DNA of 64,000 bases from Candidatus Solibacter usitatus (lineage in GTDB: Bacteria > Acidobacteriota > Terriglobia > Bryobacterales > Bryobacteraceae), in the NCBI GenBank assembly GCA_016213245.1, contig JACRBC010000120.1, positions 16,819 through 80,818 of the forward strand, in the 5' to 3' direction. Shown here piece by piece: positions 1 through 64,000 of the stretch. A model generated the notes under the pieces. The model searched no databases, was not told the origin of the DNA, and was given only the letters and a program-made list of their open reading frames with translations. Numbering within the stretch: position 1 is the first letter of the stretch; every line of letters starts with the position of its first letter. The translations under genes and the position numbers were made by a program.

Positions 1-2
1 CC

Positions 3-860
3 GCGGCCCTGGCACTGATCGCCGACTACCATTCGCCCGCCACGCGTTCGCGCGCCACCGGCATCCACCAGAGCGGCCTTTACGCCGGCATCGCGCTGGG
101 CGGCGTGGTGGGCGGTTGGGTGGGGGAGCACTATGGCTGGCGCGCCGTCTTCGGCCTGCTGGGCTTCATCGGCATCGCCTACGGCGCCGTTCTGCTGTTT
201 GCCCTGAAGCCGCCACCAGCCAGAGAAAGCGCGCCAAAACTCCAGGGGAGCTTTGTCAGCGCGCTCAGTGAATTGCTCTCCACCCGCGGTTTCCTGCCCA
301 TCTTCACGGCCAACCTGATGGGCGCCATGGCGTACTTCATGATCTACGGCTGGCTGCCGTTGTTCCTCTACGAGAAGTTCGGCATGAGCCTGACCGGCGC
401 CGGCTTCTCGGCGACCTTCTACATCCAGATCGCCAGCGCCGCCGGCATCCTGGCCGGCGGCTGGCTGGCCGACCGCTGGACGCGCTCCAACCCTCGCGGC
501 CGCGTGCTGACGCAGTGGATCGGCTTTACCGCCGCCGCCCCCGCGCTCTTCCTGGTGGCCACCACGCCCTCCATGGCCCTGCTGATCGCAGGCATGCTGA
601 TCTTCGGCCTGGGCCGCGGCTTCTTCGACTGCAACCTGATGCCGGTGCTGTGCCAGGTGGCCCGCCCGCAATTGCGCGCCACCGGCTACGGCGTGCTGAA
701 CCTGGGCTCCACCCTGGTGGGCGGCGCCATGACGGCCGCCGCCGGGGCGCTGAAGGCGACACTCGGACTCGGCACGTGCCTGCAGATCTCGGCCGTGCTG
801 CTGTTCTGCGCCGCGCTGATGCTGCTGCGGATCCCCGCGCCGCGACCTTCCGACGGCTAA
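3..860 (+). CDS. MFS transporter, C-terminal part (5' truncated by window edge)
   Basis: Frame open from the window start; multiple TM helices and MFS-like loop motifs (GGWLADRW, LGRGFFDCNLMPVL). Confidence 0.85.
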   Translation, partial: AALALIADYHSPATRSRATGIHQSGLYAGIALGGVVGGWVGEHYGWRAVFGLLGFIGIAYGAVLLFALKPPPARESAPKLQGSFVSALSELLSTRGFLPIFTANLMGAMAYFMIYGWLPLFLYEKFGMSLTGAGFSATFYIQIASAAGILAGGWLADRWTRSNPRGRVLTQWIGFTAAAPALFLVATTPSMALLIAGMLIFGLGRGFFDCNLMPVLCQVARPQLRATGYGVLNLGSTLVGGAMTAAAGALKATLGLGTCLQISAVLLFCAALMLLRIPAPRPSDG

Positions 861-1633
861 CGGATCATCGACCCGGCCATCGGGCTCAGGATCACGTTGG
901 AGATGTTGGAGACCACCTCGCCGTTGCTCAGGCCGGGCGTGGCCGCCATCTTCTTCCATTCCGGACTCGTCCCGAAGGCCCGCCAATTGGCTTCGCGCGC
1001 CGCCAGGTTGTCCATGGCCACCATGTAGGTCAGGTTCGGCATCTTGGGCCCGGCGATCATCTCTCCGAAGAACACAGGCAGCAGGCCGAACTTGCGGAAG
1101 AGGCCGATCTCGCCGTCTTCGAACATGGCGATCTTCCTGGCCAGCGAGCGCGGCGTGTTGGATTCGTAGGTGCGCAGTTCGAAGATGCGCGCGCCGCGGC
1201 CCGCTTCCGACGCCGGCGTCTCAATCTGCGGAAAGCCCTTGAAGCCGCGCAGCAGTTGGACCTCCATGCGTTGGAACGGGAGGCTGACGCTTTCGACCAG
1301 GCTGGTGGCCGCCGCGCCCAGTTCCTCGTCGGCGTTCAATTTCTGCCAGCACTGCTCGAAGGCCCCGATGCCGGCGTGCTGCACGACGAGCAGGTAGAAG
1401 GGCGAGTCCGGCGCGATGGAACTTGAGAAGAGCCCCACCGGCCCGGCGCCGGCCCGCTGCATCGCAGGCACAGCGGCCTTGCCGAGGAAGCCGGCGAGTT
1501 TGGCGCTCTGGTTGTCCAGTGTGTTGCGCAGATTGAAGTAGCGCAGTTCAAGGATGGCAGGTGGCTTGGCGGCGGTTTGCGCCGACGACATCGCTGCGAG
1601 CGATGCGCCGGCCATGAAGTTGCGGCGTTGCAT
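857..1633 (-). CDS. NIPSNAP family protein with N-terminal signal/Tat-like leader
   Basis: MQRRNFMAGASLAAMSS leader, then duplicated 'ELRYFNLRNT/ELRTYES' NIPSNAP-like repeats; start placed at internal ATG 1633 rather than ORF start 1687. Confidence 0.75.
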   Translation of the reverse strand: MQRRNFMAGASLAAMSSAQTAAKPPAILELRYFNLRNTLDNQSAKLAGFLGKAAVPAMQRAGAGPVGLFSSSIAPDSPFYLLVVQHAGIGAFEQCWQKLNADEELGAAATSLVESVSLPFQRMEVQLLRGFKGFPQIETPASEAGRGARIFELRTYESNTPRSLARKIAMFEDGEIGLFRKFGLLPVFFGEMIAGPKMPNLTYMVAMDNLAAREANWRAFGTSPEWKKMAATPGLSNGEVVSNISNVILSPMAGSMIR

Positions 1634-1646
1634 GATGGCTGCGATT

Positions 1647-2324
1647 CTATCGCAACACTTGCAGCCGTGCCGGCGGCGTGGCGCCAAAGCGCCGCTCCCG
1701 CCCGCGGAAATCCTCCAGAGCCGCGCGCAGGTCCGCGGCGCTGAAGTCCGGCCAGGCCACGCTGGTGAAGCAGAACTCGGCGTAGGCGCACTCCCACAGC
1801 AGAAAGTCGCTGAGGCGCTGCTCGCCGCTGGTGCGGATCAGCAGGTCCACGTCGCGTCCCAGCGCGGCGCAGAGCTGGCGGCCGTCGCGCGCTCCGGCTG
1901 CGATCGCGGCCACGATCGCCTCCCGCGACGAATAGTCCACCGCCACGCGCAGATGCAGCCTATCCCCTGCCTGCGTGGCGTTCTCCGTCTGTTCGATCAA
2001 CGCCACCAGCGGTCCGCTGAGCCGGTCGCGGCGCCCGATCACCTCAAAGCGCACGCCCTGCTCCTGAAGCTTGGCGCACTCCTGCCGCATGTATCGCCCC
2101 AGCAGGCGGAACAGCGCGGCTACCTCCTCCTGCGGCCGTTTCCAGTTGTCCGAGGAGAAGGCGTAGAGGGTCAGCGTGCCGATGTCCAGATCCGGCGCCG
2201 CCTCCACCACCCGGCGGACCGTCTCGGCGCCCGCCTTGTGCCCGGCGATGCGCGGCCAGCCGCGGGCCTGCGCCCAGCGCCCGTTGCCGTCCATGATCAG
2301 CGCGACATGCAGCTTTCCGGTCAC
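1647..2324 (-). CDS. uppS: Isoprenyl transferase (undecaprenyl diphosphate synthase)
   Basis: HVALIMDGNGRWAQARG..R..GHKAGAETVRR and LTLYAFSSDNWKRP, LIRTSGEQRLSDFLLWECAYAEF signatures. Confidence 0.95.
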   Translation of the reverse strand: MTGKLHVALIMDGNGRWAQARGWPRIAGHKAGAETVRRVVEAAPDLDIGTLTLYAFSSDNWKRPQEEVAALFRLLGRYMRQECAKLQEQGVRFEVIGRRDRLSGPLVALIEQTENATQAGDRLHLRVAVDYSSREAIVAAIAAGARDGRQLCAALGRDVDLLIRTSGEQRLSDFLLWECAYAEFCFTSVAWPDFSAADLRAALEDFRGRERRFGATPPARLQVLR

Positions 2325-2701
2325 TGCCTGCCGCGCATGGCCCGCACCAGCGCCTCCATGTGGTCCAGGTACCGCTCCAGCGCCTGAAGCCCCTCGCCGG
2401 TCAGCCTGTACTCGGTCTTCGGCATCCGGCCCTCAAAGGACTTTTCGCAGGTCACATAGCCAGCCTCTTCCAGCTTCCGGGCATGAACGCTGAGATTGCC
2501 GTCCGTTGTGTCCAGCAGCTTCTTCAGCTCGTTGAAGGTCAGCGACGGCGCCGCCGCCAGCGCGCTGACGATGCCCAGCCGCAGCTTTTCGTGAATCAAC
2601 TTGTCCAGTTGTGGAATGTCCTTGTGCACCGACTCCAGGCGCAGGTCCTGCGCCTTCTCGCCGGTCCACTCGCCTTCCGGCCTTCGAGCCGCTTTAGCCA
2701 C
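2321..2701 (-). CDS. Winged-helix transcriptional regulator
   Basis: LRLGIVSALAAAPSLTFNELKKLLDTTDGNLSVHARKLEEAGYVTCEKSFEGRMPKTEYRLT, typical wHTH (HTH_34/ArsR-MarR-like). Confidence 0.85.
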   Translation of the reverse strand: MAKAARRPEGEWTGEKAQDLRLESVHKDIPQLDKLIHEKLRLGIVSALAAAPSLTFNELKKLLDTTDGNLSVHARKLEEAGYVTCEKSFEGRMPKTEYRLTGEGLQALERYLDHMEALVRAMRGRQ

Positions 2702-3296
2702 CGTACCTCCTGTAAATCCAGAATCCGAACACCAGGTGCAATCCGCCGAATCCCGCCGCCAGCGGCAGGTCCCGCAGGGCCGGGGGAGCGATCATCGCCA
2801 CCACGCCGAGCGCGAAATAGCAGGCCCCCATCGCCGGCACGATGCGCACGGAGAAGGCCCCGCCGGCGATCACCGCCGCCCCGTACAACATCAGCCAGCA
2901 TCCGGCCAGAACATGGAGCAGACCGGCGTGATAGATGGGCCAGGTGAGTAACGCGCCCGCCAGGATCGGCGGCGTGAAGCTCAAGGCGAACTTCCGCCCC
3001 GCCGCGTTCAGCAAGGGAGCGCCGGTCCTGTTCGCTTTGTGCACCATGGCCAGCGATCCGATCGCCACCGCCAGCACGAGCTCCGTCAGCCAGACCGTCA
3101 GCCAACCCGCGGCCGTCTGTTGCCGCGAAGCCAGCCAGGCGGCGGCCAGCGCCGTCAGCCCCATCACCATTCCGCCGGCGCCCGATACGGCCGTGAACGC
3201 CCCCGCCCGCTCGATGGCGGACCGGATGTAACGCAGGTTCTCCATGGCGTGATCGTGGATCGGGATCGGTTTCACTTGTCCCACGAGCTCATTCAA
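2694..3296 (-). CDS. Multi-TM membrane protein of unknown function, co-operonic with the regulator
   Basis: Several hydrophobic helices; overlaps the downstream wHTH gene by 8 nt. Confidence 0.7.
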   Translation of the reverse strand: MNELVGQVKPIPIHDHAMENLRYIRSAIERAGAFTAVSGAGGMVMGLTALAAAWLASRQQTAAGWLTVWLTELVLAVAIGSLAMVHKANRTGAPLLNAAGRKFALSFTPPILAGALLTWPIYHAGLLHVLAGCWLMLYGAAVIAGGAFSVRIVPAMGACYFALGVVAMIAPPALRDLPLAAGFGGLHLVFGFWIYRRYGG

Positions 3297-3320
3297 TCAC
3301 AGTCTTTCATTGCCGTCAAG

Positions 3321-3339
3321 TACTTTGTATAGCAAAGTA
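3321..3339. promoter_or_regulatory. Perfect dyad TACTTTG-TATAG-CAAAGTA, candidate operator
   Basis: 7-bp perfect inverted repeat with 5-nt centre, upstream of the minus-strand membrane protein/wHTH/uppS operon. Confidence 0.55.
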
Positions 3340-3377
3340 ACACGGAACAAAACGGGCGCCGTTCTCAGGAGGTGCGG

Positions 3378-4148
3378 TTACAGGTCCTCGGGAAAGACGG
3401 CGTACCCCTGCGGCGGCGGGAAGGTATCGCACAGGAACTTCAGCCGCTTGCGCAGCAGGTTGGAGGGCAGTTGCCGCGGTCCGGTCTCGACGTCGATGTC
3501 GCAGCAGATGCCATGCATGTAGAGCGTGAGGGTGTCCACATAGCTCTGGAGCGCATAGTCGCGGAAACGCTTGGTGGGGCGGGCGCCGCGGCGGTCCTTC
3601 TCTTCGAGATCCACCTTCAGGCGCCAGGCCGCGTCGTCGACTTCGCCGTGGGCGCCCTTGCGCAGCTCCTCGCGAATGAGCGCCAGGTATCCGTCGGGCA
3701 CCAGTTTGCCGTGCTTGCCCGCAACCAGTCCAGCGATGCCGTGATAGAGGCGATAGTGGTAGTCGGCCACTCCGGCGTCCTTCACGGCGAAAGCGAAAAC
3801 AGCGCCTGAGCCGGTGACCAGCGAGCCGAACGAGAGCGCCCTGGCTTCCTGCGGCTTCTCGGTGGACATCAGCGGTTCGTCCTTGGTCCGGGCGCTTGGC
3901 GGATCGCCCTTTTCCAGGTAGGGAACCAGCAGGATCCGGATCTCCGGCAACTGGGCGGCAATCACGGGCGGCAGCGCCGCCACGGGCTCGTCGAGGTACT
4001 CCCGGAGATCTTCCTCGCTCAGTGAGACGGCCGCGCAGACATAGCGAAAGCGCGTGCCGATGGGGATCATCTCGCCGTGGAACCGGTCGGCCAACTGGCC
4101 CAGATTGAGCCGTTGTGACGGAATGTGCGCTGGTTTTTTCAAATGCAA
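3378..4148 (-). CDS. Conserved hypothetical protein
   Basis: C-terminal ~256 aa of the 3378..5003 ORF; candidate TTG start at 4148; the upstream part of the ORF is antisense to lpxB and rejected. Confidence 0.6.
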   Translation of the reverse strand: MHLKKPAHIPSQRLNLGQLADRFHGEMIPIGTRFRYVCAAVSLSEEDLREYLDEPVAALPPVIAAQLPEIRILLVPYLEKGDPPSARTKDEPLMSTEKPQEARALSFGSLVTGSGAVFAFAVKDAGVADYHYRLYHGIAGLVAGKHGKLVPDGYLALIREELRKGAHGEVDDAAWRLKVDLEEKDRRGARPTKRFRDYALQSYVDTLTLYMHGICCDIDVETGPRQLPSNLLRKRLKFLCDTFPPPQGYAVFPEDL

Positions 4149-4217
4149 TTCCAGTCTAGCAGACGCTCCAGGGGCCTCCGCCGGAATCGCCGGGTCTCCA
4201 CGAAACACTAAACTGGA

Positions 4218-5351
4218 GTGGTGCCGTTGAAGATCCTGGTCTCGGCCGGCGAAGCCTCGGGCGACCGCTATGCGGCGGGCGTCGTATCCGCCATCCGCCG
4301 CCGGGCGCCCGAAACCACGTTCTTCGGGTGCACAGGCAACGAGATGAGGGCCGCCGGGGTGCGCACCGAGGTGGACGCGGCCAGTCTGTCGGTGGTGGGC
4401 CTGGTGGAGGTGCTCCACCACATCCCGCGGATCTACGGCGAATACCGCCGCTTGATAGCCGCCGCGAAGCGCGAGAAGCCGGACCTGGCGATCCTGACCG
4501 ACAGCCCGGACTTCCACCTGCCGCTGGCGCGGCGCCTCACGCGGTTGGGCATCCCGGTCTACTATCTCGTCGCCCCACAGGCGTGGGCGTGGCGCGAGGG
4601 GCGCGTCACCCAACTCAAACGAAACGTGAAAGAGCTGCACTGCATCTTTCCCTTCGAGGAGACGTTTTTCCGTACCCGTGGCGTCAATGCGCACTACATC
4701 GGCCACCCGCTGGCGGGCGTGGTGCGAACCAGCCTGGACCGCACGGAGTTTTTCCGCAAACACAGCCTGCCGGAGGATCGCCCATTGATCGCTCTCTGCC
4801 CGGGTAGCAGAAAAGGCGAAATCGCCCGCCACATCCCCGCCTTGCGCGAGGCCCTGGCCCTGATTTCCGCGCGGCGCGCCTGCACGTTCCTGCTTGCCGC
4901 CCCGGCTGGCGCGCGGGAGCGCTTCGGCGCCGGCCTCTATGCTCCCCTGCTCAATGGCGGCGCGCGCTATTGCGAAGGGGAGACCTGGGACGCTATGGGC
5001 CATTCCGGCCTGACGCTCGCCGCCAGCGGCACTGTGACCGTTGAGGCCGCCCTGCTCGGCGCCCCCATGGTCGCTTTCTACAGAGTGATGGCGCTGAGCT
5101 GGGCCATCGGCAGGTTCCTGGTTCGCGCGCCGTTCTATTCCATGGTCAATCTGGCCGCCGGCAGAAAGGTCGTTCCGGAACTGATCCAGGACGGCATGAC
5201 AGGCCCGGCGATCGCCCGCGAAGCCCTGCGTCTGCTTGAATCACCCTTGGAAACAGCCGCCATGAAGACCGGTCTGGCCGAGGTCCGCCAGTCGCTCTCC
5301 ACCGCCACCAACCCATTTGACGAGTCCGCAGCCAGGATTCTCGCGTCATAG
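4218..5351 (+). CDS. lpxB: Lipid-A-disaccharide synthase
   Basis: KILVSAGEASGDRYAAGVV, VVGLVEVLHHIPRIY, YLVAPQAWAWREGR, LCPGSRKGEI motifs; GTG start (4218 or 4221). Confidence 0.92.
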   Translation: MVPLKILVSAGEASGDRYAAGVVSAIRRRAPETTFFGCTGNEMRAAGVRTEVDAASLSVVGLVEVLHHIPRIYGEYRRLIAAAKREKPDLAILTDSPDFHLPLARRLTRLGIPVYYLVAPQAWAWREGRVTQLKRNVKELHCIFPFEETFFRTRGVNAHYIGHPLAGVVRTSLDRTEFFRKHSLPEDRPLIALCPGSRKGEIARHIPALREALALISARRACTFLLAAPAGARERFGAGLYAPLLNGGARYCEGETWDAMGHSGLTLAASGTVTVEAALLGAPMVAFYRVMALSWAIGRFLVRAPFYSMVNLAAGRKVVPELIQDGMTGPAIAREALRLLESPLETAAMKTGLAEVRQSLSTATNPFDESAARILAS

Positions 5352-5366
5352 TTGAGAGATAGCAAG

Positions 5367-7319
5367 ATGAAGTCCTTCGCCTTCCGCCCGCTCTTCAAGA
5401 TCCTGGCCCTGGCCGCCCTGCCCGCCCTTCTGGCGGCCCAGGACCGCCGCCCGGCTATCGACGTGGAGTCCTACAAGATCGACGCCAAAATCGACCTGGC
5501 CCAGCAGACGCTCAGCGCCACCGCCACGGTGACGTTCTCCGCCGTCGACGACAAACTCAACAGCGTCACCTTCGAGCTCCACAACGCCCTCAACTTGGCC
5601 AGCGTCACCTCGGCCGGCGCAACGCTACCGGCCACGCGAGGCAACCAGGACTTCACCGTGCGCGTGAGCCTGCCGGAGCCTTTGGCCAAGGGCGCCAAGA
5701 GCACCTTGACCTTCAACTATGCAGGCCGCTTGAGCGGCGACGAAGAGTCGCCCGTCGCCGGCCTGAAGTTCGCCGCCATTTCGCCCGAGCACGCCTACCT
5801 CCTCTATCCGGCCCGCTGGTTCCCGGTGAGCGGATACACGGTGGACCGCTACACCATGGAACTGTCGGTCAGCGCCCCAGCCGGGTTCAAGGTGGTAACC
5901 AGCGGCCTGGAGTTGCCTGGCCCGAATGGCAGCACCTTCCGCTATCCAGGCGACAGCTTCCCGGGCAGCCTGGCCATGGTGAAGGGTGCCGCCCAAAAGA
6001 TCGCGTCGGAGGGCGTGACCACTGACGTGTGGTTTTCCGGCGAGCGGCAGGGCTTCGCCAAGGCCTACGGCGAGGAGACGGCCAAGGTGATGAACTACCT
6101 CACCAGCCTGTTCGGCATCCCTCCGCAAAAAGACCTGACACTGGTGGAAACCGGCGCCGACGCCCCCGGCGGCTACTCCGCTCCCGGCGTCCTCTTTCTT
6201 GCCCCCTCGGCCATCTCGCAGCAGCCCTCCAACCGCCTGCTCGCCAATCAGATCACCCGGCAGTGGTTCGGCAACCTGATCTCCCCGGTCACGCGCAACC
6301 ACATCTGGATTGTGAACGGCATGGCCAAGTACGCCGAGCTGATGTACCTGGAAGGCCTGAACGGCCCCTCGTCGCTGGAGCTCGAGATCAAGGACCTCTA
6401 CGTCGACGCCATGACCGTCACCGACACCCCGGTCCGCCAGTCCTCCCGCTATGAGGACTACTCTCCGGAATTCTTCGCCGTCACAGGGAGCAAAGGCGCG
6501 GCTACCTACCACATGCTGCGCTGGATCATCGGCGACGCCAATTTCCAGAAGCTCCTCAAAACCACCACGGATCAGTTTGCCGGCAAGCCGGTCTCCACCG
6601 ACGATCTGCGCAAGCTGGCCGAGGCCGCCGGGGGCCAGGTCCTGCAGGGCTTCTTTATTCAGTGGCTGGAATCCACCGGAGCGCCGGAGTTCAAGATGGA
6701 GTACACCATCTACCGCACGCAGAAGGGCTTCCGCGTGATGGGGAAGATCCAGCAGGATCTGGACACGTTCCGCATGCCGGTGGAGCTGCGGATCGAGACC
6801 GAAGGCAATCCGGAGGACAAGCGTGTCGAGGTCGCCGGCCCCGCCACGGACTTCTCCGTCGAGACCTTCGGCAAGCCGCGCAAGGTGATCATCGACCCCA
6901 ACGGGCGCGTGCTGCGCTTAAGCCCGGCGATGCGCGTCGCCGTCGCCATCCGCAAAGGCGAGCAGTTCGCCGAGATCGGCGAGTACAACGAGGCGCTCAA
7001 GGAGTATCAGAAGGCGCTGGAGGTCACGCGGATCAGCTCGCTGGCCCACTACCGCGTGGCCGAGGTCTTCTTCCTCCAGGGCAACTACCAGTCGGCCGCC
7101 AACGAGTTCCGAGAAGCACTGAACGGCGACCTGGAGCCGAAGTGGACCGAGGTCTGGAGCCACATCAACCTGGGCAAGATCTTCGACGTCACCCAGCAGA
7201 GGGAGCGCGCGGTGAACGAGTACACTCTCGCCATCCGCACGAAGGACAACACCCAGGGCGCGCAGGAGGAGGCGGCCAAGTACCGGCAGGCGCCCTACCA
7301 GCGCAAGGACAACAACTGA
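5367..7319 (+). CDS. M1 aminopeptidase-like protein with C-terminal TPR region; zinc motif degenerate
   Basis: N-terminal M1-like beta domain, 'LLANQITRQWFGNLISP' aligned with canonical 'HExxHQWFG', then TPR-like repeats near the C terminus. Confidence 0.75.
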   Translation: MKSFAFRPLFKILALAALPALLAAQDRRPAIDVESYKIDAKIDLAQQTLSATATVTFSAVDDKLNSVTFELHNALNLASVTSAGATLPATRGNQDFTVRVSLPEPLAKGAKSTLTFNYAGRLSGDEESPVAGLKFAAISPEHAYLLYPARWFPVSGYTVDRYTMELSVSAPAGFKVVTSGLELPGPNGSTFRYPGDSFPGSLAMVKGAAQKIASEGVTTDVWFSGERQGFAKAYGEETAKVMNYLTSLFGIPPQKDLTLVETGADAPGGYSAPGVLFLAPSAISQQPSNRLLANQITRQWFGNLISPVTRNHIWIVNGMAKYAELMYLEGLNGPSSLELEIKDLYVDAMTVTDTPVRQSSRYEDYSPEFFAVTGSKGAATYHMLRWIIGDANFQKLLKTTTDQFAGKPVSTDDLRKLAEAAGGQVLQGFFIQWLESTGAPEFKMEYTIYRTQKGFRVMGKIQQDLDTFRMPVELRIETEGNPEDKRVEVAGPATDFSVETFGKPRKVIIDPNGRVLRLSPAMRVAVAIRKGEQFAEIGEYNEALKEYQKALEVTRISSLAHYRVAEVFFLQGNYQSAANEFREALNGDLEPKWTEVWSHINLGKIFDVTQQRERAVNEYTLAIRTKDNTQGAQEEAAKYRQAPYQRKDNN

Positions 7320-7362
7320 GGCCTCGCCAGCGGAAGAGGCGCGCGCCGTTCCCAGCCGAGTG

Positions 7363-7368
7363 TAGAAT
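7363..7368 (+). promoter_or_regulatory. -10-like TAGAAT, 8 nt before the ATG of the AAA ATPase
   Basis: tgTAGAATtgggtcaaATG; no Shine-Dalgarno between. Confidence 0.4.
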
Positions 7369-7376
7369 TGGGTCAA

Positions 7377-8483
7377 ATGCTGAACCGCCTCTACATCGAC
7401 AACTTTCGGGCGTTCGTCAACTTTGAACAGAAGTTCGAGCGCAAGCAGTTGATCCTGGGACGCAACGGTTCGGGTAAGTCCTCGCTACTCGATGGGCTGT
7501 TCAAGATCCGGCAATTCGTGGTGATGGGCGACCGGGCCGAGGACACTTTCTATTCCAGCGAGTGCACGCTGTGGCTCAATCAGCCGCGACAGACCTGGGA
7601 GCTCGAAGCAGACCTGGAAGGAGTTCGCTACGTCTACCGGTTGGTGATTGAGCCCTGGGGCGACCCGCCGAAACCGCGGGTGGTGGAGGAGACGGTTGTT
7701 TGTGCGGGAAAGCCGATATTCGAGTTTCTCCTGGGAGAGGTCCATCTCTTCAACGATCGCTTTGAGCGGAAGGTACAGTATCCGTTCGACTGGCACCGCT
7801 CCGCCCTAGCGACAGTTCAAGGGCGCACGGACATTCAGATTCTGTCCCGATTCAATCAGTGGTTGGATCGAGTCTTCGTTTTTCGTCTCGACCCTTTTCG
7901 GATGGACCCGCGAGCCGAAAGGGAGTCCGTAAACCCGACGGTGGACCTCTCGAATTTCGCGGCCTGGTATCGGCACCTGGTCCAAGCCTACCCTCGACAG
8001 AACACTGAGTTCCTGAAGGGCCTCCAATCATCGGTCGACGACTTCAGCTACTTGAAGCTCGAAGAGGCGGGCGAGAACGTACGGCGACTGGCCGCTGAGT
8101 TCGAACAAAGGGACGGGAAGGTGCTGAAGTTCGGGTTCGGGGAGCTGTCCGAAGGGCAGAGGTGCCTGATCTGTCTTTACGCCATCCTGCATTTCGTCCT
8201 CGCAACCGGCTGCACCGTAGTTCTAGATGAACCAGACAACTTCGTGTCCTTGCGCGAGATTCAACCCTGGCTTATGGCCGCCGACGACATGCTCGCGGAC
8301 GGTCTCGGGCAATTGCTTGTCATCTCCCATCACCCGGAACTGCTGAATCAGTGGGCGCCCGGATCAGGAATTCACTTTTTTCGCGAGAACAACGGGTCGG
8401 TTCGTACCAAGGCCTTCACGGGAGATCCGCACAGCAATCTGTCCCCCGCCGAGTTGATCGCGCGAGGCTGGGAGCGTGAGTAA
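7377..8483 (+). CDS. AAA/SMC-like ATPase (RecF/OLD-type)
   Basis: Walker A GRNGSGKSSLLD, signature LSEGQR, Walker B CTVVLDEPDNF, H-loop VISHHPE. Confidence 0.88.
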   Translation: MLNRLYIDNFRAFVNFEQKFERKQLILGRNGSGKSSLLDGLFKIRQFVVMGDRAEDTFYSSECTLWLNQPRQTWELEADLEGVRYVYRLVIEPWGDPPKPRVVEETVVCAGKPIFEFLLGEVHLFNDRFERKVQYPFDWHRSALATVQGRTDIQILSRFNQWLDRVFVFRLDPFRMDPRAERESVNPTVDLSNFAAWYRHLVQAYPRQNTEFLKGLQSSVDDFSYLKLEEAGENVRRLAAEFEQRDGKVLKFGFGELSEGQRCLICLYAILHFVLATGCTVVLDEPDNFVSLREIQPWLMAADDMLADGLGQLLVISHHPELLNQWAPGSGIHFFRENNGSVRTKAFTGDPHSNLSPAELIARGWERE

Positions 8484-9024
8484 GCCGTCTCTCGTCACAA
8501 TCCTCGCAGAGGATCAGCGCCATCAGCAGTTCATTCGCCGTCTGTTGAAGCGCCTCGGATACACAAACCACGACATCCGGGAGTGCGCCTTGCCGGCCGG
8601 CCGCGGTTGTGGAGAGCAGTGGGTTCGGAAACTTTATCCCCAGGAAGTGACGGGGTTCCGTTCGCGCAGTGCGCGCGCAGCAACCGCTCTTGTCGTGGCC
8701 GTCGATGCTGATACGGCCGACGTGGCGGAACGTGAAACGCAACTCGGAACTTCGCTGCGCGACCAGGGCGTAGCGCCACGGCTCGCTCACGAAGCCGTAG
8801 CCCACCTGATCCCCAAACGGAGTATCGAGACATGGGTCCTATGCCTGAACGGCCAGCCTGTCGACGAAACGACCGACTACAAGCAACGGGCAGACAACAG
8901 CCAGATTCCGGACGCGGCAAACGCCTTCTTCGCCTGGAGCCGCACCAACGCCACCGTTCCGGCGATATGCATCCCTTCACTCAGGACGGCAATCCCGGAG
9001 ATCCGGCGCATAGCGCCGAAGTAG
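8476..9024 (+). CDS. Small protein with putative TOPRIM-like fold, partner of the AAA ATPase
   Basis: ILAEDQRHQQFIRRLLKRLG (acidic first motif), TALVVAVDADTADVAER (DxD-like), IPKRSIETW; GTG start overlaps ATPase stop by 8 nt. Confidence 0.6.
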   Translation: MSKPSLVTILAEDQRHQQFIRRLLKRLGYTNHDIRECALPAGRGCGEQWVRKLYPQEVTGFRSRSARAATALVVAVDADTADVAERETQLGTSLRDQGVAPRLAHEAVAHLIPKRSIETWVLCLNGQPVDETTDYKQRADNSQIPDAANAFFAWSRTNATVPAICIPSLRTAIPEIRRIAPK

Positions 9025-9031
9025 ACCCGCC

Positions 9032-9955
9032 TCAGTGCCCCTCCGCCTCCAGAAAGCGCTCCGCCTCAATCGCCGCCTTGCAGCCCGCGCCTGACGCCGT
9101 GATCGCCTGCCGGTAGGTGCGGTCCTCCACATCGCCGGCGTGGAACACCCCGGCGATGTTGGTACGCGCCCCGCCGTGGCTCACGATGAATCCGTCGGTG
9201 TCCAGGTCCAGTTGCCCCACAAACGGCTGCGTGTTCGGCACGTGGCCGATGGCCAGAAAAAAACCGTCCACCTCCTGCGTCCACTCCTCGCCCGTCTTCA
9301 CGTTCTTCAGCCGGACGGCCTCGACGGAGTTCTTCGACGCGTCGAAGATATCCACCGGAATCGTGCTGGTCAGCCACTTGATCTTCGGGTTGGCCTTGCA
9401 CCGCTCCAGCATGATCTTCGACGCCCGGAACTCGTCGCGGCGGTGGACCAGCGTCACCTCCGAGCCAAAGCGCGTCAGAAAGTTGGCCTCCTCCATGGCC
9501 GAGTCGCCCCCGCCGATCACCATGATCTTTTTGTCCCTGTAGAAGAAGCCGTCACACGTCGCGCAGGAGCTGACGCCGTGGCCGATCAGCCGCTGCTCGT
9601 TGGGCAGGCCCAGCCAGCGCGCCGAGGCGCCCGAGGCGACAATCAACGTCCGGCACTCGTGCCACTCCTCGTCCACCTTCAGCCGGAACGGCCGCCGGGA
9701 GAGATCCGCCTCCTCTACCTTGCCCGTAACGTACTCAGCGCCGAATCGCGCCGCCTGCTGCTTCATGTTCTCCACCAGTTGCGGGCCCATGATGCCCTCC
9801 GGGAAGCCCGGGAAGTTTTCCACCTCCGTGGTCAGCGAGAGTTGCCCGCCCGGCTCGTGCCCGCTGATCACCAGCGGCTTCAGGCCGGCGCGCGCCGTGT
9901 AGATGGCCGCGGTGTTGCCCGCGCACCCCGATCCGATAATGATGACGTCTCGCAT
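9032..9955 (-). CDS. trxB: Thioredoxin-disulfide reductase
   Basis: MRDVIIIGSGCAGNTAAIYTARAGLKPLVI, CATCDGFFYRDKKIMVIGGGDSAMEEA, GVFHAGDVEDRTYRQAITASGAGCKAA. Confidence 0.95.
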   Translation of the reverse strand: MRDVIIIGSGCAGNTAAIYTARAGLKPLVISGHEPGGQLSLTTEVENFPGFPEGIMGPQLVENMKQQAARFGAEYVTGKVEEADLSRRPFRLKVDEEWHECRTLIVASGASARWLGLPNEQRLIGHGVSSCATCDGFFYRDKKIMVIGGGDSAMEEANFLTRFGSEVTLVHRRDEFRASKIMLERCKANPKIKWLTSTIPVDIFDASKNSVEAVRLKNVKTGEEWTQEVDGFFLAIGHVPNTQPFVGQLDLDTDGFIVSHGGARTNIAGVFHAGDVEDRTYRQAITASGAGCKAAIEAERFLEAEGH

Positions 9956-10030
9956 GAAGTGGTCCTCCCGAGAATATGCTAGCGGATGGGCGAGCGCCGG
10001 CGGAAGCGATAGAATACGCTTCAGATCCCC

Positions 10031-11773
10031 ATGAGACCCGCTCGCATTGCCGCTTTTTCTTTGATGCTCGCCGCCCTCGTCCAGGCTCAACCTTCGCAGA
10101 TGCCCCTCTCGCCCGAGGAGCGCACGCGCTGGTTCCGCGAAGCCAAGTTCGGCATGTTCATCCATTGGGGCGCCTATTCCGTCATCGGCCGCCACGAGTG
10201 GATCCGCACCCAGGCGCAGATTCCCCAGGCCGACTACGATCAGTACGCCCGCGCCTTCAATCCCGTGAAGTTCAACGCCGACTCGTGGGTGGATCTGGCC
10301 AAGAACGCCGGCGCCAAGTACATGGTCATCACCTCCAAGCACCACGACGGCTTCAGCATCTTCCGCAGCCAGACCAGCGACTACGACATCGAAATCACGC
10401 CCTACCCCGGCGACCCCCTGAAACAGCTCGCCGCCGCCGCCAGGAAGAAGGACATGCGCCTCGGCTTCTACCACTCCATCATGGACTGGCATCATCCCGA
10501 CTACCGCCCGCGGCGCTCCTGGGAGTTTCCGAAGAACTTCAAGGAAGGCGGCGACAACAACCGCTATATCGACTTCATGAAGGCGCAGATCAAAGAACTG
10601 CTCACCAACTACGGTGATGTCGCCATGATGTGGTTCGACGGCGAATGGGAGCACACCCTCGCCGAAGCCAAACGCGACGACGAGGTCTACGACTTCATCC
10701 GCGGCCTGCAGCCCAACACCCTGATCAACGACCGCCTGTACGAACGCAAGCCCGGCAACAAAGCCGACTTCGGAACGCCGGAGCAGTACGTGCCCGCCAC
10801 CGGCATGAAGGACCCCTCCGGCAAACCCATCCTCTGGGAGGCCTGCGTCACCATCAACGACGACTCCTGGGGCTACAACAAGTACGAGACCTCCTTCAAG
10901 ACCGAGCGCGATCTCATCCGCATGCTCATCGAGGTGGTCTCCAAGGGCGGCAACCTCCTGCTCAACGTCGGCCCCAAGCCCGATGGCACAATCCAGGACG
11001 AGTTCATCACGCGCCTCAACGCCATGGGCCGCTGGATGAAGGTCAACAGCGAGTCGATCTACGGGACCACAGCCAGCCCGTTTGAGCGCATGTCGTTCTT
11101 CGGCTGCGCCACCACCAAGGGCCGCAAGCTCTACCTGCACGTCTTCGACTGGCCCCGCAACGGCGAGCTGCGCGTCTCGGGCCTGCGCAATATCGTGCAC
11201 TCGGCGCGCCTGCTGGCCGACCCCTCGCGCCAGCTCAGGTCGGCGCGCGACGGCGACGACGTCGTGATCACCATCCCCGGAACGGCCCCGGATGAGGCCG
11301 CCAGCGTCATCGAGTTGAGCCTCGACGGCTCGCCCGTCGCCGTCCCGTTCGCCAACCGCCCGGACGCCAAGGGCGTCCTCCGCCTCGGCGCTGAGTCCTG
11401 CGAGATCGAAACCGCGTTCGGACAGCGAGCCAGGAAGGAGAATGCCCTTGGCCACGTCTTCCTCACCCGCTGGACCCGCGACACGGATGTGCCTTCCTGG
11501 ACGCTGGAAGTCCCCAAGTCCGGGCGCTACAAGGTGGAGGTCAGCTACGCCTCCCGGCACGCTGGTACGCCGCTGGCGGTGGAAATCGGCGGCGCCAAAC
11601 TCGAAACCAAGTCGGTCAACACCGGCGGCGACTGGGTGTTCAAGAGCTCTCCGCTCGGTGAGCTGGAAGTGAAATCCGGCTCGACCGAGGCCCGCGCGCG
11701 CATCCAACCGCAGGGCGGCACCGTGAACCTGGAACGAATTGTTTTACGGCCCGTCGCTCCGGCCGCGAACTGA
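10031..11773 (+). CDS. Alpha-L-fucosidase (GH29)
   Basis: WFREAKFGMFIHWGAYSV, MVITSKHHDGFSIF, MMWFDGEWEHT, GGNLLLNVGPKPDG. Confidence 0.93.
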   Translation: MRPARIAAFSLMLAALVQAQPSQMPLSPEERTRWFREAKFGMFIHWGAYSVIGRHEWIRTQAQIPQADYDQYARAFNPVKFNADSWVDLAKNAGAKYMVITSKHHDGFSIFRSQTSDYDIEITPYPGDPLKQLAAAARKKDMRLGFYHSIMDWHHPDYRPRRSWEFPKNFKEGGDNNRYIDFMKAQIKELLTNYGDVAMMWFDGEWEHTLAEAKRDDEVYDFIRGLQPNTLINDRLYERKPGNKADFGTPEQYVPATGMKDPSGKPILWEACVTINDDSWGYNKYETSFKTERDLIRMLIEVVSKGGNLLLNVGPKPDGTIQDEFITRLNAMGRWMKVNSESIYGTTASPFERMSFFGCATTKGRKLYLHVFDWPRNGELRVSGLRNIVHSARLLADPSRQLRSARDGDDVVITIPGTAPDEAASVIELSLDGSPVAVPFANRPDAKGVLRLGAESCEIETAFGQRARKENALGHVFLTRWTRDTDVPSWTLEVPKSGRYKVEVSYASRHAGTPLAVEIGGAKLETKSVNTGGDWVFKSSPLGELEVKSGSTEARARIQPQGGTVNLERIVLRPVAPAAN

Positions 11774-11815
11774 TCCCGCCGCGTTTGCGTATCTACATGA
11801 GATTGGAGGAATTCG

Positions 11816-12559
11816 ATGCCGTTCCGCTCGCGCCGCTCCGTCCTCGCCCTCGCCTGCCTGGCGGTGGCAGGCTGCGGCGTCAACTGGTCCGATGATTCCA
11901 GGACACCCGGCGGCCGGCCGGGCCCGGTCGTTCGCGACAAAGTAGTGATCGAAAAGGAAAAGGCCGCCCGCGCCGAACTGGTGCAGGTGGATCTCACGAT
12001 GGGCGCCGGTGAACTCGACGTACGCGGCGGCGCGGCCGGCCTGCTCGAAGCCGAGTTCGCCTACAACATCCCCTCCTGGAAGCCGGAGGTCCGTTACGAC
12101 GATTCCAGCTTCCGCGGCCGCCTCTCCATTCGCCAGCCCAAGGGCGACACCACGATCGGAGACGTCAAGAATGAATGGAAGCTGCGGCTGGCCAATTCCA
12201 TCCCTCTCGACATCGCCGTGCGCTGCGGCGCCGGCGAAAACCGCCTGGACCTCCGCGACCTCAAGCTGCGGAGCGTGGAGATCCACCTGGGCGCCGGCAC
12301 GGTCGACCTGGACCTGCGTGGTAAGCCAGAAAAAGACTACGACGTCAGCATCCATGGCGGCGTCGGCGAAGCCACCGTGCGCGTGCCTTCGGCCGCCGGC
12401 GTCGTCGCCGAAGCCCGGGGCGGCATCGGCTCGATCGAGGTCCGGGGCATGAAGAAGGACGGCAGCCGCTGGGTCAACGACGCCTACGGCAAGTCCAAGA
12501 CCACCATCCGCCTGGACGTCAAGGGCGGCATCGGGCAGATCAATATCTTCGGCGGCTAG
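11816..12559 (+). CDS. Lipoprotein with toast-rack/DUF4097-like beta repeats
   Basis: Lipobox LAVAGC; repeated GAGELDVRGG / GAGTVDLDLRG / GGIGSIEVRG motifs. Confidence 0.75.
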   Translation: MPFRSRRSVLALACLAVAGCGVNWSDDSRTPGGRPGPVVRDKVVIEKEKAARAELVQVDLTMGAGELDVRGGAAGLLEAEFAYNIPSWKPEVRYDDSSFRGRLSIRQPKGDTTIGDVKNEWKLRLANSIPLDIAVRCGAGENRLDLRDLKLRSVEIHLGAGTVDLDLRGKPEKDYDVSIHGGVGEATVRVPSAAGVVAEARGGIGSIEVRGMKKDGSRWVNDAYGKSKTTIRLDVKGGIGQINIFGG

Positions 12560-13386
12560 TGATAATACAGCACGTGCGGCTGGAAGCGGCGCCCCACCAG
12601 CTCGCAGGGCCCGCACGTCGTCACATACCGCGGGTTCGCCCCCAGGATCACCTTCGGTAGCACAACCTGGTCGTCCGGCCGGTGGTAGGCGTCGATGGAC
12701 AGGCGCGGCTTGAACCGCGCCAGCGTCTGCCTTGCCCCTGCCAGCGCCTCCCGTTCCGCTCCCTCGATGTCGAGTTTCATGAAATCCACCTTCGGCAATG
12801 CCAGTTCGGCCATCAGCGTGTCGATCCTTACCAGCGGCACCTCGATCTGGCCGTCGCTGTTCTGATCGAACACCACGCTCCCCATGCCGGAGTTGACCCG
12901 CGAAAAATTGAACTTCGTGGATGTTTCGCTGCTCCAGGCACCCCTGGGACAGATCACCACTTTGCCGGCCGCAATCTCGCCGGCGAAATTCCGGCGCAGG
13001 CATTCGAGGTTCAGCGGGTTGATTTCCATCACTACCACTTTGGCCGCGCCTCGATGCAGAGCGAGGTGGGTGTACGTCCCCACGTGCCCGCCTATGTCAA
13101 TCACGATGTCTCCGGGCCGGACCTGCAGCGACGGATTGTTTTCCAGCATGAGTTCGTGCTCCGCCAGAAGGTACGGCACCAGCGCCGAACCGCCAATCGC
13201 GTCCCCGGCCTCCGGCGCCCAGAAGTCGCGCAGGCCGCTGTGCACCTTCACCAGCCCCAGCGCTTCATCCCGGGCGAGAACCCTGGATTGCCGGGTGTAG
13301 CTGTCCAGCAGGTCGCCAAACGGCGCCATGGCCCGCCGTGTATTCAGCGTGGACAGCAGATCGCAGTCCGTTTTGTACCCCTGCAC
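12556..13386 (-). CDS. FkbM family methyltransferase
   Basis: GDIVIDIGGHVGTYTHLAL, VDFMKLDIEGAEREALAGA. Confidence 0.88.
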   Translation of the reverse strand: MQGYKTDCDLLSTLNTRRAMAPFGDLLDSYTRQSRVLARDEALGLVKVHSGLRDFWAPEAGDAIGGSALVPYLLAEHELMLENNPSLQVRPGDIVIDIGGHVGTYTHLALHRGAAKVVVMEINPLNLECLRRNFAGEIAAGKVVICPRGAWSSETSTKFNFSRVNSGMGSVVFDQNSDGQIEVPLVRIDTLMAELALPKVDFMKLDIEGAEREALAGARQTLARFKPRLSIDAYHRPDDQVVLPKVILGANPRYVTTCGPCELVGRRFQPHVLYYH

Positions 13387-13552
13387 ATCTGAACGCCAAC
13401 TTGGCCGAACGTCACCAGGATGGGCACGGCCCAGACCGCTGCCAACCCCACCGCGCCAGCCATGAAGTAACGGACGAGCGAGCTGGTCGTTGTGCGGAAG
13501 GTACTGCGTGCGCTCGGCATTATCCGACTATCGGCCGGCCTGGCCGCCTTCT

Positions 13553-13852
13553 TTATAGCGCCTCAGCGTCCAGCAGGAGCATCGGTGCATCCGGGATCAG
13601 CTCACGGATCTCCGCGGACGCCCGCCGGAGCCGGGCCTCCTGGTCGGCCGCCATAATCATGACCGGCCGGTCGTCGCTCACGCCGAACAGCCGCCCGCGG
13701 TGCACATGATGGCCCTTGCCGAAGCCCATCACGCCGCGCATCACGCTGGCCCCTTCGACCCCCATGCTGTTCAGTTTCCGCACCACGGCCTCGTACAGCG
13801 GCACCTCTCCGTGGCTCTCCGTCTCAGCGAGGAAAATCAGCAGAACTTTCAT
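13553..13852 (-). CDS. DUF190 (PII-like) family protein
   Basis: MKVLLIFLAETESHGEVPLYEAVVRKLNSMGVEGASVMRGVMGFG...; 4-nt overlap with upstream RND gene. Confidence 0.82.
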   Translation of the reverse strand: MKVLLIFLAETESHGEVPLYEAVVRKLNSMGVEGASVMRGVMGFGKGHHVHRGRLFGVSDDRPVMIMAADQEARLRRASAEIRELIPDAPMLLLDAEAL

Positions 13853-16800
13853 CCCTCTTGCGCCGCCTCCTTCTTCGTCGATTCTCCGGTAACCAGCAGG
13901 TACAAGCTCGGCAGCGCCAGCAAAGTCAGCAACAGCGTGGACAGCAGTCCGCCCACAACAACCGTGGCCAGCGGCCGCTGCACGTCGCTGCCGATGCCCG
14001 TCGCGCGCGCCGCCGGCACCATCCCCAAGAGCGCCACCGCAATCATCATGAGGACCGGCCGCATCTGCGCGAGCGCGCCTTGCACCACCGCCTCCTGCAC
14101 CCCCAGTTCGGGATCGCTGCGCCGCCGGCGGTTGATTTCCGCCACTACCAGCACGCCGCTCATCACGGCCACGCCGAACAGACTGATGAAGCCCACCGCG
14201 CTCGACACGCTCAGGTTGATGCCTCGCATCCACAGGAAGACGATCCCGCCCACCAGCGAGAACGGCACGTTCATCAACACCAGCCCCGCATAGACGGGCG
14301 AGCCGAAGGTCCAGAACAGCAACAGGAAGATCACGGCGATGGTCACCGGCATGATGAAGGCCAGCCGCCGCTTGGCCCGTGTCAGGTTTTCGAACTGGCC
14401 GCCCCAATCCACCTCGTACCCCTTCGGCACGCGAATGGCCTTGCTGAACCTCGCCTGCGCATCGGCCACAAAGCTGCCCTGGTCGCGCCCGCGGATGTTC
14501 GTGCGCACCGTGATCTGACGCCGGTTCTCCCGCCGCGCGATGATGCTGGCCCCGTTCACCACCTCGATCCGCGCCAGTTGCGATAGCGGCACGCGCCCGC
14601 CCTCGCGGGTCGACACCAGAATCTCGCCGATCACGTGCGCGTCCTTGCGCGCCTCTGGAACGTAGCGCACCGTCACGTCGAACACCCGTTCGCCTTCAAA
14701 TACCGTGCTCACCGCCCGGCCGCCCACCGCCATTTCGACCACATCCTGCACGTCGCGAACGTTGATGCCATAACGCGCCACCGCCTGCCGGTCCACCTCG
14801 ATCCGCAGTTGCGGCTGGTCCTCTTCCTGTTCAATCGCCGAATCCGCCGCACCGGGTACTTGTTTAATCACTTCCAGCGCCTGCCGCGCCTGCGCCCTCA
14901 ATTCGTCCAGGTTCGGCCCGGTGAAAATCACAGCCAGATCCGCCGCTGATCCGGTTACCGCCTCGGTCACGTTGTCGATGATCGGCTGGGTGAAGCTGAA
15001 TGCCGCTCCGGGGATCTCGTCCCTCAGTTGCTTCGACATCGCCTCGATCAGCGCCGCCTTGTTTCTTCCGCTGCTCCACGTGTCGTAGGGCTTCAGGGCG
15101 ACGAACACCTCGTTCCTGTTCGCCCCATAGGGGTCCGTCCCCGAGTCGTTGCGTCCGCTCTGCGAGCTCACCAGCTTTACCTCGGGGAACCTGGCGAGAA
15201 TAGCCCGTAGCTGCGCCGCCACCTGCGCCGACTTCTCAATCGACACGCCCGGCGCCAGCGTCGCCCTCACCCAGATCACCCCTTCATCCAACTGCGGCAG
15301 AAACTCCGAGCCCAGCGATGCCGCCAGCAGGAAGGCCGCCAGCACCACCGCGACCGATGCCCCGACCGTCACCTTCGGCCAGGCCATGGTGGATTTCAGA
15401 GCCCGCCGGTACAGATCGCCCAGCCAGTGCAGCACGGGGTTGTCCCAGTCCTTGGCGCCATGCCGGAACAGGTACGTCGCCAGCACTGGAATCAGCGTCA
15501 GCGCGATCAGCAGCGAACCCAGCAGCGCGTAGCAGATCGTAAACGCCATCGGCGTGAACAACCGCCTCTCGACTCGCTCCAGCGTGAACAGCGGAATGTA
15601 GGCGCTGATGATGATCATCAGGGAGAAGAAGATCGGGCGTTCCATCTCCAACGCCGCGTCCCGCACGGCCCCCACAACCCCGCTGCGCGTCCCCAGTTTG
15701 CCGGCCCGCTGCCGCTCGACCAGCAGGTGCACCACGTGCTCCACCATCACCAGCGTCCCGTCCACGATGATGCCGAAGTCCAGCGCGCCCAATGACAGCA
15801 GATTCGCCGGGATGCCGGAAACCTGCATGCACACAAACGCGAACAGCAGCGACAACGGAATGGTGATCGCCGTCAACAGCGCCGCGCGCACGCTCCCGAG
15901 AAACAGGAAGAGCACGGCGACGACGATCACCAGCCCTTCCATCAGCGTGTGCGTGACCGTTCCCAGGGTGTTGCTCACCAGGTCCGTGCGGTCATAGATG
16001 GGCGTGATCCTCACGCCCTGGGGGAGCCGCGCGGAGTTCAGTTCGTCCACCGCCTCCTTGATGCCCTCCAGCACCTCGCTCGGGTTTTCGCCGCGGCGCA
16101 TCAGCACGATGCCTTCAACGCCGTTCTGCTTCTCATTCACACCGAAGATGCCCGCCGGCGGCGGCGCGCCAAACTTCACCCGCGCCACGTCCTTGACAAA
16201 TACGGGCACGCCCTTCGACTCGCTGACGACAATGCTCTCCACGTCGGCGATGGACTTCACCTGCCCCACTCCCCGGATCACCAGCGCCTGCTGTCCGTTG
16301 TCCAGCATCGCGCCGCCGGCATTCTGGTTGTTCGCATCCAGCGCCTGTGCCACCTGCGAGACGGTCAGCCCGTACTTGGCCAGCGACAGCGGGTCGATCT
16401 CCACTTGGTACTGCCGGATCAGGCCGCCGAACGGCGTCACGTCCGCCACACCCCGCACCTGCAGGAACCGCGGCTCAATCACCCAGTCCTGCAGTTCCCG
16501 CAACCGCATCGCATTGAAGCCCGGCCCCTCCAGCGAGTACCTGTACAATTCGCCGATGGGCGTCGACAGCGGGCCCAGTGACGGAGTCACACCCGGCGGC
16601 AGGTTGGCGTCCCGCAGCTTTTCCAGCACCACTTGCCGCGCGAAATAGTCGTTCACGCCGTAGGCGAACGTTAACTCCACCACAGACAACCCGAAGATGG
16701 TTCGCGATCTGCGCGCGATCACGTTCGGCACGCTGTTCAAGGCGCGCTCCAGCGGCACCGTCACCTGCTGCTCCACCTCTTCCGCCGCACGCCCCCGGTA

Positions 16801-16956
16801 TTCCGAAATCACGACCACCTGCGTGTCGGAGATATCCGGATAGGCTTCGACCTTCAGTTGCAGGTAGGCCCAGATCCCGGCGCCCACCAGCGCCAGGCCG
16901 ATCAGAAGCGTGATGAAGCGCTGGCGAAGAGAGAAGCGAAGCAGTTGTGCGATCAA
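13849..16956 (-). CDS. HME-type RND efflux permease (CusA/CzcA family)
   Basis: KVEAYPDISDTQVVVISEYRGRAAEEVEQQVTVPLE; about 1035 aa with RND topology. Confidence 0.95.
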   Translation of the reverse strand: MIAQLLRFSLRQRFITLLIGLALVGAGIWAYLQLKVEAYPDISDTQVVVISEYRGRAAEEVEQQVTVPLERALNSVPNVIARRSRTIFGLSVVELTFAYGVNDYFARQVVLEKLRDANLPPGVTPSLGPLSTPIGELYRYSLEGPGFNAMRLRELQDWVIEPRFLQVRGVADVTPFGGLIRQYQVEIDPLSLAKYGLTVSQVAQALDANNQNAGGAMLDNGQQALVIRGVGQVKSIADVESIVVSESKGVPVFVKDVARVKFGAPPPAGIFGVNEKQNGVEGIVLMRRGENPSEVLEGIKEAVDELNSARLPQGVRITPIYDRTDLVSNTLGTVTHTLMEGLVIVVAVLFLFLGSVRAALLTAITIPLSLLFAFVCMQVSGIPANLLSLGALDFGIIVDGTLVMVEHVVHLLVERQRAGKLGTRSGVVGAVRDAALEMERPIFFSLMIIISAYIPLFTLERVERRLFTPMAFTICYALLGSLLIALTLIPVLATYLFRHGAKDWDNPVLHWLGDLYRRALKSTMAWPKVTVGASVAVVLAAFLLAASLGSEFLPQLDEGVIWVRATLAPGVSIEKSAQVAAQLRAILARFPEVKLVSSQSGRNDSGTDPYGANRNEVFVALKPYDTWSSGRNKAALIEAMSKQLRDEIPGAAFSFTQPIIDNVTEAVTGSAADLAVIFTGPNLDELRAQARQALEVIKQVPGAADSAIEQEEDQPQLRIEVDRQAVARYGINVRDVQDVVEMAVGGRAVSTVFEGERVFDVTVRYVPEARKDAHVIGEILVSTREGGRVPLSQLARIEVVNGASIIARRENRRQITVRTNIRGRDQGSFVADAQARFSKAIRVPKGYEVDWGGQFENLTRAKRRLAFIMPVTIAVIFLLLFWTFGSPVYAGLVLMNVPFSLVGGIVFLWMRGINLSVSSAVGFISLFGVAVMSGVLVVAEINRRRRSDPELGVQEAVVQGALAQMRPVLMMIAVALLGMVPAARATGIGSDVQRPLATVVVGGLLSTLLLTLLALPSLYLLVTGESTKKEAAQEG

Positions 16957-16969
16957 AGCGGCTTCTCCC

Positions 16970-18115
16970 TCAATTGCCCTTCAGCAGCATCACTCCGTCC
17001 GTCACCACGCGGTCGCCAGCCTTGATTCCGCCGGCGATTCCCAAGAGGCCGCCCGCCCGGTTCGCAGTCTGCACGCCGGTTTGCCGGAACCGGCCCGGCC
17101 CGGTTTCCACGTACAGGTAACTACCGCTCTGCCCCTGCAGGACGGCCGCGGCCGGCACCACCGGCATCGCCTTCATCCCCTCCACGTGCCGGATGCGTCC
17201 GAACATTTCAGGCAGCAGCCGTCCAATCGGGTTCTGCAGCTCCGCCCGCACCTTTACCGTGCGCGTGGTGGGATCCACTGCGTCTGCAATGCGTTTCACG
17301 CGCGCGCGGAAGTGCTCGCCGGGATACGCACTCAACTCGAGGTCCAGAGCCTCGCCCACCTTGATGAACCGGATCGCCGTCTCCGGCACGTCCGAAGCAA
17401 TCCACACCGTGCTCAGGTCGGCGACCGTCAGTAAGGGCTGGTTGGTGTCGTTCCGGAACTCCCCCGGCACTACGCTCAGTTCCAGCACCTTCCCCGGAAC
17501 CGGCGCCCGCAACGTAATCTTCTGTCCAAACTCGCCAGCCTTCAGGCCCAGAATCGCCAGCCGTCGTGACGCCTGCTCTCGAGCCGCCACAGCCTGTTCC
17601 ACCTGCGCCTTCGCCTGCGCCATGGCGTTTTCGGCGTTCAGCACTTCCTTCTTCGCGATGGCCTGGTGCTCCAGCAGGTCCCGCGTGCGCTCCAGGTCCG
17701 CCTGCGCCTTCAGCAGGTTCGCTTTCATCTGGCCCAGCGCCGAATCCGCCTGCAAGTAGGCGGAAATCGCCACGTCGGCGTCCGGACTCTCGATCGTCGC
17801 CACCGGCTCCCCTTCCTTCACGGCATCGCCCAGCTTCACAAAGACCTGCGTGATGCGCCCGGCCACGGGCGTCACAACCCGCGAAACCCTGTTCGGATTC
17901 ACTTCAATCCTGCCCGGCGCGTCGACCTCGTCCACCGGCACGTCCGCTTCCTTCACGATCTCCACCTTGATCTGCCGCAACTTCGGTGAGTCCGGAGCGA
18001 TTACCACTTCGCCCGGACCAGCCGCCGCGGCCACCGCCGGGGCCTTCGCGCCGTCTCCGCTCTTCGAACAGCCTGCCAGCAGGCCGGCCAACAACAACAA
18101 TCCTGCAATCCTCAT
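16970..18115 (-). CDS. Efflux RND periplasmic adaptor subunit (CusB/CzcB family)
   Basis: Lipobox LLAGC, APVAGRITQVFVKLGDAVKEGEPVATIESPD, HlyD-like architecture. Confidence 0.92.
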   Translation of the reverse strand: MRIAGLLLLAGLLAGCSKSGDGAKAPAVAAAAGPGEVVIAPDSPKLRQIKVEIVKEADVPVDEVDAPGRIEVNPNRVSRVVTPVAGRITQVFVKLGDAVKEGEPVATIESPDADVAISAYLQADSALGQMKANLLKAQADLERTRDLLEHQAIAKKEVLNAENAMAQAKAQVEQAVAAREQASRRLAILGLKAGEFGQKITLRAPVPGKVLELSVVPGEFRNDTNQPLLTVADLSTVWIASDVPETAIRFIKVGEALDLELSAYPGEHFRARVKRIADAVDPTTRTVKVRAELQNPIGRLLPEMFGRIRHVEGMKAMPVVPAAAVLQGQSGSYLYVETGPGRFRQTGVQTANRAGGLLGIAGGIKAGDRVVTDGVMLLKGN

Positions 18116-19407
18116 GGGGTTACTGACTTTCCGGTCACTGCATCAATCAGGAAGAGACTCTTCGTATAGTCGCCCCTGGCTTCGTTGTAGCTCTGTATCG
18201 CGTCGATGTAAGCGCGCTGCGCGTCCAGAAACTCCAGCAGCGACGCCTCTCCCCGCCGGTAGCTATACTCCGTGATGTCCCGCACCTGTTTCGCCTCCGC
18301 CATCAGACTCCCCTTAATCCGCTCCAAGAGATTCCATGCGCTGGCATATTGCTGGCAGGCGTTCTCAACCTCCGTTGAGATCAGCGTCTCCAGCGCCTGC
18401 GATCGCATCTCCGTCTGCCTGGTCTCCAGTCGCGCACGCTCAATCTCGCCCTGGTTGCGGTTGTACAACGGCATCGGAAACTGCAGGTACACGCCGAAAG
18501 TCCGCCCATCGGAGTACCCGTACTGGTGGTGGTACATCAAGCTCGCCGTGTAGTCGGGCCGCGCCAGCGATTTCTGCAGTCTCGTGTCCGCCGCCGCCCG
18601 CTCGGCGTCTTTCCTCTGGGCAAGCAGGTCGGGTCTCTGCTGCAGCGCCTGCGTCTTCAGCTCGTCGAGCAACACGATGGCAGGCCGCTCATTCAGCGCA
18701 CCGGCAAGGTCGAAGCTCGAGTCCTTGCTCTTCCGCCCGATCAATTGCTGGAGGTTGTTGCCCGCCGTCAGCAACCGCAGTTCGGCCTGACGCAACGAGT
18801 TCTCGAATTGCTGCTGCGCGACCCGCATTCGAACCAATTCCACCCCTGCAAGGTCGCCGGCCTTCACCCTGGCCGCATTCACCTGGATGATGTCGCTGAA
18901 CACTTTCAGGTTCTGGCGCGCCAGGTTCACGCTTTCCTTTGCCAGGAGGTACTCGACGCACGCCAATCGCACGTTGAGCGAGAGGATGCGAATCGAATCG
19001 ACAAGCCGTAGATCGGCGACAGCCGTAGCCAGCTTCGCCAGGGCCATTCTTCCCGGCCTCTTGCCAGGACCTTCGATAATGTAGTCCACATGAGTGCTCC
19101 ACTCCGAAGGACCTGCGCTGTTGGCTACCGTCAAACCTCGACCGAGCCAATCGAGGTAGTCCCAAGCGAAGTTCAGAACCGGATTGGGGCGCAAAGCTGC
19201 CTGGATCTCCCGCGCCTTCGAAATCGGCACGTTTTGCTTCTCAGCCATCAGAGCCAGGTTGTTCCTGAGAGACTCTTCCACCGCCTGGTCAATCGTAAGA
19301 ATTTGCGGCGCCGTCTGCCCGCGGACCGAGTGGGGAGACAGGCTCAGCAGCAACACACTCGCAAGGAATCCCGTTTTCACTTCCTTCCAGTATGAACAAG
19401 TCCCCAT
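18112..19407 (-). CDS. TolC family outer membrane protein (CzcC-like)
   Basis: Coiled-coil OEP repeats, RPDLLAQRKDAERAAAD; signal peptide after start at 19407 preceded by ggagg. Confidence 0.88.
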   Translation of the reverse strand: MGTCSYWKEVKTGFLASVLLLSLSPHSVRGQTAPQILTIDQAVEESLRNNLALMAEKQNVPISKAREIQAALRPNPVLNFAWDYLDWLGRGLTVANSAGPSEWSTHVDYIIEGPGKRPGRMALAKLATAVADLRLVDSIRILSLNVRLACVEYLLAKESVNLARQNLKVFSDIIQVNAARVKAGDLAGVELVRMRVAQQQFENSLRQAELRLLTAGNNLQQLIGRKSKDSSFDLAGALNERPAIVLLDELKTQALQQRPDLLAQRKDAERAAADTRLQKSLARPDYTASLMYHHQYGYSDGRTFGVYLQFPMPLYNRNQGEIERARLETRQTEMRSQALETLISTEVENACQQYASAWNLLERIKGSLMAEAKQVRDITEYSYRRGEASLLEFLDAQRAYIDAIQSYNEARGDYTKSLFLIDAVTGKSVTP

Positions 19408-19588
19408 CCTCCGCCAATCCCCGGTCCGAGCTAGGCGCGCCACAATAGTTGAGTGGCATCGTAAGATACCCCCATCCTTCGGCTGGGTCCCAATCGCCTC
19501 CCCCCGAACATACGTTCCGTCAATAGCCTCCCCAGGGGATACCGTTCCGTCGAAACTTGTTACAAGCTGGAGATGGGTATCCCTGTCC

Positions 19589-20926
19589 ATGATGGCGCGC
19601 CCGTCTCAATTCGGCTCGGTGGCGTCCGCACTTGCGCGGCCCGTCACACAAAAGGCCATTACGCGCGTCGTTCTCGCCGGCTTCTCCCTCGTCATCCTCT
19701 CCATGCTCGCCGCCGGTCTGCTCGGCGTCCGCAGTATCAGCAATATCCGGGCCACCACAGGCGAGCTCCTGGAGGAACAGGTTCGCATCCAGGACCTGCT
19801 CGACGCCGTCCTCCGCGAGCAGCGCGCCATCAACGCCATCTTTGCCGGTTTCGCCCAGACGCCGGACAAGATCGACCGGGAACAACTCCTCAGCCAACTC
19901 GAAGCCTCTGACCGCGACATCGAAAAGATCGCCGCCGATGCCGCCGACGAACCCGCCCAGGCCTTGTGGCAGGATCTCTACAAAGCCGTCACCCATTTTT
20001 CCGTCGAAGCCCGCGGCATGCTCGACGCTCCGCGCGGCATCAGGCGGCCATTGCGCCAATTGATGAGCGCCCACCAAAACGTCTTGTCCCTGGTCGATAA
20101 GCTGGTCGAGGTTCAGGCGCGCCGCTCCGTCGAACTCAAGCAACAGTTGGAGGATATCTCCGGCCGCATGCTCCAGCAGACATCCATCCTGCTCGGCGCC
20201 AGTCTCCTGCTCGCGCTCCTTTGCGCCATCTATACCGTTCGCCTCGCCGTCAGACTCGTCCGCCAGCTCGAATGGCAAACCGCCGAATTGAGCCGCGTCT
20301 CCTGGAACCTGCTCGAAAAACAGGAGACCACCGCCCGCCGCTTCTCGCACGAGTTGCACGACGAGTTGGGTCAATCCCTCACCGCCGTCAAGGCCAATCT
20401 GGTCGCCCTCAGCGAACACGCCAACGGCGGCCGCCCGCAACTCGACGACTGCCTCCATCTTGTGGACGAGGCCATCGTCAACGTCCGTGAGCTTTCCCAG
20501 CTTCTTCGCCCCACCATCCTCGACGACTTCGGCCTGCCGGCCGGTCTCAAGTGGCTCTGCGACCGCTTCAAGCTCCGTACCGGTATCGACGTCGAATGCT
20601 CTTCCACCTTCGAGGGCCGTATCGCCGACGAGACCGAAACCCACCTCTTCCGCATCGCCCAGGAGGCCCTCACCAACGTCGCCCGCCACGCCAAGGCCAC
20701 CCACGTCTCGGTCCGCCTCCTGCGCCAGGACGGCCAGATCAACCTCCACATTTCGGACAACGGGCAGGGCGTACAGCCCGGAGCGCCGGCCGCCGACCAT
20801 GGCCTCGGACTGGTGGGCATGCGGGCGCGGGCTCGCAGCGCTGGTGGAGAATTGAAGGTGCAGACCGCGCCTGGCAAAGGCGTCGAAATCGCCGCCTCCT
20901 TCCCCATCAAGGAACGAGCGGACTGA
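19589..20926 (+). CDS. Sensor histidine kinase (HisKA_3/NarX-like)
   Basis: Two TM segments, RRFSHELHDELGQSLTAVKANL H-box, HATPase DNGQGV...GLGLVGMRARARSAGG. Confidence 0.92.
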   Translation: MMARPSQFGSVASALARPVTQKAITRVVLAGFSLVILSMLAAGLLGVRSISNIRATTGELLEEQVRIQDLLDAVLREQRAINAIFAGFAQTPDKIDREQLLSQLEASDRDIEKIAADAADEPAQALWQDLYKAVTHFSVEARGMLDAPRGIRRPLRQLMSAHQNVLSLVDKLVEVQARRSVELKQQLEDISGRMLQQTSILLGASLLLALLCAIYTVRLAVRLVRQLEWQTAELSRVSWNLLEKQETTARRFSHELHDELGQSLTAVKANLVALSEHANGGRPQLDDCLHLVDEAIVNVRELSQLLRPTILDDFGLPAGLKWLCDRFKLRTGIDVECSSTFEGRIADETETHLFRIAQEALTNVARHAKATHVSVRLLRQDGQINLHISDNGQGVQPGAPAADHGLGLVGMRARARSAGGELKVQTAPGKGVEIAASFPIKERAD

Positions 20927-20948
20927 CCGCTGACCGCGCCCCCTCTCT

Positions 20949-21590
20949 ATGAGCACAAGAAAGATCACCATCCTGCTGGCCGACGACCACAGCGTGGTCC
21001 GCCAGGGATTCCGCCGCATCCTGGAATCCCAACCGGACATGGAAATCGTCGGTGAGGCCGGTAACGGCCGAGAGGCCATCACCGAGGCCACCCGCCTCAC
21101 GCCCGACATCGTCGTCATGGACGTCGCCATGCCCGAACTGAACGGCATCGAGGCCACGCGCCGTCTGACTGAATCCTCCCCGCGCACCCGCGTCCTGGCC
21201 CTCTCCATGCATAAGGACGCCGTCTACGTCCGCGAGATCCTGCGCGCCGGCGCGCGCGGCTACCTCCTCAAGGACGCCATCGACGCCGACCTGCTGGCCG
21301 CCATCCGCTCCATTGCCAAAGGCGAAGCCTACCTCTCCCCAGCCATCGCCGACGCTGTGCTCACAGACTACCGCCAGCACGTCACCGACCCTATCGACCT
21401 GCTCACCTCGCGCGAACGTGAAGTGCTCCAGCACATCGCCGAAGGCAGAACCAACAAGGAAATCGCCACCATCCTCAAGCTCAGCGTCTACACCGTCGAC
21501 GCCCACCGCGGCCGCATCATGGAGAAACTCAACCTCCATTCCACCGGCGAACTCGTCCGCTTCGCCGTTCGCAAGGGCCTCATCGATTGA
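20949..21590 (+). CDS. NarL/FixJ-type response regulator
   Basis: ITILLADDHSVVRQGFRRIL, DIVVMDVAMPELNG, LTSREREVLQHIAEGRTNKEIA LuxR HTH. Confidence 0.96.
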   Translation: MSTRKITILLADDHSVVRQGFRRILESQPDMEIVGEAGNGREAITEATRLTPDIVVMDVAMPELNGIEATRRLTESSPRTRVLALSMHKDAVYVREILRAGARGYLLKDAIDADLLAAIRSIAKGEAYLSPAIADAVLTDYRQHVTDPIDLLTSREREVLQHIAEGRTNKEIATILKLSVYTVDAHRGRIMEKLNLHSTGELVRFAVRKGLID

Positions 21591-22339
21591 CCCCTGTGCC
21601 CGCCTCCGCTGCCTCCGCCAACCGCCAGTTCCTTCTCTGGACCCTCGCTCTTCTCCTCCTGGCCGGCTATGGCCTCCATGCCCTCTGGACCCGCGGCCTG
21701 CCCTGGGCCGCCGGCGCCGCCACCCGGCTTGTTCCCGCCGCCTGGGAGCGCGAGCTCGGCGAATCGATCGCCGCCTCCATCGCGCCCGGCGCCAAACCGT
21801 GCCTCGAGGATGCCGCCGAACGTCTCGCGCGCAGCCTTCCCGCACCGTCGCCCTATACGTTCCAGGTGCGCTGCGTCCCCTCCGCCGAAATCAACGCCCT
21901 GGCCGCCCCCGGAGGCGTCATCCTCGTCTACGAGGGGCTCCTCCAGGCCGCTGCCACCCGCGAGGAGATCCCCGCCGTTCTCGCACATGAGATGCAACAC
22001 GTCCTCCTCCGCCACTCCACCCGCGCCATCTTCCGCGCCTTCGCTCTCCAGGCCGTCATCAGCCTCCTCGCCGGCGACCCCACCGGGCTCGTCGCCCAGG
22101 TCGCCGGGGGCCTGGGCGTTCTGCACTACATGCGCGCCGACGAAGAGGAGGCGGACCGCGAGGGTGTCCTGCTCCTCAAGCGCGCCGGCTTCAATCCCCT
22201 CGCCATGTCCGCCCTGCTCGAGTCCCTCGACGCCGCCACCGCCGGCGGCGCCGGTGTCGTCCCTACATGGATCAGCTCCCACCCCGACATCAGGCAGCGC
22301 ATCGCCGCCACCCGCGCTCTGGCCCACACCCTCCGTTAG
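21587..22339 (+). CDS. M48 family metallopeptidase
   Basis: AVLAHEMQHVLLRHS (HExxH) and EEEADREGVLLLKRAGF. Confidence 0.85.
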   Translation: MTPVPASAASANRQFLLWTLALLLLAGYGLHALWTRGLPWAAGAATRLVPAAWERELGESIAASIAPGAKPCLEDAAERLARSLPAPSPYTFQVRCVPSAEINALAAPGGVILVYEGLLQAAATREEIPAVLAHEMQHVLLRHSTRAIFRAFALQAVISLLAGDPTGLVAQVAGGLGVLHYMRADEEEADREGVLLLKRAGFNPLAMSALLESLDAATAGGAGVVPTWISSHPDIRQRIAATRALAHTLR

Positions 22340-24402
22340 AAAGCGGCAGGAGCCGAAAGAGCCTCTCCCGCCTTGATCCGCACCTGCCCCGCGCTCACCC
22401 CCGCCGGCAGCCTGGCTTGCACCAGGTAGCGCGCCGGTACCCACGGCTGCAGCCCGGCGTAAGCCGGCTCGATCTCCACTTCGCCCTGTTCGGTCGTGAC
22501 CAGGACGCGCACTGGCAGCACCGTTCGATGATATGGCTCCTCCGCGCTCCCTCCCGCCCCCGACAGCGCCGGCGGATCCGTCATTCCCAGCCCCGTCGCG
22601 AAGATCTCCAATCCATCGCCCCCGCTGCGCCTCACCTCCACAATCTCCGGCTGCGCGGCCGCGTAGGCCAACACCAGCGGCCTGGACTCAGTCCCCCCGC
22701 GCCGCGCCGTGATCGTCCACTGATCCGCCTGCGCGTACGGGACTTGGATCACCACAAAGTCCTCGCCAATCTCAAACAGCGGCGCGGCCAGCCCGTTCAC
22801 CACCACCATCGTCCCCGCCATCTCTCTCGGCAGCGGCACCGCCTCGGCGGCGGCATACCTCGGAGCCAGGTTCCGGCCGCGCAGCCTGACCAGCCCCCCC
22901 GGCGCCGCCTGTGCCAGTTCTCCCGCATTCAGTGCCGGCAGCGTCGACTCCAGCATCTCCCCGCTGATCCGGGCCGGAATCTCCGCCACCCGGCCCACCT
23001 CCACCCTCGTCCATTCGGATTCGAACACCTGCTTGCCGTTGCTCTCGATCTGCGTCTTGTATTCGCCCGGCGCCAGGTCCACCCAGCCGAAGAAGCCGCT
23101 CGCATCCGTCTTCCGCAACTGCTCCCCGCCCTCCTGCCCCACCAGGCGAACCGTCACCCCGTCCGCCCACCACTTCTCGCCTCCGTCAACCTCCAACCGC
23201 CCCATCAGGTGGCCTTTCACCGGCCGGCTCTTCCAGGGCAGCTCCGGCACCGCCGCCGGCTCCCGGAAATACTCGCCGACCGTCCTGTAGAACTCGACGT
23301 TTGGCCGCTGCGCCGGATCCTCGCTACGCGTCGACGCGTAGCTGTAGAAGCACACCCCCAGCGGCGTGTTGCCCAAGCTCGACGGCCTCAATACCCGGTC
23401 CAATTGCGCCAGTGTCTGCGGCAGCGTGTTCAGGTAATTCCCCAGCCCGTTTACGTAGCCGCGGCCGTACTGCCTGTTCTTCTGGTATTCCGACCAGCGG
23501 TCCAGGTAGGTCGCATACTTCGTCTCGACGAAGTAGTTCATCGGCATTGAGATGTCGAGGATGCCCTCCTCCAGCCACCCGCGCCAGTCCTGGAAGACGT
23601 ACCCGTAGGCGTCCTTGCTCCGGTATTCGGCATCCGTCAGCGGACCGTTGCCCCATGTGATTGTCGCCGCGCTCACCTTCACGCTGGGCCTGAGTTGCTG
23701 CACCCGCAGATACAATTGCCGGACCAGCGCCGTCACTTGATCCCGCCGCCATTGGTTCCACGCCCCGTCGGCCCGCGACGGCACTCCTACCCGGTTGTTC
23801 TGTCTGGAATACCGCTCGATCGACGCGCGGTTGTAGCCGTAGTCGGCATCTTCGGGGTAGCGGACATAGTCCAGATGCACCCCGTCTATGTTGTAGCGCT
23901 TCACCGGCTCCAAGAACACATCAATCAGGTACGGCAAAACGCCCGGATGGCCCGGGTCCAGTCCCAACGTCTCCACCCCAGCCGAACTGACGTTCAGCCA
24001 GCGCTCCCCGCCCTCTGCCGGCGGCCCATGCAAGTAGTACACATGCCCCGGATTCAGCGGCGCCGCCCCGCTCCTCCACATCGGGTACACCACAAACCAG
24101 GCGTGCACTTCGATGCCCTGGGCGTGCGCCTTTTGGATGAGGTACTCCAGTGGGTCGAAGGCCACCGGCACGGCGGTGTCTTCCGCAAAGCCCTCCAGCG
24201 ACTGCCGGTAGTAGCTGTTCGACCGCACCCGCGCTTCCATGAAAATCGCGTTCGCCTTGGCCAGAATCGCGTTCTCAACCAGTTGGTCCACCTGCGCCGG
24301 CGTCTTGTAGCCCTCGTGGAAGGCATCGGCCCAGAAGGCCCTGTACTGCTGCCCCCACAATCCACACGACATCAGCAATAGCGCGAAAACCAACCTCGGC
24401 AT
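22336..24402 (-). CDS. GHL10/DUF187 family glycoside hydrolase-like protein with C-terminal IPT-like region
   Basis: QYRAFWADAFHEGYKTPAQVDQLV, NIDGVHLDYVRYPEDADYGYN, LGVCFYSYASTR. Confidence 0.85.
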   Translation of the reverse strand: MPRLVFALLLMSCGLWGQQYRAFWADAFHEGYKTPAQVDQLVENAILAKANAIFMEARVRSNSYYRQSLEGFAEDTAVPVAFDPLEYLIQKAHAQGIEVHAWFVVYPMWRSGAAPLNPGHVYYLHGPPAEGGERWLNVSSAGVETLGLDPGHPGVLPYLIDVFLEPVKRYNIDGVHLDYVRYPEDADYGYNRASIERYSRQNNRVGVPSRADGAWNQWRRDQVTALVRQLYLRVQQLRPSVKVSAATITWGNGPLTDAEYRSKDAYGYVFQDWRGWLEEGILDISMPMNYFVETKYATYLDRWSEYQKNRQYGRGYVNGLGNYLNTLPQTLAQLDRVLRPSSLGNTPLGVCFYSYASTRSEDPAQRPNVEFYRTVGEYFREPAAVPELPWKSRPVKGHLMGRLEVDGGEKWWADGVTVRLVGQEGGEQLRKTDASGFFGWVDLAPGEYKTQIESNGKQVFESEWTRVEVGRVAEIPARISGEMLESTLPALNAGELAQAAPGGLVRLRGRNLAPRYAAAEAVPLPREMAGTMVVVNGLAAPLFEIGEDFVVIQVPYAQADQWTITARRGGTESRPLVLAYAAAQPEIVEVRRSGGDGLEIFATGLGMTDPPALSGAGGSAEEPYHRTVLPVRVLVTTEQGEVEIEPAYAGLQPWVPARYLVQARLPAGVSAGQVRIKAGEALSAPAAF

Positions 24403-24428
24403 AGCTCTGTGCGATATTATCTCCTCTG

Positions 24429-25313
24429 GTGCCCCCCGCTGTCCCACCCCGACCGCCTGAAGTCCCGGCCGGCCCGCGCGTCTCCATCGTCGTCGTGACG
24501 CACAACTGCGAATCCGCCCTCCGCCGCTCGATTGCCGCTTTGGAAGCGTCCACCGGTAGGGAGCGATTCGAGATCCTCACCGTCGACGCCGGCAGCACCG
24601 ATGGCTGCCCCCGCATCGACGCCGAATTCCCCTCCGTCACCGTTCTCCGCCTCCCCCGCAACTTCGGAAAGACGCGCGCCCGCAACATCGGCATGCGCAC
24701 CGCCCAGGCCGACCTGATCCTCTTCCTTGACCCCAACGTCGAGGTCCGCCCGGGCGCCGTACATGCCCTCGCGTCCGCCCTGGAGTCCCGCGAAGAGTTG
24801 ACCGCCGCCGGCCCCGTCCTCGAAGACCCGTCCGGCGCCCCGATCCAGACGGCATTCTGTCTGCCCACCCCATCCGAATTGGCCGAAGCCTCCCTCGGCG
24901 CCGCCCCGTTACCCCGCGCCGCGGCCCCCGACGGAATCGCCGAAGCTATTGATGAAACGGCATTTATGGTTCGCAGAAACTTCGTCGCCGGCATGAATTA
25001 CCTGGACGAAAAGCGCTTCTCCGAACACTGGAGCCTGCTCGAAGTCTGCTGGCAGATCCGCAACGCCGGCAAGAAGATCCTGGTGGTTTCCACCGGCCAC
25101 GCTGTCCTCCATCCTGACGCCCCGGCGCCCAGCGATGAGACCCTCTACGCCGCCGACCGGGTCTCCGGCGCCGCCGCCTACATTTCTAAACACCTCGGCT
25201 TTGGCGCTGGTATCTCATTCAGGCTAAAGTGTTTGTTCTCCGCCATGGTCTCTCTCCGGCTGCGGCTGGCCCTCTCCATCCTTACCGCTAGCCGCCTGGA
25301 CCCCACTCAGTGA
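24429..25313 (+). CDS. Family 2 glycosyltransferase
   Basis: VSIVVVTHNCESALRRSIAALEAS, ILTVDAGSTDG, GKTRARNIGMRTAQADLILFLDPNVE; GTG start. Confidence 0.88.
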   Translation: MPPAVPPRPPEVPAGPRVSIVVVTHNCESALRRSIAALEASTGRERFEILTVDAGSTDGCPRIDAEFPSVTVLRLPRNFGKTRARNIGMRTAQADLILFLDPNVEVRPGAVHALASALESREELTAAGPVLEDPSGAPIQTAFCLPTPSELAEASLGAAPLPRAAAPDGIAEAIDETAFMVRRNFVAGMNYLDEKRFSEHWSLLEVCWQIRNAGKKILVVSTGHAVLHPDAPAPSDETLYAADRVSGAAAYISKHLGFGAGISFRLKCLFSAMVSLRLRLALSILTASRLDPTQ

Positions 25314-25382
25314 TTTCCCCTATTTCGCCTCGCCCCTAAAGCCGAGACCCGCCCCCGCCGATATTGGCTCAAGGGTAAACCT

Positions 25383-25883
25383 ATGATTGCCATGCTGTGG
25401 ATTCTCCTCCCGCTCTTCGTGGCCGCCGGCAGCGCGCTACTGAGCTTCTATATCATGCAGGCCAAACTCGAAGTGGCCGTCTCCAAGGAGCGTGAAGGCC
25501 TGGCTGAGGCGCACGCCGTCATTCGCAACCAGGAAAAGCTGATCGAGGAGAAGGTCAAGACCGCCGAAGAGTCCACCATGCGCCGCGCCTTCGACCAGTT
25601 CCTGGCCGACTTTCGCGTCGAAGAGCGCCACTATATGCGCGAGAACAAGTCGATGTTCGTCAACCGCAAAGCCCTGGTCCTGCAGGAGCGCCTCTTCTTC
25701 CGCAACATCCCTCTCTCCAATTGGGTGGAGCACGAGATGGTGGTCGAGGAGGGCAGCGACGTCAAGTCCCTGGCCAAGTCCAGCTCCATCTTCAGCACCC
25801 GCTCGCTTTCCGGCGAGGATCGCTTGCAGAACTCCCGCCTGCTCCGGTCGCGGGAAACGGCGCAGGAAGCCCGCACCGCCTGA
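25383..25883 (+). CDS. Membrane-anchored coiled-coil protein of unknown function
   Basis: N-terminal TM helix then charged helical region. Confidence 0.65.
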   Translation: MIAMLWILLPLFVAAGSALLSFYIMQAKLEVAVSKEREGLAEAHAVIRNQEKLIEEKVKTAEESTMRRAFDQFLADFRVEERHYMRENKSMFVNRKALVLQERLFFRNIPLSNWVEHEMVVEEGSDVKSLAKSSSIFSTRSLSGEDRLQNSRLLRSRETAQEARTA

Positions 25884-25941
25884 ACGAATTCACTCAGCGT
25901 CTGTAATCCCTGCACCCCGGTTCGCCGTCTTCCGGAGTAGG

Positions 25942-26535
25942 ATGGCTTCGATGGCCGATCAGTTGGTCGCCACTTCCGGAGCGGCGGCGCCCCTCACGGA
26001 CTTCTCCGCCTGGATGATCTCCGAGCAGCGGCGCGTGTTCCTTCTCTGCCAGCGCATGCTCGGCGAGGCGGACGAGGCGGATTCGGCCACGCAGGACGTG
26101 TTCTTCAAGGCCTACCGGGCGCTCCAGAAGCAGGAGAGCCAGCCCGAGGAGCCGGCCAGGTGGCTGACGCGCATCGCCGTCAACACCTGCCTGGACCGGC
26201 TGCGCTCCCGGCGCTGGCAGTTTTGGCGCCGCCGGCCGAACCAGCAGGACGAAGAGACCATCCTCTCCATGGCGCCGGCCACCTCGCCGGACGCCGCCGA
26301 CCAGCTTTTCGCCCGGCAAATCGCGGAACGGCTGGCGACGGCCCTGAAACGGCTGTCGGACCGGCAACGCGCCGTCTTCACGCTTCGCCACAATGAAGAC
26401 CGCAGCCTGGAGGAGATCGCCCAGTTGCTCGGCCTGGATGTCGGCACGGTGAAGGCTCACATGGCCCGCGCTGTAGCCAAGTTGAGAGAGGATCTGGAAG
26501 ATCTGTACGCATTGCGTCAGGGAGGTAGCCGATGA
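25942..26535 (+). CDS. ECF RNA polymerase sigma factor
   Basis: Sigma70 r2 (DSATQDVFFKAYRAL) and r4 (LSDRQRAVFTLRHNEDRSLEEIAQLLGLDVGTVKAHMARAVAKLR). Confidence 0.94.
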   Translation: MASMADQLVATSGAAAPLTDFSAWMISEQRRVFLLCQRMLGEADEADSATQDVFFKAYRALQKQESQPEEPARWLTRIAVNTCLDRLRSRRWQFWRRRPNQQDEETILSMAPATSPDAADQLFARQIAERLATALKRLSDRQRAVFTLRHNEDRSLEEIAQLLGLDVGTVKAHMARAVAKLREDLEDLYALRQGGSR

Positions 26536-27005
26536 ACATGGAAACCCGACACTGGAACGACGACGACCTTTTGGACCGTGTTTACGGCCTCGACCCTGCC
26601 CCCGGCCTCTGCCTCGCCCACCTCGACGCGTGCCCGGATTGCTCGGCCCGCTGGCAGGCCCTCGAACTCCGCCGCTCCGCCGTGACGGCGTCACAGCCCC
26701 TCACCCCGGCGGCCGAACAGCGCCTCCGCAACCAGCGCGTGGCCGTTTTCAACCGCGTCGAACGGCCCCGCCTCGCCTGGATCTGGCGGGCTGTGCCGGC
26801 GGGCGCCGCCGCCTTCCTGTTTTTCATCGGAATCGCCCTCCACCGGCCCGCGCCGCAGCCGCCGGCCACCCAGGTGGCCTCTGTCACCCTCACCGACGAG
26901 CAGTTGTTCGCCGAAATCGCCTCGGTGGTGAATCAGGACGCTCCCCGCGCCGCCGATCCCATCCGCGGCCTGTTCGCGGAAAACTCCTCCAAGGAGGCAC
27001 AATAA
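26532..27005 (+). CDS. Anti-sigma-factor-like protein (zinc-finger-like N terminus, one TM helix)
   Basis: Overlaps sigma gene by 4 nt; CLAHLDACPDCSARWQAL motif; TM segment AGAAAFLFFIGIAL. Confidence 0.75.
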   Translation: MNMETRHWNDDDLLDRVYGLDPAPGLCLAHLDACPDCSARWQALELRRSAVTASQPLTPAAEQRLRNQRVAVFNRVERPRLAWIWRAVPAGAAAFLFFIGIALHRPAPQPPATQVASVTLTDEQLFAEIASVVNQDAPRAADPIRGLFAENSSKEAQ

Positions 27006-27008
27006 TCC

Positions 27009-27488
27009 ATGTCGAAACTGGCCCTCATCTTGCTTTTCCTGGGTCTGCCCGTGCTGGCCCAGCCGCCCCGTGGGTTCTTCCCCTGGTGGGACTCCCCTCT
27101 TGCCAGAGACCTCAACCTGAGCGAAGACCAGTCCCGCCAGATCAGGAACATCGTCAAGGAGTACCGCACCCGCCTCATCGACCTGCGAGCCGGCGTCGAA
27201 AAGGCCGAAACCGAGCTCGAGGATCAGTACGGCGAGGACCTCTTCGACCAGCGCCGCGCCACGGAGTCCATTGAGCGCCTGGTCACCGCCCGAGGAGAAC
27301 TCACGCGCGCCCTCTCGCTCATGAGCCTCCGTTTGCGCGGGGTGCTGACCACCGAGCAGTACCGTGAACTTCAGAAGCGGCGTCCCAACATGAGACCCGG
27401 GCAGGGCATGCGCCAGATGCAGCAGCGCCGCCAGGGCCAGCAGCCCCCTCCCGGCGAACAGCCCCCGCCGCCGCACCGGGAGAGGTAG
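27009..27488 (+). CDS. Spy/CpxP-like periplasmic protein
   Basis: Signal peptide; LNLSEDQSRQIRNIVKEYRTRLIDLRAGVEKAE; LRGVLTTEQYRELQ. Confidence 0.75.
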   Translation: MSKLALILLFLGLPVLAQPPRGFFPWWDSPLARDLNLSEDQSRQIRNIVKEYRTRLIDLRAGVEKAETELEDQYGEDLFDQRRATESIERLVTARGELTRALSLMSLRLRGVLTTEQYRELQKRRPNMRPGQGMRQMQQRRQGQQPPPGEQPPPPHRER

Positions 27489-27499
27489 TCCCCGGCTCT

Positions 27500-29623
27500 T
27501 TACTGCCCGGCAGCCTTGATCCAGATGTCCTTCGGGTGGGTGCAGACAGCCTCGCCGCCCGGCGGCTTGGCGCAGACCACCACCACTGACGGCATCGTGG
27601 GAAAGTCCTCAGGCACGATGATGCTCACCTGGTCCACTCCCACCTGGTCGATGGTGCGCGGCACCGCGTCCAGATAGCGGTCGTGGATCTTCACCATCAC
27701 CGGTTGCTGCGCCAGCCGGATCCCGGTCACATAGATGTCCAGTTGCTTGCCGGCCTCCACCGGTCGATCCAGGACGTTCGGCTCGCCGTTCTCATTCCAA
27801 ACCGCCAGCGTCCCAGGCGATACCGGCACAATGTCGATCCAAACGCCTTGCGAGACTTTGTCCAGCGTCGTCGCGATGACCGCCGCGCCGCCCATCAGCG
27901 CGTCCATCGGCACCTCCGCCGTCATCTCCTGCGGACCCGCCAGCACTACTCGTGCCGCCTTCCCGCCCACGGTCACCGTCGTTCGCTCCTCGAAGTTCGA
28001 GCCCAGCAGCGTGATCAGCGAGCCCGGCGCGGCCGGCATCCCCCAGCGCGTGGCGGCGCTCACCACCTCCCGAATCACCGGCATTGGAATCGGCGGCGGC
28101 AAGGGCAGGGTCACGTCCAGCGTCACCGGCACCACCACTTCGTTCAGCATGCCCGTCGGCGAGCTCAGCAATTGGAAGATGATGTCGGCTTCGTACCTCC
28201 CCGGGGCAAGATTTTTCGGCAGCACATCGTATCGCAACGTCGCCTTGTCGACACCCTTCCCGGGGAAGATCGTCAGCCAGCCGGTCTGGCTGCGATACCG
28301 CACCGTCGCCTGCCACTCCAGCACGCTGCCGCCGTCGTTGTGCACCAGGATATTGCCGATCTGCGCCCCGCTGCCTGAAGCCGCCGTGAACGCGGTGGAG
28401 CCCGTCGGCGTGATCTTCAGCTTGGGAAAGTACGGCGCGTTGCAGTCGCCATGGTAGCCGCAGTCGGTCTGCACCGCCGTCAGCCGGTAGCGCGGGATCG
28501 CCCCGCCCACCGGCACCGTGCCGCTGACGTCGGAAATCGGCGCCAGGCTGACCGTCTGCTTCACCACCGATACCGCGTTGGGCAAGCCGGACGGCAGGAA
28601 GATCCACGCCGGGATCTGCGCGTTTTCGATCATGGCCGTGTTCGAGTCCAGCACCTCGTACACCAGGTAGGGACCCGCCGGCGAGTACTCGGCTTCGCCC
28701 ACCCCGAACAGCGTCTGCGGCCCGTATCCCGGAACGAAATAGGGAAATCCGCCACTGCCGTCTGCTGCAGCTCCAGGCACTCTGGTCAGCAGCAGCGACT
28801 GGCCTAGCACCGGATTGTACAGTCCGCCCGTCGGATTCCCGCCGAAGCTCAGCCCCATGGTCGGCTGGAGCGCCGAAGAGCCGGCAATCGCATCCGGGCC
28901 AAAAACGTGGGAATCCCTCGGCACGCCGCTGAACTTGATCATGATTCGCAGGCCCGTTTGCAGCGCCACCGTGATGTTGGTCCCCCTCGGCACGAAGGCC
29001 GCGCCCCAGGATTCGGTCACGCGCGTGGTCACCGAGGGCGCCTGGCTGCCGATCATGTTGCTGAAGTCCAGAAACGTCGGCCGCACCGGACCCGGCCCGC
29101 TCACCGCGGTCGCCGTGCTGGTTGCCTGCATCGTCGGCTGCGCTACCGCCACCGTTACCACCGGCGACGGCACCAGGAACTGCTCGTTGCCGTAAAATTG
29201 CAGGGCCGCCGTCGTCGTCCCGCCCGCTTCCGCCCGCACTCCGCTGAGCTTCAATTTGAAGGTGCCCTGCGGCGACAGGTTGAAGTCGATCCCCTCCATT
29301 ACCACGTAGTTCTCCAGCGGCCGGATGTTCACCGGCAGCGGCAAGTAGATCCCGAATGTGTCCACCGAGAGGGTGATCCCCAGCAGGTTGCCGTCCTGTG
29401 TGTAGTTGGCCAGCTTCCTGCTCATCGTGAATTGCAGCGTGCCGGTAATTCGATTCAGCGGCACGCCGCCGGCGCAATTCAGCATCACTTCGCCCACCGG
29501 TTCAGCCAATCCCTCCGAACTCACCTGCAGCGGAACGGCCGTCAAAATACACTGCATGGTGCCCCAGGCGGGCGCCGCCAGAACCAGGAGCGCGGCCAGA
29601 ACCCACACGATTCGCCAGTTCAT
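27500..29623 (-). CDS. Secreted IPT/TIG-domain protein
   Basis: Signal peptide; 'GSLITLLGSNFEERTTVTVGGKAARVVLAGPQEMTAEVP' IPT/TIG motif. Confidence 0.72.
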   Translation of the reverse strand: MNWRIVWVLAALLVLAAPAWGTMQCILTAVPLQVSSEGLAEPVGEVMLNCAGGVPLNRITGTLQFTMSRKLANYTQDGNLLGITLSVDTFGIYLPLPVNIRPLENYVVMEGIDFNLSPQGTFKLKLSGVRAEAGGTTTAALQFYGNEQFLVPSPVVTVAVAQPTMQATSTATAVSGPGPVRPTFLDFSNMIGSQAPSVTTRVTESWGAAFVPRGTNITVALQTGLRIMIKFSGVPRDSHVFGPDAIAGSSALQPTMGLSFGGNPTGGLYNPVLGQSLLLTRVPGAAADGSGGFPYFVPGYGPQTLFGVGEAEYSPAGPYLVYEVLDSNTAMIENAQIPAWIFLPSGLPNAVSVVKQTVSLAPISDVSGTVPVGGAIPRYRLTAVQTDCGYHGDCNAPYFPKLKITPTGSTAFTAASGSGAQIGNILVHNDGGSVLEWQATVRYRSQTGWLTIFPGKGVDKATLRYDVLPKNLAPGRYEADIIFQLLSSPTGMLNEVVVPVTLDVTLPLPPPIPMPVIREVVSAATRWGMPAAPGSLITLLGSNFEERTTVTVGGKAARVVLAGPQEMTAEVPMDALMGGAAVIATTLDKVSQGVWIDIVPVSPGTLAVWNENGEPNVLDRPVEAGKQLDIYVTGIRLAQQPVMVKIHDRYLDAVPRTIDQVGVDQVSIIVPEDFPTMPSVVVVCAKPPGGEAVCTHPKDIWIKAAGQ

Positions 29624-29688
29624 CGCTGTCTTCCTCTCGCACCTCTAGACTACAACCCCTTACAATACGGTTTCACACGAGGAGATTC

Positions 29689-32600
29689 ATGCGCACGCTT
29701 ACTTTCTTCTTCATCATGGCGCTTCCGCTGGCCGCCCAGCAGGCAAAACCGGCGCCAGCCGAGGCCAGGCCCGCCTGGTCCTCCCTGAAATACCGCTCCA
29801 TCGGCCCCTGGCGCGGCGGCCGCGTGACCGCCGTCAGCGGCGTGCCCGGCCAGCCGAACACCTTCTACTTCGGCGCCACCGGCGGCGGCGTCTGGAAGTC
29901 CTCCGACACCGGCGATACCTGGATCCCCGTCTCGGACGCCTTCTTCAAGACGGGCTCGGCCGGCGCCATCGCCGTGGCCGATTCCAACCCCAACGTCCTC
30001 TACGTGGGCATGGGCGAGGGCTGCATCCGCGGCAACGTCTCCCACGGCGACGGTGTCTACAAGTCCACCGACGCCGGTAAAACGTGGACCCGCGCCGGCC
30101 TCGACAACACCCGCCACATCCCCCGCATCCGCATCCATCCCCGCGATCCCAATACCGCCTGGGCCGCCGTTCTCGGCCATATCTTCGGCCCCCACGACGA
30201 TCGCGGCGTCTACAAGACCACCGACGGCGGCAAGACCTGGCGCAAGCTCCTCTTCAAATCCGATCGCGCCGGCGCCATCGACCTCGCTCTGGACCCCTCC
30301 AACCCCGATGTCCTCTACGCCGCTCTGTGGGACGTGCAACGCACCCCCTACAGCTTGGAGTCCGGCGGCCCCGCCTCCGGCCTCTTCAAATCCTGCGACG
30401 GCGGCGAGTCCTGGACCGACATCTCCACCAGCCAGGGTCTGCCGAAGGGCCCGCTCGGCCGCATCGGCATCGCCGTTTCCCCTGTGAACCCCGAACGCGT
30501 CTGGGCCCAGGTGGAAGCCGCCGAGGGCGGTCTCTATCGCTCCGAAGACGCCGGCAAGACCTGGCGCCGCGTCAACGAAAATCGCAACCTCCGCCAGCGC
30601 GCCTGGTATTACACCCACATCTACGCCGACACCCAAAACGCCGATCGCATCTACGCCTTGAACGTCCAGTTCTGGCGTTCCGACGACGGCGGCGCCACCT
30701 TCAAGACCCTCGGCACGCCCCACGGCGACAACCACGACCTCTGGATCGACCCCAAGGACAACAGCCGGCTGATCGGCGGCGACGACGGCGGCGCGCACGT
30801 CTCCACCAACTCCGGCGCCCGCTGGACCGGGCAGAATCAGCCCACCGCCCAGTTCTACCGCGTCGCCCTCGACAATGATTTCCCCTACAACATCTACGGC
30901 GCGCAACAGGACAACTCCACCATCCGCATCGCCTCCCGCACAACCTCCTCCGGCATCACCGATAGGGACTGGTGGGACGTCGGCGGCGGCGAATCCGGCT
31001 GGATCGCCCCTCATCCGAAGAACTCCGGCGTCACCTTCGCCGGCTCCTACGGCGGCTACCTCACCCGCTACGAAAAGCAGACCGGCCAACTCCGTGCCAT
31101 CAACGTCTGGCCCGACAACCCCATGGGCTACGGCGCCGAGGGCATGAAGTACCGCTTCCAGTGGAACTTCCCTATCCTCTTTTCGCCGCATGACCCCAAC
31201 GTGCTCTACACCGGCGGCAACCGCCTCTTCAAGTCCACCAGCGAGGGCCAGTCCTGGGAGCCCATCTCCCCCGACCTCACCCGCAACGACCCCTCCCGCC
31301 TCGGCCCCTCCGGCGGCCCCATCACCAAGGACAACACCGGCGTGGAATACTACTCCACCATCTTCACCGTCGCCGAAAGCCTGCTCACCCGAGGCCTGAT
31401 CTGGACCGGCTCCGACGACGGCCTCGTCTACGTCACCCGCGACGGCGGCAAGTCCTGGACCAATGTCACCCCCCCGAAGTCCGACATGCCCGAGTGGATT
31501 CAGATCAACTCCATCGAGCCCTCGCCGCACGACCCCGCCAAGGCCTATTTCGCCGCCACCATGTACAAGTCCGATGACTTCAGTCCCTACCTCTTCCGCA
31601 CCACCGACGGCGGTAAATCATGGAAGAAGATCGTCAGCGGCATCCCCGGCGGCGCCTTCACGCGCGTCATTCGCGAAGACCCCAACGCGCGCGGCATCCT
31701 CTACGCCGGCACCGAGACCGGCATGTATGTTTCGTTCGACGATGGCGACTCCTGGCAGCCCCTGCAACTCAACCTGCCCGTCGTCCCCATCACCGACCTG
31801 GCCATTCACAAGGGGATGAAAGAACTCGTCGTGGCCACCCAGGGCCGCTCGTTCTGGATCCTCGACGACATGACAGTGCTCCACAACTGGCAGGCCGGCG
31901 CCGACACGTTCTTCCCCGCGAAGGACGCCTGGCGCATGCCCGGCGGCCGCCTCCGCGGCCTGCCCGGCGCCGCCATCGGCGAAAATCCCCCCGCCGGCGC
32001 CGTCTTCAACGTCTGGCTCAAGGACAAGCCGGGCGGCGAAGCGACGCTGGAAATCCTCGACGTCTCCGGCAAGGTCATTCGCAAGTTCTCGTCGAAGAAG
32101 GAGCCCGCACCCGCCGGTGAGGCCGACGCCGAGCCGGAAGCCGGAAGCCGCCGCGGTGGCGCCTCGCCGCGACTCGAACTCAAACAAGGCTTGAACACCC
32201 TCTCTTGGGACCTCCGCCACGAAGACGCCAAGACCTTCCCCGGTCTCATTATGTGGGCCGGCTCTGTCACCGGACCCAAGGCCGCCCCCGGCCGCTACAC
32301 CGCCCGCCTCTCCGCCGGCGAGAAGAAGCTGGAAGCGCCCTTCCAAGTGAAGCCCGACCCCCGCCTCACCGGTGTCACGCTGGACGATCTCAAGAAGCAG
32401 GAAGCTCTCCTGCTCCAGATCCGCGACAAGCTCACCGAAACGCACGAGGCGATTCTGAAGATCCGCGACATCCGCAAGCAGCTCGACGAGTGGGCCGCCC
32501 GCGACAAGAGCCTGGAAGCCCAGGCCAAGGAGCTCGGCAAGAAGCTCACCGCCGTCGAGGAGGAGCTCTACCAGACCAGGAACAAGTCCAGCCAGGACCC

Positions 32601-32835
32601 GCTCAACTACCCCATCAAGCTCAACAACAAGCTCGCCGCCCTGGCCAGCGTCGCCGGCAGCGCAGACTCCCGCCCCACCGATCAGAGCTACCAGCTCCAC
32701 GAAGAGCTGACCTCCAAGATCAACGCCCACCTGCGCACTCTCGACGGCCTCTTGAAGTCCGATCTCGCCGCCTTCAACAAGCTCGTCCGCGACAAAAACA
32801 TCCCCGCCATCCGGGACAGCCTGACCCGTCCCTAG
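29689..32835 (+). CDS. BNR/sortilin-like beta-propeller protein (VPS10-like glycosyl hydrolase annotation)
   Basis: Repeated 'S.D.G.TW' motifs (KSSDTGDTWIPVS, KSTDAGKTWTRAG, KTTDGGKTWRKL); C-terminal RDSLTRP codons lie inside repeat element copy A. Confidence 0.88.
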   Translation: MRTLTFFFIMALPLAAQQAKPAPAEARPAWSSLKYRSIGPWRGGRVTAVSGVPGQPNTFYFGATGGGVWKSSDTGDTWIPVSDAFFKTGSAGAIAVADSNPNVLYVGMGEGCIRGNVSHGDGVYKSTDAGKTWTRAGLDNTRHIPRIRIHPRDPNTAWAAVLGHIFGPHDDRGVYKTTDGGKTWRKLLFKSDRAGAIDLALDPSNPDVLYAALWDVQRTPYSLESGGPASGLFKSCDGGESWTDISTSQGLPKGPLGRIGIAVSPVNPERVWAQVEAAEGGLYRSEDAGKTWRRVNENRNLRQRAWYYTHIYADTQNADRIYALNVQFWRSDDGGATFKTLGTPHGDNHDLWIDPKDNSRLIGGDDGGAHVSTNSGARWTGQNQPTAQFYRVALDNDFPYNIYGAQQDNSTIRIASRTTSSGITDRDWWDVGGGESGWIAPHPKNSGVTFAGSYGGYLTRYEKQTGQLRAINVWPDNPMGYGAEGMKYRFQWNFPILFSPHDPNVLYTGGNRLFKSTSEGQSWEPISPDLTRNDPSRLGPSGGPITKDNTGVEYYSTIFTVAESLLTRGLIWTGSDDGLVYVTRDGGKSWTNVTPPKSDMPEWIQINSIEPSPHDPAKAYFAATMYKSDDFSPYLFRTTDGGKSWKKIVSGIPGGAFTRVIREDPNARGILYAGTETGMYVSFDDGDSWQPLQLNLPVVPITDLAIHKGMKELVVATQGRSFWILDDMTVLHNWQAGADTFFPAKDAWRMPGGRLRGLPGAAIGENPPAGAVFNVWLKDKPGGEATLEILDVSGKVIRKFSSKKEPAPAGEADAEPEAGSRRGGASPRLELKQGLNTLSWDLRHEDAKTFPGLIMWAGSVTGPKAAPGRYTARLSAGEKKLEAPFQVKPDPRLTGVTLDDLKKQEALLLQIRDKLTETHEAILKIRDIRKQLDEWAARDKSLEAQAKELGKKLTAVEEELYQTRNKSSQDPLNYPIKLNNKLAALASVAGSADSRPTDQSYQLHEELTSKINAHLRTLDGLLKSDLAAFNKLVRDKNIPAIRDSLTRP

Positions 32836-33019
32836 TGCACATTCGCCGAAAACCCTTGAAAAACAAGGGTTGACAACGTCTCCGTTCACCCACCTCTCTA
32901 CATGCCGGGCCCGCCCCCGGCAACCTCGCCCTTTGTTTTCAACCATCGACGGCGGCGCCCAGCCTCCGCGAAGGCGAAAAACCGGCCGCAAACAGCGGTG
33001 GGACGGGTCAGGCTGTCCC
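32813..33019. repeat. Dispersed element copy A, ~207 bp, bounded by exact 20-bp inverted repeats
   Basis: GGGACAGCCTGACCCGTCCC at 32813-32832; exact reverse complement GGGACGGGTCAGGCTGTCCC at 33000-33019; internal 'ccctttgttttcaa' shared with copy B. Confidence 0.85.
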
Positions 33020-33072
33020 CGCTGGTGCATCACGCATCACACAGAAGGTGCGTGGTGTGTTATTCTATCAGC

Positions 33073-33297
33073 ATGCGAACGACGCTTGAACTCGACGACG
33101 AAATCGTCCTTTTGGCCCGGCAACTCGCCCAGCAGCGCGGCCTGACAATCGGCCAGGTCATCTCCGGTTTGGCCCGCAAGGGGATGCAACCTGCCACTTC
33201 TGCCCGCGTTCGCAATGGCGTTCCACTTCTTCGGGCGAAAAAGAGCCCGGTGTTGCCTGCCCTGGATCTGGTGAACAGACTGCGAGACGAGCCATGA
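33073..33297 (+). CDS. VapB-like antitoxin
   Basis: MRTTLELDDEIVLLARQLAQQRGLTIGQVISGLARKG; immediately upstream of a PIN-domain gene with 4-nt overlap. Confidence 0.85.
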   Translation: MRTTLELDDEIVLLARQLAQQRGLTIGQVISGLARKGMQPATSARVRNGVPLLRAKKSPVLPALDLVNRLRDEP

Positions 33298-33743
33298 GTG
33301 TCGCTCTCCCGGACGTCAATGTTCTCGTGGCCCTGCTCGATCCCGCTCACCCCAACCACGATGCTGCGCACGCCTGGTTCCGGGTGCATCGCAGCCGGGG
33401 CTGGGCAACCACCCCACTGACGATCAACGGTTGCGTACGGGTCTTGAGCAATCCCGCCTATCCAACGGTGGAGTGCACGCCCGCTGAAGTGGTGGAGAGT
33501 CTGAAGGTCATCATGGCCTCTCCCAGCCACTGTTTCTGGCCGGATACCCTGTCAGTCGCCGATGAATCGGCCATCCACCCCCAGTTGCTCTCTGGCCACT
33601 CTCAGATCACGGATGCTTGCCTGCTCGCGTTGGCCGTCGCCAACGATGGACGGTTGGTCACGTTCGACCGACGGATACCGGTCAAGGCCGTGGCCGGCGC
33701 CCGTCCGGCGCACGTAGATCTGCTTTCCCCCCAGCGCCACTGA
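33294..33743 (+). CDS. VapC-like PIN-domain toxin
   Basis: LPDVNVLVALLDPAHPNHDAAHAWF; C-terminal TDACLLALAVANDGRLVTFDRR. Confidence 0.9.
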   Translation: MSVALPDVNVLVALLDPAHPNHDAAHAWFRVHRSRGWATTPLTINGCVRVLSNPAYPTVECTPAEVVESLKVIMASPSHCFWPDTLSVADESAIHPQLLSGHSQITDACLLALAVANDGRLVTFDRRIPVKAVAGARPAHVDLLSPQRH

Positions 33744-33788
33744 GCCCCCGGCGGTCCCGCCTGCCCCCCACGCTACAATAGAGAATTC

Positions 33789-34559
33789 ATGTCCCTGCTG
33801 CTCAAAGACAAGACCACGCTCGTCCTCGGTCTGGCCAATCGCTGGTCTCTGGCTTATTCCATCGCCCGCGCCTTCCGCCGCGAGGGCGCCCAGCTCATTC
33901 TCACCTACCAGGGCGAGCGCCAGAAGGACACCGTCGAAGAGCTGGCCCGGGAACTCACCGCCTCCCGCCTCATCTCCTGCGACGTCACCCAGGAGCACGA
34001 CCTCCAACACCTCTCCGAAATCCTGCGCGGCGAGGGAGACAAGATCGACGCCGTCGTCCACTCCATCGCATTCGCCAACAAGGAAGACCTGGCCCGCCCC
34101 TTCTATGAAACCTCTCGCGAAGGCTTCCTGCTCGCCCAGGAGGTCTCCTGCTACTCCCTGATCGCCGTCGCCCGCGCCGTCGCACCCGTGATGACCGAAG
34201 GCGGCTCCATCATGACCCTCTCCTACCTCGGCAGCCAGCGTGTCATGACCAACTACAACGTCATGGGCGTCGCCAAAGCCGCCCTGGAGGCCTCTGTCCG
34301 CTACCTCGCCTCCGAGTTGGGCCCCCGGAACATCCGCGTCAACGCCATCTCCGCCGGTCCCGTGAAAACCGCCTCCGCCCGCGGCATCAAGGATTTCTCC
34401 AAGATCCTCGACCGCGTTACCGAAACCGCCCCCCTACGCCGGCCCACTGACCCGGAAGAGGTCGCCGATTCCGCCGTCTTCCTCGCCTCCCACCTCGGCC
34501 GCGGCGTCACCGGCAACATCCTCTACGTCGACTCCGGCTACCAGATCATGGGCTTCTGA
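33789..34559 (+). CDS. fabI: Enoyl-[acyl-carrier-protein] reductase
   Basis: LVLGLANRWSLAYSIARAFRREGA, VHSIAFANKEDL, YNVMGVAKAALEASVRYLASELG. Confidence 0.95.
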   Translation: MSLLLKDKTTLVLGLANRWSLAYSIARAFRREGAQLILTYQGERQKDTVEELARELTASRLISCDVTQEHDLQHLSEILRGEGDKIDAVVHSIAFANKEDLARPFYETSREGFLLAQEVSCYSLIAVARAVAPVMTEGGSIMTLSYLGSQRVMTNYNVMGVAKAALEASVRYLASELGPRNIRVNAISAGPVKTASARGIKDFSKILDRVTETAPLRRPTDPEEVADSAVFLASHLGRGVTGNILYVDSGYQIMGF

Positions 34560-34595
34560 CCGCCCTGGGCGGCCTCCGCCGGCCCAATTGAAAAT

Positions 34596-34628
34596 GCCCC
34601 GGACCCGCTTCCGGGCCCGGGGCGTTTC
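34596..34628. terminator. Strong GC hairpin between convergent fabI and TonB-receptor genes
   Basis: GCCCCGGaCCCG-CTTC-CGGGcCCGGGGC then gtttctg; one internal mismatch. Confidence 0.7.
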
Positions 34629-34645
34629 TGTCCCGACTCAGACGT

Positions 34646-37600
34646 CTACCACATCACCTTGCCGCCGATCTGCAGGTAACGCGGCGCGCCAACGTCGTTG
34701 ATCTGGCCGAACGCCCGGTTGCCCAACTGCGTGTTGAAGCCGCCGAGGTTCATGTGGTTGAGCGCGTTGAAGGTCTCCAGCCGGAGCTGCACCTTCACCC
34801 GCTCCACCACGCGGATGTCCTTCAGCGCGAAGGCGCTCAGGTCGATCGAGCCCGGCCCGCGGATCACCCACTTGCCGGAGTTGCCGTAGGTCCAGTCCTT
34901 CGGCCGCGCAAACGCCGCCGTGTTGAAGTACTGGAACAGCGAACGCTTGTCCGGCGCCATGTACCATTCGCCCACCACGTCCGGCCGGCTGGCCACCTGC
35001 CGCGCCACGCCCGTCAGGCTCGGCATGAACAGGCGGCCGCTGGTGATGGTCCACACCCCAGACACGCTCCAGCCGCCCAGAATGCGGCCCAGGAAGCCCT
35101 GCTGCGTCTTGTACCAGGGCAGTTCGTAGGTGTGGCTCAGCACCATGTAGTGACGCCGGCTCTCTTCCAGCTCCGAGCGCTCCGCCCGCATGTTCAGCGG
35201 ATTCTGCATGCCTCCGGCGATGCCCTCGTTGCCGTAACCGATGATCTTGCCCAGCGTGTAGGACAGCGCATAGGTCAGGTTGCCCGTGCGCCGGCGGACA
35301 GCCATCTGCATCGAGTTGTAGCTCGAAGTCGACGACGGCTCCACGATGTTCATGCCGCTCAGCCCGCGGTAGGGCAGGAAGCGGCGCAGATCCACACCCT
35401 GATTGGCCGCCTGCACCTCGGGCGTCAGGAAGTTGATCGGCCGCGAGTACGACAGATGCCGCCCGCTGTTGCCCACGTAGCTCACGTCAAGCTGCGTCTT
35501 GAACGGCAGTAGCGTCTGGATCCCAACGCTGTAGTTGTACATCGTCGGCATCGCGTAGTCGTAGGGCAGCGAACTGGAGCCGATCGGGAACCGCGTGGTG
35601 TTCGGAATCCCGCTGGCCGGATTGTCGGCGAAGCCGTTGGAGATGCTCGTCGAGGACACCAGCGGCTCACGCGCGCCCAGGTACCAGCCCGAGTTGGCGA
35701 TGCCCGTCACGCCATGGAAAATGCCAGCCCCGGCACGCACCGCCAGCTTGCCGTCGCCCAACACGTCCCAGGCAAAGCTCAGCCGTGGCTGGAAGTTGTT
35801 CTTCCGCAGCGGATTGAAGCCCCGCGGCACGCCGCGGAACATCGCCGTGATCGCCGCATCGCTGACCTGCGGGATGCGCCCCTTGGCCGAATCCGGCCAG
35901 CCCGAACCCGGCAGCACCAGCCCGTTGTAGAGGTCGCCCGTGCCCGGCACGATCGACCCATTCGCCGCCACTTGCGGGGCTTTGGCCGGATCCCAGTACT
36001 GCGCCATGAACGCCACCAGGTTGTTGTCGCGCGCGTACCACGGCGCGATGAACGACCAGCGCAGGCCGTACTCCAGCGAGAACCGCCGGCTCATTCTCCA
36101 GCTATCCTGCACGTAGAACTCGCGCGCGAACGACTTGTAGATCGTCTGCACCGGCGAGCTCGATTCGCCGTAGCCGTCGAAATTGCCCAACAGCGCGTTG
36201 GCCCACGGGTTGCCCGAGTTCTTCGGATTCGACGCCGAGCTGCCAAAGCCGAACGACCCGTTGTCGTTCGCCTGGTTCAGCTCGTTCATGTTCATCCACT
36301 CCCAGTACAGCCCGGCCTTCAGCGTGTGCGAGCCCATGATTTTGCTAAAGTTCTCGCGCAGGATGAAGGTCGGCGTCCGCGCAAAGCTCGGATGGCCCGA
36401 CCCGCTGAAGCCCTGAAACCCCGTGATGCTGATGTTCGGAATGCGGTCCATCCGGTTGCCCGGAAACACCTCGGGGAATGTGAACCCCCACGTCGAGCGC
36501 TTCAATCCGTCGCCGATCAGCCGGAAATCCTCCCGGTAGTCCGAATAGCCGTAGCTCAGCTCGTTGATCGTCGTCGGATTGATCACCGTGTTCAGCGTCA
36601 ATACGTAGTTGTTGCCCCTCCTGTCGCGGTAGGCCTCGAACAACGGGATGTTGTTGCCCGTGTTGTCAAACACGGAAGTAAATTCCTGCCGCCCCGGCAG
36701 CGCCCGGAAGCTCAACTGCCAGTTCGGCTTGATGTTGTAGTCCAGCCGGTAGATGATGTCGTTGCTGGTGGTCGGCTGGGCTCTGAAGGCATAGTAGTTG
36801 CCTCCCGGCCCCGTGTAGTTCGGATCCGGATACATTTTTTGCAGCGACTTGCCCATGTTGCTGATCCGCGACGCCGGAATGATGTGGTTCGGGAACGGCT
36901 GCCCCGTGTCCGGATCGATCGGCTTGATGGCGCTGGCGCTGAAATTGCCCCCGCGCTCCAGCGCCGTCGGCACCACCGACATCTTCTGGTTGCTGCCCGA
37001 ATTGCGCCGCGCTTCCAGCCCGGCGAAGAAAAACAGCTTATTCTTCTCCGTGTTCCATTTGCCCGGGATGTACACAGGTCCGCCGACGTTGAATCCGAAA
37101 TTGTGATACCTGATCCTCGGCTTGGCCGCGCAGCCCACCACGTACGGGCACGCCGCCATCGTCTCGGCAAAGAAAAACTCGTATCCGGCGGCATGGAAGT
37201 CCTGCGTCCCGCGCCGCGTCGTGAAATTGATCTGCGCCCCCGTCGAACGCCCGTACTCCGGCGCGTAGTGCGTCGTGTGCACCTTGACTTCCTCGATGAA
37301 GTCCACGCCCATGATGCTGTTCTGTTGCACCCCGTCGCGGTTGCGGCCGTTGTTGATGCCGTCCACCGTGATGAAGTTCATATCCTTCCGCTGGCCGTTG
37401 ATCTGCAACCCGCCCATCGAGAAGCTGCCGCCGCGAAAATCCGTCATGAAGTTGCCGTAGCGCGAAATCACTCCCGGCATGATGCCCAGCATGTAGAACG
37501 GGTTGCGGCCCGGCAGCGCGAAGTTCTGCAACTGCGCTCGTGTGATCATGCGCGACACTTCGCCGTTCGATGTCTCCACCATCGGCGCATCGGTCGTCAC

Positions 37601-37939
37601 TTCCACCTTCTCCGTCAACTGCCCTACTTCCAGTTGCAGCTTCAACAAGAGAACGGCGTCCGCGTCCAGCCGCACCGCCGTCCGCGTCAGAGTCTTGAAG
37701 CCCGCCGCCTCCACCTTCACGTCATAGTTCCCCACCGGCAGAGTCACCACCGTGAAGTAGCCGTTGTCGTTGCTCGTCGTCTCCCGGGTCAACCCGATCG
37801 ACGGCGCCGACACCGTCACCTTGGCCCCGGGCACCAACGCGCCCGAAGCGTCCACAACCTCTCCGGAAATCGTCCCGCGGCTCTGCCCCAGTAGCGACGC
37901 CGCGAGCAGAGTCACAAATGCCGTCAGTCGTAGTTTCAT
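34646..37939 (-). CDS. TonB-dependent receptor-like protein with N-terminal carboxypeptidase-regulatory-like domain
   Basis: GTISGEVVDASGALVPGAKVTVSAP..., plug and beta-barrel, aromatic C-terminal region; start at 37939 with upstream gggagg. Confidence 0.9.
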   Translation of the reverse strand: MKLRLTAFVTLLAASLLGQSRGTISGEVVDASGALVPGAKVTVSAPSIGLTRETTSNDNGYFTVVTLPVGNYDVKVEAAGFKTLTRTAVRLDADAVLLLKLQLEVGQLTEKVEVTTDAPMVETSNGEVSRMITRAQLQNFALPGRNPFYMLGIMPGVISRYGNFMTDFRGGSFSMGGLQINGQRKDMNFITVDGINNGRNRDGVQQNSIMGVDFIEEVKVHTTHYAPEYGRSTGAQINFTTRRGTQDFHAAGYEFFFAETMAACPYVVGCAAKPRIRYHNFGFNVGGPVYIPGKWNTEKNKLFFFAGLEARRNSGSNQKMSVVPTALERGGNFSASAIKPIDPDTGQPFPNHIIPASRISNMGKSLQKMYPDPNYTGPGGNYYAFRAQPTTSNDIIYRLDYNIKPNWQLSFRALPGRQEFTSVFDNTGNNIPLFEAYRDRRGNNYVLTLNTVINPTTINELSYGYSDYREDFRLIGDGLKRSTWGFTFPEVFPGNRMDRIPNISITGFQGFSGSGHPSFARTPTFILRENFSKIMGSHTLKAGLYWEWMNMNELNQANDNGSFGFGSSASNPKNSGNPWANALLGNFDGYGESSSPVQTIYKSFAREFYVQDSWRMSRRFSLEYGLRWSFIAPWYARDNNLVAFMAQYWDPAKAPQVAANGSIVPGTGDLYNGLVLPGSGWPDSAKGRIPQVSDAAITAMFRGVPRGFNPLRKNNFQPRLSFAWDVLGDGKLAVRAGAGIFHGVTGIANSGWYLGAREPLVSSTSISNGFADNPASGIPNTTRFPIGSSSLPYDYAMPTMYNYSVGIQTLLPFKTQLDVSYVGNSGRHLSYSRPINFLTPEVQAANQGVDLRRFLPYRGLSGMNIVEPSSTSSYNSMQMAVRRRTGNLTYALSYTLGKIIGYGNEGIAGGMQNPLNMRAERSELEESRRHYMVLSHTYELPWYKTQQGFLGRILGGWSVSGVWTITSGRLFMPSLTGVARQVASRPDVVGEWYMAPDKRSLFQYFNTAAFARPKDWTYGNSGKWVIRGPGSIDLSAFALKDIRVVERVKVQLRLETFNALNHMNLGGFNTQLGNRAFGQINDVGAPRYLQIGGKVMW

Positions 37940-38074
37940 AGACCTCCCTTCCAACATTCGATTGGAGTGTAACACCAAAACCGGCCTATTGGAACGAGAA
38001 GCGGAACGGCGTGCCGTTTTTTCACATTTGCTGATTCTCCGCCCGCCGGCCCCGGCTTCTGGTACAACTTCTTC

Positions 38075-38224
38075 ATGTCTCTCCTCACGCTCCTGGAAGA
38101 GCACGGCGTCCTCGACAATTTCAGGCGCTTGAGCAACCCGGCCGACTACACCCCCCGCCGCGGCCCCCTCTACACCGACTCCGGCATCTATAAGTGGATC
38201 GAGGCCGCCGCCTGGAGCCTCTAG
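38075..38224 (+). pseudogene. 49-codon remnant resembling the N terminus of a GH127/DUF1680-type beta-L-arabinofuranosidase
   Basis: MSLLTLLEEHGVLDNFRRLSNPADYTPRRGPLYTDSGIYKWIEAAAWSL* (translated by hand, below ORF-track length cutoff). Confidence 0.45.
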
Positions 38225-38624
38225 GACACCCTCTCCGTAAACGGCACACGGCCCTCAGGCAATTTACTCTCCACGAGGGGGGCCCTTCCACCCCTCCATG
38301 AGCCAAGCAGCCTGGTTTCGCTCCGAGTTTTGCCAGTCGGTGACCGGGGAAGCACAAAAACCTCCTCAATCCTCTCAACCACTTGCGGCCCAACGCCTTC
38401 AGCCCCCCTCCCGGCCCGGTGTATTCCATCTCCATGCTGACCACCACACGCCATCTCGCCGCCTCTCACCGCCGGAGCTCCGTCCATGCCTTCAACCACC
38501 CCGGAATGGAGCAAATAGTAAAAAAAACCAAAACGACCCTAGTCCCAAAATCGGACACCCCCCAACCCGCCCCGCCACGCTCGCCATGCTCCATCCACCC
38601 CCCCAGATAGTACAATCAGGTTTC

Positions 38625-40313
38625 ATGCGAAATCTGCGCGTTTTCGCGACTCTCGCGCTTGCCTGCGCACTCCCCAGCTCCGCCTTCGCCCGCGAGCCCG
38701 TCCGCGCCCGCCGCGCTATGGTCGTCGCCCAGGAGCCCAACGCCACCGATGCCGGCGTCTCCATCCTCAAGGCCGGCGGCAACGCCGTCGACGCCGCCGT
38801 CGCCACCGCCTTCGCCCTCGCCGTCACCCACCCCTCCGCTGGCAACATCGGCGGCGGCGGATTCCTCCTCGCCCGCTTCGCTTCCGGCCAGTCTACTTTC
38901 ATCGACTTTCGCGAGATGGCCCCCGCCTCCGCCTCTCGCAACATGTACATCGGCCCCGATGGCAAGCCTACCCGCGACTCCGTCGTCGGCTGGCGCGCCG
39001 CCGGCGTCCCCGGCGCCGTCCGCGGCCTCGCCCTCGCCCACCGCAAGTACGGCAAGCTCCCTTGGGCCCGCCTCCTCCAGCCCGCCCTCGCTCTCGCCGC
39101 CAACGGCGTCGTTCTCTCCTACGCCGAGGCCCACTCCATGTGCGGCGCCCGTAAGCTGCTCGGTGAGTTCCCCGAGTCCAAACGCATCTTCCTCAACGGC
39201 GGCGCCTGCTTCGAGCCCGGCGACACCCTCCGCCAACCCGAGCTCGCCCAGGTCCTCTCCCGCATCGCCGCCAACCCCGAGGACTTCTACACCGGCTCTA
39301 CCGCCCGCATCCTCGCCGAGGAGATGAAGAAACACGGCGGGGAAATCACCCTCGCCGACCTGGCCGCCTACAAGCCCGTCGAGCGCCGCCCCCTCGCCGG
39401 TTCCTATAAAGGCCACGACATCCTCACCGCCCCGCCCCCCTCCTCCGGCGGCATCGGCATCCTTCAGATGCTCGGCATGCTCGAAGGCTCCGGCTACGAA
39501 AAGGCCGGCGCCGGCTCCGCCGCCTCTTCCCACTACCTCGCCGAAGTCATGCGCCGCTACTTCGCCGACCGCTCCGAGTTCCTCGGCGACTCCGACTTCG
39601 TCAAGGTCCCTGTCGCCGGCCTCCTTCAGCCTTCCTACATCGCCTCCCGCCGCGCTTCCATCGATCCCCTCAAGGCCACCCCCAGCTCCACTCTCGGCGC
39701 CGGCACGCCCCCCGCCGCCGAGTCCACCCACACCACCCATCTCAACGTCGTCGATGAAGGCGGCAACGCCGTCGCCCTCACCTACACCATCAATAACTCC
39801 TACGGCAACGGCGTCACCGTCCCCCGCCTCGGCTTCCTCCTCAATAACGAGATGGACGACTTCGCCGCCCAGCCCGGCGGCCCCAATATGTTCGGCCTCA
39901 TCCAGGGCGAGGCCAATGCCATCGCCCCCGGCAAACGCCCCCTCTCCGCCATGACCCCCACCATCGTCACCCGCGGCAACCAGCTCCTTCTCGTCCTCGG
40001 AGCCCCCGGCGGGCCGCGCATCATCAACGGCGTCCTGCAGGTCATCGCCAACGTCCTCGACTTCCACATGAACGTCCAGCAGGCCGTCGATCAGCCCCGC
40101 CTCCACCACCAGTGGATGCCCGACCAGCTGCTCCTCGAACCCGGCTTCAGCCCCGACACCAAAGCCCTGCTCCAGCAGCGCGGCCACACCCTCGGCGATA
40201 TCTCCGGGGTCGGCTCGGTCGAGGCCATCATGGTTGAACGCCCAGCCTCCGGCCGCCCCTGGCTCGCCGGAGCACAGAACGGCCGCAGCGCCGGAAAGGC
40301 CGCCGGGTACTGA
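38625..40313 (+). CDS. ggt: Gamma-glutamyltransferase
   Basis: AQEPNATDAGVSILKAGGNAVDAAVATAFALAVTHPSAGNIGGGGFLL; TTHLNVVDEGGNAVALTYTIN. Confidence 0.92.
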   Translation: MRNLRVFATLALACALPSSAFAREPVRARRAMVVAQEPNATDAGVSILKAGGNAVDAAVATAFALAVTHPSAGNIGGGGFLLARFASGQSTFIDFREMAPASASRNMYIGPDGKPTRDSVVGWRAAGVPGAVRGLALAHRKYGKLPWARLLQPALALAANGVVLSYAEAHSMCGARKLLGEFPESKRIFLNGGACFEPGDTLRQPELAQVLSRIAANPEDFYTGSTARILAEEMKKHGGEITLADLAAYKPVERRPLAGSYKGHDILTAPPPSSGGIGILQMLGMLEGSGYEKAGAGSAASSHYLAEVMRRYFADRSEFLGDSDFVKVPVAGLLQPSYIASRRASIDPLKATPSSTLGAGTPPAAESTHTTHLNVVDEGGNAVALTYTINNSYGNGVTVPRLGFLLNNEMDDFAAQPGGPNMFGLIQGEANAIAPGKRPLSAMTPTIVTRGNQLLLVLGAPGGPRIINGVLQVIANVLDFHMNVQQAVDQPRLHHQWMPDQLLLEPGFSPDTKALLQQRGHTLGDISGVGSVEAIMVERPASGRPWLAGAQNGRSAGKAAGY

Positions 40314-40314
40314 T

Positions 40315-41145
40315 ATGCTCCACGCTCTCTCCACACACGTCCTCGCCCCCCATCGCCTCAACACCGTCTGGCTCGACCGCATCTGGAACGCCGGCATCCC
40401 CCTGGTCGAGATCTTCTGCGCCCGCCAGCACTTCGACTACCGCGACCCCTCCCACGTCAACGAGCTCGGCTACTGGTTCCGCGACTCTGAGCTCCAGTGC
40501 CACGCCCTCCACGCGCCCATGTTCAGCGACGACTGCTGGGGCCGCTCCGGCCCCGGCGCCGTCATCACCCTCACCGAAACCTCCAAGCCCCGCCGCCTCG
40601 AAAACATCGACGAAATCAAGCGCGCCATCGCGGTCGCCGAAAAGATCCCCTTCAAGTACCTCATCCAGCACCTCGGCGTCGCCGGCGAGGAGTACGACGA
40701 CTTCAAACTCGACGCCGCCTTCACCGCGCTGGAAGACCTGCACCTGTTTGCCAAGAACCGCGGCGTCGAGATCCTGCTCGAAAACATCCCCAACCGCCTC
40801 TCCTCCGCCGAACGCCTCATCCACTTCAACGAGATCACCCACCTCAACCTCGGCTTCTGCCTCGACACCGGCCACGCCAACATCATGGACGGCCTCGACT
40901 CCACCTTCAACCTCATGCAGGACCGCATCCGCTCCACCCACATCCACGACAACAACGGCGTCGACGACGTCCACCTCTTCCCCACCCTCGCCCCCGGCGG
41001 CTCCATCGACTGGAAACGCGCCATGACCCTCCTCCGCTCCCGCTCCTCCCAGTACCCCCTGCTGCTGGAGCTCAAGGACTCGCCCGCCTTCCCCCACCCC
41101 CTCGATGCCGCCCGCCAGATCTTCTTGAACCTGGAGAATCTCTAA
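40315..41145 (+). CDS. Sugar phosphate isomerase/epimerase-like TIM-barrel protein (AP endonuclease 2 superfamily)
   Basis: [55 protein letters not shown]. Confidence 0.85.
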
Positions 41146-42458
41146 TGTCCGACTACCGCCGCATCACCATCGCCAGCGCCGGCGCCCACGCCGGTGAGCC
41201 CGTCGAGATCGCCGGCTGGCTCTACAACCTCCGCAAGTCCGGCAAGATCATCTTCCCCCTCCTCCGCGACGGCAGCGGCATCCTCCAGGGCGTCTGCGTC
41301 AAGAGCCAGGTCCCCGAACAGGTCTTCGAGGACCTCAAGAACCTCACCCAGGAGTCCTCAGTCATCGTGCGCGGCAAATGCCGCGCCGAACAGCGCGCCC
41401 CCGGCGGCTTCGAGATGGACGTCGAATCCGTCCAGATCGTCCAGCGCGTCCCCGAAGACACCCCCTACCCCATCACCCCCAAGGACCACGGCACCGAGTT
41501 CCTCTTCGACCACCGCCACCTTCACCTTCGCTCCCGCCGCCAGCACGCCGTCCTCAAAATCCGCCACGAGATCATCAAGGCCATCCGCGACTACTTCGAC
41601 TCCAACGGCTTCACCCTCGTCGATTGCCCCATCTTTACCCCTGCCGCCTGCGAAGGTACTACCACTTTGTTCGAGGTGAACTACTTCGACGAGGAGAAGG
41701 TCTATCTCACCCAGTCCGGCCAGCTCTACAACGAGGCCACCGCCATGGCCTTCGGCAAGACCTACTGCTTCGGCCCTACCTTCCGTGCCGAGAAGTCCAA
41801 GACCCGCCGCCACCTCACCGAGTTCTGGATGGTCGAGCCCGAAATGGCCTATGCCGACCTGGAAGACGTCAAGCGCGTCGCCGAAGAGCTGATCGTCTTC
41901 ATGACCGGCCGTGTGCTCGAGAACCGCCAGACCGAGCTCGCCACACTGGAGCGTGACGTCTCTAAGCTGGAGGCGATCAAGGGGCCTTTTCCCCGCATCT
42001 CTTATGACGACGCCGTCAAGATCCTCCAGGGCAAGGGCAGCGAGATCCAGTGGGGCGGCGACTTCGGCGGCGCCGACGAGACCCTCCTCTCCGAGGAGTT
42101 CGACCGGCCCGTCATGGTCGATCGTTACCCCTCTGAGGTCAAGGCCTTCTACTTCCAGCCCGACCCCAATCGCCCCGAGGTCGCCCTAGGCGTCGACGTC
42201 ATCGCCAGTGAAGGTTACGGCGAGATCATCGGCGGCGGCCAGCGCATCCACGACTACGATCTGCTCCTGCGCCGCATCCAGGAACACCACCTCCCCCCGG
42301 AGGCCTTCAACTGGTATCTCGACCTGCGCCGCTTCGGCTCCGTCCCCCACGGCGGCTTCGGCATGGGCGTCGAGCGCGCCGTCGCCTGGATGTGCGGCCT
42401 GGAGCACATCCGCGAAACCATCGCCTTCCCCCGCATGCTCTACCGCACGAGGCCCTAG
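41145..42458 (+). CDS. asnS: Asparagine--tRNA ligase
   Basis: OB-fold then class II motifs: [64 protein letters not shown]. Confidence 0.95.
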
Positions 42459-42459
42459 C

Positions 42460-43371
42460 ATGCCCCAAACCATCTCCATCCTCGGCGCTCCCCTCGACCT
42501 CGGCGCCGGCCGCCGCGGCGTCGACATGGGCCCCTCCGCCCTGCGCGTCGCTAACCTCAACTTGCGCCTCCAGGCCCTCGGCTTCCAGGTCGTCGACGAG
42601 GGCAACGTCCCCGTCGAACAGGCCGAAAGCGCCCGCGCCGGCGACTCCAGCGCCCGCTTCCTGAAGCCCATCGCCGCCACCTGCGCCGAGCTCGCCGCGC
42701 GCGTCGAAAAGGCCGCCGCCCGCGGCCGCTTTCCCCTCGTCCTCGGCGGCGACCACTCCGTCGCCGTCGGCACCGTCAGCGGCATGGCCCGCCACTTCCA
42801 GAAGCGCCGCCGCAAGCTCGGCCTCATCTGGCTCGACGCCCATACCGACATGAACACTCCCGGCACCTCCCCCTCCGGCAACGTCCACGGCATGCCCTTG
42901 GCCTGCCTCATCGGCCAGGGGCCCAGGGCGCTCACCCACCTTTGCGGCTTCTCCCCCAAGGTGGATCCCCGCAACGTCGCCCTGGTCGGCGTTCGAGACG
43001 TCGACATCTCTGAAAAGAGCGTCGTCTGGAAGTCCGGCGTCCGCGTCTTCACCATGCGCGACATCGACGAGCGCGGCATGCGCGCCGTCATCGAGGACGC
43101 CCTCCAGGTCGCCTCCGACGGCGCCGCCGGCGTTCACCTCTCTCTCGACATGGACGGCGTCGATCCCGCCGAGGCCCCCGGCGTCGGCACTCCCGTCCGC
43201 GGCGGCTTCTCCTACCGCGAGGCCCATCTCGCCATGGAGATCCTCTGCGACTCCCACAAGCTCTGCTCCATGGAGGTCGTCGAGGTCAACCCCGTCCTCG
43301 ATACCGCCAATCGCACCGCCCTGCTCGGCGTCGAACTCGTCCTCTCCGCCCTGGGAAAGAGGATCCTATGA
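42460..43371 (+). CDS. rocF: Arginase
   Basis: GGDHSVAVGTVSG, LIWLDAHTDMNTP, SGNVHGMPLA, LSLDMDGVDPAEAPGVGTP. Confidence 0.93.
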   Translation: MPQTISILGAPLDLGAGRRGVDMGPSALRVANLNLRLQALGFQVVDEGNVPVEQAESARAGDSSARFLKPIAATCAELAARVEKAAARGRFPLVLGGDHSVAVGTVSGMARHFQKRRRKLGLIWLDAHTDMNTPGTSPSGNVHGMPLACLIGQGPRALTHLCGFSPKVDPRNVALVGVRDVDISEKSVVWKSGVRVFTMRDIDERGMRAVIEDALQVASDGAAGVHLSLDMDGVDPAEAPGVGTPVRGGFSYREAHLAMEILCDSHKLCSMEVVEVNPVLDTANRTALLGVELVLSALGKRIL

Positions 43372-44348
43372 GCCGCCTCCGCGTCGCCGTCATACAGGGG
43401 GGCCGCTCCGGCGAGCACGAGATCAGCATCCGCTCCGCCCAGGCGGTCATCGCCCACCTCGATCCCCAACGCTTCGAGCCCGTCCTCTTCCACATCCGCA
43501 AGGATGGCGCCTGGCAGCCCGGCCCCATCCTCCCCGAACCCGGCGCCAACCCCAACATCGACGTCGTTTTCCCCGTTCTCCACGGCACCTTCGGCGAGGA
43601 CGGCACCCTGCAGGGCCTGCTCGAAATGGCCGGACTGCCCTACGTCGGCGCCGGCGTCTTCTCCTCGGCCGCCTCCATGGACAAGGAGCACTTCAAACGC
43701 CTCTGCGTCGAGCGCGGCCTGCCCATCGTCCCCTACCAGGTCCACCCTTCGGACAACCTCGACCCCGACCGCGTTCTGGCCCAATTCGAGCTTCCCGTCT
43801 TCGTCAAGCCGGCCAACCTCGGCTCCTCGGTCGGCATCAGCAAGTGCAAGACCCGCGAGGAGCTGGCCGCCGGCATGCGCGACGCCGCACGCTACGACCT
43901 CAAGGTCATCGTCGAACAGGCCATCACCGGTCACGAGCTCGAATGCGCCGTCGTCGGCAACTCCGACCCCGTCGCCTCCACCCCCTGCGAGATCCTCCCT
44001 TCGCGGGACTTCTACGACTACGACGACAAGTATTGCCTCGACACGGCCCGCACCATCATCCCGCCCAACCTCCCCGCCGGGACCATCGCCCGTGTCCAGC
44101 GTCTCTCCATTGAGTGCTACAAGGCCCTGGATTGCGCCGGCATGGCCCGCGTGGATTTTCTCGTCCAGGCGCCGACGGGCGAAGTGTACCTGAACGAGAT
44201 CAACACCATCCCCGGCTTCACCTCCATCAGCATGTTCCCCAAGATGATGGAGCACTCCGGCCTCTCTTTCCGCGACCTCGTCAGCCGGCTCATCGACCTC
44301 GCCCTGGAGCGCCACCTCCGGCGCCAGGCGCTGCGCTACGAACGCTGA
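43368..44348 (+). CDS. ddl: D-alanine--D-alanine ligase
   Basis: GGRSGEHEISIRSA, VFPVLHGTFGEDGTLQGLLEMAGLPYVGAG, NEINTIPGFTSISMFPKMM. Confidence 0.96.
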   Translation: MSRLRVAVIQGGRSGEHEISIRSAQAVIAHLDPQRFEPVLFHIRKDGAWQPGPILPEPGANPNIDVVFPVLHGTFGEDGTLQGLLEMAGLPYVGAGVFSSAASMDKEHFKRLCVERGLPIVPYQVHPSDNLDPDRVLAQFELPVFVKPANLGSSVGISKCKTREELAAGMRDAARYDLKVIVEQAITGHELECAVVGNSDPVASTPCEILPSRDFYDYDDKYCLDTARTIIPPNLPAGTIARVQRLSIECYKALDCAGMARVDFLVQAPTGEVYLNEINTIPGFTSISMFPKMMEHSGLSFRDLVSRLIDLALERHLRRQALRYER

Positions 44349-45874
44349 TGCGCCGCGCCGCCCTGCTCCTCGCCGCCCTGCTCTGGCAACCGCTGCTGTC
44401 AGAGCCGCGAGCGGTAGCGAGCGGGTCAGCAAGCGGGTCCGCCCCAGCCCAGAAACCCCTCCCCGACACCGCCGAACTCGAGCGTGAGCTCCAGCGCTTC
44501 GTCGGCGTTTACGCCATCGCCTCTGAACATGCCGCCGAGCCCGTCGACCTCGACTCCGCCTTCTACCGCGGCGCCATCCCCGGCATGCTCCGCCAGCTCG
44601 ACCCCCACTCCGTCTTCTTCGACCGCGACCAGTTCCAGCAGTTGCGGGAGATGGAGCGCTCCGTCACCAAGGGCTTCGGCTCGGTCGTCAGCATCCTGCC
44701 CGGCCGTGTGATCGTCCTGCAGACCATGCCCGGCACGCCCTCCCAAAAGTCCGGCCTGGCGCCTGGCGACGAGATCGTCGTCATCAACGGCTACCCGCTG
44801 GCCCGGCTGGACATGGACCAGCTTGTTCAGTTGCTCGGCCAGTCCCGCCAGCGCGAGGCCCACCTCTACGTCCGCCGCCAGGGCACGGCCAAGCTCCTGC
44901 CCGTCACGCTCGTCCCCGAAGAGCTCCAGAGCCCCAGCGTGGACCGCGGCTTCCTGCTCCAGCCCGGCATCGGCTATGTCCGCGCCACCAGCTTCGACGC
45001 CGATACCGCCACTCGCATCCGCGAGGCCATCGAATCCCTGGGCGGCCCGCGGCTCAACGGCCTCGTCCTCGACCTGCGCGACAACCCCGGCGGCGTTTTG
45101 CAGGCCGGCCTCGCCACCGCCGCCCTCTTCCTCAAGCCCGGCGCCCGCATCCTCAGCGCCCATGGCCGCGGCTCCGGCGCCGAGAACGTCGACGTCCCCC
45201 AGGACTCCTCCCCTTACGCCTTCCCCCTCGCCGTACTCGTCAACGCCAGGACCGGCAGCGCGTCGGAGATCGTCGCCGGCGCCATCCAGGACCACGACCG
45301 CGGCGCCATCATCGGCCAGACCACTTTCGGCAAGGGGCTCGTGCAGCGCGTCTTCCCCCTGAGCGACGCCACCGGGCTGGCTCTCACCACCGCCTTTTAC
45401 TACACCCCCAGCGGCCGCTCCATCCAGAAGCCGCTCCGGGACTCCGAGCTCGCCCAGGCCACCGCCACCACACGCCCCGAGTTCAAGACCGACGGCGGCC
45501 GCCTCGTGCGGGGCGGCGGCGGCATCGAGCCCGACCAGGTCGTCCAGCCACCCGCCTATACCCGCTTCCGCACCGCCCTGGAAGGCTCGGGCAGCTTCGC
45601 CGGCTACGCCACCGAGTGGCTCTCCGGCCACCGCGCCGACGCCAGCCGGGACTTGGGCGTCACCCCCGCCATGCTCGACGACTTCCAACTCTGGCTCTCC
45701 CGCCGCAACATCCGCCCCAATCTCAGCGATTGGACCGCCGAACGCGAGGCCATCACCTGGCGCCTCAAGCAGGAGATCCTCAACCAGTCCATCAGCGTCG
45801 CCGCCGGCGACGAAATCGAGCTACGCCACGACCCCGCCGTCCGCCGGGCTCTTGCGTCGCTGACCCAACACTGA
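44348..45874 (+). CDS. S41 family C-terminal processing peptidase
   Basis: PDZ region; GLVLDLRDNPGGVLQAGLATAALFL; TGSASEIVAGAIQDHDRGAIIGQTTFGKGLVQ. Confidence 0.93.
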   Translation: MRRAALLLAALLWQPLLSEPRAVASGSASGSAPAQKPLPDTAELERELQRFVGVYAIASEHAAEPVDLDSAFYRGAIPGMLRQLDPHSVFFDRDQFQQLREMERSVTKGFGSVVSILPGRVIVLQTMPGTPSQKSGLAPGDEIVVINGYPLARLDMDQLVQLLGQSRQREAHLYVRRQGTAKLLPVTLVPEELQSPSVDRGFLLQPGIGYVRATSFDADTATRIREAIESLGGPRLNGLVLDLRDNPGGVLQAGLATAALFLKPGARILSAHGRGSGAENVDVPQDSSPYAFPLAVLVNARTGSASEIVAGAIQDHDRGAIIGQTTFGKGLVQRVFPLSDATGLALTTAFYYTPSGRSIQKPLRDSELAQATATTRPEFKTDGGRLVRGGGGIEPDQVVQPPAYTRFRTALEGSGSFAGYATEWLSGHRADASRDLGVTPAMLDDFQLWLSRRNIRPNLSDWTAEREAITWRLKQEILNQSISVAAGDEIELRHDPAVRRALASLTQH

Positions 45875-47761
45875 GGCCAGTATGATCACCGCCAACGCTC
45901 CGCCGCTCACGCCGGCGGCGGCCGGGAACCGTCTGGACTTATACTCGAACACCACCTCGTACTCGCCCGCCGGCGCCACCACTCCGGAGAGCGCATGATC
46001 CACCCGCAACACCTTCGTCTCGCGCCCTTCCACACGCGCCTCCCAGCCGGGGTAGTAGGCGTTGGTCAGCTTCAGCAGGCTGGCGCTTGCCGCCCGGTAG
46101 CGCACCGCCACACGCTGCTCGCGCGCCTCCACGCCCAGCACCACCGCCCGCGGGTCCTGCTGCACGGGCTCGTGCGCGCCTTCCACCAGCGCCGTCTCCG
46201 CCGGGTCCAGGCTCTCCAGCCGCGCCCGCGACTCCTCCCGCGACTTCACCTCCACCACCGTCTGGGCGAAATAGGCACGCGGCATCACGCCTTCGTTGCC
46301 GGTGATGTTCTCCGTGTTCAGGTGCACCACCTCGGCCGCGCTCAGCCCGTCGATCAACCGCTCGTTGCGCGCCGCGGCCGCCTTGTAGTCGTGGTACGCC
46401 GACAGTTCCAGCTGGTTGTAGCCGTAGGTCGTCTCCACCTTGGCCTGCAGTGGGCTGTTCAACGACCCGAACAGCCCTACCCGGTCCTCCATGTGCAGCC
46501 GGAAGTTGGGCGGCATCGACGGCCGCACCTTCGCCCGCAGCACCTTTTCGCCCTTGCCGTAGACCTCGTCAAAGCTCGCCCGCCCATAGGCCAGCGGGTT
46601 GTACCACGCATTGTGGATCAGCAGGTCGGCGGCGAACACCACCACCAGCGCCATGCCCAGCCACGGCTTCTTCCAGCGCGTCTCGGCCTCGCCTACGCCC
46701 TGCGCTCCCAGCACCGCCAGCCCGAGGCTCGCGACAAACCACATCTCGACCGGCCCGCGCGCCAGCATCACCGCAACCGGCAGCGCCACCATGAGGACGC
46801 CCAGCACCTGCGCGCCCCGGCGCTTCAGCGCCAGACCGGCGAGCGGCGCCAGCAACATGCCGCAGAACAGGTACGCGCGCGTCAGGTCCGCCGGACCGCT
46901 GTACTTGCCTGTGATCAGCCCCAGCGCGTTGGCGAACACCACCGTCCACAGCGCCGACGGCTCCAGCCGCTTCGCCGCCTGCGCCCCGGCCAGCACCGAC
47001 TCGCCCCGCAACTCCAGCCACGGCAGCAGCACAATGGCCGCCAGCCCGGCGCTCAACACGGCGGCCAGCGCCGCGCCGCCCAGCGCCCGCACCCAACCCT
47101 GGCGCTTTTCAAAGACGCGCCAGCCGGCGTACAACACGCCGGCGAGCAGCGAGAAGACGCCCGTCTCCACGTGCCCGGCCAGAAACACCAACCCGGCCAC
47201 GCCGCCGCCTAGCGCGAACCAGCGCACCGGCGCCGCCTCCAGCCCGCGCTCGAACGAGTACAGCAGCCAGGGCAGAAGCGCCGCGCCCTGGAAGATGCCC
47301 ACGTGCGAGCTGTGCGCCGCGAAGAAGCCGCCCAGCCCGTAGCTCAACGCGCCCACCATCGCCCCCGCGTCGTGCCCGGTCAGCCGCCGCAGCAGCAGGA
47401 AGGCCCCGCAGACGGCGAGCAGGGCGTGCAGCGCCAGCTCACCCTGGATCGCGCCCGGCGTCGCCCCCAGGAGGAAGAAGGGCCAGTTGAGCGGGTACCA
47501 CGCCCCCACCCGCGGATCAGAGAGGAAGGGGAAGCCCGAAAAGATGTACGGCGTCCAGTGCGGCAGGCGCCCGGACTTCACCTGCTCGGCGAAGTACCGC
47601 TGCGACGAGTAGTGGACGTCCACGGCGTCCCATTGAATGGTGGTGTGCGGAGAAAGCAGCGGCGTGAAGTAGGCCAGCAGCAGCACAAACGCCACCGCCC
47701 CCAGCCACCTCCTGCCCGACAGAACGCCCGCTCGCGGCTCCGGGAGCTTCGACTTGGCCAT
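45821..47761 (-). CDS. YfhO-like multi-TM membrane protein
   Basis: N-terminal LLAYFTPLLSPHTTIQWDAVDVHYSSQRYFAEQVKSGRLPHWTPYIFSGFPFLSDPRVGAWYP; many TM helices. Confidence 0.8.
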   Translation of the reverse strand: MAKSKLPEPRAGVLSGRRWLGAVAFVLLLAYFTPLLSPHTTIQWDAVDVHYSSQRYFAEQVKSGRLPHWTPYIFSGFPFLSDPRVGAWYPLNWPFFLLGATPGAIQGELALHALLAVCGAFLLLRRLTGHDAGAMVGALSYGLGGFFAAHSSHVGIFQGAALLPWLLYSFERGLEAAPVRWFALGGGVAGLVFLAGHVETGVFSLLAGVLYAGWRVFEKRQGWVRALGGAALAAVLSAGLAAIVLLPWLELRGESVLAGAQAAKRLEPSALWTVVFANALGLITGKYSGPADLTRAYLFCGMLLAPLAGLALKRRGAQVLGVLMVALPVAVMLARGPVEMWFVASLGLAVLGAQGVGEAETRWKKPWLGMALVVVFAADLLIHNAWYNPLAYGRASFDEVYGKGEKVLRAKVRPSMPPNFRLHMEDRVGLFGSLNSPLQAKVETTYGYNQLELSAYHDYKAAAARNERLIDGLSAAEVVHLNTENITGNEGVMPRAYFAQTVVEVKSREESRARLESLDPAETALVEGAHEPVQQDPRAVVLGVEAREQRVAVRYRAASASLLKLTNAYYPGWEARVEGRETKVLRVDHALSGVVAPAGEYEVVFEYKSRRFPAAAGVSGGALAVIILASVLGQRRKSPADGGVVA

Positions 47762-47786
47762 GCAGCGTTCAGTCTAACATCCGGCC

Positions 47787-48155
47787 TCACAGCCGCCGCA
47801 GCTTGTCCACCCGTTTCCGGCGCCGGCGCTCCGCCTCCAGCACCTGGCGCTCGTCCAGCCCGAAGTAGTGGGCCACCTCGTGCCAGATGGTCTCCTCCAC
47901 CAGTTGCCGCAGTTGCGCCTCCGTGCGGGCCTCCCGTTCGTGCGGGCCCTGGTAGATGGTGATGCGGTCCGGCGCGCCGCAGGGCTCGGCGATGCTCCGT
48001 TCGGTCAGGGGACGGCCCTCGTACAGCCCCAGCAGCCCCGGCTGCCGGGGCTCGGGCTCCACCACGAACAGCACGTTTTTCAGCCGGCTCCGGAAGCGCG
48101 GAGGAATCACCTCCATGCACTCTTCCACCAGCAGGTCGAATTCGCGGGCCGTCAT
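47787..48155 (-). CDS. Metallopeptidase family protein (zincin-like)
   Basis: IWHEVAHYFGLDERQV (HExxH); GLYEGRPLTERS; ITIYQGP. Confidence 0.85.
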   Translation of the reverse strand: MTAREFDLLVEECMEVIPPRFRSRLKNVLFVVEPEPRQPGLLGLYEGRPLTERSIAEPCGAPDRITIYQGPHEREARTEAQLRQLVEETIWHEVAHYFGLDERQVLEAERRRRKRVDKLRRL

Positions 48156-48180
48156 CAGCTAGCCTTAAGTGTAACGGGAC

Positions 48181-48537
48181 ATGCGCCGCCACGAACAACT
48201 CTCGCGCATCGCATCGGGCCTCGGCATCGGCTCCCTGGAGCGCCATATCTTCCTGTGCGCCGACCAGACCAACCCCAAGTGCTGCTCGCGCGAGCAGGGG
48301 CTGGAGTCCTGGGAGTTCCTCAAGGACCGGCTGAAGCAACTCGGCCTCAAGCAGATCTTCCGGACCAGGGCCAACTGCCTGCGCCTGTGCGAGCAGGGGC
48401 CCATCGCCGTGGTTTATCCCGAGGGCGTCTGGTACCACTCCGCCACGCCCGAGGCGCTGGAGCGGATCATCCAGGAACACCTCGCCGGCGGCCGGCCGGT
48501 GGAGGACCTGGTGATTGTGAAAGACCCGCTCGCCTAG
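48181..48537 (+). CDS. (2Fe-2S) ferredoxin-like protein
   Basis: [18 protein letters not shown] ... [23 protein letters not shown]. Confidence 0.88.
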
Positions 48538-48539
48538 CT

Positions 48540-48923
48540 CTACTGCGGAACCGGCTTCCCCATCTGCTTGTAGATGCCCTCGATGAGCTGGATCTTGTCC
48601 TGCGCGTCCTTGTTCTTCGCGTCGTAGGACAGCACTTCACGGTACTGCTTCAGCGCGGGGCCATACTTCTGGCGCGGCGGCAGGCTCTCGTTGAACATGA
48701 AGCTGTCGCCATATTTGAGGTGCGCCTCGGCCAGCGCCCGGTTCACCCCGGCGTCCCGGACATTGGTCTTGTGGAGGGGGGCGAGTATGGCCAGCGCCTC
48801 CTCGAACTTCCCGGCCTTCACCTTGGCCTGCGCCTCGGTCAGCTTCGGATTGGCGGCCAGCAGGATCGCTGCGGCTACAAGTGTCGTCATCGTTGTTCGT
48901 ACCAACAAGGCTCGTCCCAGCAT
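48540..48923 (-). CDS. Tetratricopeptide-like secreted protein
   Basis: Short leader, KFEEALAILAPLHKTN... TPR-like helices; start 48923 preceded by TAGACT-7 nt. Confidence 0.65.
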   Translation of the reverse strand: MLGRALLVRTTMTTLVAAAILLAANPKLTEAQAKVKAGKFEEALAILAPLHKTNVRDAGVNRALAEAHLKYGDSFMFNESLPPRQKYGPALKQYREVLSYDAKNKDAQDKIQLIEGIYKQMGKPVPQ

Positions 48924-48959
48924 GACTACAAGTCTAGCGCGATAAACTGGTAGATCACC

Positions 48960-49646
48960 TTGGCCAAGAGAATCACTGTCGCCATCGATGGGCCCGCCGG
49001 CGCGGGCAAGAGCACGCTGGCGCGGCGCCTGGCCGCGCGTCTGGGCTTTCTGTACATCGACACCGGCGCCATGTACCGCGCGGTGGCGCTGTGGGCCGGG
49101 CGCGCCGGCGTCTCCTGGGACGACCGCTCCGGGCTGGAGCAACTTGCGCTCCAGGCCGACATTGAGCTCACGCCCGAAGGCCTCGTCGTACTGAACGGCG
49201 AGGACGTCAGCGCCGCCATTCGCCAGCCGGAGATGAGCCATGCCGCCTCGGTCGTCTCGGCCATCCCCGGCGTCCGCCGCGCCCTGGTGATCAAGCAGCA
49301 ACGGATGGGCGAGGCCAACTCCTGCGTCATGGAGGGCCGCGACATCGGCACCGTCGTCTTCCCCGAAGCCGAGGTCAAGATCTACCTCGACGCCAGCCCG
49401 GAAGAGCGCGCCCGCCGCCGCGTGAAGGAGCTGGAAACCCGCGGCATCGCGGCCCGCCTCGACGAGGTGTTTGAAGAGATGAAGCAGCGCGACGAACGCG
49501 ACAGCACGCGCCCGGATTCGCCCCTGCGCCAGGCGCCCGACGCCATCTATATCGATTCCAGCGGCCTGGACGAAAACCAGGTCGAGGAAGCGCTGCTCCG
49601 CATTGTGCGCGAGCGCACCAGCAACGGAAAGGAAGTCCAGCGTTGA
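48960..49646 (+). CDS. cmk: Cytidylate kinase
   Basis: ITVAIDGPAGAGKSTLARRLAARLGFLYIDTGAMYRAV, VMEGRDIGTVVFPEAEVKIYLDAS; TTG start. Confidence 0.95.
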   Translation: MAKRITVAIDGPAGAGKSTLARRLAARLGFLYIDTGAMYRAVALWAGRAGVSWDDRSGLEQLALQADIELTPEGLVVLNGEDVSAAIRQPEMSHAASVVSAIPGVRRALVIKQQRMGEANSCVMEGRDIGTVVFPEAEVKIYLDASPEERARRRVKELETRGIAARLDEVFEEMKQRDERDSTRPDSPLRQAPDAIYIDSSGLDENQVEEALLRIVRERTSNGKEVQR

Positions 49647-51052
49647 ACAACCTCTTGGTGATGAAATTCGGAGGCACGAGCATGGGCTCGGCGGAGCGCA
49701 TCGCCTCCGCCGCCCAGATCTGCCTGGACGCCCACTCGCAACGCCCCACCTGCGCCATCGTCTCGGCCATGTCGAAGGTCACCGACATGCTTCTGGAGAC
49801 CCTGCGCCATGCCGAAGGCGGCGACGGCCAGGGCGTCGATGCCATGCTCGCCAAGCTCGACGCCCGCCATCGCGAGTGCTGCAACGAGCTGCTGGAAGAG
49901 CCCCTGCGCACCGAAACCCAGACCGTGCTGGATGAGATCCTGGCCGAGTTCGCCCGCATCGCGCGCGGCATCCTGATGCTCGGCGAGCGCCCGCCGCGCT
50001 CGGTGGACGAGGCCATCGCCGTGGGCGAGCGCCTCAGCGCCCAGCTCATCGCCGCCTACCTGCGCAGCCGCTCCATCGACGCCTTCGCCGTCAACGCGCG
50101 CGACGTCATCGTCACCGACGCCGTCTTCGGCAACGCCAGCCCGCTGCTGGAGCAGACCAGGGAAAAGGCCCAAAACACCCTCAAGCCCGCGTTGGAAGCC
50201 GGCCGCCTGCCCATCATCACCGGCTTCAACGGCGCCACCATCGACGGCCGCCCCACCACGCTGGGCCGCGGCGGCAGCGACTTTTCCGCCTCCATCGTGG
50301 CCTCCGTCCTCGACGCCGCCGAGCTCTGGATCTGGAGCGACGTCGACGGCATCCTCTCGGCCGACCCGCGTCTGGTGCCCAACGCCAAACTGCTCGAGGA
50401 GATCACCTACCGCGAGGCCGCCGAGCTGGCCTACAACGGCGCCAAGGTGCTGCACCCCAGGACGCTGGCGCCGCTGATGGAGAAGGAGATCCCGGTCCGC
50501 AGCAAGAACAGCTTCGACCTCTCCAAGCCCGGCACCATGATCGTCCCGGTGACCAAGGACGGCCCCATCGGGCCGCGCGCGGTCACCTCCATGACCAACG
50601 TCGCCCTGGTCTCTCTGGACCCCGCCAGCGCCGTGCTGAACGGCACCAAAGTCATGGCCCGCTCGCTGGAAGCCCTGGCGGCCGCCAACGCCGAGGTGCT
50701 GGCGCTTTCCAGTTCCAGCTACCGCCAGAACTTCTGCTTCCTCATCCGCCAGAGCGAACTGCCGGCGGTGATCGAACACCTGGAGGAGGTCTTCGCCCTG
50801 GAGCTGGCTCACGGCTATCTCCACCCCATCGACGTCGATCTCGACGTCGGCCTGCTGGCCATCGTCGGCGAAGGCATGAAGGGCCACCCCGGCCTGGCCG
50901 GCCGGATCTTCACGGCCATCTCCCGCGAGATGGTCAACATCATCGCCATTGCCCAGGGCTCATCGGAGCTCACCATCGCCATCGTTGTCCGGAAGGACGG
51001 CATCGAGAAGGCGGTCCGGGCCGTTCACCAGGAATGCGAGCTGGGCGCCTGA
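49643..51052 (+). CDS. lysC: Aspartate kinase
   Basis: NNLLVMKFGGTSMGSAERI, TLGRGGSDFSASIVA, two C-terminal ACT-like regions. Confidence 0.94.
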   Translation: MNNLLVMKFGGTSMGSAERIASAAQICLDAHSQRPTCAIVSAMSKVTDMLLETLRHAEGGDGQGVDAMLAKLDARHRECCNELLEEPLRTETQTVLDEILAEFARIARGILMLGERPPRSVDEAIAVGERLSAQLIAAYLRSRSIDAFAVNARDVIVTDAVFGNASPLLEQTREKAQNTLKPALEAGRLPIITGFNGATIDGRPTTLGRGGSDFSASIVASVLDAAELWIWSDVDGILSADPRLVPNAKLLEEITYREAAELAYNGAKVLHPRTLAPLMEKEIPVRSKNSFDLSKPGTMIVPVTKDGPIGPRAVTSMTNVALVSLDPASAVLNGTKVMARSLEALAAANAEVLALSSSSYRQNFCFLIRQSELPAVIEHLEEVFALELAHGYLHPIDVDLDVGLLAIVGEGMKGHPGLAGRIFTAISREMVNIIAIAQGSSELTIAIVVRKDGIEKAVRAVHQECELGA

Positions 51053-51118
51053 ACACGCCCGGCAGGGCCCTCCCGAGGGTTGTAGAATAGTAGTTTCACT
51101 TCTGTAGGAGTCTTTCCC

Positions 51119-53056
51119 ATGTTTGACCTGTTTCGCAGCCGGGAGAAGTCTGTGCGTTACCTCCTCGGCGCTCTGCTGGGCCTGGTGGCGCTCTCGATGG
51201 TGATCACCCTGGTGCCCGGCTACGGCGGCGGTTGGGGCCGCGGTTCGTCCGACCCTGCCGTGCTGGCCGAAATCGGCGACGAGAGGGTGACCGCCGTGGA
51301 AGTCCGGCAGTTCATGGCGCGCGAAATGAAGGGCAACGCCATCCCCAAGGGCATGGAGTCGGTCTACGTTCCGATGATCGTGCAGCAGATGGTGGCCCAG
51401 CGTGCCGTGGCTTACCAGGCCCGCAGGATGGGCTTCTCCATCACCGACGCGCAACTGGCCGACATCGTCAAGTCGCTGGTCCCCCAACTGTTCGAGGGCG
51501 GCAAGTTCGTGGGCAACGAAGTCTACGCCGCCATGCTGGCCCAGCAGAACATGACGATCACGGAGTTCGAGGGCAACGTCCGGGCCGAGGCGCTCCAGTC
51601 CCGCCTGCAGAGCCTGGCGCTCGAAGGCATCGTGGTCACCCCGGCCGAGGTCGAGGAGGAGTTCCGCCGCCGCAACGAGAAGGTGAAGGTCGCCTACTTC
51701 GGCATCAGCCCCGAACTGTTCAAGAACAAGGTGAGCGCCACGCCGGCTGAAGTCCAGGAGTTCTACACGAAGAACAAGGCCGCCTACCAGGTGCCGGAGA
51801 AGAAGAGCTTCCTGATCTTCCCCATTGAGGAGGCGAAGCTGGCCGCCAACATCCAAATCGCCGACGCGGACCTGCAGCGCGCTTACGCGCAGAATCAGGA
51901 CCGCTTCCGCACCCCGGAGCGCGTCAAGGCCCGCCACATCCTGCTCAAGACGATGGACAAGTCGCCCGTCGAATTGGGCCTGATCCAGAAGAAGGCCGAC
52001 GATCTTCTGAAGCAGATCAAAGGCAGCGGCAACTTTGCCGAACTGGCCAAGAAGAACTCCGAGGACGTCTCCTCCGCCGTCAAGGGCGGCGACCTGGACT
52101 GGATCGTAAAAGGCCAGACCGTGGCCGAATTCGAGCAGTCCGCCTTTTCACTGAAGCCCGGCGAGATCAGCGGGCTGGTCAAGACGCAATACGGTTTCCA
52201 TATCATCCAGGCGCAGGGCCACGAAGCCGCGCACCTGAAGCCCTTCGACGAAGTGAAGGCCGAACTGCGGCAGGAGATGGCCCGCGCGCAGGTCTTCGAC
52301 AAGATGCAGACGCTGGCGGACCAGCTTCGCGCCACGCTGGTCCGCTCGGCCTCCGAGGGCGTGAAACTGGCCGCCGCCAACGGCATCACGCCGGTGAAGG
52401 CGGAAAAGGCGGGCGCCGGCGACCCGGTGCAGGAAGTGGGCGTCAACCAGCAGTTCACCGAGGCGGTTGCCGGCCTGCCGAAGAACGGCGTGACGCCGGT
52501 GGTGCAGATCGGACAGAACAAGCTGGTGGTGGCGCAGGTCACCGAGATCTTCGCCGCCCATCCGGCGGAACTGGCCGATGTCGAGAAGCAGGTCCGGGAG
52601 AATCTCCTGGGCCAGAAGGCGCAGCAGATGGCACAGGACAAGACCAAGGAGGCCACCGCCAAACTGGCCTCGCTGAACGGTGACCTGGCCGGGCTGGCCA
52701 AGCAGTACGGCGCCGAGGTGAAGACCTCCGAATTGGTCAACCGTGAGGGCGCGATCATGGGCCTGGGCTCGGCTTCGACCATCGACCAGGCGTTCTCGAA
52801 GAACGCCGGCGACGTGGTGGGCCCCATCCTTGCCCCGGGCGGCGCGTTCTACTGCAAAGTGGTGGAAAAGGCGCCGGCCGACCTGATCCAGCTTGCCGCT
52901 CAGCGCGAGGCGATGGTGACGCAGATCAAGTCCCGCCGCAGCGCCGAGCGCGTGGAGATGTTCCGTGAAGGCATCGTCAACGAACTGGTGAAGCAGAAGA
53001 AGGTCAAGATCCACGACGACAACATCAAGAAGCTCCTGGCCAGCTACCGCAGCTAG
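51119..53056 (+). CDS. PpiD/SurA-like peptidyl-prolyl isomerase (parvulin domain)
   Basis: N-terminal TM; VKARHILLKTMDKSPVE...FAELAKKNSEDVSSAVKGGDLDWIVKGQTVAEFEQSAFSLKPGEISGLVKTQYGFHIIQ. Confidence 0.92.
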   Translation: MFDLFRSREKSVRYLLGALLGLVALSMVITLVPGYGGGWGRGSSDPAVLAEIGDERVTAVEVRQFMAREMKGNAIPKGMESVYVPMIVQQMVAQRAVAYQARRMGFSITDAQLADIVKSLVPQLFEGGKFVGNEVYAAMLAQQNMTITEFEGNVRAEALQSRLQSLALEGIVVTPAEVEEEFRRRNEKVKVAYFGISPELFKNKVSATPAEVQEFYTKNKAAYQVPEKKSFLIFPIEEAKLAANIQIADADLQRAYAQNQDRFRTPERVKARHILLKTMDKSPVELGLIQKKADDLLKQIKGSGNFAELAKKNSEDVSSAVKGGDLDWIVKGQTVAEFEQSAFSLKPGEISGLVKTQYGFHIIQAQGHEAAHLKPFDEVKAELRQEMARAQVFDKMQTLADQLRATLVRSASEGVKLAAANGITPVKAEKAGAGDPVQEVGVNQQFTEAVAGLPKNGVTPVVQIGQNKLVVAQVTEIFAAHPAELADVEKQVRENLLGQKAQQMAQDKTKEATAKLASLNGDLAGLAKQYGAEVKTSELVNREGAIMGLGSASTIDQAFSKNAGDVVGPILAPGGAFYCKVVEKAPADLIQLAAQREAMVTQIKSRRSAERVEMFREGIVNELVKQKKVKIHDDNIKKLLASYRS

Positions 53057-53064
53057 GCGCCGGT

Positions 53065-53718
53065 ATGATCGAGCTTCTCAAAGAGTTCATCTACACGCTC
53101 ACCCACCCGGAGCCGCTCATCCGGCTGCTCACCACCGTGTTTACGGGCTGGTGGGGGTATCTGCTGCTGTTCGGGATCGTCTTTTCGGAGACGGGACTGC
53201 TGGTGGGCTTCTTCCTGCCGGGTGACAGCCTGCTATTCACCGTCGGGGTGGTGGCGGGCGCGGGCAAGCTGGACCTGGCGGCCATCATCGTGACGCTGAT
53301 CTGCGCGGCGCTGCTGGGCAACTCGTCGGGCTACTTCCTGGGGAAGTACGTGGGCGTCCGGCTGTTCGACAACCCGGACTCGAAGGTCTTCCGGCGCGAG
53401 CACCTGCGGCGGACGCAGGAGTTCTACGCGAAGCACGGCGGCAAAACGATCATCTACGCGCAGTTCCTGCCCATCATCCGGACCTTCGCGGCGTTCGTCG
53501 CCGGAGTGGCGGGGATGGGCCTGCCGCGCTTCCTGTCGTTCAACGTGTTCGGCAGCGTGGGGTGGGTGACATCGATGACGGTGATGGGCTACATGCTCGG
53601 CGACATCCCGCTGGTGCGGGCGCACTTTGAGAAGGTGATCGTGGCCATCATCGTGATCTCGCTGCTGCCGGTGGCCATGCAGGTTCTGAAGTCGCGCAAG
53701 CCCGTCCCTACAGCCTGA
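53065..53718 (+). CDS. DedA family membrane protein
   Basis: ETGLLVGFFLPGDSLLFTVGVVAGAG, FLPIIRTFAAFVAGVAGMGLPRFLSFNVFGSVGW. Confidence 0.92.
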   Translation: MIELLKEFIYTLTHPEPLIRLLTTVFTGWWGYLLLFGIVFSETGLLVGFFLPGDSLLFTVGVVAGAGKLDLAAIIVTLICAALLGNSSGYFLGKYVGVRLFDNPDSKVFRREHLRRTQEFYAKHGGKTIIYAQFLPIIRTFAAFVAGVAGMGLPRFLSFNVFGSVGWVTSMTVMGYMLGDIPLVRAHFEKVIVAIIVISLLPVAMQVLKSRKPVPTA

Positions 53719-56344
53719 ACTTCCACTTGATGGTCAGCGCGCGGCCCAGGGCGTCGATGCCCCATCCGACGCCGCGGTAGGAGCGGTCCGTGACGTTGCT
53801 GAGCTCCGCCATCAGGTCGGATCGCTTCGACACGGGAAGCCCGCCACGAAGGCCGAAGACGGCGTAGCCGGGGATGGAGGCGAACAGGGGCGCCGCATCG
53901 GCGGCGCCGAGGACGCGGTTTTGCACGCGGGCGAGCGTCTCACCGGTGGGAAGCAGGACGCCGTTGGCCACCAGGCCGCGCACGCGGGCGCCATTGTTGA
54001 AGAAAGAGGCGATATTGGCCCGTGAGCGGGCCGCGCCCGTGCGGCGGTCAGAGAGCGCCAGCGAGGAGAGGCGGGATTGCCTGTCCGCGGCGCTCGAGTA
54101 CGCTTCCAGCCAGAAGCGCCGGGAGGCCGGCGACCAGAGCAGGCCGGCGTTCAGATTGGGGGCGGGAATGCCGGGCTCGATGTCGGGCGGCAGGCCCGTG
54201 CGGCTGTCGCGCGCCTCCACCCAGGTCAGGTTCTGGCTGAAGCTGATCGATCGGGTGAGGCTGAGCTTCAGCGACTGCTCCAGGCCGCGCAGCGTAGCGC
54301 CGCCGTAGTTGGCCCGCACCAGGACGGGGTTGGCGGCGGCGGGCACGTAGACGGCGCCGGTGGGCAACTGGCGCGAGATCACCTGGTCGCCCAGCGGTTG
54401 GCCCACCGCGCCCCGCGGCAGGATGAGGGTCTGGGAGACGATCGAGTTGCCCATGCGCAGCCAGAAGCCCGTGAAGTCGGCGCGCAGGCGCGAGGTTTTG
54501 AGGGTAAAGCCGGCGTCGACGTTGTCGCTGGTTTCAGGCCGCAGCCTCTCCACGGCGGTTCCGGTGGAGACGGCGCGGTCATCGGCGCGGTCGCCGACCT
54601 GCGCACGGCGGCCGCCGAGGCTGGAGTAGCTGCTCTCGTAGTTGCCGTTGCCCTGGATGCCGAGCGTGCCCAGGTCGGTGACGTTGGGGGCACGGAAGCC
54701 GCGGCTGTACTGGCCGTGGATCCAGAGCCCGGAGGCGGCGCGCACGGTGACCCCGGCGCGGCCGGAGAGGGCGTTGGCGCTGAGCGAATCGTTGGGCCAG
54801 AGCGGGCCTCCGTTCACCAGCGGGCTCATGCTGGAGCGGGACTGGTATGAAGCCCCGCCGAAGCGCAAGGCCGAGGTGAGCCGGAGCCGGCGTGCCCGCT
54901 CTGGTTCCCAGACGTCTTGGACGAAGAGGCCGTAGTTCAGGTAGCGGGCGCCGTTGGGGATGCGGGGACGAGTGAGAGTTGTTACACCGGTCACGGGGCT
55001 GACGCTGAAGGCCGGCGCGACCATGCGCTCGTGGTAGCCCTCCAAACCGGTGAGCAGGGAGTGGGCGCCGGCGCGGCGCGAGGCCTGGCCCTGGAGGCCC
55101 CAGACCTTGGCGCGCTCGTACTGGTGGGTGATGGCGCCGGCCGGGTTGCCCTGGCCGCCCTGGTTGACGCGCTCCTCGCGCTGGGTGTTGTAGCTGAGGT
55201 TCAGCGAGGCCTCCTCAAACGGGCCGGCGCGAAAGCGCTGGAAGCGCAGGTAGCCGAAGTCCAGCATCAGGTTGCGAAGGTCGGCGATATTGTTGCCGTC
55301 GCCGCCCAGGAGCTGATCGTAGCGGCGGGCGCCGTCCTGCTGGCCGCGCTCGTAGTGAACGATCAGATGGCTGAGCGGCGTGAGTTGGATTTGTGAGTGG
55401 AGGCTGCCGCCGTACTGCGTGAAGGCGGTGTCGGGGAGCCGCTCGCCCAAGATGGTGGAGGACAAGCCAAGGAAGCGGGTGACGGCGGCATGCGAGTCCA
55501 CGCCGCCGCCGGTGCGGGCCGTGTTGACGCGCCGCGACGCCAGCGCGGCCAGCAGGGCGAAGCGCGCGGTGCTGTAGGACGCCTGCGTCTGTGCGCCGAA
55601 GGAGTTGGACGCCGATTCGTAGAACGTCCCGGCTTCGGCGGCGAAGCGCCGGCCGGAGGAGGCGAACTCGGGCGCGCGGGAGAGCAGGTTGACGGCGCCG
55701 CCGAGAGAGTCCGACCCGTAACGGGCGCTGTCGGGCCCGCGCAGCATCTCGACCGTTTCGAGCAGTGCCGGGTCGACGAGGTTCTGGAAGGTGCTGACGC
55801 CTCCGCGCTGGGCCGAGGTGGAGTAGCGGATGCCGTCGCGGTAGACGCTGACGGCCTTGCCGGTCAGGCCGCGGACGAAGAAGGAGCCCATGGCCGGCGA
55901 GGTGCGCTGCTCACTCACGCCGGCCTCACCGGCGGCGGCCTGGGTAAGCGACAGCGTGGCGCGCTCCTCCAGCACGCCGCGCGGGATGACGTTGACGCGG
56001 CGCGCGGACTCCTCGGTGGCCAGCACCTCGCCCGGTTCGGCGCTGACGGTCATCTCGGATCGCACCGGGCTGACCGAGAGGCGGAGGAGCAGTTCCAGGG
56101 GCTGCCCGGAAGAGACGTGAACGGGCTGCGCCCAGGTTGCGAAGCCGGCCTTCTCGGCCCGCAAGAGGTAGGAGCCGGGGGGCAGGGTGTCGATGGTGAA
56201 GCGGCCGTCGGGGCCGGAGGTGACGGCGGCAGACTGGACCAGCGCGGCGGTGCGGATGGAGATGCGGGCGTCCGGCACAGCGGCGCCGGCGGGATCGATC
56301 ACGCGGCCTGAGACGAGGGCCGCAAGAGCCAGGAGCAGCATCAT
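53708..56344 (-). CDS. TonB-dependent receptor
   Basis: Carboxypeptidase-regulatory-like N terminus; plug LVDPALLETVEMLRGPDSARYGSDSLGGAVNL; start at 56341/56344. Confidence 0.92.
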   Translation of the reverse strand: MMLLLALAALVSGRVIDPAGAAVPDARISIRTAALVQSAAVTSGPDGRFTIDTLPPGSYLLRAEKAGFATWAQPVHVSSGQPLELLLRLSVSPVRSEMTVSAEPGEVLATEESARRVNVIPRGVLEERATLSLTQAAAGEAGVSEQRTSPAMGSFFVRGLTGKAVSVYRDGIRYSTSAQRGGVSTFQNLVDPALLETVEMLRGPDSARYGSDSLGGAVNLLSRAPEFASSGRRFAAEAGTFYESASNSFGAQTQASYSTARFALLAALASRRVNTARTGGGVDSHAAVTRFLGLSSTILGERLPDTAFTQYGGSLHSQIQLTPLSHLIVHYERGQQDGARRYDQLLGGDGNNIADLRNLMLDFGYLRFQRFRAGPFEEASLNLSYNTQREERVNQGGQGNPAGAITHQYERAKVWGLQGQASRRAGAHSLLTGLEGYHERMVAPAFSVSPVTGVTTLTRPRIPNGARYLNYGLFVQDVWEPERARRLRLTSALRFGGASYQSRSSMSPLVNGGPLWPNDSLSANALSGRAGVTVRAASGLWIHGQYSRGFRAPNVTDLGTLGIQGNGNYESSYSSLGGRRAQVGDRADDRAVSTGTAVERLRPETSDNVDAGFTLKTSRLRADFTGFWLRMGNSIVSQTLILPRGAVGQPLGDQVISRQLPTGAVYVPAAANPVLVRANYGGATLRGLEQSLKLSLTRSISFSQNLTWVEARDSRTGLPPDIEPGIPAPNLNAGLLWSPASRRFWLEAYSSAADRQSRLSSLALSDRRTGAARSRANIASFFNNGARVRGLVANGVLLPTGETLARVQNRVLGAADAAPLFASIPGYAVFGLRGGLPVSKRSDLMAELSNVTDRSYRGVGWGIDALGRALTIKWKFRL

Positions 56345-56416
56345 CGGAGGAAACTCCAGGGTACAGGGTTTGAGCCCGGGCGCGCCGGCGGGTACACTGG
56401 CGGACGGAGAGCAATC

Positions 56417-57706
56417 ATGGCACATCAACGCGGCGTACCCGGCGCGCATCCCTCGACGGCGGTTCTGACGCGGGGCTTCGACCCGCGCCTGTCGGTGGGC
56501 TCGGCGCGGCCGGCGGTCTTTCGCAGTTCGACCTACGTCTTCGCCACCCCGGAGGCGGCGGAGCGCGCGTTCAACCTCGTATCCGGCCGGGCGCAGGCCG
56601 AGCCGGGCGAGGTTCCGGACCTGATCTATTCACGCTTCAACCATCCCAACGCGGAGATCCTGGAGGACCAGATCATCCCGCTGGAGGAGGGCTCGGATTG
56701 GGCCATCGTCTTCAATTCGGGCATGGCGGCCATCATGACCTCGCTCATGGCGGTGCTGCGCCCGGGGGACGCCTTTGTGTACACAGTGCCGCTCTATGGC
56801 GGGACTCAGAACCTGATCCACGAACTGCTGGAGCCGCTGGGCATCCGCTGCCGGGCGGTGGTGGCGGGCCACAGCGCGGAACTGGATGAGGCGATCCGGA
56901 CTACGCCGGATCTGAAGGTGGTACTGATCGAGACACCGGCCAACCCCACGATGGTGATGACCGACATCAAGCGCGCGGCACTGACGGCCTCGCATCTGGA
57001 TCCCAAGCCGGTGGTGATGGTGGACAACACCTTCCTGGGGCCGACGTTCCAGCACCCGATGATCCTTGGCGCGGACATGGTGATCTACTCGGCCACCAAG
57101 TACCTGGGCGGATTCTCTGACCTGCTGGCCGGCGTGGCGCTGGGGCTCGACGGCGAGCTGAACAAGAAGATCCGGGCGCGGCGCGGGCTGTTCGGCAACA
57201 TCCTGCAACCGGACGAGTGCTGGATTCTGGACGGACGCCTGCCCACCGTTTCATTGCGCATGAACCGGCAGAGCAAGAACGCGCAGCGGATCGCCGAGAG
57301 CCTGGTGCACCGGGCCGAAGTGCGCAAGGTCTACTACCCGACGCTGTTCGACGATCCGGAGCAGATCCGCGTGCGGTTGTCCCAGTGCGACTATCCGGGC
57401 GCCATGATCGCGCTGGACCTGCACGGCGGCAAGCCGGCGGCGTTCGAGTTTCTGCGGCACCTCAAGCTGGCGCACAACGCTGTATCGCTGGGCGGCATGG
57501 AGACGCTGGTGTGCCACCCGGGCAGCACGACGCATTCGGGGTGCAGTTTGGAAGAACGGCAGATCGCCGGGATCACCGACGGCCTGGTGCGCATCTCGGT
57601 GGGCGTGGAAGACTGGCGCGACCTGCTACGGGACTTCGACCACGCGCTGGCGATGACGGCCAAAGTGATCGAGGCGGGGATTACCGGAAAAACAGACGCC
57701 AAGTGA
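56417..57706 (+). CDS. Cys/Met metabolism PLP-dependent enzyme (cystathionine gamma-synthase family)
   Basis: IVFNSGMAAIMTSLMAVLRPGDAFVYTVPLYGGT, SATKYLGGFSDLLAGVALG (PLP lysine), HPGSTTHSGCS. Confidence 0.92.
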   Translation: MAHQRGVPGAHPSTAVLTRGFDPRLSVGSARPAVFRSSTYVFATPEAAERAFNLVSGRAQAEPGEVPDLIYSRFNHPNAEILEDQIIPLEEGSDWAIVFNSGMAAIMTSLMAVLRPGDAFVYTVPLYGGTQNLIHELLEPLGIRCRAVVAGHSAELDEAIRTTPDLKVVLIETPANPTMVMTDIKRAALTASHLDPKPVVMVDNTFLGPTFQHPMILGADMVIYSATKYLGGFSDLLAGVALGLDGELNKKIRARRGLFGNILQPDECWILDGRLPTVSLRMNRQSKNAQRIAESLVHRAEVRKVYYPTLFDDPEQIRVRLSQCDYPGAMIALDLHGGKPAAFEFLRHLKLAHNAVSLGGMETLVCHPGSTTHSGCSLEERQIAGITDGLVRISVGVEDWRDLLRDFDHALAMTAKVIEAGITGKTDAK

Positions 57707-58568
57707 CGACGGTGAGGGCGTGGGTGACCATGGCCGCCCGGATGCCGCCGCCGCGGCGGCAGGCCATCCCGTAGAAGACGCCGGCCACGCCGGCCACGAT
57801 GGCGAAGCGCCAGTTGGGGAACTGCCGGAAGCCGAGGTGCGCCAATCCGAACAGGACGGAGGCGCCGGCGATGCCGATCCAGCGCTGGAGCAGGCCGCGA
57901 AAGAAGAACTCCTCGCTCAGGGCGACCACCCAGAGGATGCCGATGAAGGTAGCGGCGGCGCGCAGCAGCGTCTCCCGCCAGTTCCATGGCGGCCAGGCGG
58001 GCTGGGCGAAGCCGGTGAGCCAGGCGAGCGCGAAGACGGCGGGCAGGAGGGCGGCATACCAGACGGCGCCGACGCGCCACTCGCGCGCGTCCGGCCAGAA
58101 ACCGAAGTGGACGCCCTCCGGATTCCGCTCGCGGAGCAGCGTGACGACGCCGGTTCTGATCCAGAGCAACTGGCCGAGGAAGTCGAGCCGGACATCCGGC
58201 ACGGGAGGGTCATAGATGAAGGGGAAGACTTTGAAGATGAGGGGGGCGGCCATGAGGGCCACATAGAGGGCGTCGCTCCAGCGCTGGCGGGGCCAGAGCG
58301 CGTACCACCAGGCGGCTATGGCCGAGGCGGCCAGGATTGCCAGCATACTTGCGGGGGCGAAGACGCCGCAGGGCAGGGCGTAGAGCAAGTAGGGGAGAGG
58401 GGCGAACAGGACGAGGTGGGCGGGAGTCCAAAGCGCCCGGAGGCGTTCAGATGCCATGGAGAGGTAGGCACCCGCTTCGAGCAGGGCGGCTGCAGCCGCC
58501 CAGCCGAGCAGGCCCGGGCTATTCTCGAAAGCAGTCGGGAGCCACATCTTCGCAGACGTCCACACCAT
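57681..58568 (-). CDS. CPBP family intramembrane metalloprotease
   Basis: ALSEEFFFRGLLQRWIG, ASVLFGLAHLGFR; start at MVWTSAK (58568) because the ORF extension enters repeat copy B. Confidence 0.85.
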   Translation of the reverse strand: MVWTSAKMWLPTAFENSPGLLGWAAAAALLEAGAYLSMASERLRALWTPAHLVLFAPLPYLLYALPCGVFAPASMLAILAASAIAAWWYALWPRQRWSDALYVALMAAPLIFKVFPFIYDPPVPDVRLDFLGQLLWIRTGVVTLLRERNPEGVHFGFWPDAREWRVGAVWYAALLPAVFALAWLTGFAQPAWPPWNWRETLLRAAATFIGILWVVALSEEFFFRGLLQRWIGIAGASVLFGLAHLGFRQFPNWRFAIVAGVAGVFYGMACRRGGGIRAAMVTHALTVVTWRLFFR

Positions 58569-58578
58569 CCTATCAAGG

Positions 58579-58796
58579 GGGACAGCCTGACCTGTCCCTA
58601 CGGCGGTTTCCTGGCAAGTTCCTGGAAAAGAAGGCGGAAACTGGCGCTCCCCCGGTTCTCCCACTTCACGCTGCCGCCCGGGCGGGCAACGCTGGCCCTT
58701 TGTTTTCAAGCAGCCACTCGTATCCGCCCGCCCGCCGCAGCATCGTTTTGCGCCAGAATAGCAGCGAGATAGCGGTGGGACGGGTCAGGCTGTCCC
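58579..58796. repeat. Dispersed element copy B, ~218 bp, bounded by near-identical 20-bp inverted repeats
   Basis: GGGACAGCCTGACCTGTCCC at 58579-58598; GGGACGGGTCAGGCTGTCCC at 58777-58796; internal similarity to copy A. Confidence 0.85.
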
Positions 58797-58811
58797 GGGA
58801 AGAGGTAGGTG

Positions 58812-59663
58812 ATGCCGGTATTGCAGGTGTCGTGCGTACAGATGCAGTGGGCGCGGCCGATGGAGGAGAACCTGGCCAGGACGCTGGACCATGTCAAAGC
58901 GGCAGCGGCGTGCGGCAGCAGGGTGGTGCTGTTCCCCGAGGCGAACCTGACCAGCTACTACTTCCCGCTGGTGGCCCAACTGGAACCGGCACTGGTACAA
59001 GCGGCATTGGATGCCACCTGCCGGACGGCGCAGGAGAGCAACATCTGGGTAATCGCCGGGACGATCCGGAAGACTCACGACCGCCATCTGAACCTGGCGC
59101 ACGTGATCTCGCCGGACGGCACCATCGTCCACGAGTACGCCAAGGTCCACATGGCCGGGCGGGACGAGCAGCGCTACTGCCGCGGGGGCGACAAGCTGTC
59201 GCTGTTCGAGATCGACGGCGTGCCGTGCACCCTGGTGATCTGCCGCGACGGGCGGCACCCGGAGTTGTATCGGCTGCCGGCGATGGCCGGCGCGCAGGTG
59301 CTGTTCCACCCGTCGTGCAGCTCGGACGAGATCGAGGCGGTGTGCTGGAAGCGGACGTCGGGGCGGGCGCAGCAGCCGGTGGGACCGAACTCGAAGATGT
59401 TCCACTGCGTGGCCAACACGGTGGGGCAGTCACCGGACGGCAAGCAGACTTCGAGCGGCGCCTCGTTCATCCGCGAGCCCAACGGCATCCCGCTGGCTGA
59501 GGCGGGCTTCTATCGGGAGGAGATGATCACCTCGGTGCTGGACCTGGCGAGGGCGGACCGGTCCTACGTTCTGGACAGCCTGAGCAACCCGCCGTTTCTG
59601 CGCGAGCACTGGGCGCGGATGGTGGACGAGGTGAAGCGCCGGGCGTCGCTACCGCCGGAATAG
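58812..59663 (+). CDS. Carbon-nitrogen hydrolase (nitrilase superfamily)
   Basis: Catalytic triad context: LFPEANL (E), YAKVHMAG (K), LVICRDGRHPE (C). Confidence 0.92.
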   Translation: MPVLQVSCVQMQWARPMEENLARTLDHVKAAAACGSRVVLFPEANLTSYYFPLVAQLEPALVQAALDATCRTAQESNIWVIAGTIRKTHDRHLNLAHVISPDGTIVHEYAKVHMAGRDEQRYCRGGDKLSLFEIDGVPCTLVICRDGRHPELYRLPAMAGAQVLFHPSCSSDEIEAVCWKRTSGRAQQPVGPNSKMFHCVANTVGQSPDGKQTSSGASFIREPNGIPLAEAGFYREEMITSVLDLARADRSYVLDSLSNPPFLREHWARMVDEVKRRASLPPE

Positions 59664-60806
59664 CGCCGCCACGTCGGTGAAGCCGCCCTGGATGGCGAGA
59701 TCGAGGGGCGTTTTGCCGGCGTTGTTGGCCAGCTTGGGATCCGCACCCTTTTCGAGCAGCAGCTTGACGACAGCGCCGCGGCCCCAACCGGCGGCGACAT
59801 GGAGCGGCGTGGAACCGTTCTCGGAGTCGCGGGCGTCGATTCGGGCGCCCTTGTCGAGCAGGAGCGCGACCACGGCCGTCTGGCCGGCCAGCGCGGCATC
59901 GTGCAGCGGCGTGGATCCGGCGGAGTTGCGGGCATTGACGTCGGCGCCGTGGGCGAGGAGGAGTTCGACGATCTGCCGGTGGCCCTTGAGAGCCGCGTCG
60001 GGAAGCAGGGCCCGCCCGTCGGCGCCGAGCTGCAGCAGCATGGCGACGACGTCGGCCTGACCGCGCAGTACGGCCTCCTTGAGCTGCTTTTCGGTATTCA
60101 CGGGCGCGCCCCTGGCGGCGAGGATCGCCACGACGGCCGAGTGGCGGTAGCGGACGGCCTCGTCCAGGGAAGTGGCGCCGGAGTTGTCCTTGGCGGCCAC
60201 ATCGGCGCCGGCGGCGAGCAGCACTTCGACGACGTCAGCGTGTCCCTTGACGGCGGCCTCGTGCAGCGGGGTCTGGCCCGTTTCGGCAGCACGGTTGTTG
60301 ACCTTCGCGCCGCGGGTGAGCAGGAGTTTGGCCGCCGCGGCGTTGCCTTTCCAGGCGGCTTCGTCGAGCGGCGTGGAGCCGGAGGCGTCCCGGGCGTTGA
60401 CATCGGCGCCCTTGTCCAGCAGCAGGCCGAGCAGTTCGGCGTAGCCGCGGTTGGCGGCCAGGTGGAGCGCCGTGGCGCCGCTGCGGTAAGCCGCGGAGAT
60501 GTCGGCGCCCTTCTGCAGCAGGATCTCGACCACGGCCTTGCGGTTCATCAGCACGGCATAGTGGAGCGGCGTGGAGCCCGCCTCCTTATGCCGGGCGTTG
60601 ACGTTGGCCTTGTGGGCGATGAGCAATTCGACGATCTCCGCCTCGCCGCTCCAGGCGGCGTCGTGGAGCGGCGTGCCACCGAGGTTGTCATAGGCGTTGA
60701 CGTCGGCGCCCTGCTTGAGCAGCGCGCGCACGGCGGCGATGTCGCCGCCGCGGGCGGCGGTGTGGAGGTCGCCGAACGAGAGAGCCAGCAGGAGTGCGGC
60801 GATCAT
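59649..60806 (-). CDS. Ankyrin repeat protein
   Basis: About eleven ~33-aa repeats of GxTPLHxAAxxGxxxxVxLLLxxGAD type; signal-like N terminus. Confidence 0.95.
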   Translation of the reverse strand: MIAALLLALSFGDLHTAARGGDIAAVRALLKQGADVNAYDNLGGTPLHDAAWSGEAEIVELLIAHKANVNARHKEAGSTPLHYAVLMNRKAVVEILLQKGADISAAYRSGATALHLAANRGYAELLGLLLDKGADVNARDASGSTPLDEAAWKGNAAAAKLLLTRGAKVNNRAAETGQTPLHEAAVKGHADVVEVLLAAGADVAAKDNSGATSLDEAVRYRHSAVVAILAARGAPVNTEKQLKEAVLRGQADVVAMLLQLGADGRALLPDAALKGHRQIVELLLAHGADVNARNSAGSTPLHDAALAGQTAVVALLLDKGARIDARDSENGSTPLHVAAGWGRGAVVKLLLEKGADPKLANNAGKTPLDLAIQGGFTDVAALFRR

Positions 60807-62572
60807 GGCACCCCATCGGTCATGGCCACTTCGATGGTGACCTGCCGCACCTTTGCGGGCAGGCGCACCACCAGCTTGCGTGTGCCCTCGTTCTGCCGCT
60901 GCGGCGCGGGCGGCTGGGTGGAGACGGTTTCAAAGCGCGCGCCGGCGGGCGCGGCGAGCCGCGCGGTGAGGGACTTCCCGGCCTTGGACAGGACGGCGAC
61001 AGCTCCGTCGCAGCGCACCTCGGCATCGGTGACCATGCCCCAGAGGACCTCCACGGGCTGCGGCGCGGCGAGCTGGTCGCGCACGGTGAAGGTGCGGCCG
61101 GCGTCGAGCGTGACGGTGCGCTCGTGTGAGGCCAGCTTGCCTGGGTAGGCGGCGGCAAGGTCGAATGTCACCGAGGCGCGTCCGGGCGCGAGTTCGCGGC
61201 GCAGGATCTTCGCCTCGGCCTTGGGATCCTGGTTTTCGTTGTCGATCAGGACGGTGTTGTGTGCCTCGGTGCGCAGGCGGTAGTAGGTCCAGCGCTTGTT
61301 GCCGAAGTAGGCGGGCAGGTTGTAGTCGTCAGGGCCGAAGTCGAGCGCCCAGCGCAGGCCCTGCGAATCCAGGACGAAGGCGCCGAGGTCGAGGTGGGAG
61401 TGGTTGGCCTTGTTGTCGCCGCCCTTGGCGGCGGCCCACATGGTGTTGGGGTCGGTCCAGGAGCCGCGGAAGAAAGCCGTCTGGACGCCTTCGTAGATCT
61501 TGTGCAGGGGCCAACCGGCGGCCTCGGGGCTCTGCGTGGAGGAGGGCCACCAGACCAGATCGAGCGCATGGGCGCGCGGGCGCGAGGCAAGCAGCGCGAG
61601 CTGCTGCCAGGCATAGACGGGCTGCTTGAACCGGCGGGCGAGCCAGAGCATGCACTCGGCGGGGTTCAGGGCGTCTCCGGCGTCGGCATAGTTGAAGGTC
61701 CGGCCGGCGGGCGAGCTGAAGTAGACGCGGAACTCGCCGGCGCGGTCAAAGCCGGGCAGAGCGGAGAGTTTGAAATCCATGCCGAGGGCAGAGTCGAGGC
61801 CGGCGAGGAAAGCGACGTTGTAGCGGGTGGCGTAGTCCCAATAGCCGGGGCCTTCGTTCCAGCCGCCGTCGGGGGCGTAGGAGGCCATGGCGCGGGGGAT
61901 GGAATCGACCGCCGCGCGCAGGATGCGGCCGGCGCGCGCCGGTTCGTCTTCGGCGATGGCCAGGGCGCCGAGCGAGATGCCGCCGTTGCAGACCTGGTTC
62001 CAATTGTGGGTGGCGAGCACCCAGCCGCGGCGGTTCTCATAGAAGCCCAGCGCGGGTTCGAGGCCCTTGTCGACGATGGCGGCACGGATCCAATCACGCT
62101 GTTCCTTTGAGAGAGCCGCGTAGAGCCAGTCGTAGCCGATGGCAAAGGCGTGGGTCATCTCGGCGGTATCGAGGAAGTGGCTGGGATTCCAGTCGGGGAA
62201 GGCGGCGGCGGCCTGCATTTCGGCGACGGCGCGGGCCAGCAAGGCGGTGTTGCCGTCGAGGCGGTAGAGCAGAGCGAGGGTGTAGATGCGGCCCAGCGCG
62301 GTGCGGCTCTTGTCGAGCAGGCGCGGGCCGATCAGTTTGTACTCCACCGGCGGCTGCGCCAGGATCCTGGCAGCGTCGGCATGGAGCCGGTCATAGACGG
62401 CTTTGGCGGCGGGGTCGGTGCGGATGAGCTGGCGGATGCGGGCGATGTCCTGGTCGGAGGCGAGCAGGCGCGGATGGCCGGGGCGCAGGGAATCGAGCGA
62501 GAACTGCGCGGCAAGCGGCGCGGCGAGCGGCGCGGCGAGGATGAAGAGGGCGGATAGAATCAAGCGGCACAT
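60803..62572 (-). CDS. Heparinase II/III family protein
   Basis: HPRLLASDQDIARIRQLI, NWNQVCNGGISLGALAIAEDEP, GGWNEGPGYWDYATRY, KANHSHLDLGAFVLDSQGLRWALDFGPDDY. Confidence 0.88.
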   Translation of the reverse strand: MCRLILSALFILAAPLAAPLAAQFSLDSLRPGHPRLLASDQDIARIRQLIRTDPAAKAVYDRLHADAARILAQPPVEYKLIGPRLLDKSRTALGRIYTLALLYRLDGNTALLARAVAEMQAAAAFPDWNPSHFLDTAEMTHAFAIGYDWLYAALSKEQRDWIRAAIVDKGLEPALGFYENRRGWVLATHNWNQVCNGGISLGALAIAEDEPARAGRILRAAVDSIPRAMASYAPDGGWNEGPGYWDYATRYNVAFLAGLDSALGMDFKLSALPGFDRAGEFRVYFSSPAGRTFNYADAGDALNPAECMLWLARRFKQPVYAWQQLALLASRPRAHALDLVWWPSSTQSPEAAGWPLHKIYEGVQTAFFRGSWTDPNTMWAAAKGGDNKANHSHLDLGAFVLDSQGLRWALDFGPDDYNLPAYFGNKRWTYYRLRTEAHNTVLIDNENQDPKAEAKILRRELAPGRASVTFDLAAAYPGKLASHERTVTLDAGRTFTVRDQLAAPQPVEVLWGMVTDAEVRCDGAVAVLSKAGKSLTARLAAPAGARFETVSTQPPAPQRQNEGTRKLVVRLPAKVRQVTIEVAMTDGVP

Positions 62573-62716
62573 ATCGCACCACCCCTTTTATACCTTTAGC
62601 CGGAGGCGGACGCGGAGGCGGTGCGGGCAGGTGGCGATCCGCTCCGGATCGGGAAGCCGCTGCTGCCATTGCATGGAAGAGGGCATCACGTGCGCGAAAG
62701 CAATATAATCCAGCGC

Positions 62717-64000
62717 ATGGACCGGAACACACGGAGTCTCCTGCAACGGGCGATGGCCGCCATCGTGATCCTGGCGGCGCTGGCGGCGGCACAGGGCAGG
62801 CGGCCGATCGGGCACAAGGATTTTGACGCCTGGCGCTCCATCTCGGCGCAGACGCTGTCGCGAGACGGCAAGTACCTGGCCTATGCCTACATGCCGCAGG
62901 ACGGCGACGGGGAACTGATCGTCCGTGAACTGGCAAGCGGCAAGGAGTGGAGGGAGCCCGTGGGGGCGCTGCCGCCGCCGGTGATCGCCCAGCCCGATGC
63001 GGAGGGCCCGCCGCCGCCGCCGCGTTCGATCCGCATTGCCTTTACCAGCGACGGCAAGTACCTGGTGGCGGGGACCTACCCGCCGAAGGCGGAGACGGAG
63101 AAAGCGAAGAAGGAGAAGAAGCGGCCCGAGGAGATGCCCAAGCAGGGGCTGCTGATCATGAAGGTGGGGAGCGGCGAGGTGACGCGCGTGGCGCAGGTGA
63201 AGAGCTTCCAGGTACCGGAGAAAGGCGGCGCGTGGCTGGCCTATCTGAAAGAAGCGCCGCCCGCCGCCGGGCCGGCGGAGGGCGCCAAGACGGGCGAGCA
63301 GGACGGCGTGGATGAAGACCAGGGGCGGCGCGGCGGCGGGGCTGCGGGCGGGGCTTCCGGAACTGGTGCGCGCAAGGAGTACGGGACGGAGTTGGTTCTG
63401 CGCGATCTGGCGAAGGCGGAGAACAACGAGCGGACGTTCGCCAATGCGCTGGAGTACTCACTCGCGCGCGACGGCAAGAGCCTGGTGTGGGCGGTCTCCT
63501 CGCGCAAGGAGGAGGAGAACGGCGTATTCGCCGTCGTGCCCGGAAGCGACGCGGCGCCGTCGGCGCTGAAGTCGGGCAAGGGGAAGTATTCGAAGCTGGC
63601 TTGGGATCGCGAACAGGGGCAACTGGCCTTCATCGCCGAGAAGAGCGCGTGCGTGTGGGACCGCAAGGCGGCCACCGCAGAAGAGGCGGTGACGGCGCAA
63701 ACGGCAGACCTGCCGCAGGGCATGACGGTCAGCGACAAGGGAGGCGTTTCATTTTCCCGCGATGGGAAGCGGTTATTCGTGCCCGTGGCTCCGCCGGCCA
63801 AGGAGGCCAAGGAGGGCGAAGCGGCGGCGTCCACCGAAGACAAGGTTTTGATGGACCTCTGGCACTGGCGGGACGAGCAGGTGCAGCCGATGCAGAAGGT
63901 GCGCGTGAACCAGGAGCGCAACCGCACCTATCGCGGCGTGTGGCACATCGCCGACGGGAAGTACGTCCAACTGGCCACGCCGAATATGCAGAACGTGCAG
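62717..64000 (+). CDS. S9-type (prolyl oligopeptidase/DPP-like) peptidase, N-terminal part; runs off window
   Basis: Hand translation MDRNTRSLLQRAMAAIVILAALAAAQGRRPIGHKDFDAWRSISAQTLSRDGKYLAYAYMPQDGDGELIVRELASGKEW...KVLMDLWHWRDEQVQPMQK; frame open to the window end, so absent from the ORF track. Confidence 0.78.
   Translation, partial: MDRNTRSLLQRAMAAIVILAALAAAQGRRPIGHKDFDAWRSISAQTLSRDGKYLAYAYMPQDGDGELIVRELASGKEWREPVGALPPPVIAQPDAEGPPPPPRSIRIAFTSDGKYLVAGTYPPKAETEKAKKEKKRPEEMPKQGLLIMKVGSGEVTRVAQVKSFQVPEKGGAWLAYLKEAPPAAGPAEGAKTGEQDGVDEDQGRRGGGAAGGASGTGARKEYGTELVLRDLAKAENNERTFANALEYSLARDGKSLVWAVSSRKEEENGVFAVVPGSDAAPSALKSGKGKYSKLAWDREQGQLAFIAEKSACVWDRKAATAEEAVTAQTADLPQGMTVSDKGGVSFSRDGKRLFVPVAPPAKEAKEGEAAASTEDKVLMDLWHWRDEQVQPMQKVRVNQERNRTYRGVWHIADGKYVQLATPNMQNVQ

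Follow-up and report, generated by a model that had tools for sequence, protein, structure and literature searches.

A horizontally acquired gene pair encoding an OLD-type ABC ATPase and a probable TOPRIM-type partner in Candidatus Solibacter usitatus

Introduction

OLD-type ATPases occur together with TOPRIM chemistry in several arrangements: OLD and Gabija GajA are fused single proteins, MADS, with Mad3 and Mad4, is a many-gene system, and PARIS encodes its ABC ATPase AriA and its TOPRIM nuclease AriB, which is of the DUF4435 type, as separate genes. In AbiL, AbiLii is RloB-like. TOPRIM-linked OLD ABC ATPases recur in conflict systems (PMC12839542), and the ABC ATPase of PARIS forms a hexamer that keeps AriB sequestered until a phage trigger leads to its release (PMC12409363). 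Amongst the PADLOC candidates, HEC-01 likewise combines an ATPase with a small partner; a literature search on HEC-01 and DUF4276 found nothing, HECs being mentioned in general terms only.

Here we describe a two-gene cassette in a 64,000-nucleotide stretch of the Candidatus Solibacter usitatus contig JACRBC010000120.1 (hereafter the window), which an earlier note, made from the letters of the sequence, had proposed as a PARIS-like pair of an AAA ATPase and a TOPRIM-like protein. We think it fairly likely that the pair is a mobile, split-OLD-like module directed against invaders, in which an ATPase sensor and a TOPRIM nuclease are translationally coupled, and its best reading amongst catalogued systems is as a divergent relative of the HEC-01-type candidates of PADLOC.

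Results

The two genes lie on the plus strand in a cassette of about 1.7 kb (7322..9028, the ends set by blastn to the congener G002), and the layout given in the earlier note was reproduced throughout. The OLD/AbiLi-type ABC ATPase gene (7377..8483) has an ATG start and encodes 368 aa, with an alternative TTG start at 7368 adding 3 aa, and is followed by the DUF4276/TOPRIM-like partner gene (8476..9024, 182 aa), whose GTG start lies within the 3′ end of the ATPase gene, the two reading frames overlapping by 8 nt. On the left a peptidase/TPR-like gene reaches its stop at 7319, and on the right trxB, on the minus strand, has its stop at 9032. The pair had also been credited with its own '-10-like box', and this part of the description fell away: TAGAAT at 7363-7368 lies in no promoter-like site (0 found, 0.4 expected), and a dedicated promoter for the pair was rejected, nothing being found above chance. 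Elsewhere in the window, a minus-strand stretch (13849-19590) can be read as a set of genes for RND heavy-metal efflux, comprising a CusA-like pump, a membrane-fusion protein and an outer-membrane factor.

The window ATPase is an OLD-type ABC ATPase of the AAA_21 class, passing the Pfam cut-off for AAA_21 (PF13304; 6.7e-14, 53.1 bits against a cut-off of 27) and carrying all four of the expected motifs, which were present as previously quoted and whose key residues do not vary amongst 12 homologues. These are, all on the plus strand, the Walker A motif GRNGSGKSSLLD (7458..7493; G28, N30, G31, G33 and K34 invariant), the ABC signature LSEGQR (8145..8162; S258, G260 and Q261), Walker B VVLDEPDNF (8217..8243; D284, E285 and P286) and the H-loop SHHPE (8325..8339; S317-E321, including H318 and H319). 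Equally invariant in the 12 homologues is a C-terminal A-R-G-W tail (A362-W365; 8460..8471, plus strand), just 5′ of the overlap with the partner, and it is possible that this serves as a docking tail for the partner. Amongst PADLOC models the best match was AbiLi (2.5e-18), with AriA (9.8e-14), HEC-01A (1.3e-11) and mad3 also amongst the best, and sequence matches in the PDB were to the ATP-binding regions of Rad50, OLD, PtuA, RecF and ABC-F proteins.

Assignment of the partner was less direct. The three motifs quoted for it previously (ILAEDQRHQQF, VVAVDADT and IPKRSIETW) were all found, and in an alignment of 16 sequences the residues at their centre proved invariant: E12-D13 (8509..8514, plus strand), containing the proposed TOPRIM catalytic Glu, in register with that of DUF4276, DUF3226 and OLD-like TOPRIM proteins; D77-A-D79 (8704..8712, plus strand), the proposed metal-binding DxD, in register with the TOPRIM-type DxD; and, within I117-E-T-W120 (8824..8835, plus strand), E118-T119-W120, aligned with the ExEAW of DUF4276, at the ExW position after DxD. 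Between the first two lies a family-specific motif, GRGxGEQWVR (8599..8628, plus strand), conserved in an alignment of the family, with G44, E47 and R51 invariant. On its own the window partner gave only marginal matches to DUF3226 (0.018) and DUF4276 (0.024) in Pfam and to HEC-01B in PADLOC (0.0037, over half the model), and it lies below the Pfam gathering scores of DUF4276 (PF14103) and DUF3226 (15.3 bits against 30.2 and 27 bits), which denotes a remote relationship and not membership. Its homologues scored better (DUF4276 2.3e-5, DUF3226 1.4e-4, HEC-01B 7.5e-7). MDMPI_N, the top single-sequence Pfam match (0.0049), was rejected, being found in 1/12 members only and below the cut-off.

A family profile of the 16 sequences was then compared by hhalign, using 60 column shuffles and the reversed profile as controls. 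It matched DUF4276 at 97% with a score of 70.5, against 21.7 for the best of the shuffles and 12.1 for the reversed profile, and DUF3226 at 90%; these two families in turn matched the OLD-like TOPRIM family at 84% and 92%, respectively. Along this chain Glu12 and Asp77-x-Asp79 land on the TOPRIM Glu and DxD. Direct comparison of the partner family with OLD-like TOPRIM (2%) and with RloB (4.5%) was not significant in either case, so the TOPRIM assignment, with Glu and DxD in register with known families, is transitive. The partner profile, searched against PDB sequences, returned no match.

Structure prediction gave a vaguer picture. AlphaFold, with an input of three sequences only (the window partner and the homologues at L003 and L004), produced low-confidence models (pLDDT 52.8 for the window partner and 65.7 for the L004 homologue) with a strand-helix order of E-H-E-H-E-H-E-H, compatible with TOPRIM. 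Foldseek and VIA-align searches with these low-confidence models returned generic alpha/beta (Rossmann-like) matches, none of them significant; the OLD TOPRIM structures 6nk8, 6njv and 6njx gave some of the longest alignments (137-139 residues), at Z values of 4.4-4.6 that were level with unrelated proteins. The earlier proposal of a TOPRIM partner thus stands on transitive profile homology and the Glu/DxD register, and not on a confident structure. Receiver domains, lumazine synthase and the Argonaute MID domain scored as high in these searches as any TOPRIM, as would be expected were the partner a Rossmann-like protein other than a nuclease, for example a regulator, with E and DxD in another role. 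We consider this very improbable, given that E12, D77 and D79 are strictly invariant and in register with TOPRIM-type families and that the OLD TOPRIM structures are amongst the longest alignments, though with low Z. Judged by its sequence, the partner is probably a small, metal-dependent TOPRIM-type nuclease.

The cassette is an insertion, since in the congener G002 (L144), whose flanks are 86-91% identical, the peptidase-like gene and trxB are adjacent and the pair is absent. In the blastn alignment the left block ends at window position 7321 and the right block starts at 9029, with 5 bases between the blocks in L144. The same two flanking genes are also adjacent in the more distant family member G010, and the absence of the pair is therefore probably ancestral. 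The cassette has a G+C content of 59.6%, below the 66.1% of the window, and amongst the long ORFs it is the ATPase gene whose G+C is lowest. At its ends terminal repeats were found at chance level only, and a search for a transposase found none.

The pair was absent from all 8 congeners searched, and clear matches were obtained in 12/101 genomes of a near-relative set and 6/297 genomes across the phylum (own genome counted), the homologues being found in relatives of the Bryobacterales-like lineage and in one Anaerolineae genome. Four different queries of viral contigs returned no relatives, phage records no ATPase relatives and plasmids no partner relatives; two distant ATPase matches were obtained on plasmids, one of which, when examined, ended without a clear partner gene. 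At 16 homologous loci no recurring gene adjoins the pair, the few shared families lying elsewhere in the stretches, and by eye the neighbours are mostly ordinary genes such as carAB, leuD/leuB and dprA/topA. The homologues lie at unrelated sites, and the pair was acquired horizontally. In G038 (L029 4187-9570), for instance, the homologous pair lies between dprA-like and topA-like genes as read by eye, six bases after the former, and in an Anaerolineae MAG (L004 4380-7680) it lies, again by eye, between leuD and leuB, 15 and 25 bases away, an apparent insertion into an operon. At the 16 loci, reading by eye found no defence genes recurring next to the homologues, and neighbours of this mostly ordinary kind offer no evidence of a defence island. 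The description of the pair as an isolated cassette is right for this window, where the empty site in the congener bears it out, and the neighbours of the homologues supply no defence-island context for it.

This distribution bears on whether the pair might instead be an accessory of DNA repair or genome maintenance, with a RecF/Rad50-like ATPase and its TOPRIM partner acting on host DNA and not on invaders. RecF acts together with RecR, a TOPRIM protein, and the N-terminal P-loop region of the window ATPase matches Rad50, RecF and SMC. Moreover, an archaeal OLD-family ATPase is described with a cell-cycle role that is apparently not defence (PMC12796447). The patchy presence, horizontal acquisition and absence of conserved neighbours all argue against such a role, which we regard as decidedly unlikely. 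Patchy presence and clean insertion at an empty site are, by comparison, features shared with many defence genes and favour the split-OLD-like module.

The two genes also travel together. An ATPase gene lies directly upstream of the partner in 13/13 clear homologues from the first searches and in 4/4 from across the phylum, 17/17 homologous loci altogether, a count from which L016-L019 were left out (E above 1e-4, short stretches). Because every clear partner homologue has the ATPase directly upstream, the pairing is far beyond chance, and the co-occurrence by which the earlier note had proposed to judge its own reading is kept in other genomes. The junctions at homologous loci are overlapping or touching; in the near-relative set, strong ATPase matches and partner matches come from the same genomes; and the distance matrices of the two proteins are correlated (r=0.87, Mantel p=5e-5), a correlation that inheritance as a unit alone can yield. 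Within the same bacterial class, a related ATPase was found in the upstream flank of DUF4276 (20/20), DUF3226 (5/5) and RloB (4/5) loci.

Two loci depart from the intact arrangement. In G039 (L036 5469-6750) the ATPase is intact and the partner is cut down to its first ~60 residues, a decayed copy in which the nuclease part was lost first. In G060 (L031 5808-6906) the partner frame is intact, and the ATPase breaks near residue 60 and continues in a second frame, which could reflect decay or, the assembly being a draft, a sequencing error. The latter locus is relevant to a toxin-antitoxin-like or selfish addiction module, in which the ATPase would hold in check a toxic partner able to kill or stall any cell losing the pair, with phage defence incidental. 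A small, translationally coupled, mobile two-gene cassette inserted alone amongst ordinary genes has much of the appearance of such a module, and PF13304 is annotated as a type IV toxin-antitoxin ATPase. We nevertheless think it unlikely: the ATPase is a large ABC enzyme, catalytically intact by its motifs, which is unusual for a simple antitoxin, and in G060 the ATPase frame is disrupted beside an intact partner frame, with the proviso on the draft assembly given above.

A second, weaker ATPase subfamily was seen at L133, L138, L139, L140 and L141. Immediately after it comes a ~160-aa protein carrying the motifs LPEDDANRQ and LIDFDG/LIDCDG. This protein has an EDD...DxD pattern and an 82% profile match, and with its ATPase apparently forms another split ATPase and TOPRIM-like pair, which in some genomes coexists with the type found in the window.

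Discussion

Returning to the split-OLD-like module as our preferred reading, its relatives are best sought amongst the PADLOC candidates. Both genes of family members match the same candidates (HEC-01A/B, PDC-M25A/B, PDC-M38A/B and mad3/mad4), and HEC-01 resembles the pair in its combination of an ATPase and a small partner, with family members reaching 1.5e-26 for HEC-01A and, at best, 7.5e-7 for HEC-01B. The window partner, however, matches only half of the HEC-01B model, and its clade has its own GRGxGEQ(F/W)VR and PKRxIETW motifs. Operons of DUF4276 and DUF3226 genes share the AAA_21-type ATPase upstream, and Glu, DxD and (for DUF4276) ExW are in register, but the window partner lies below the Pfam gathering scores of both families.

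The PARIS-like label of the earlier note survives by analogy, in that ABC ATPase and TOPRIM nuclease are separate genes and the AriA profile matches the window ATPase. The closest annotated relatives, by contrast, are HEC-01A/B, PDC-M25, PDC-M38 and MADS3/4, AbiLi being the one model that the window ATPase matches best, and no match to AriB/DUF4435 was amongst the profile matches reported for the partner family from single-sequence searches, whereas AriB is of that type. Similarly, AbiL shares the ATPase match to AbiLi but has an RloB-like AbiLii, to which the partner family has no significant relationship. OLD, GajA and MADS share an OLD-type ATPase and TOPRIM chemistry, and the mad3 and mad4 models match family members, but those systems are fusions or have many genes, whilst the window pair is separate and has no such genes here. 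Gabija in particular would consist of an ATPase-TOPRIM fusion followed by a UvrD-like helicase; here the genes are separate and the next gene is trxB on the opposite strand.

The mechanism that we infer for the pair, including its physical complex, nuclease activity, trigger, target and anti-phage role, is as follows. The OLD-type ABC ATPase would presumably dimerise on ATP and bind the partner, probably keeping it inactive; on sensing a signal from an invader the ATPase would activate or release the partner; and the latter, with Mg2+ bound at Glu12 and Asp77/Asp79, would then cut nucleic acid (tRNA or DNA), such that infection might be stopped either by abortive infection or by direct attack. 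By analogy, the pair is probably anti-phage. Counting against this reading are the low-confidence models, the non-significant direct comparisons with OLD-like TOPRIM and RloB, the absence of recurring defence genes at the loci read and of copies in the phage and viral records searched, and the truncated partner of G039. More tentatively, the pair may represent a separate, unnamed clade of split ATPase and TOPRIM immune modules that moves outside defence islands as a 1.7-kb cassette of nothing but the two genes, has a trigger and a nucleic-acid target of its own, and is marked by GRGxGEQ(F/W)VR, PKRxIETW and the ARGW docking tail.

A clade poorly recognised by Pfam, NCBIfam and PADLOC models is thereby added to the split-OLD architecture seen in PARIS and amongst the PADLOC candidates. 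The pair offers a minimal two-gene system for studying the control of a small TOPRIM nuclease by an OLD ATPase, and with the conserved ARGW tail and the empty site its mechanism and mobility are directly testable.
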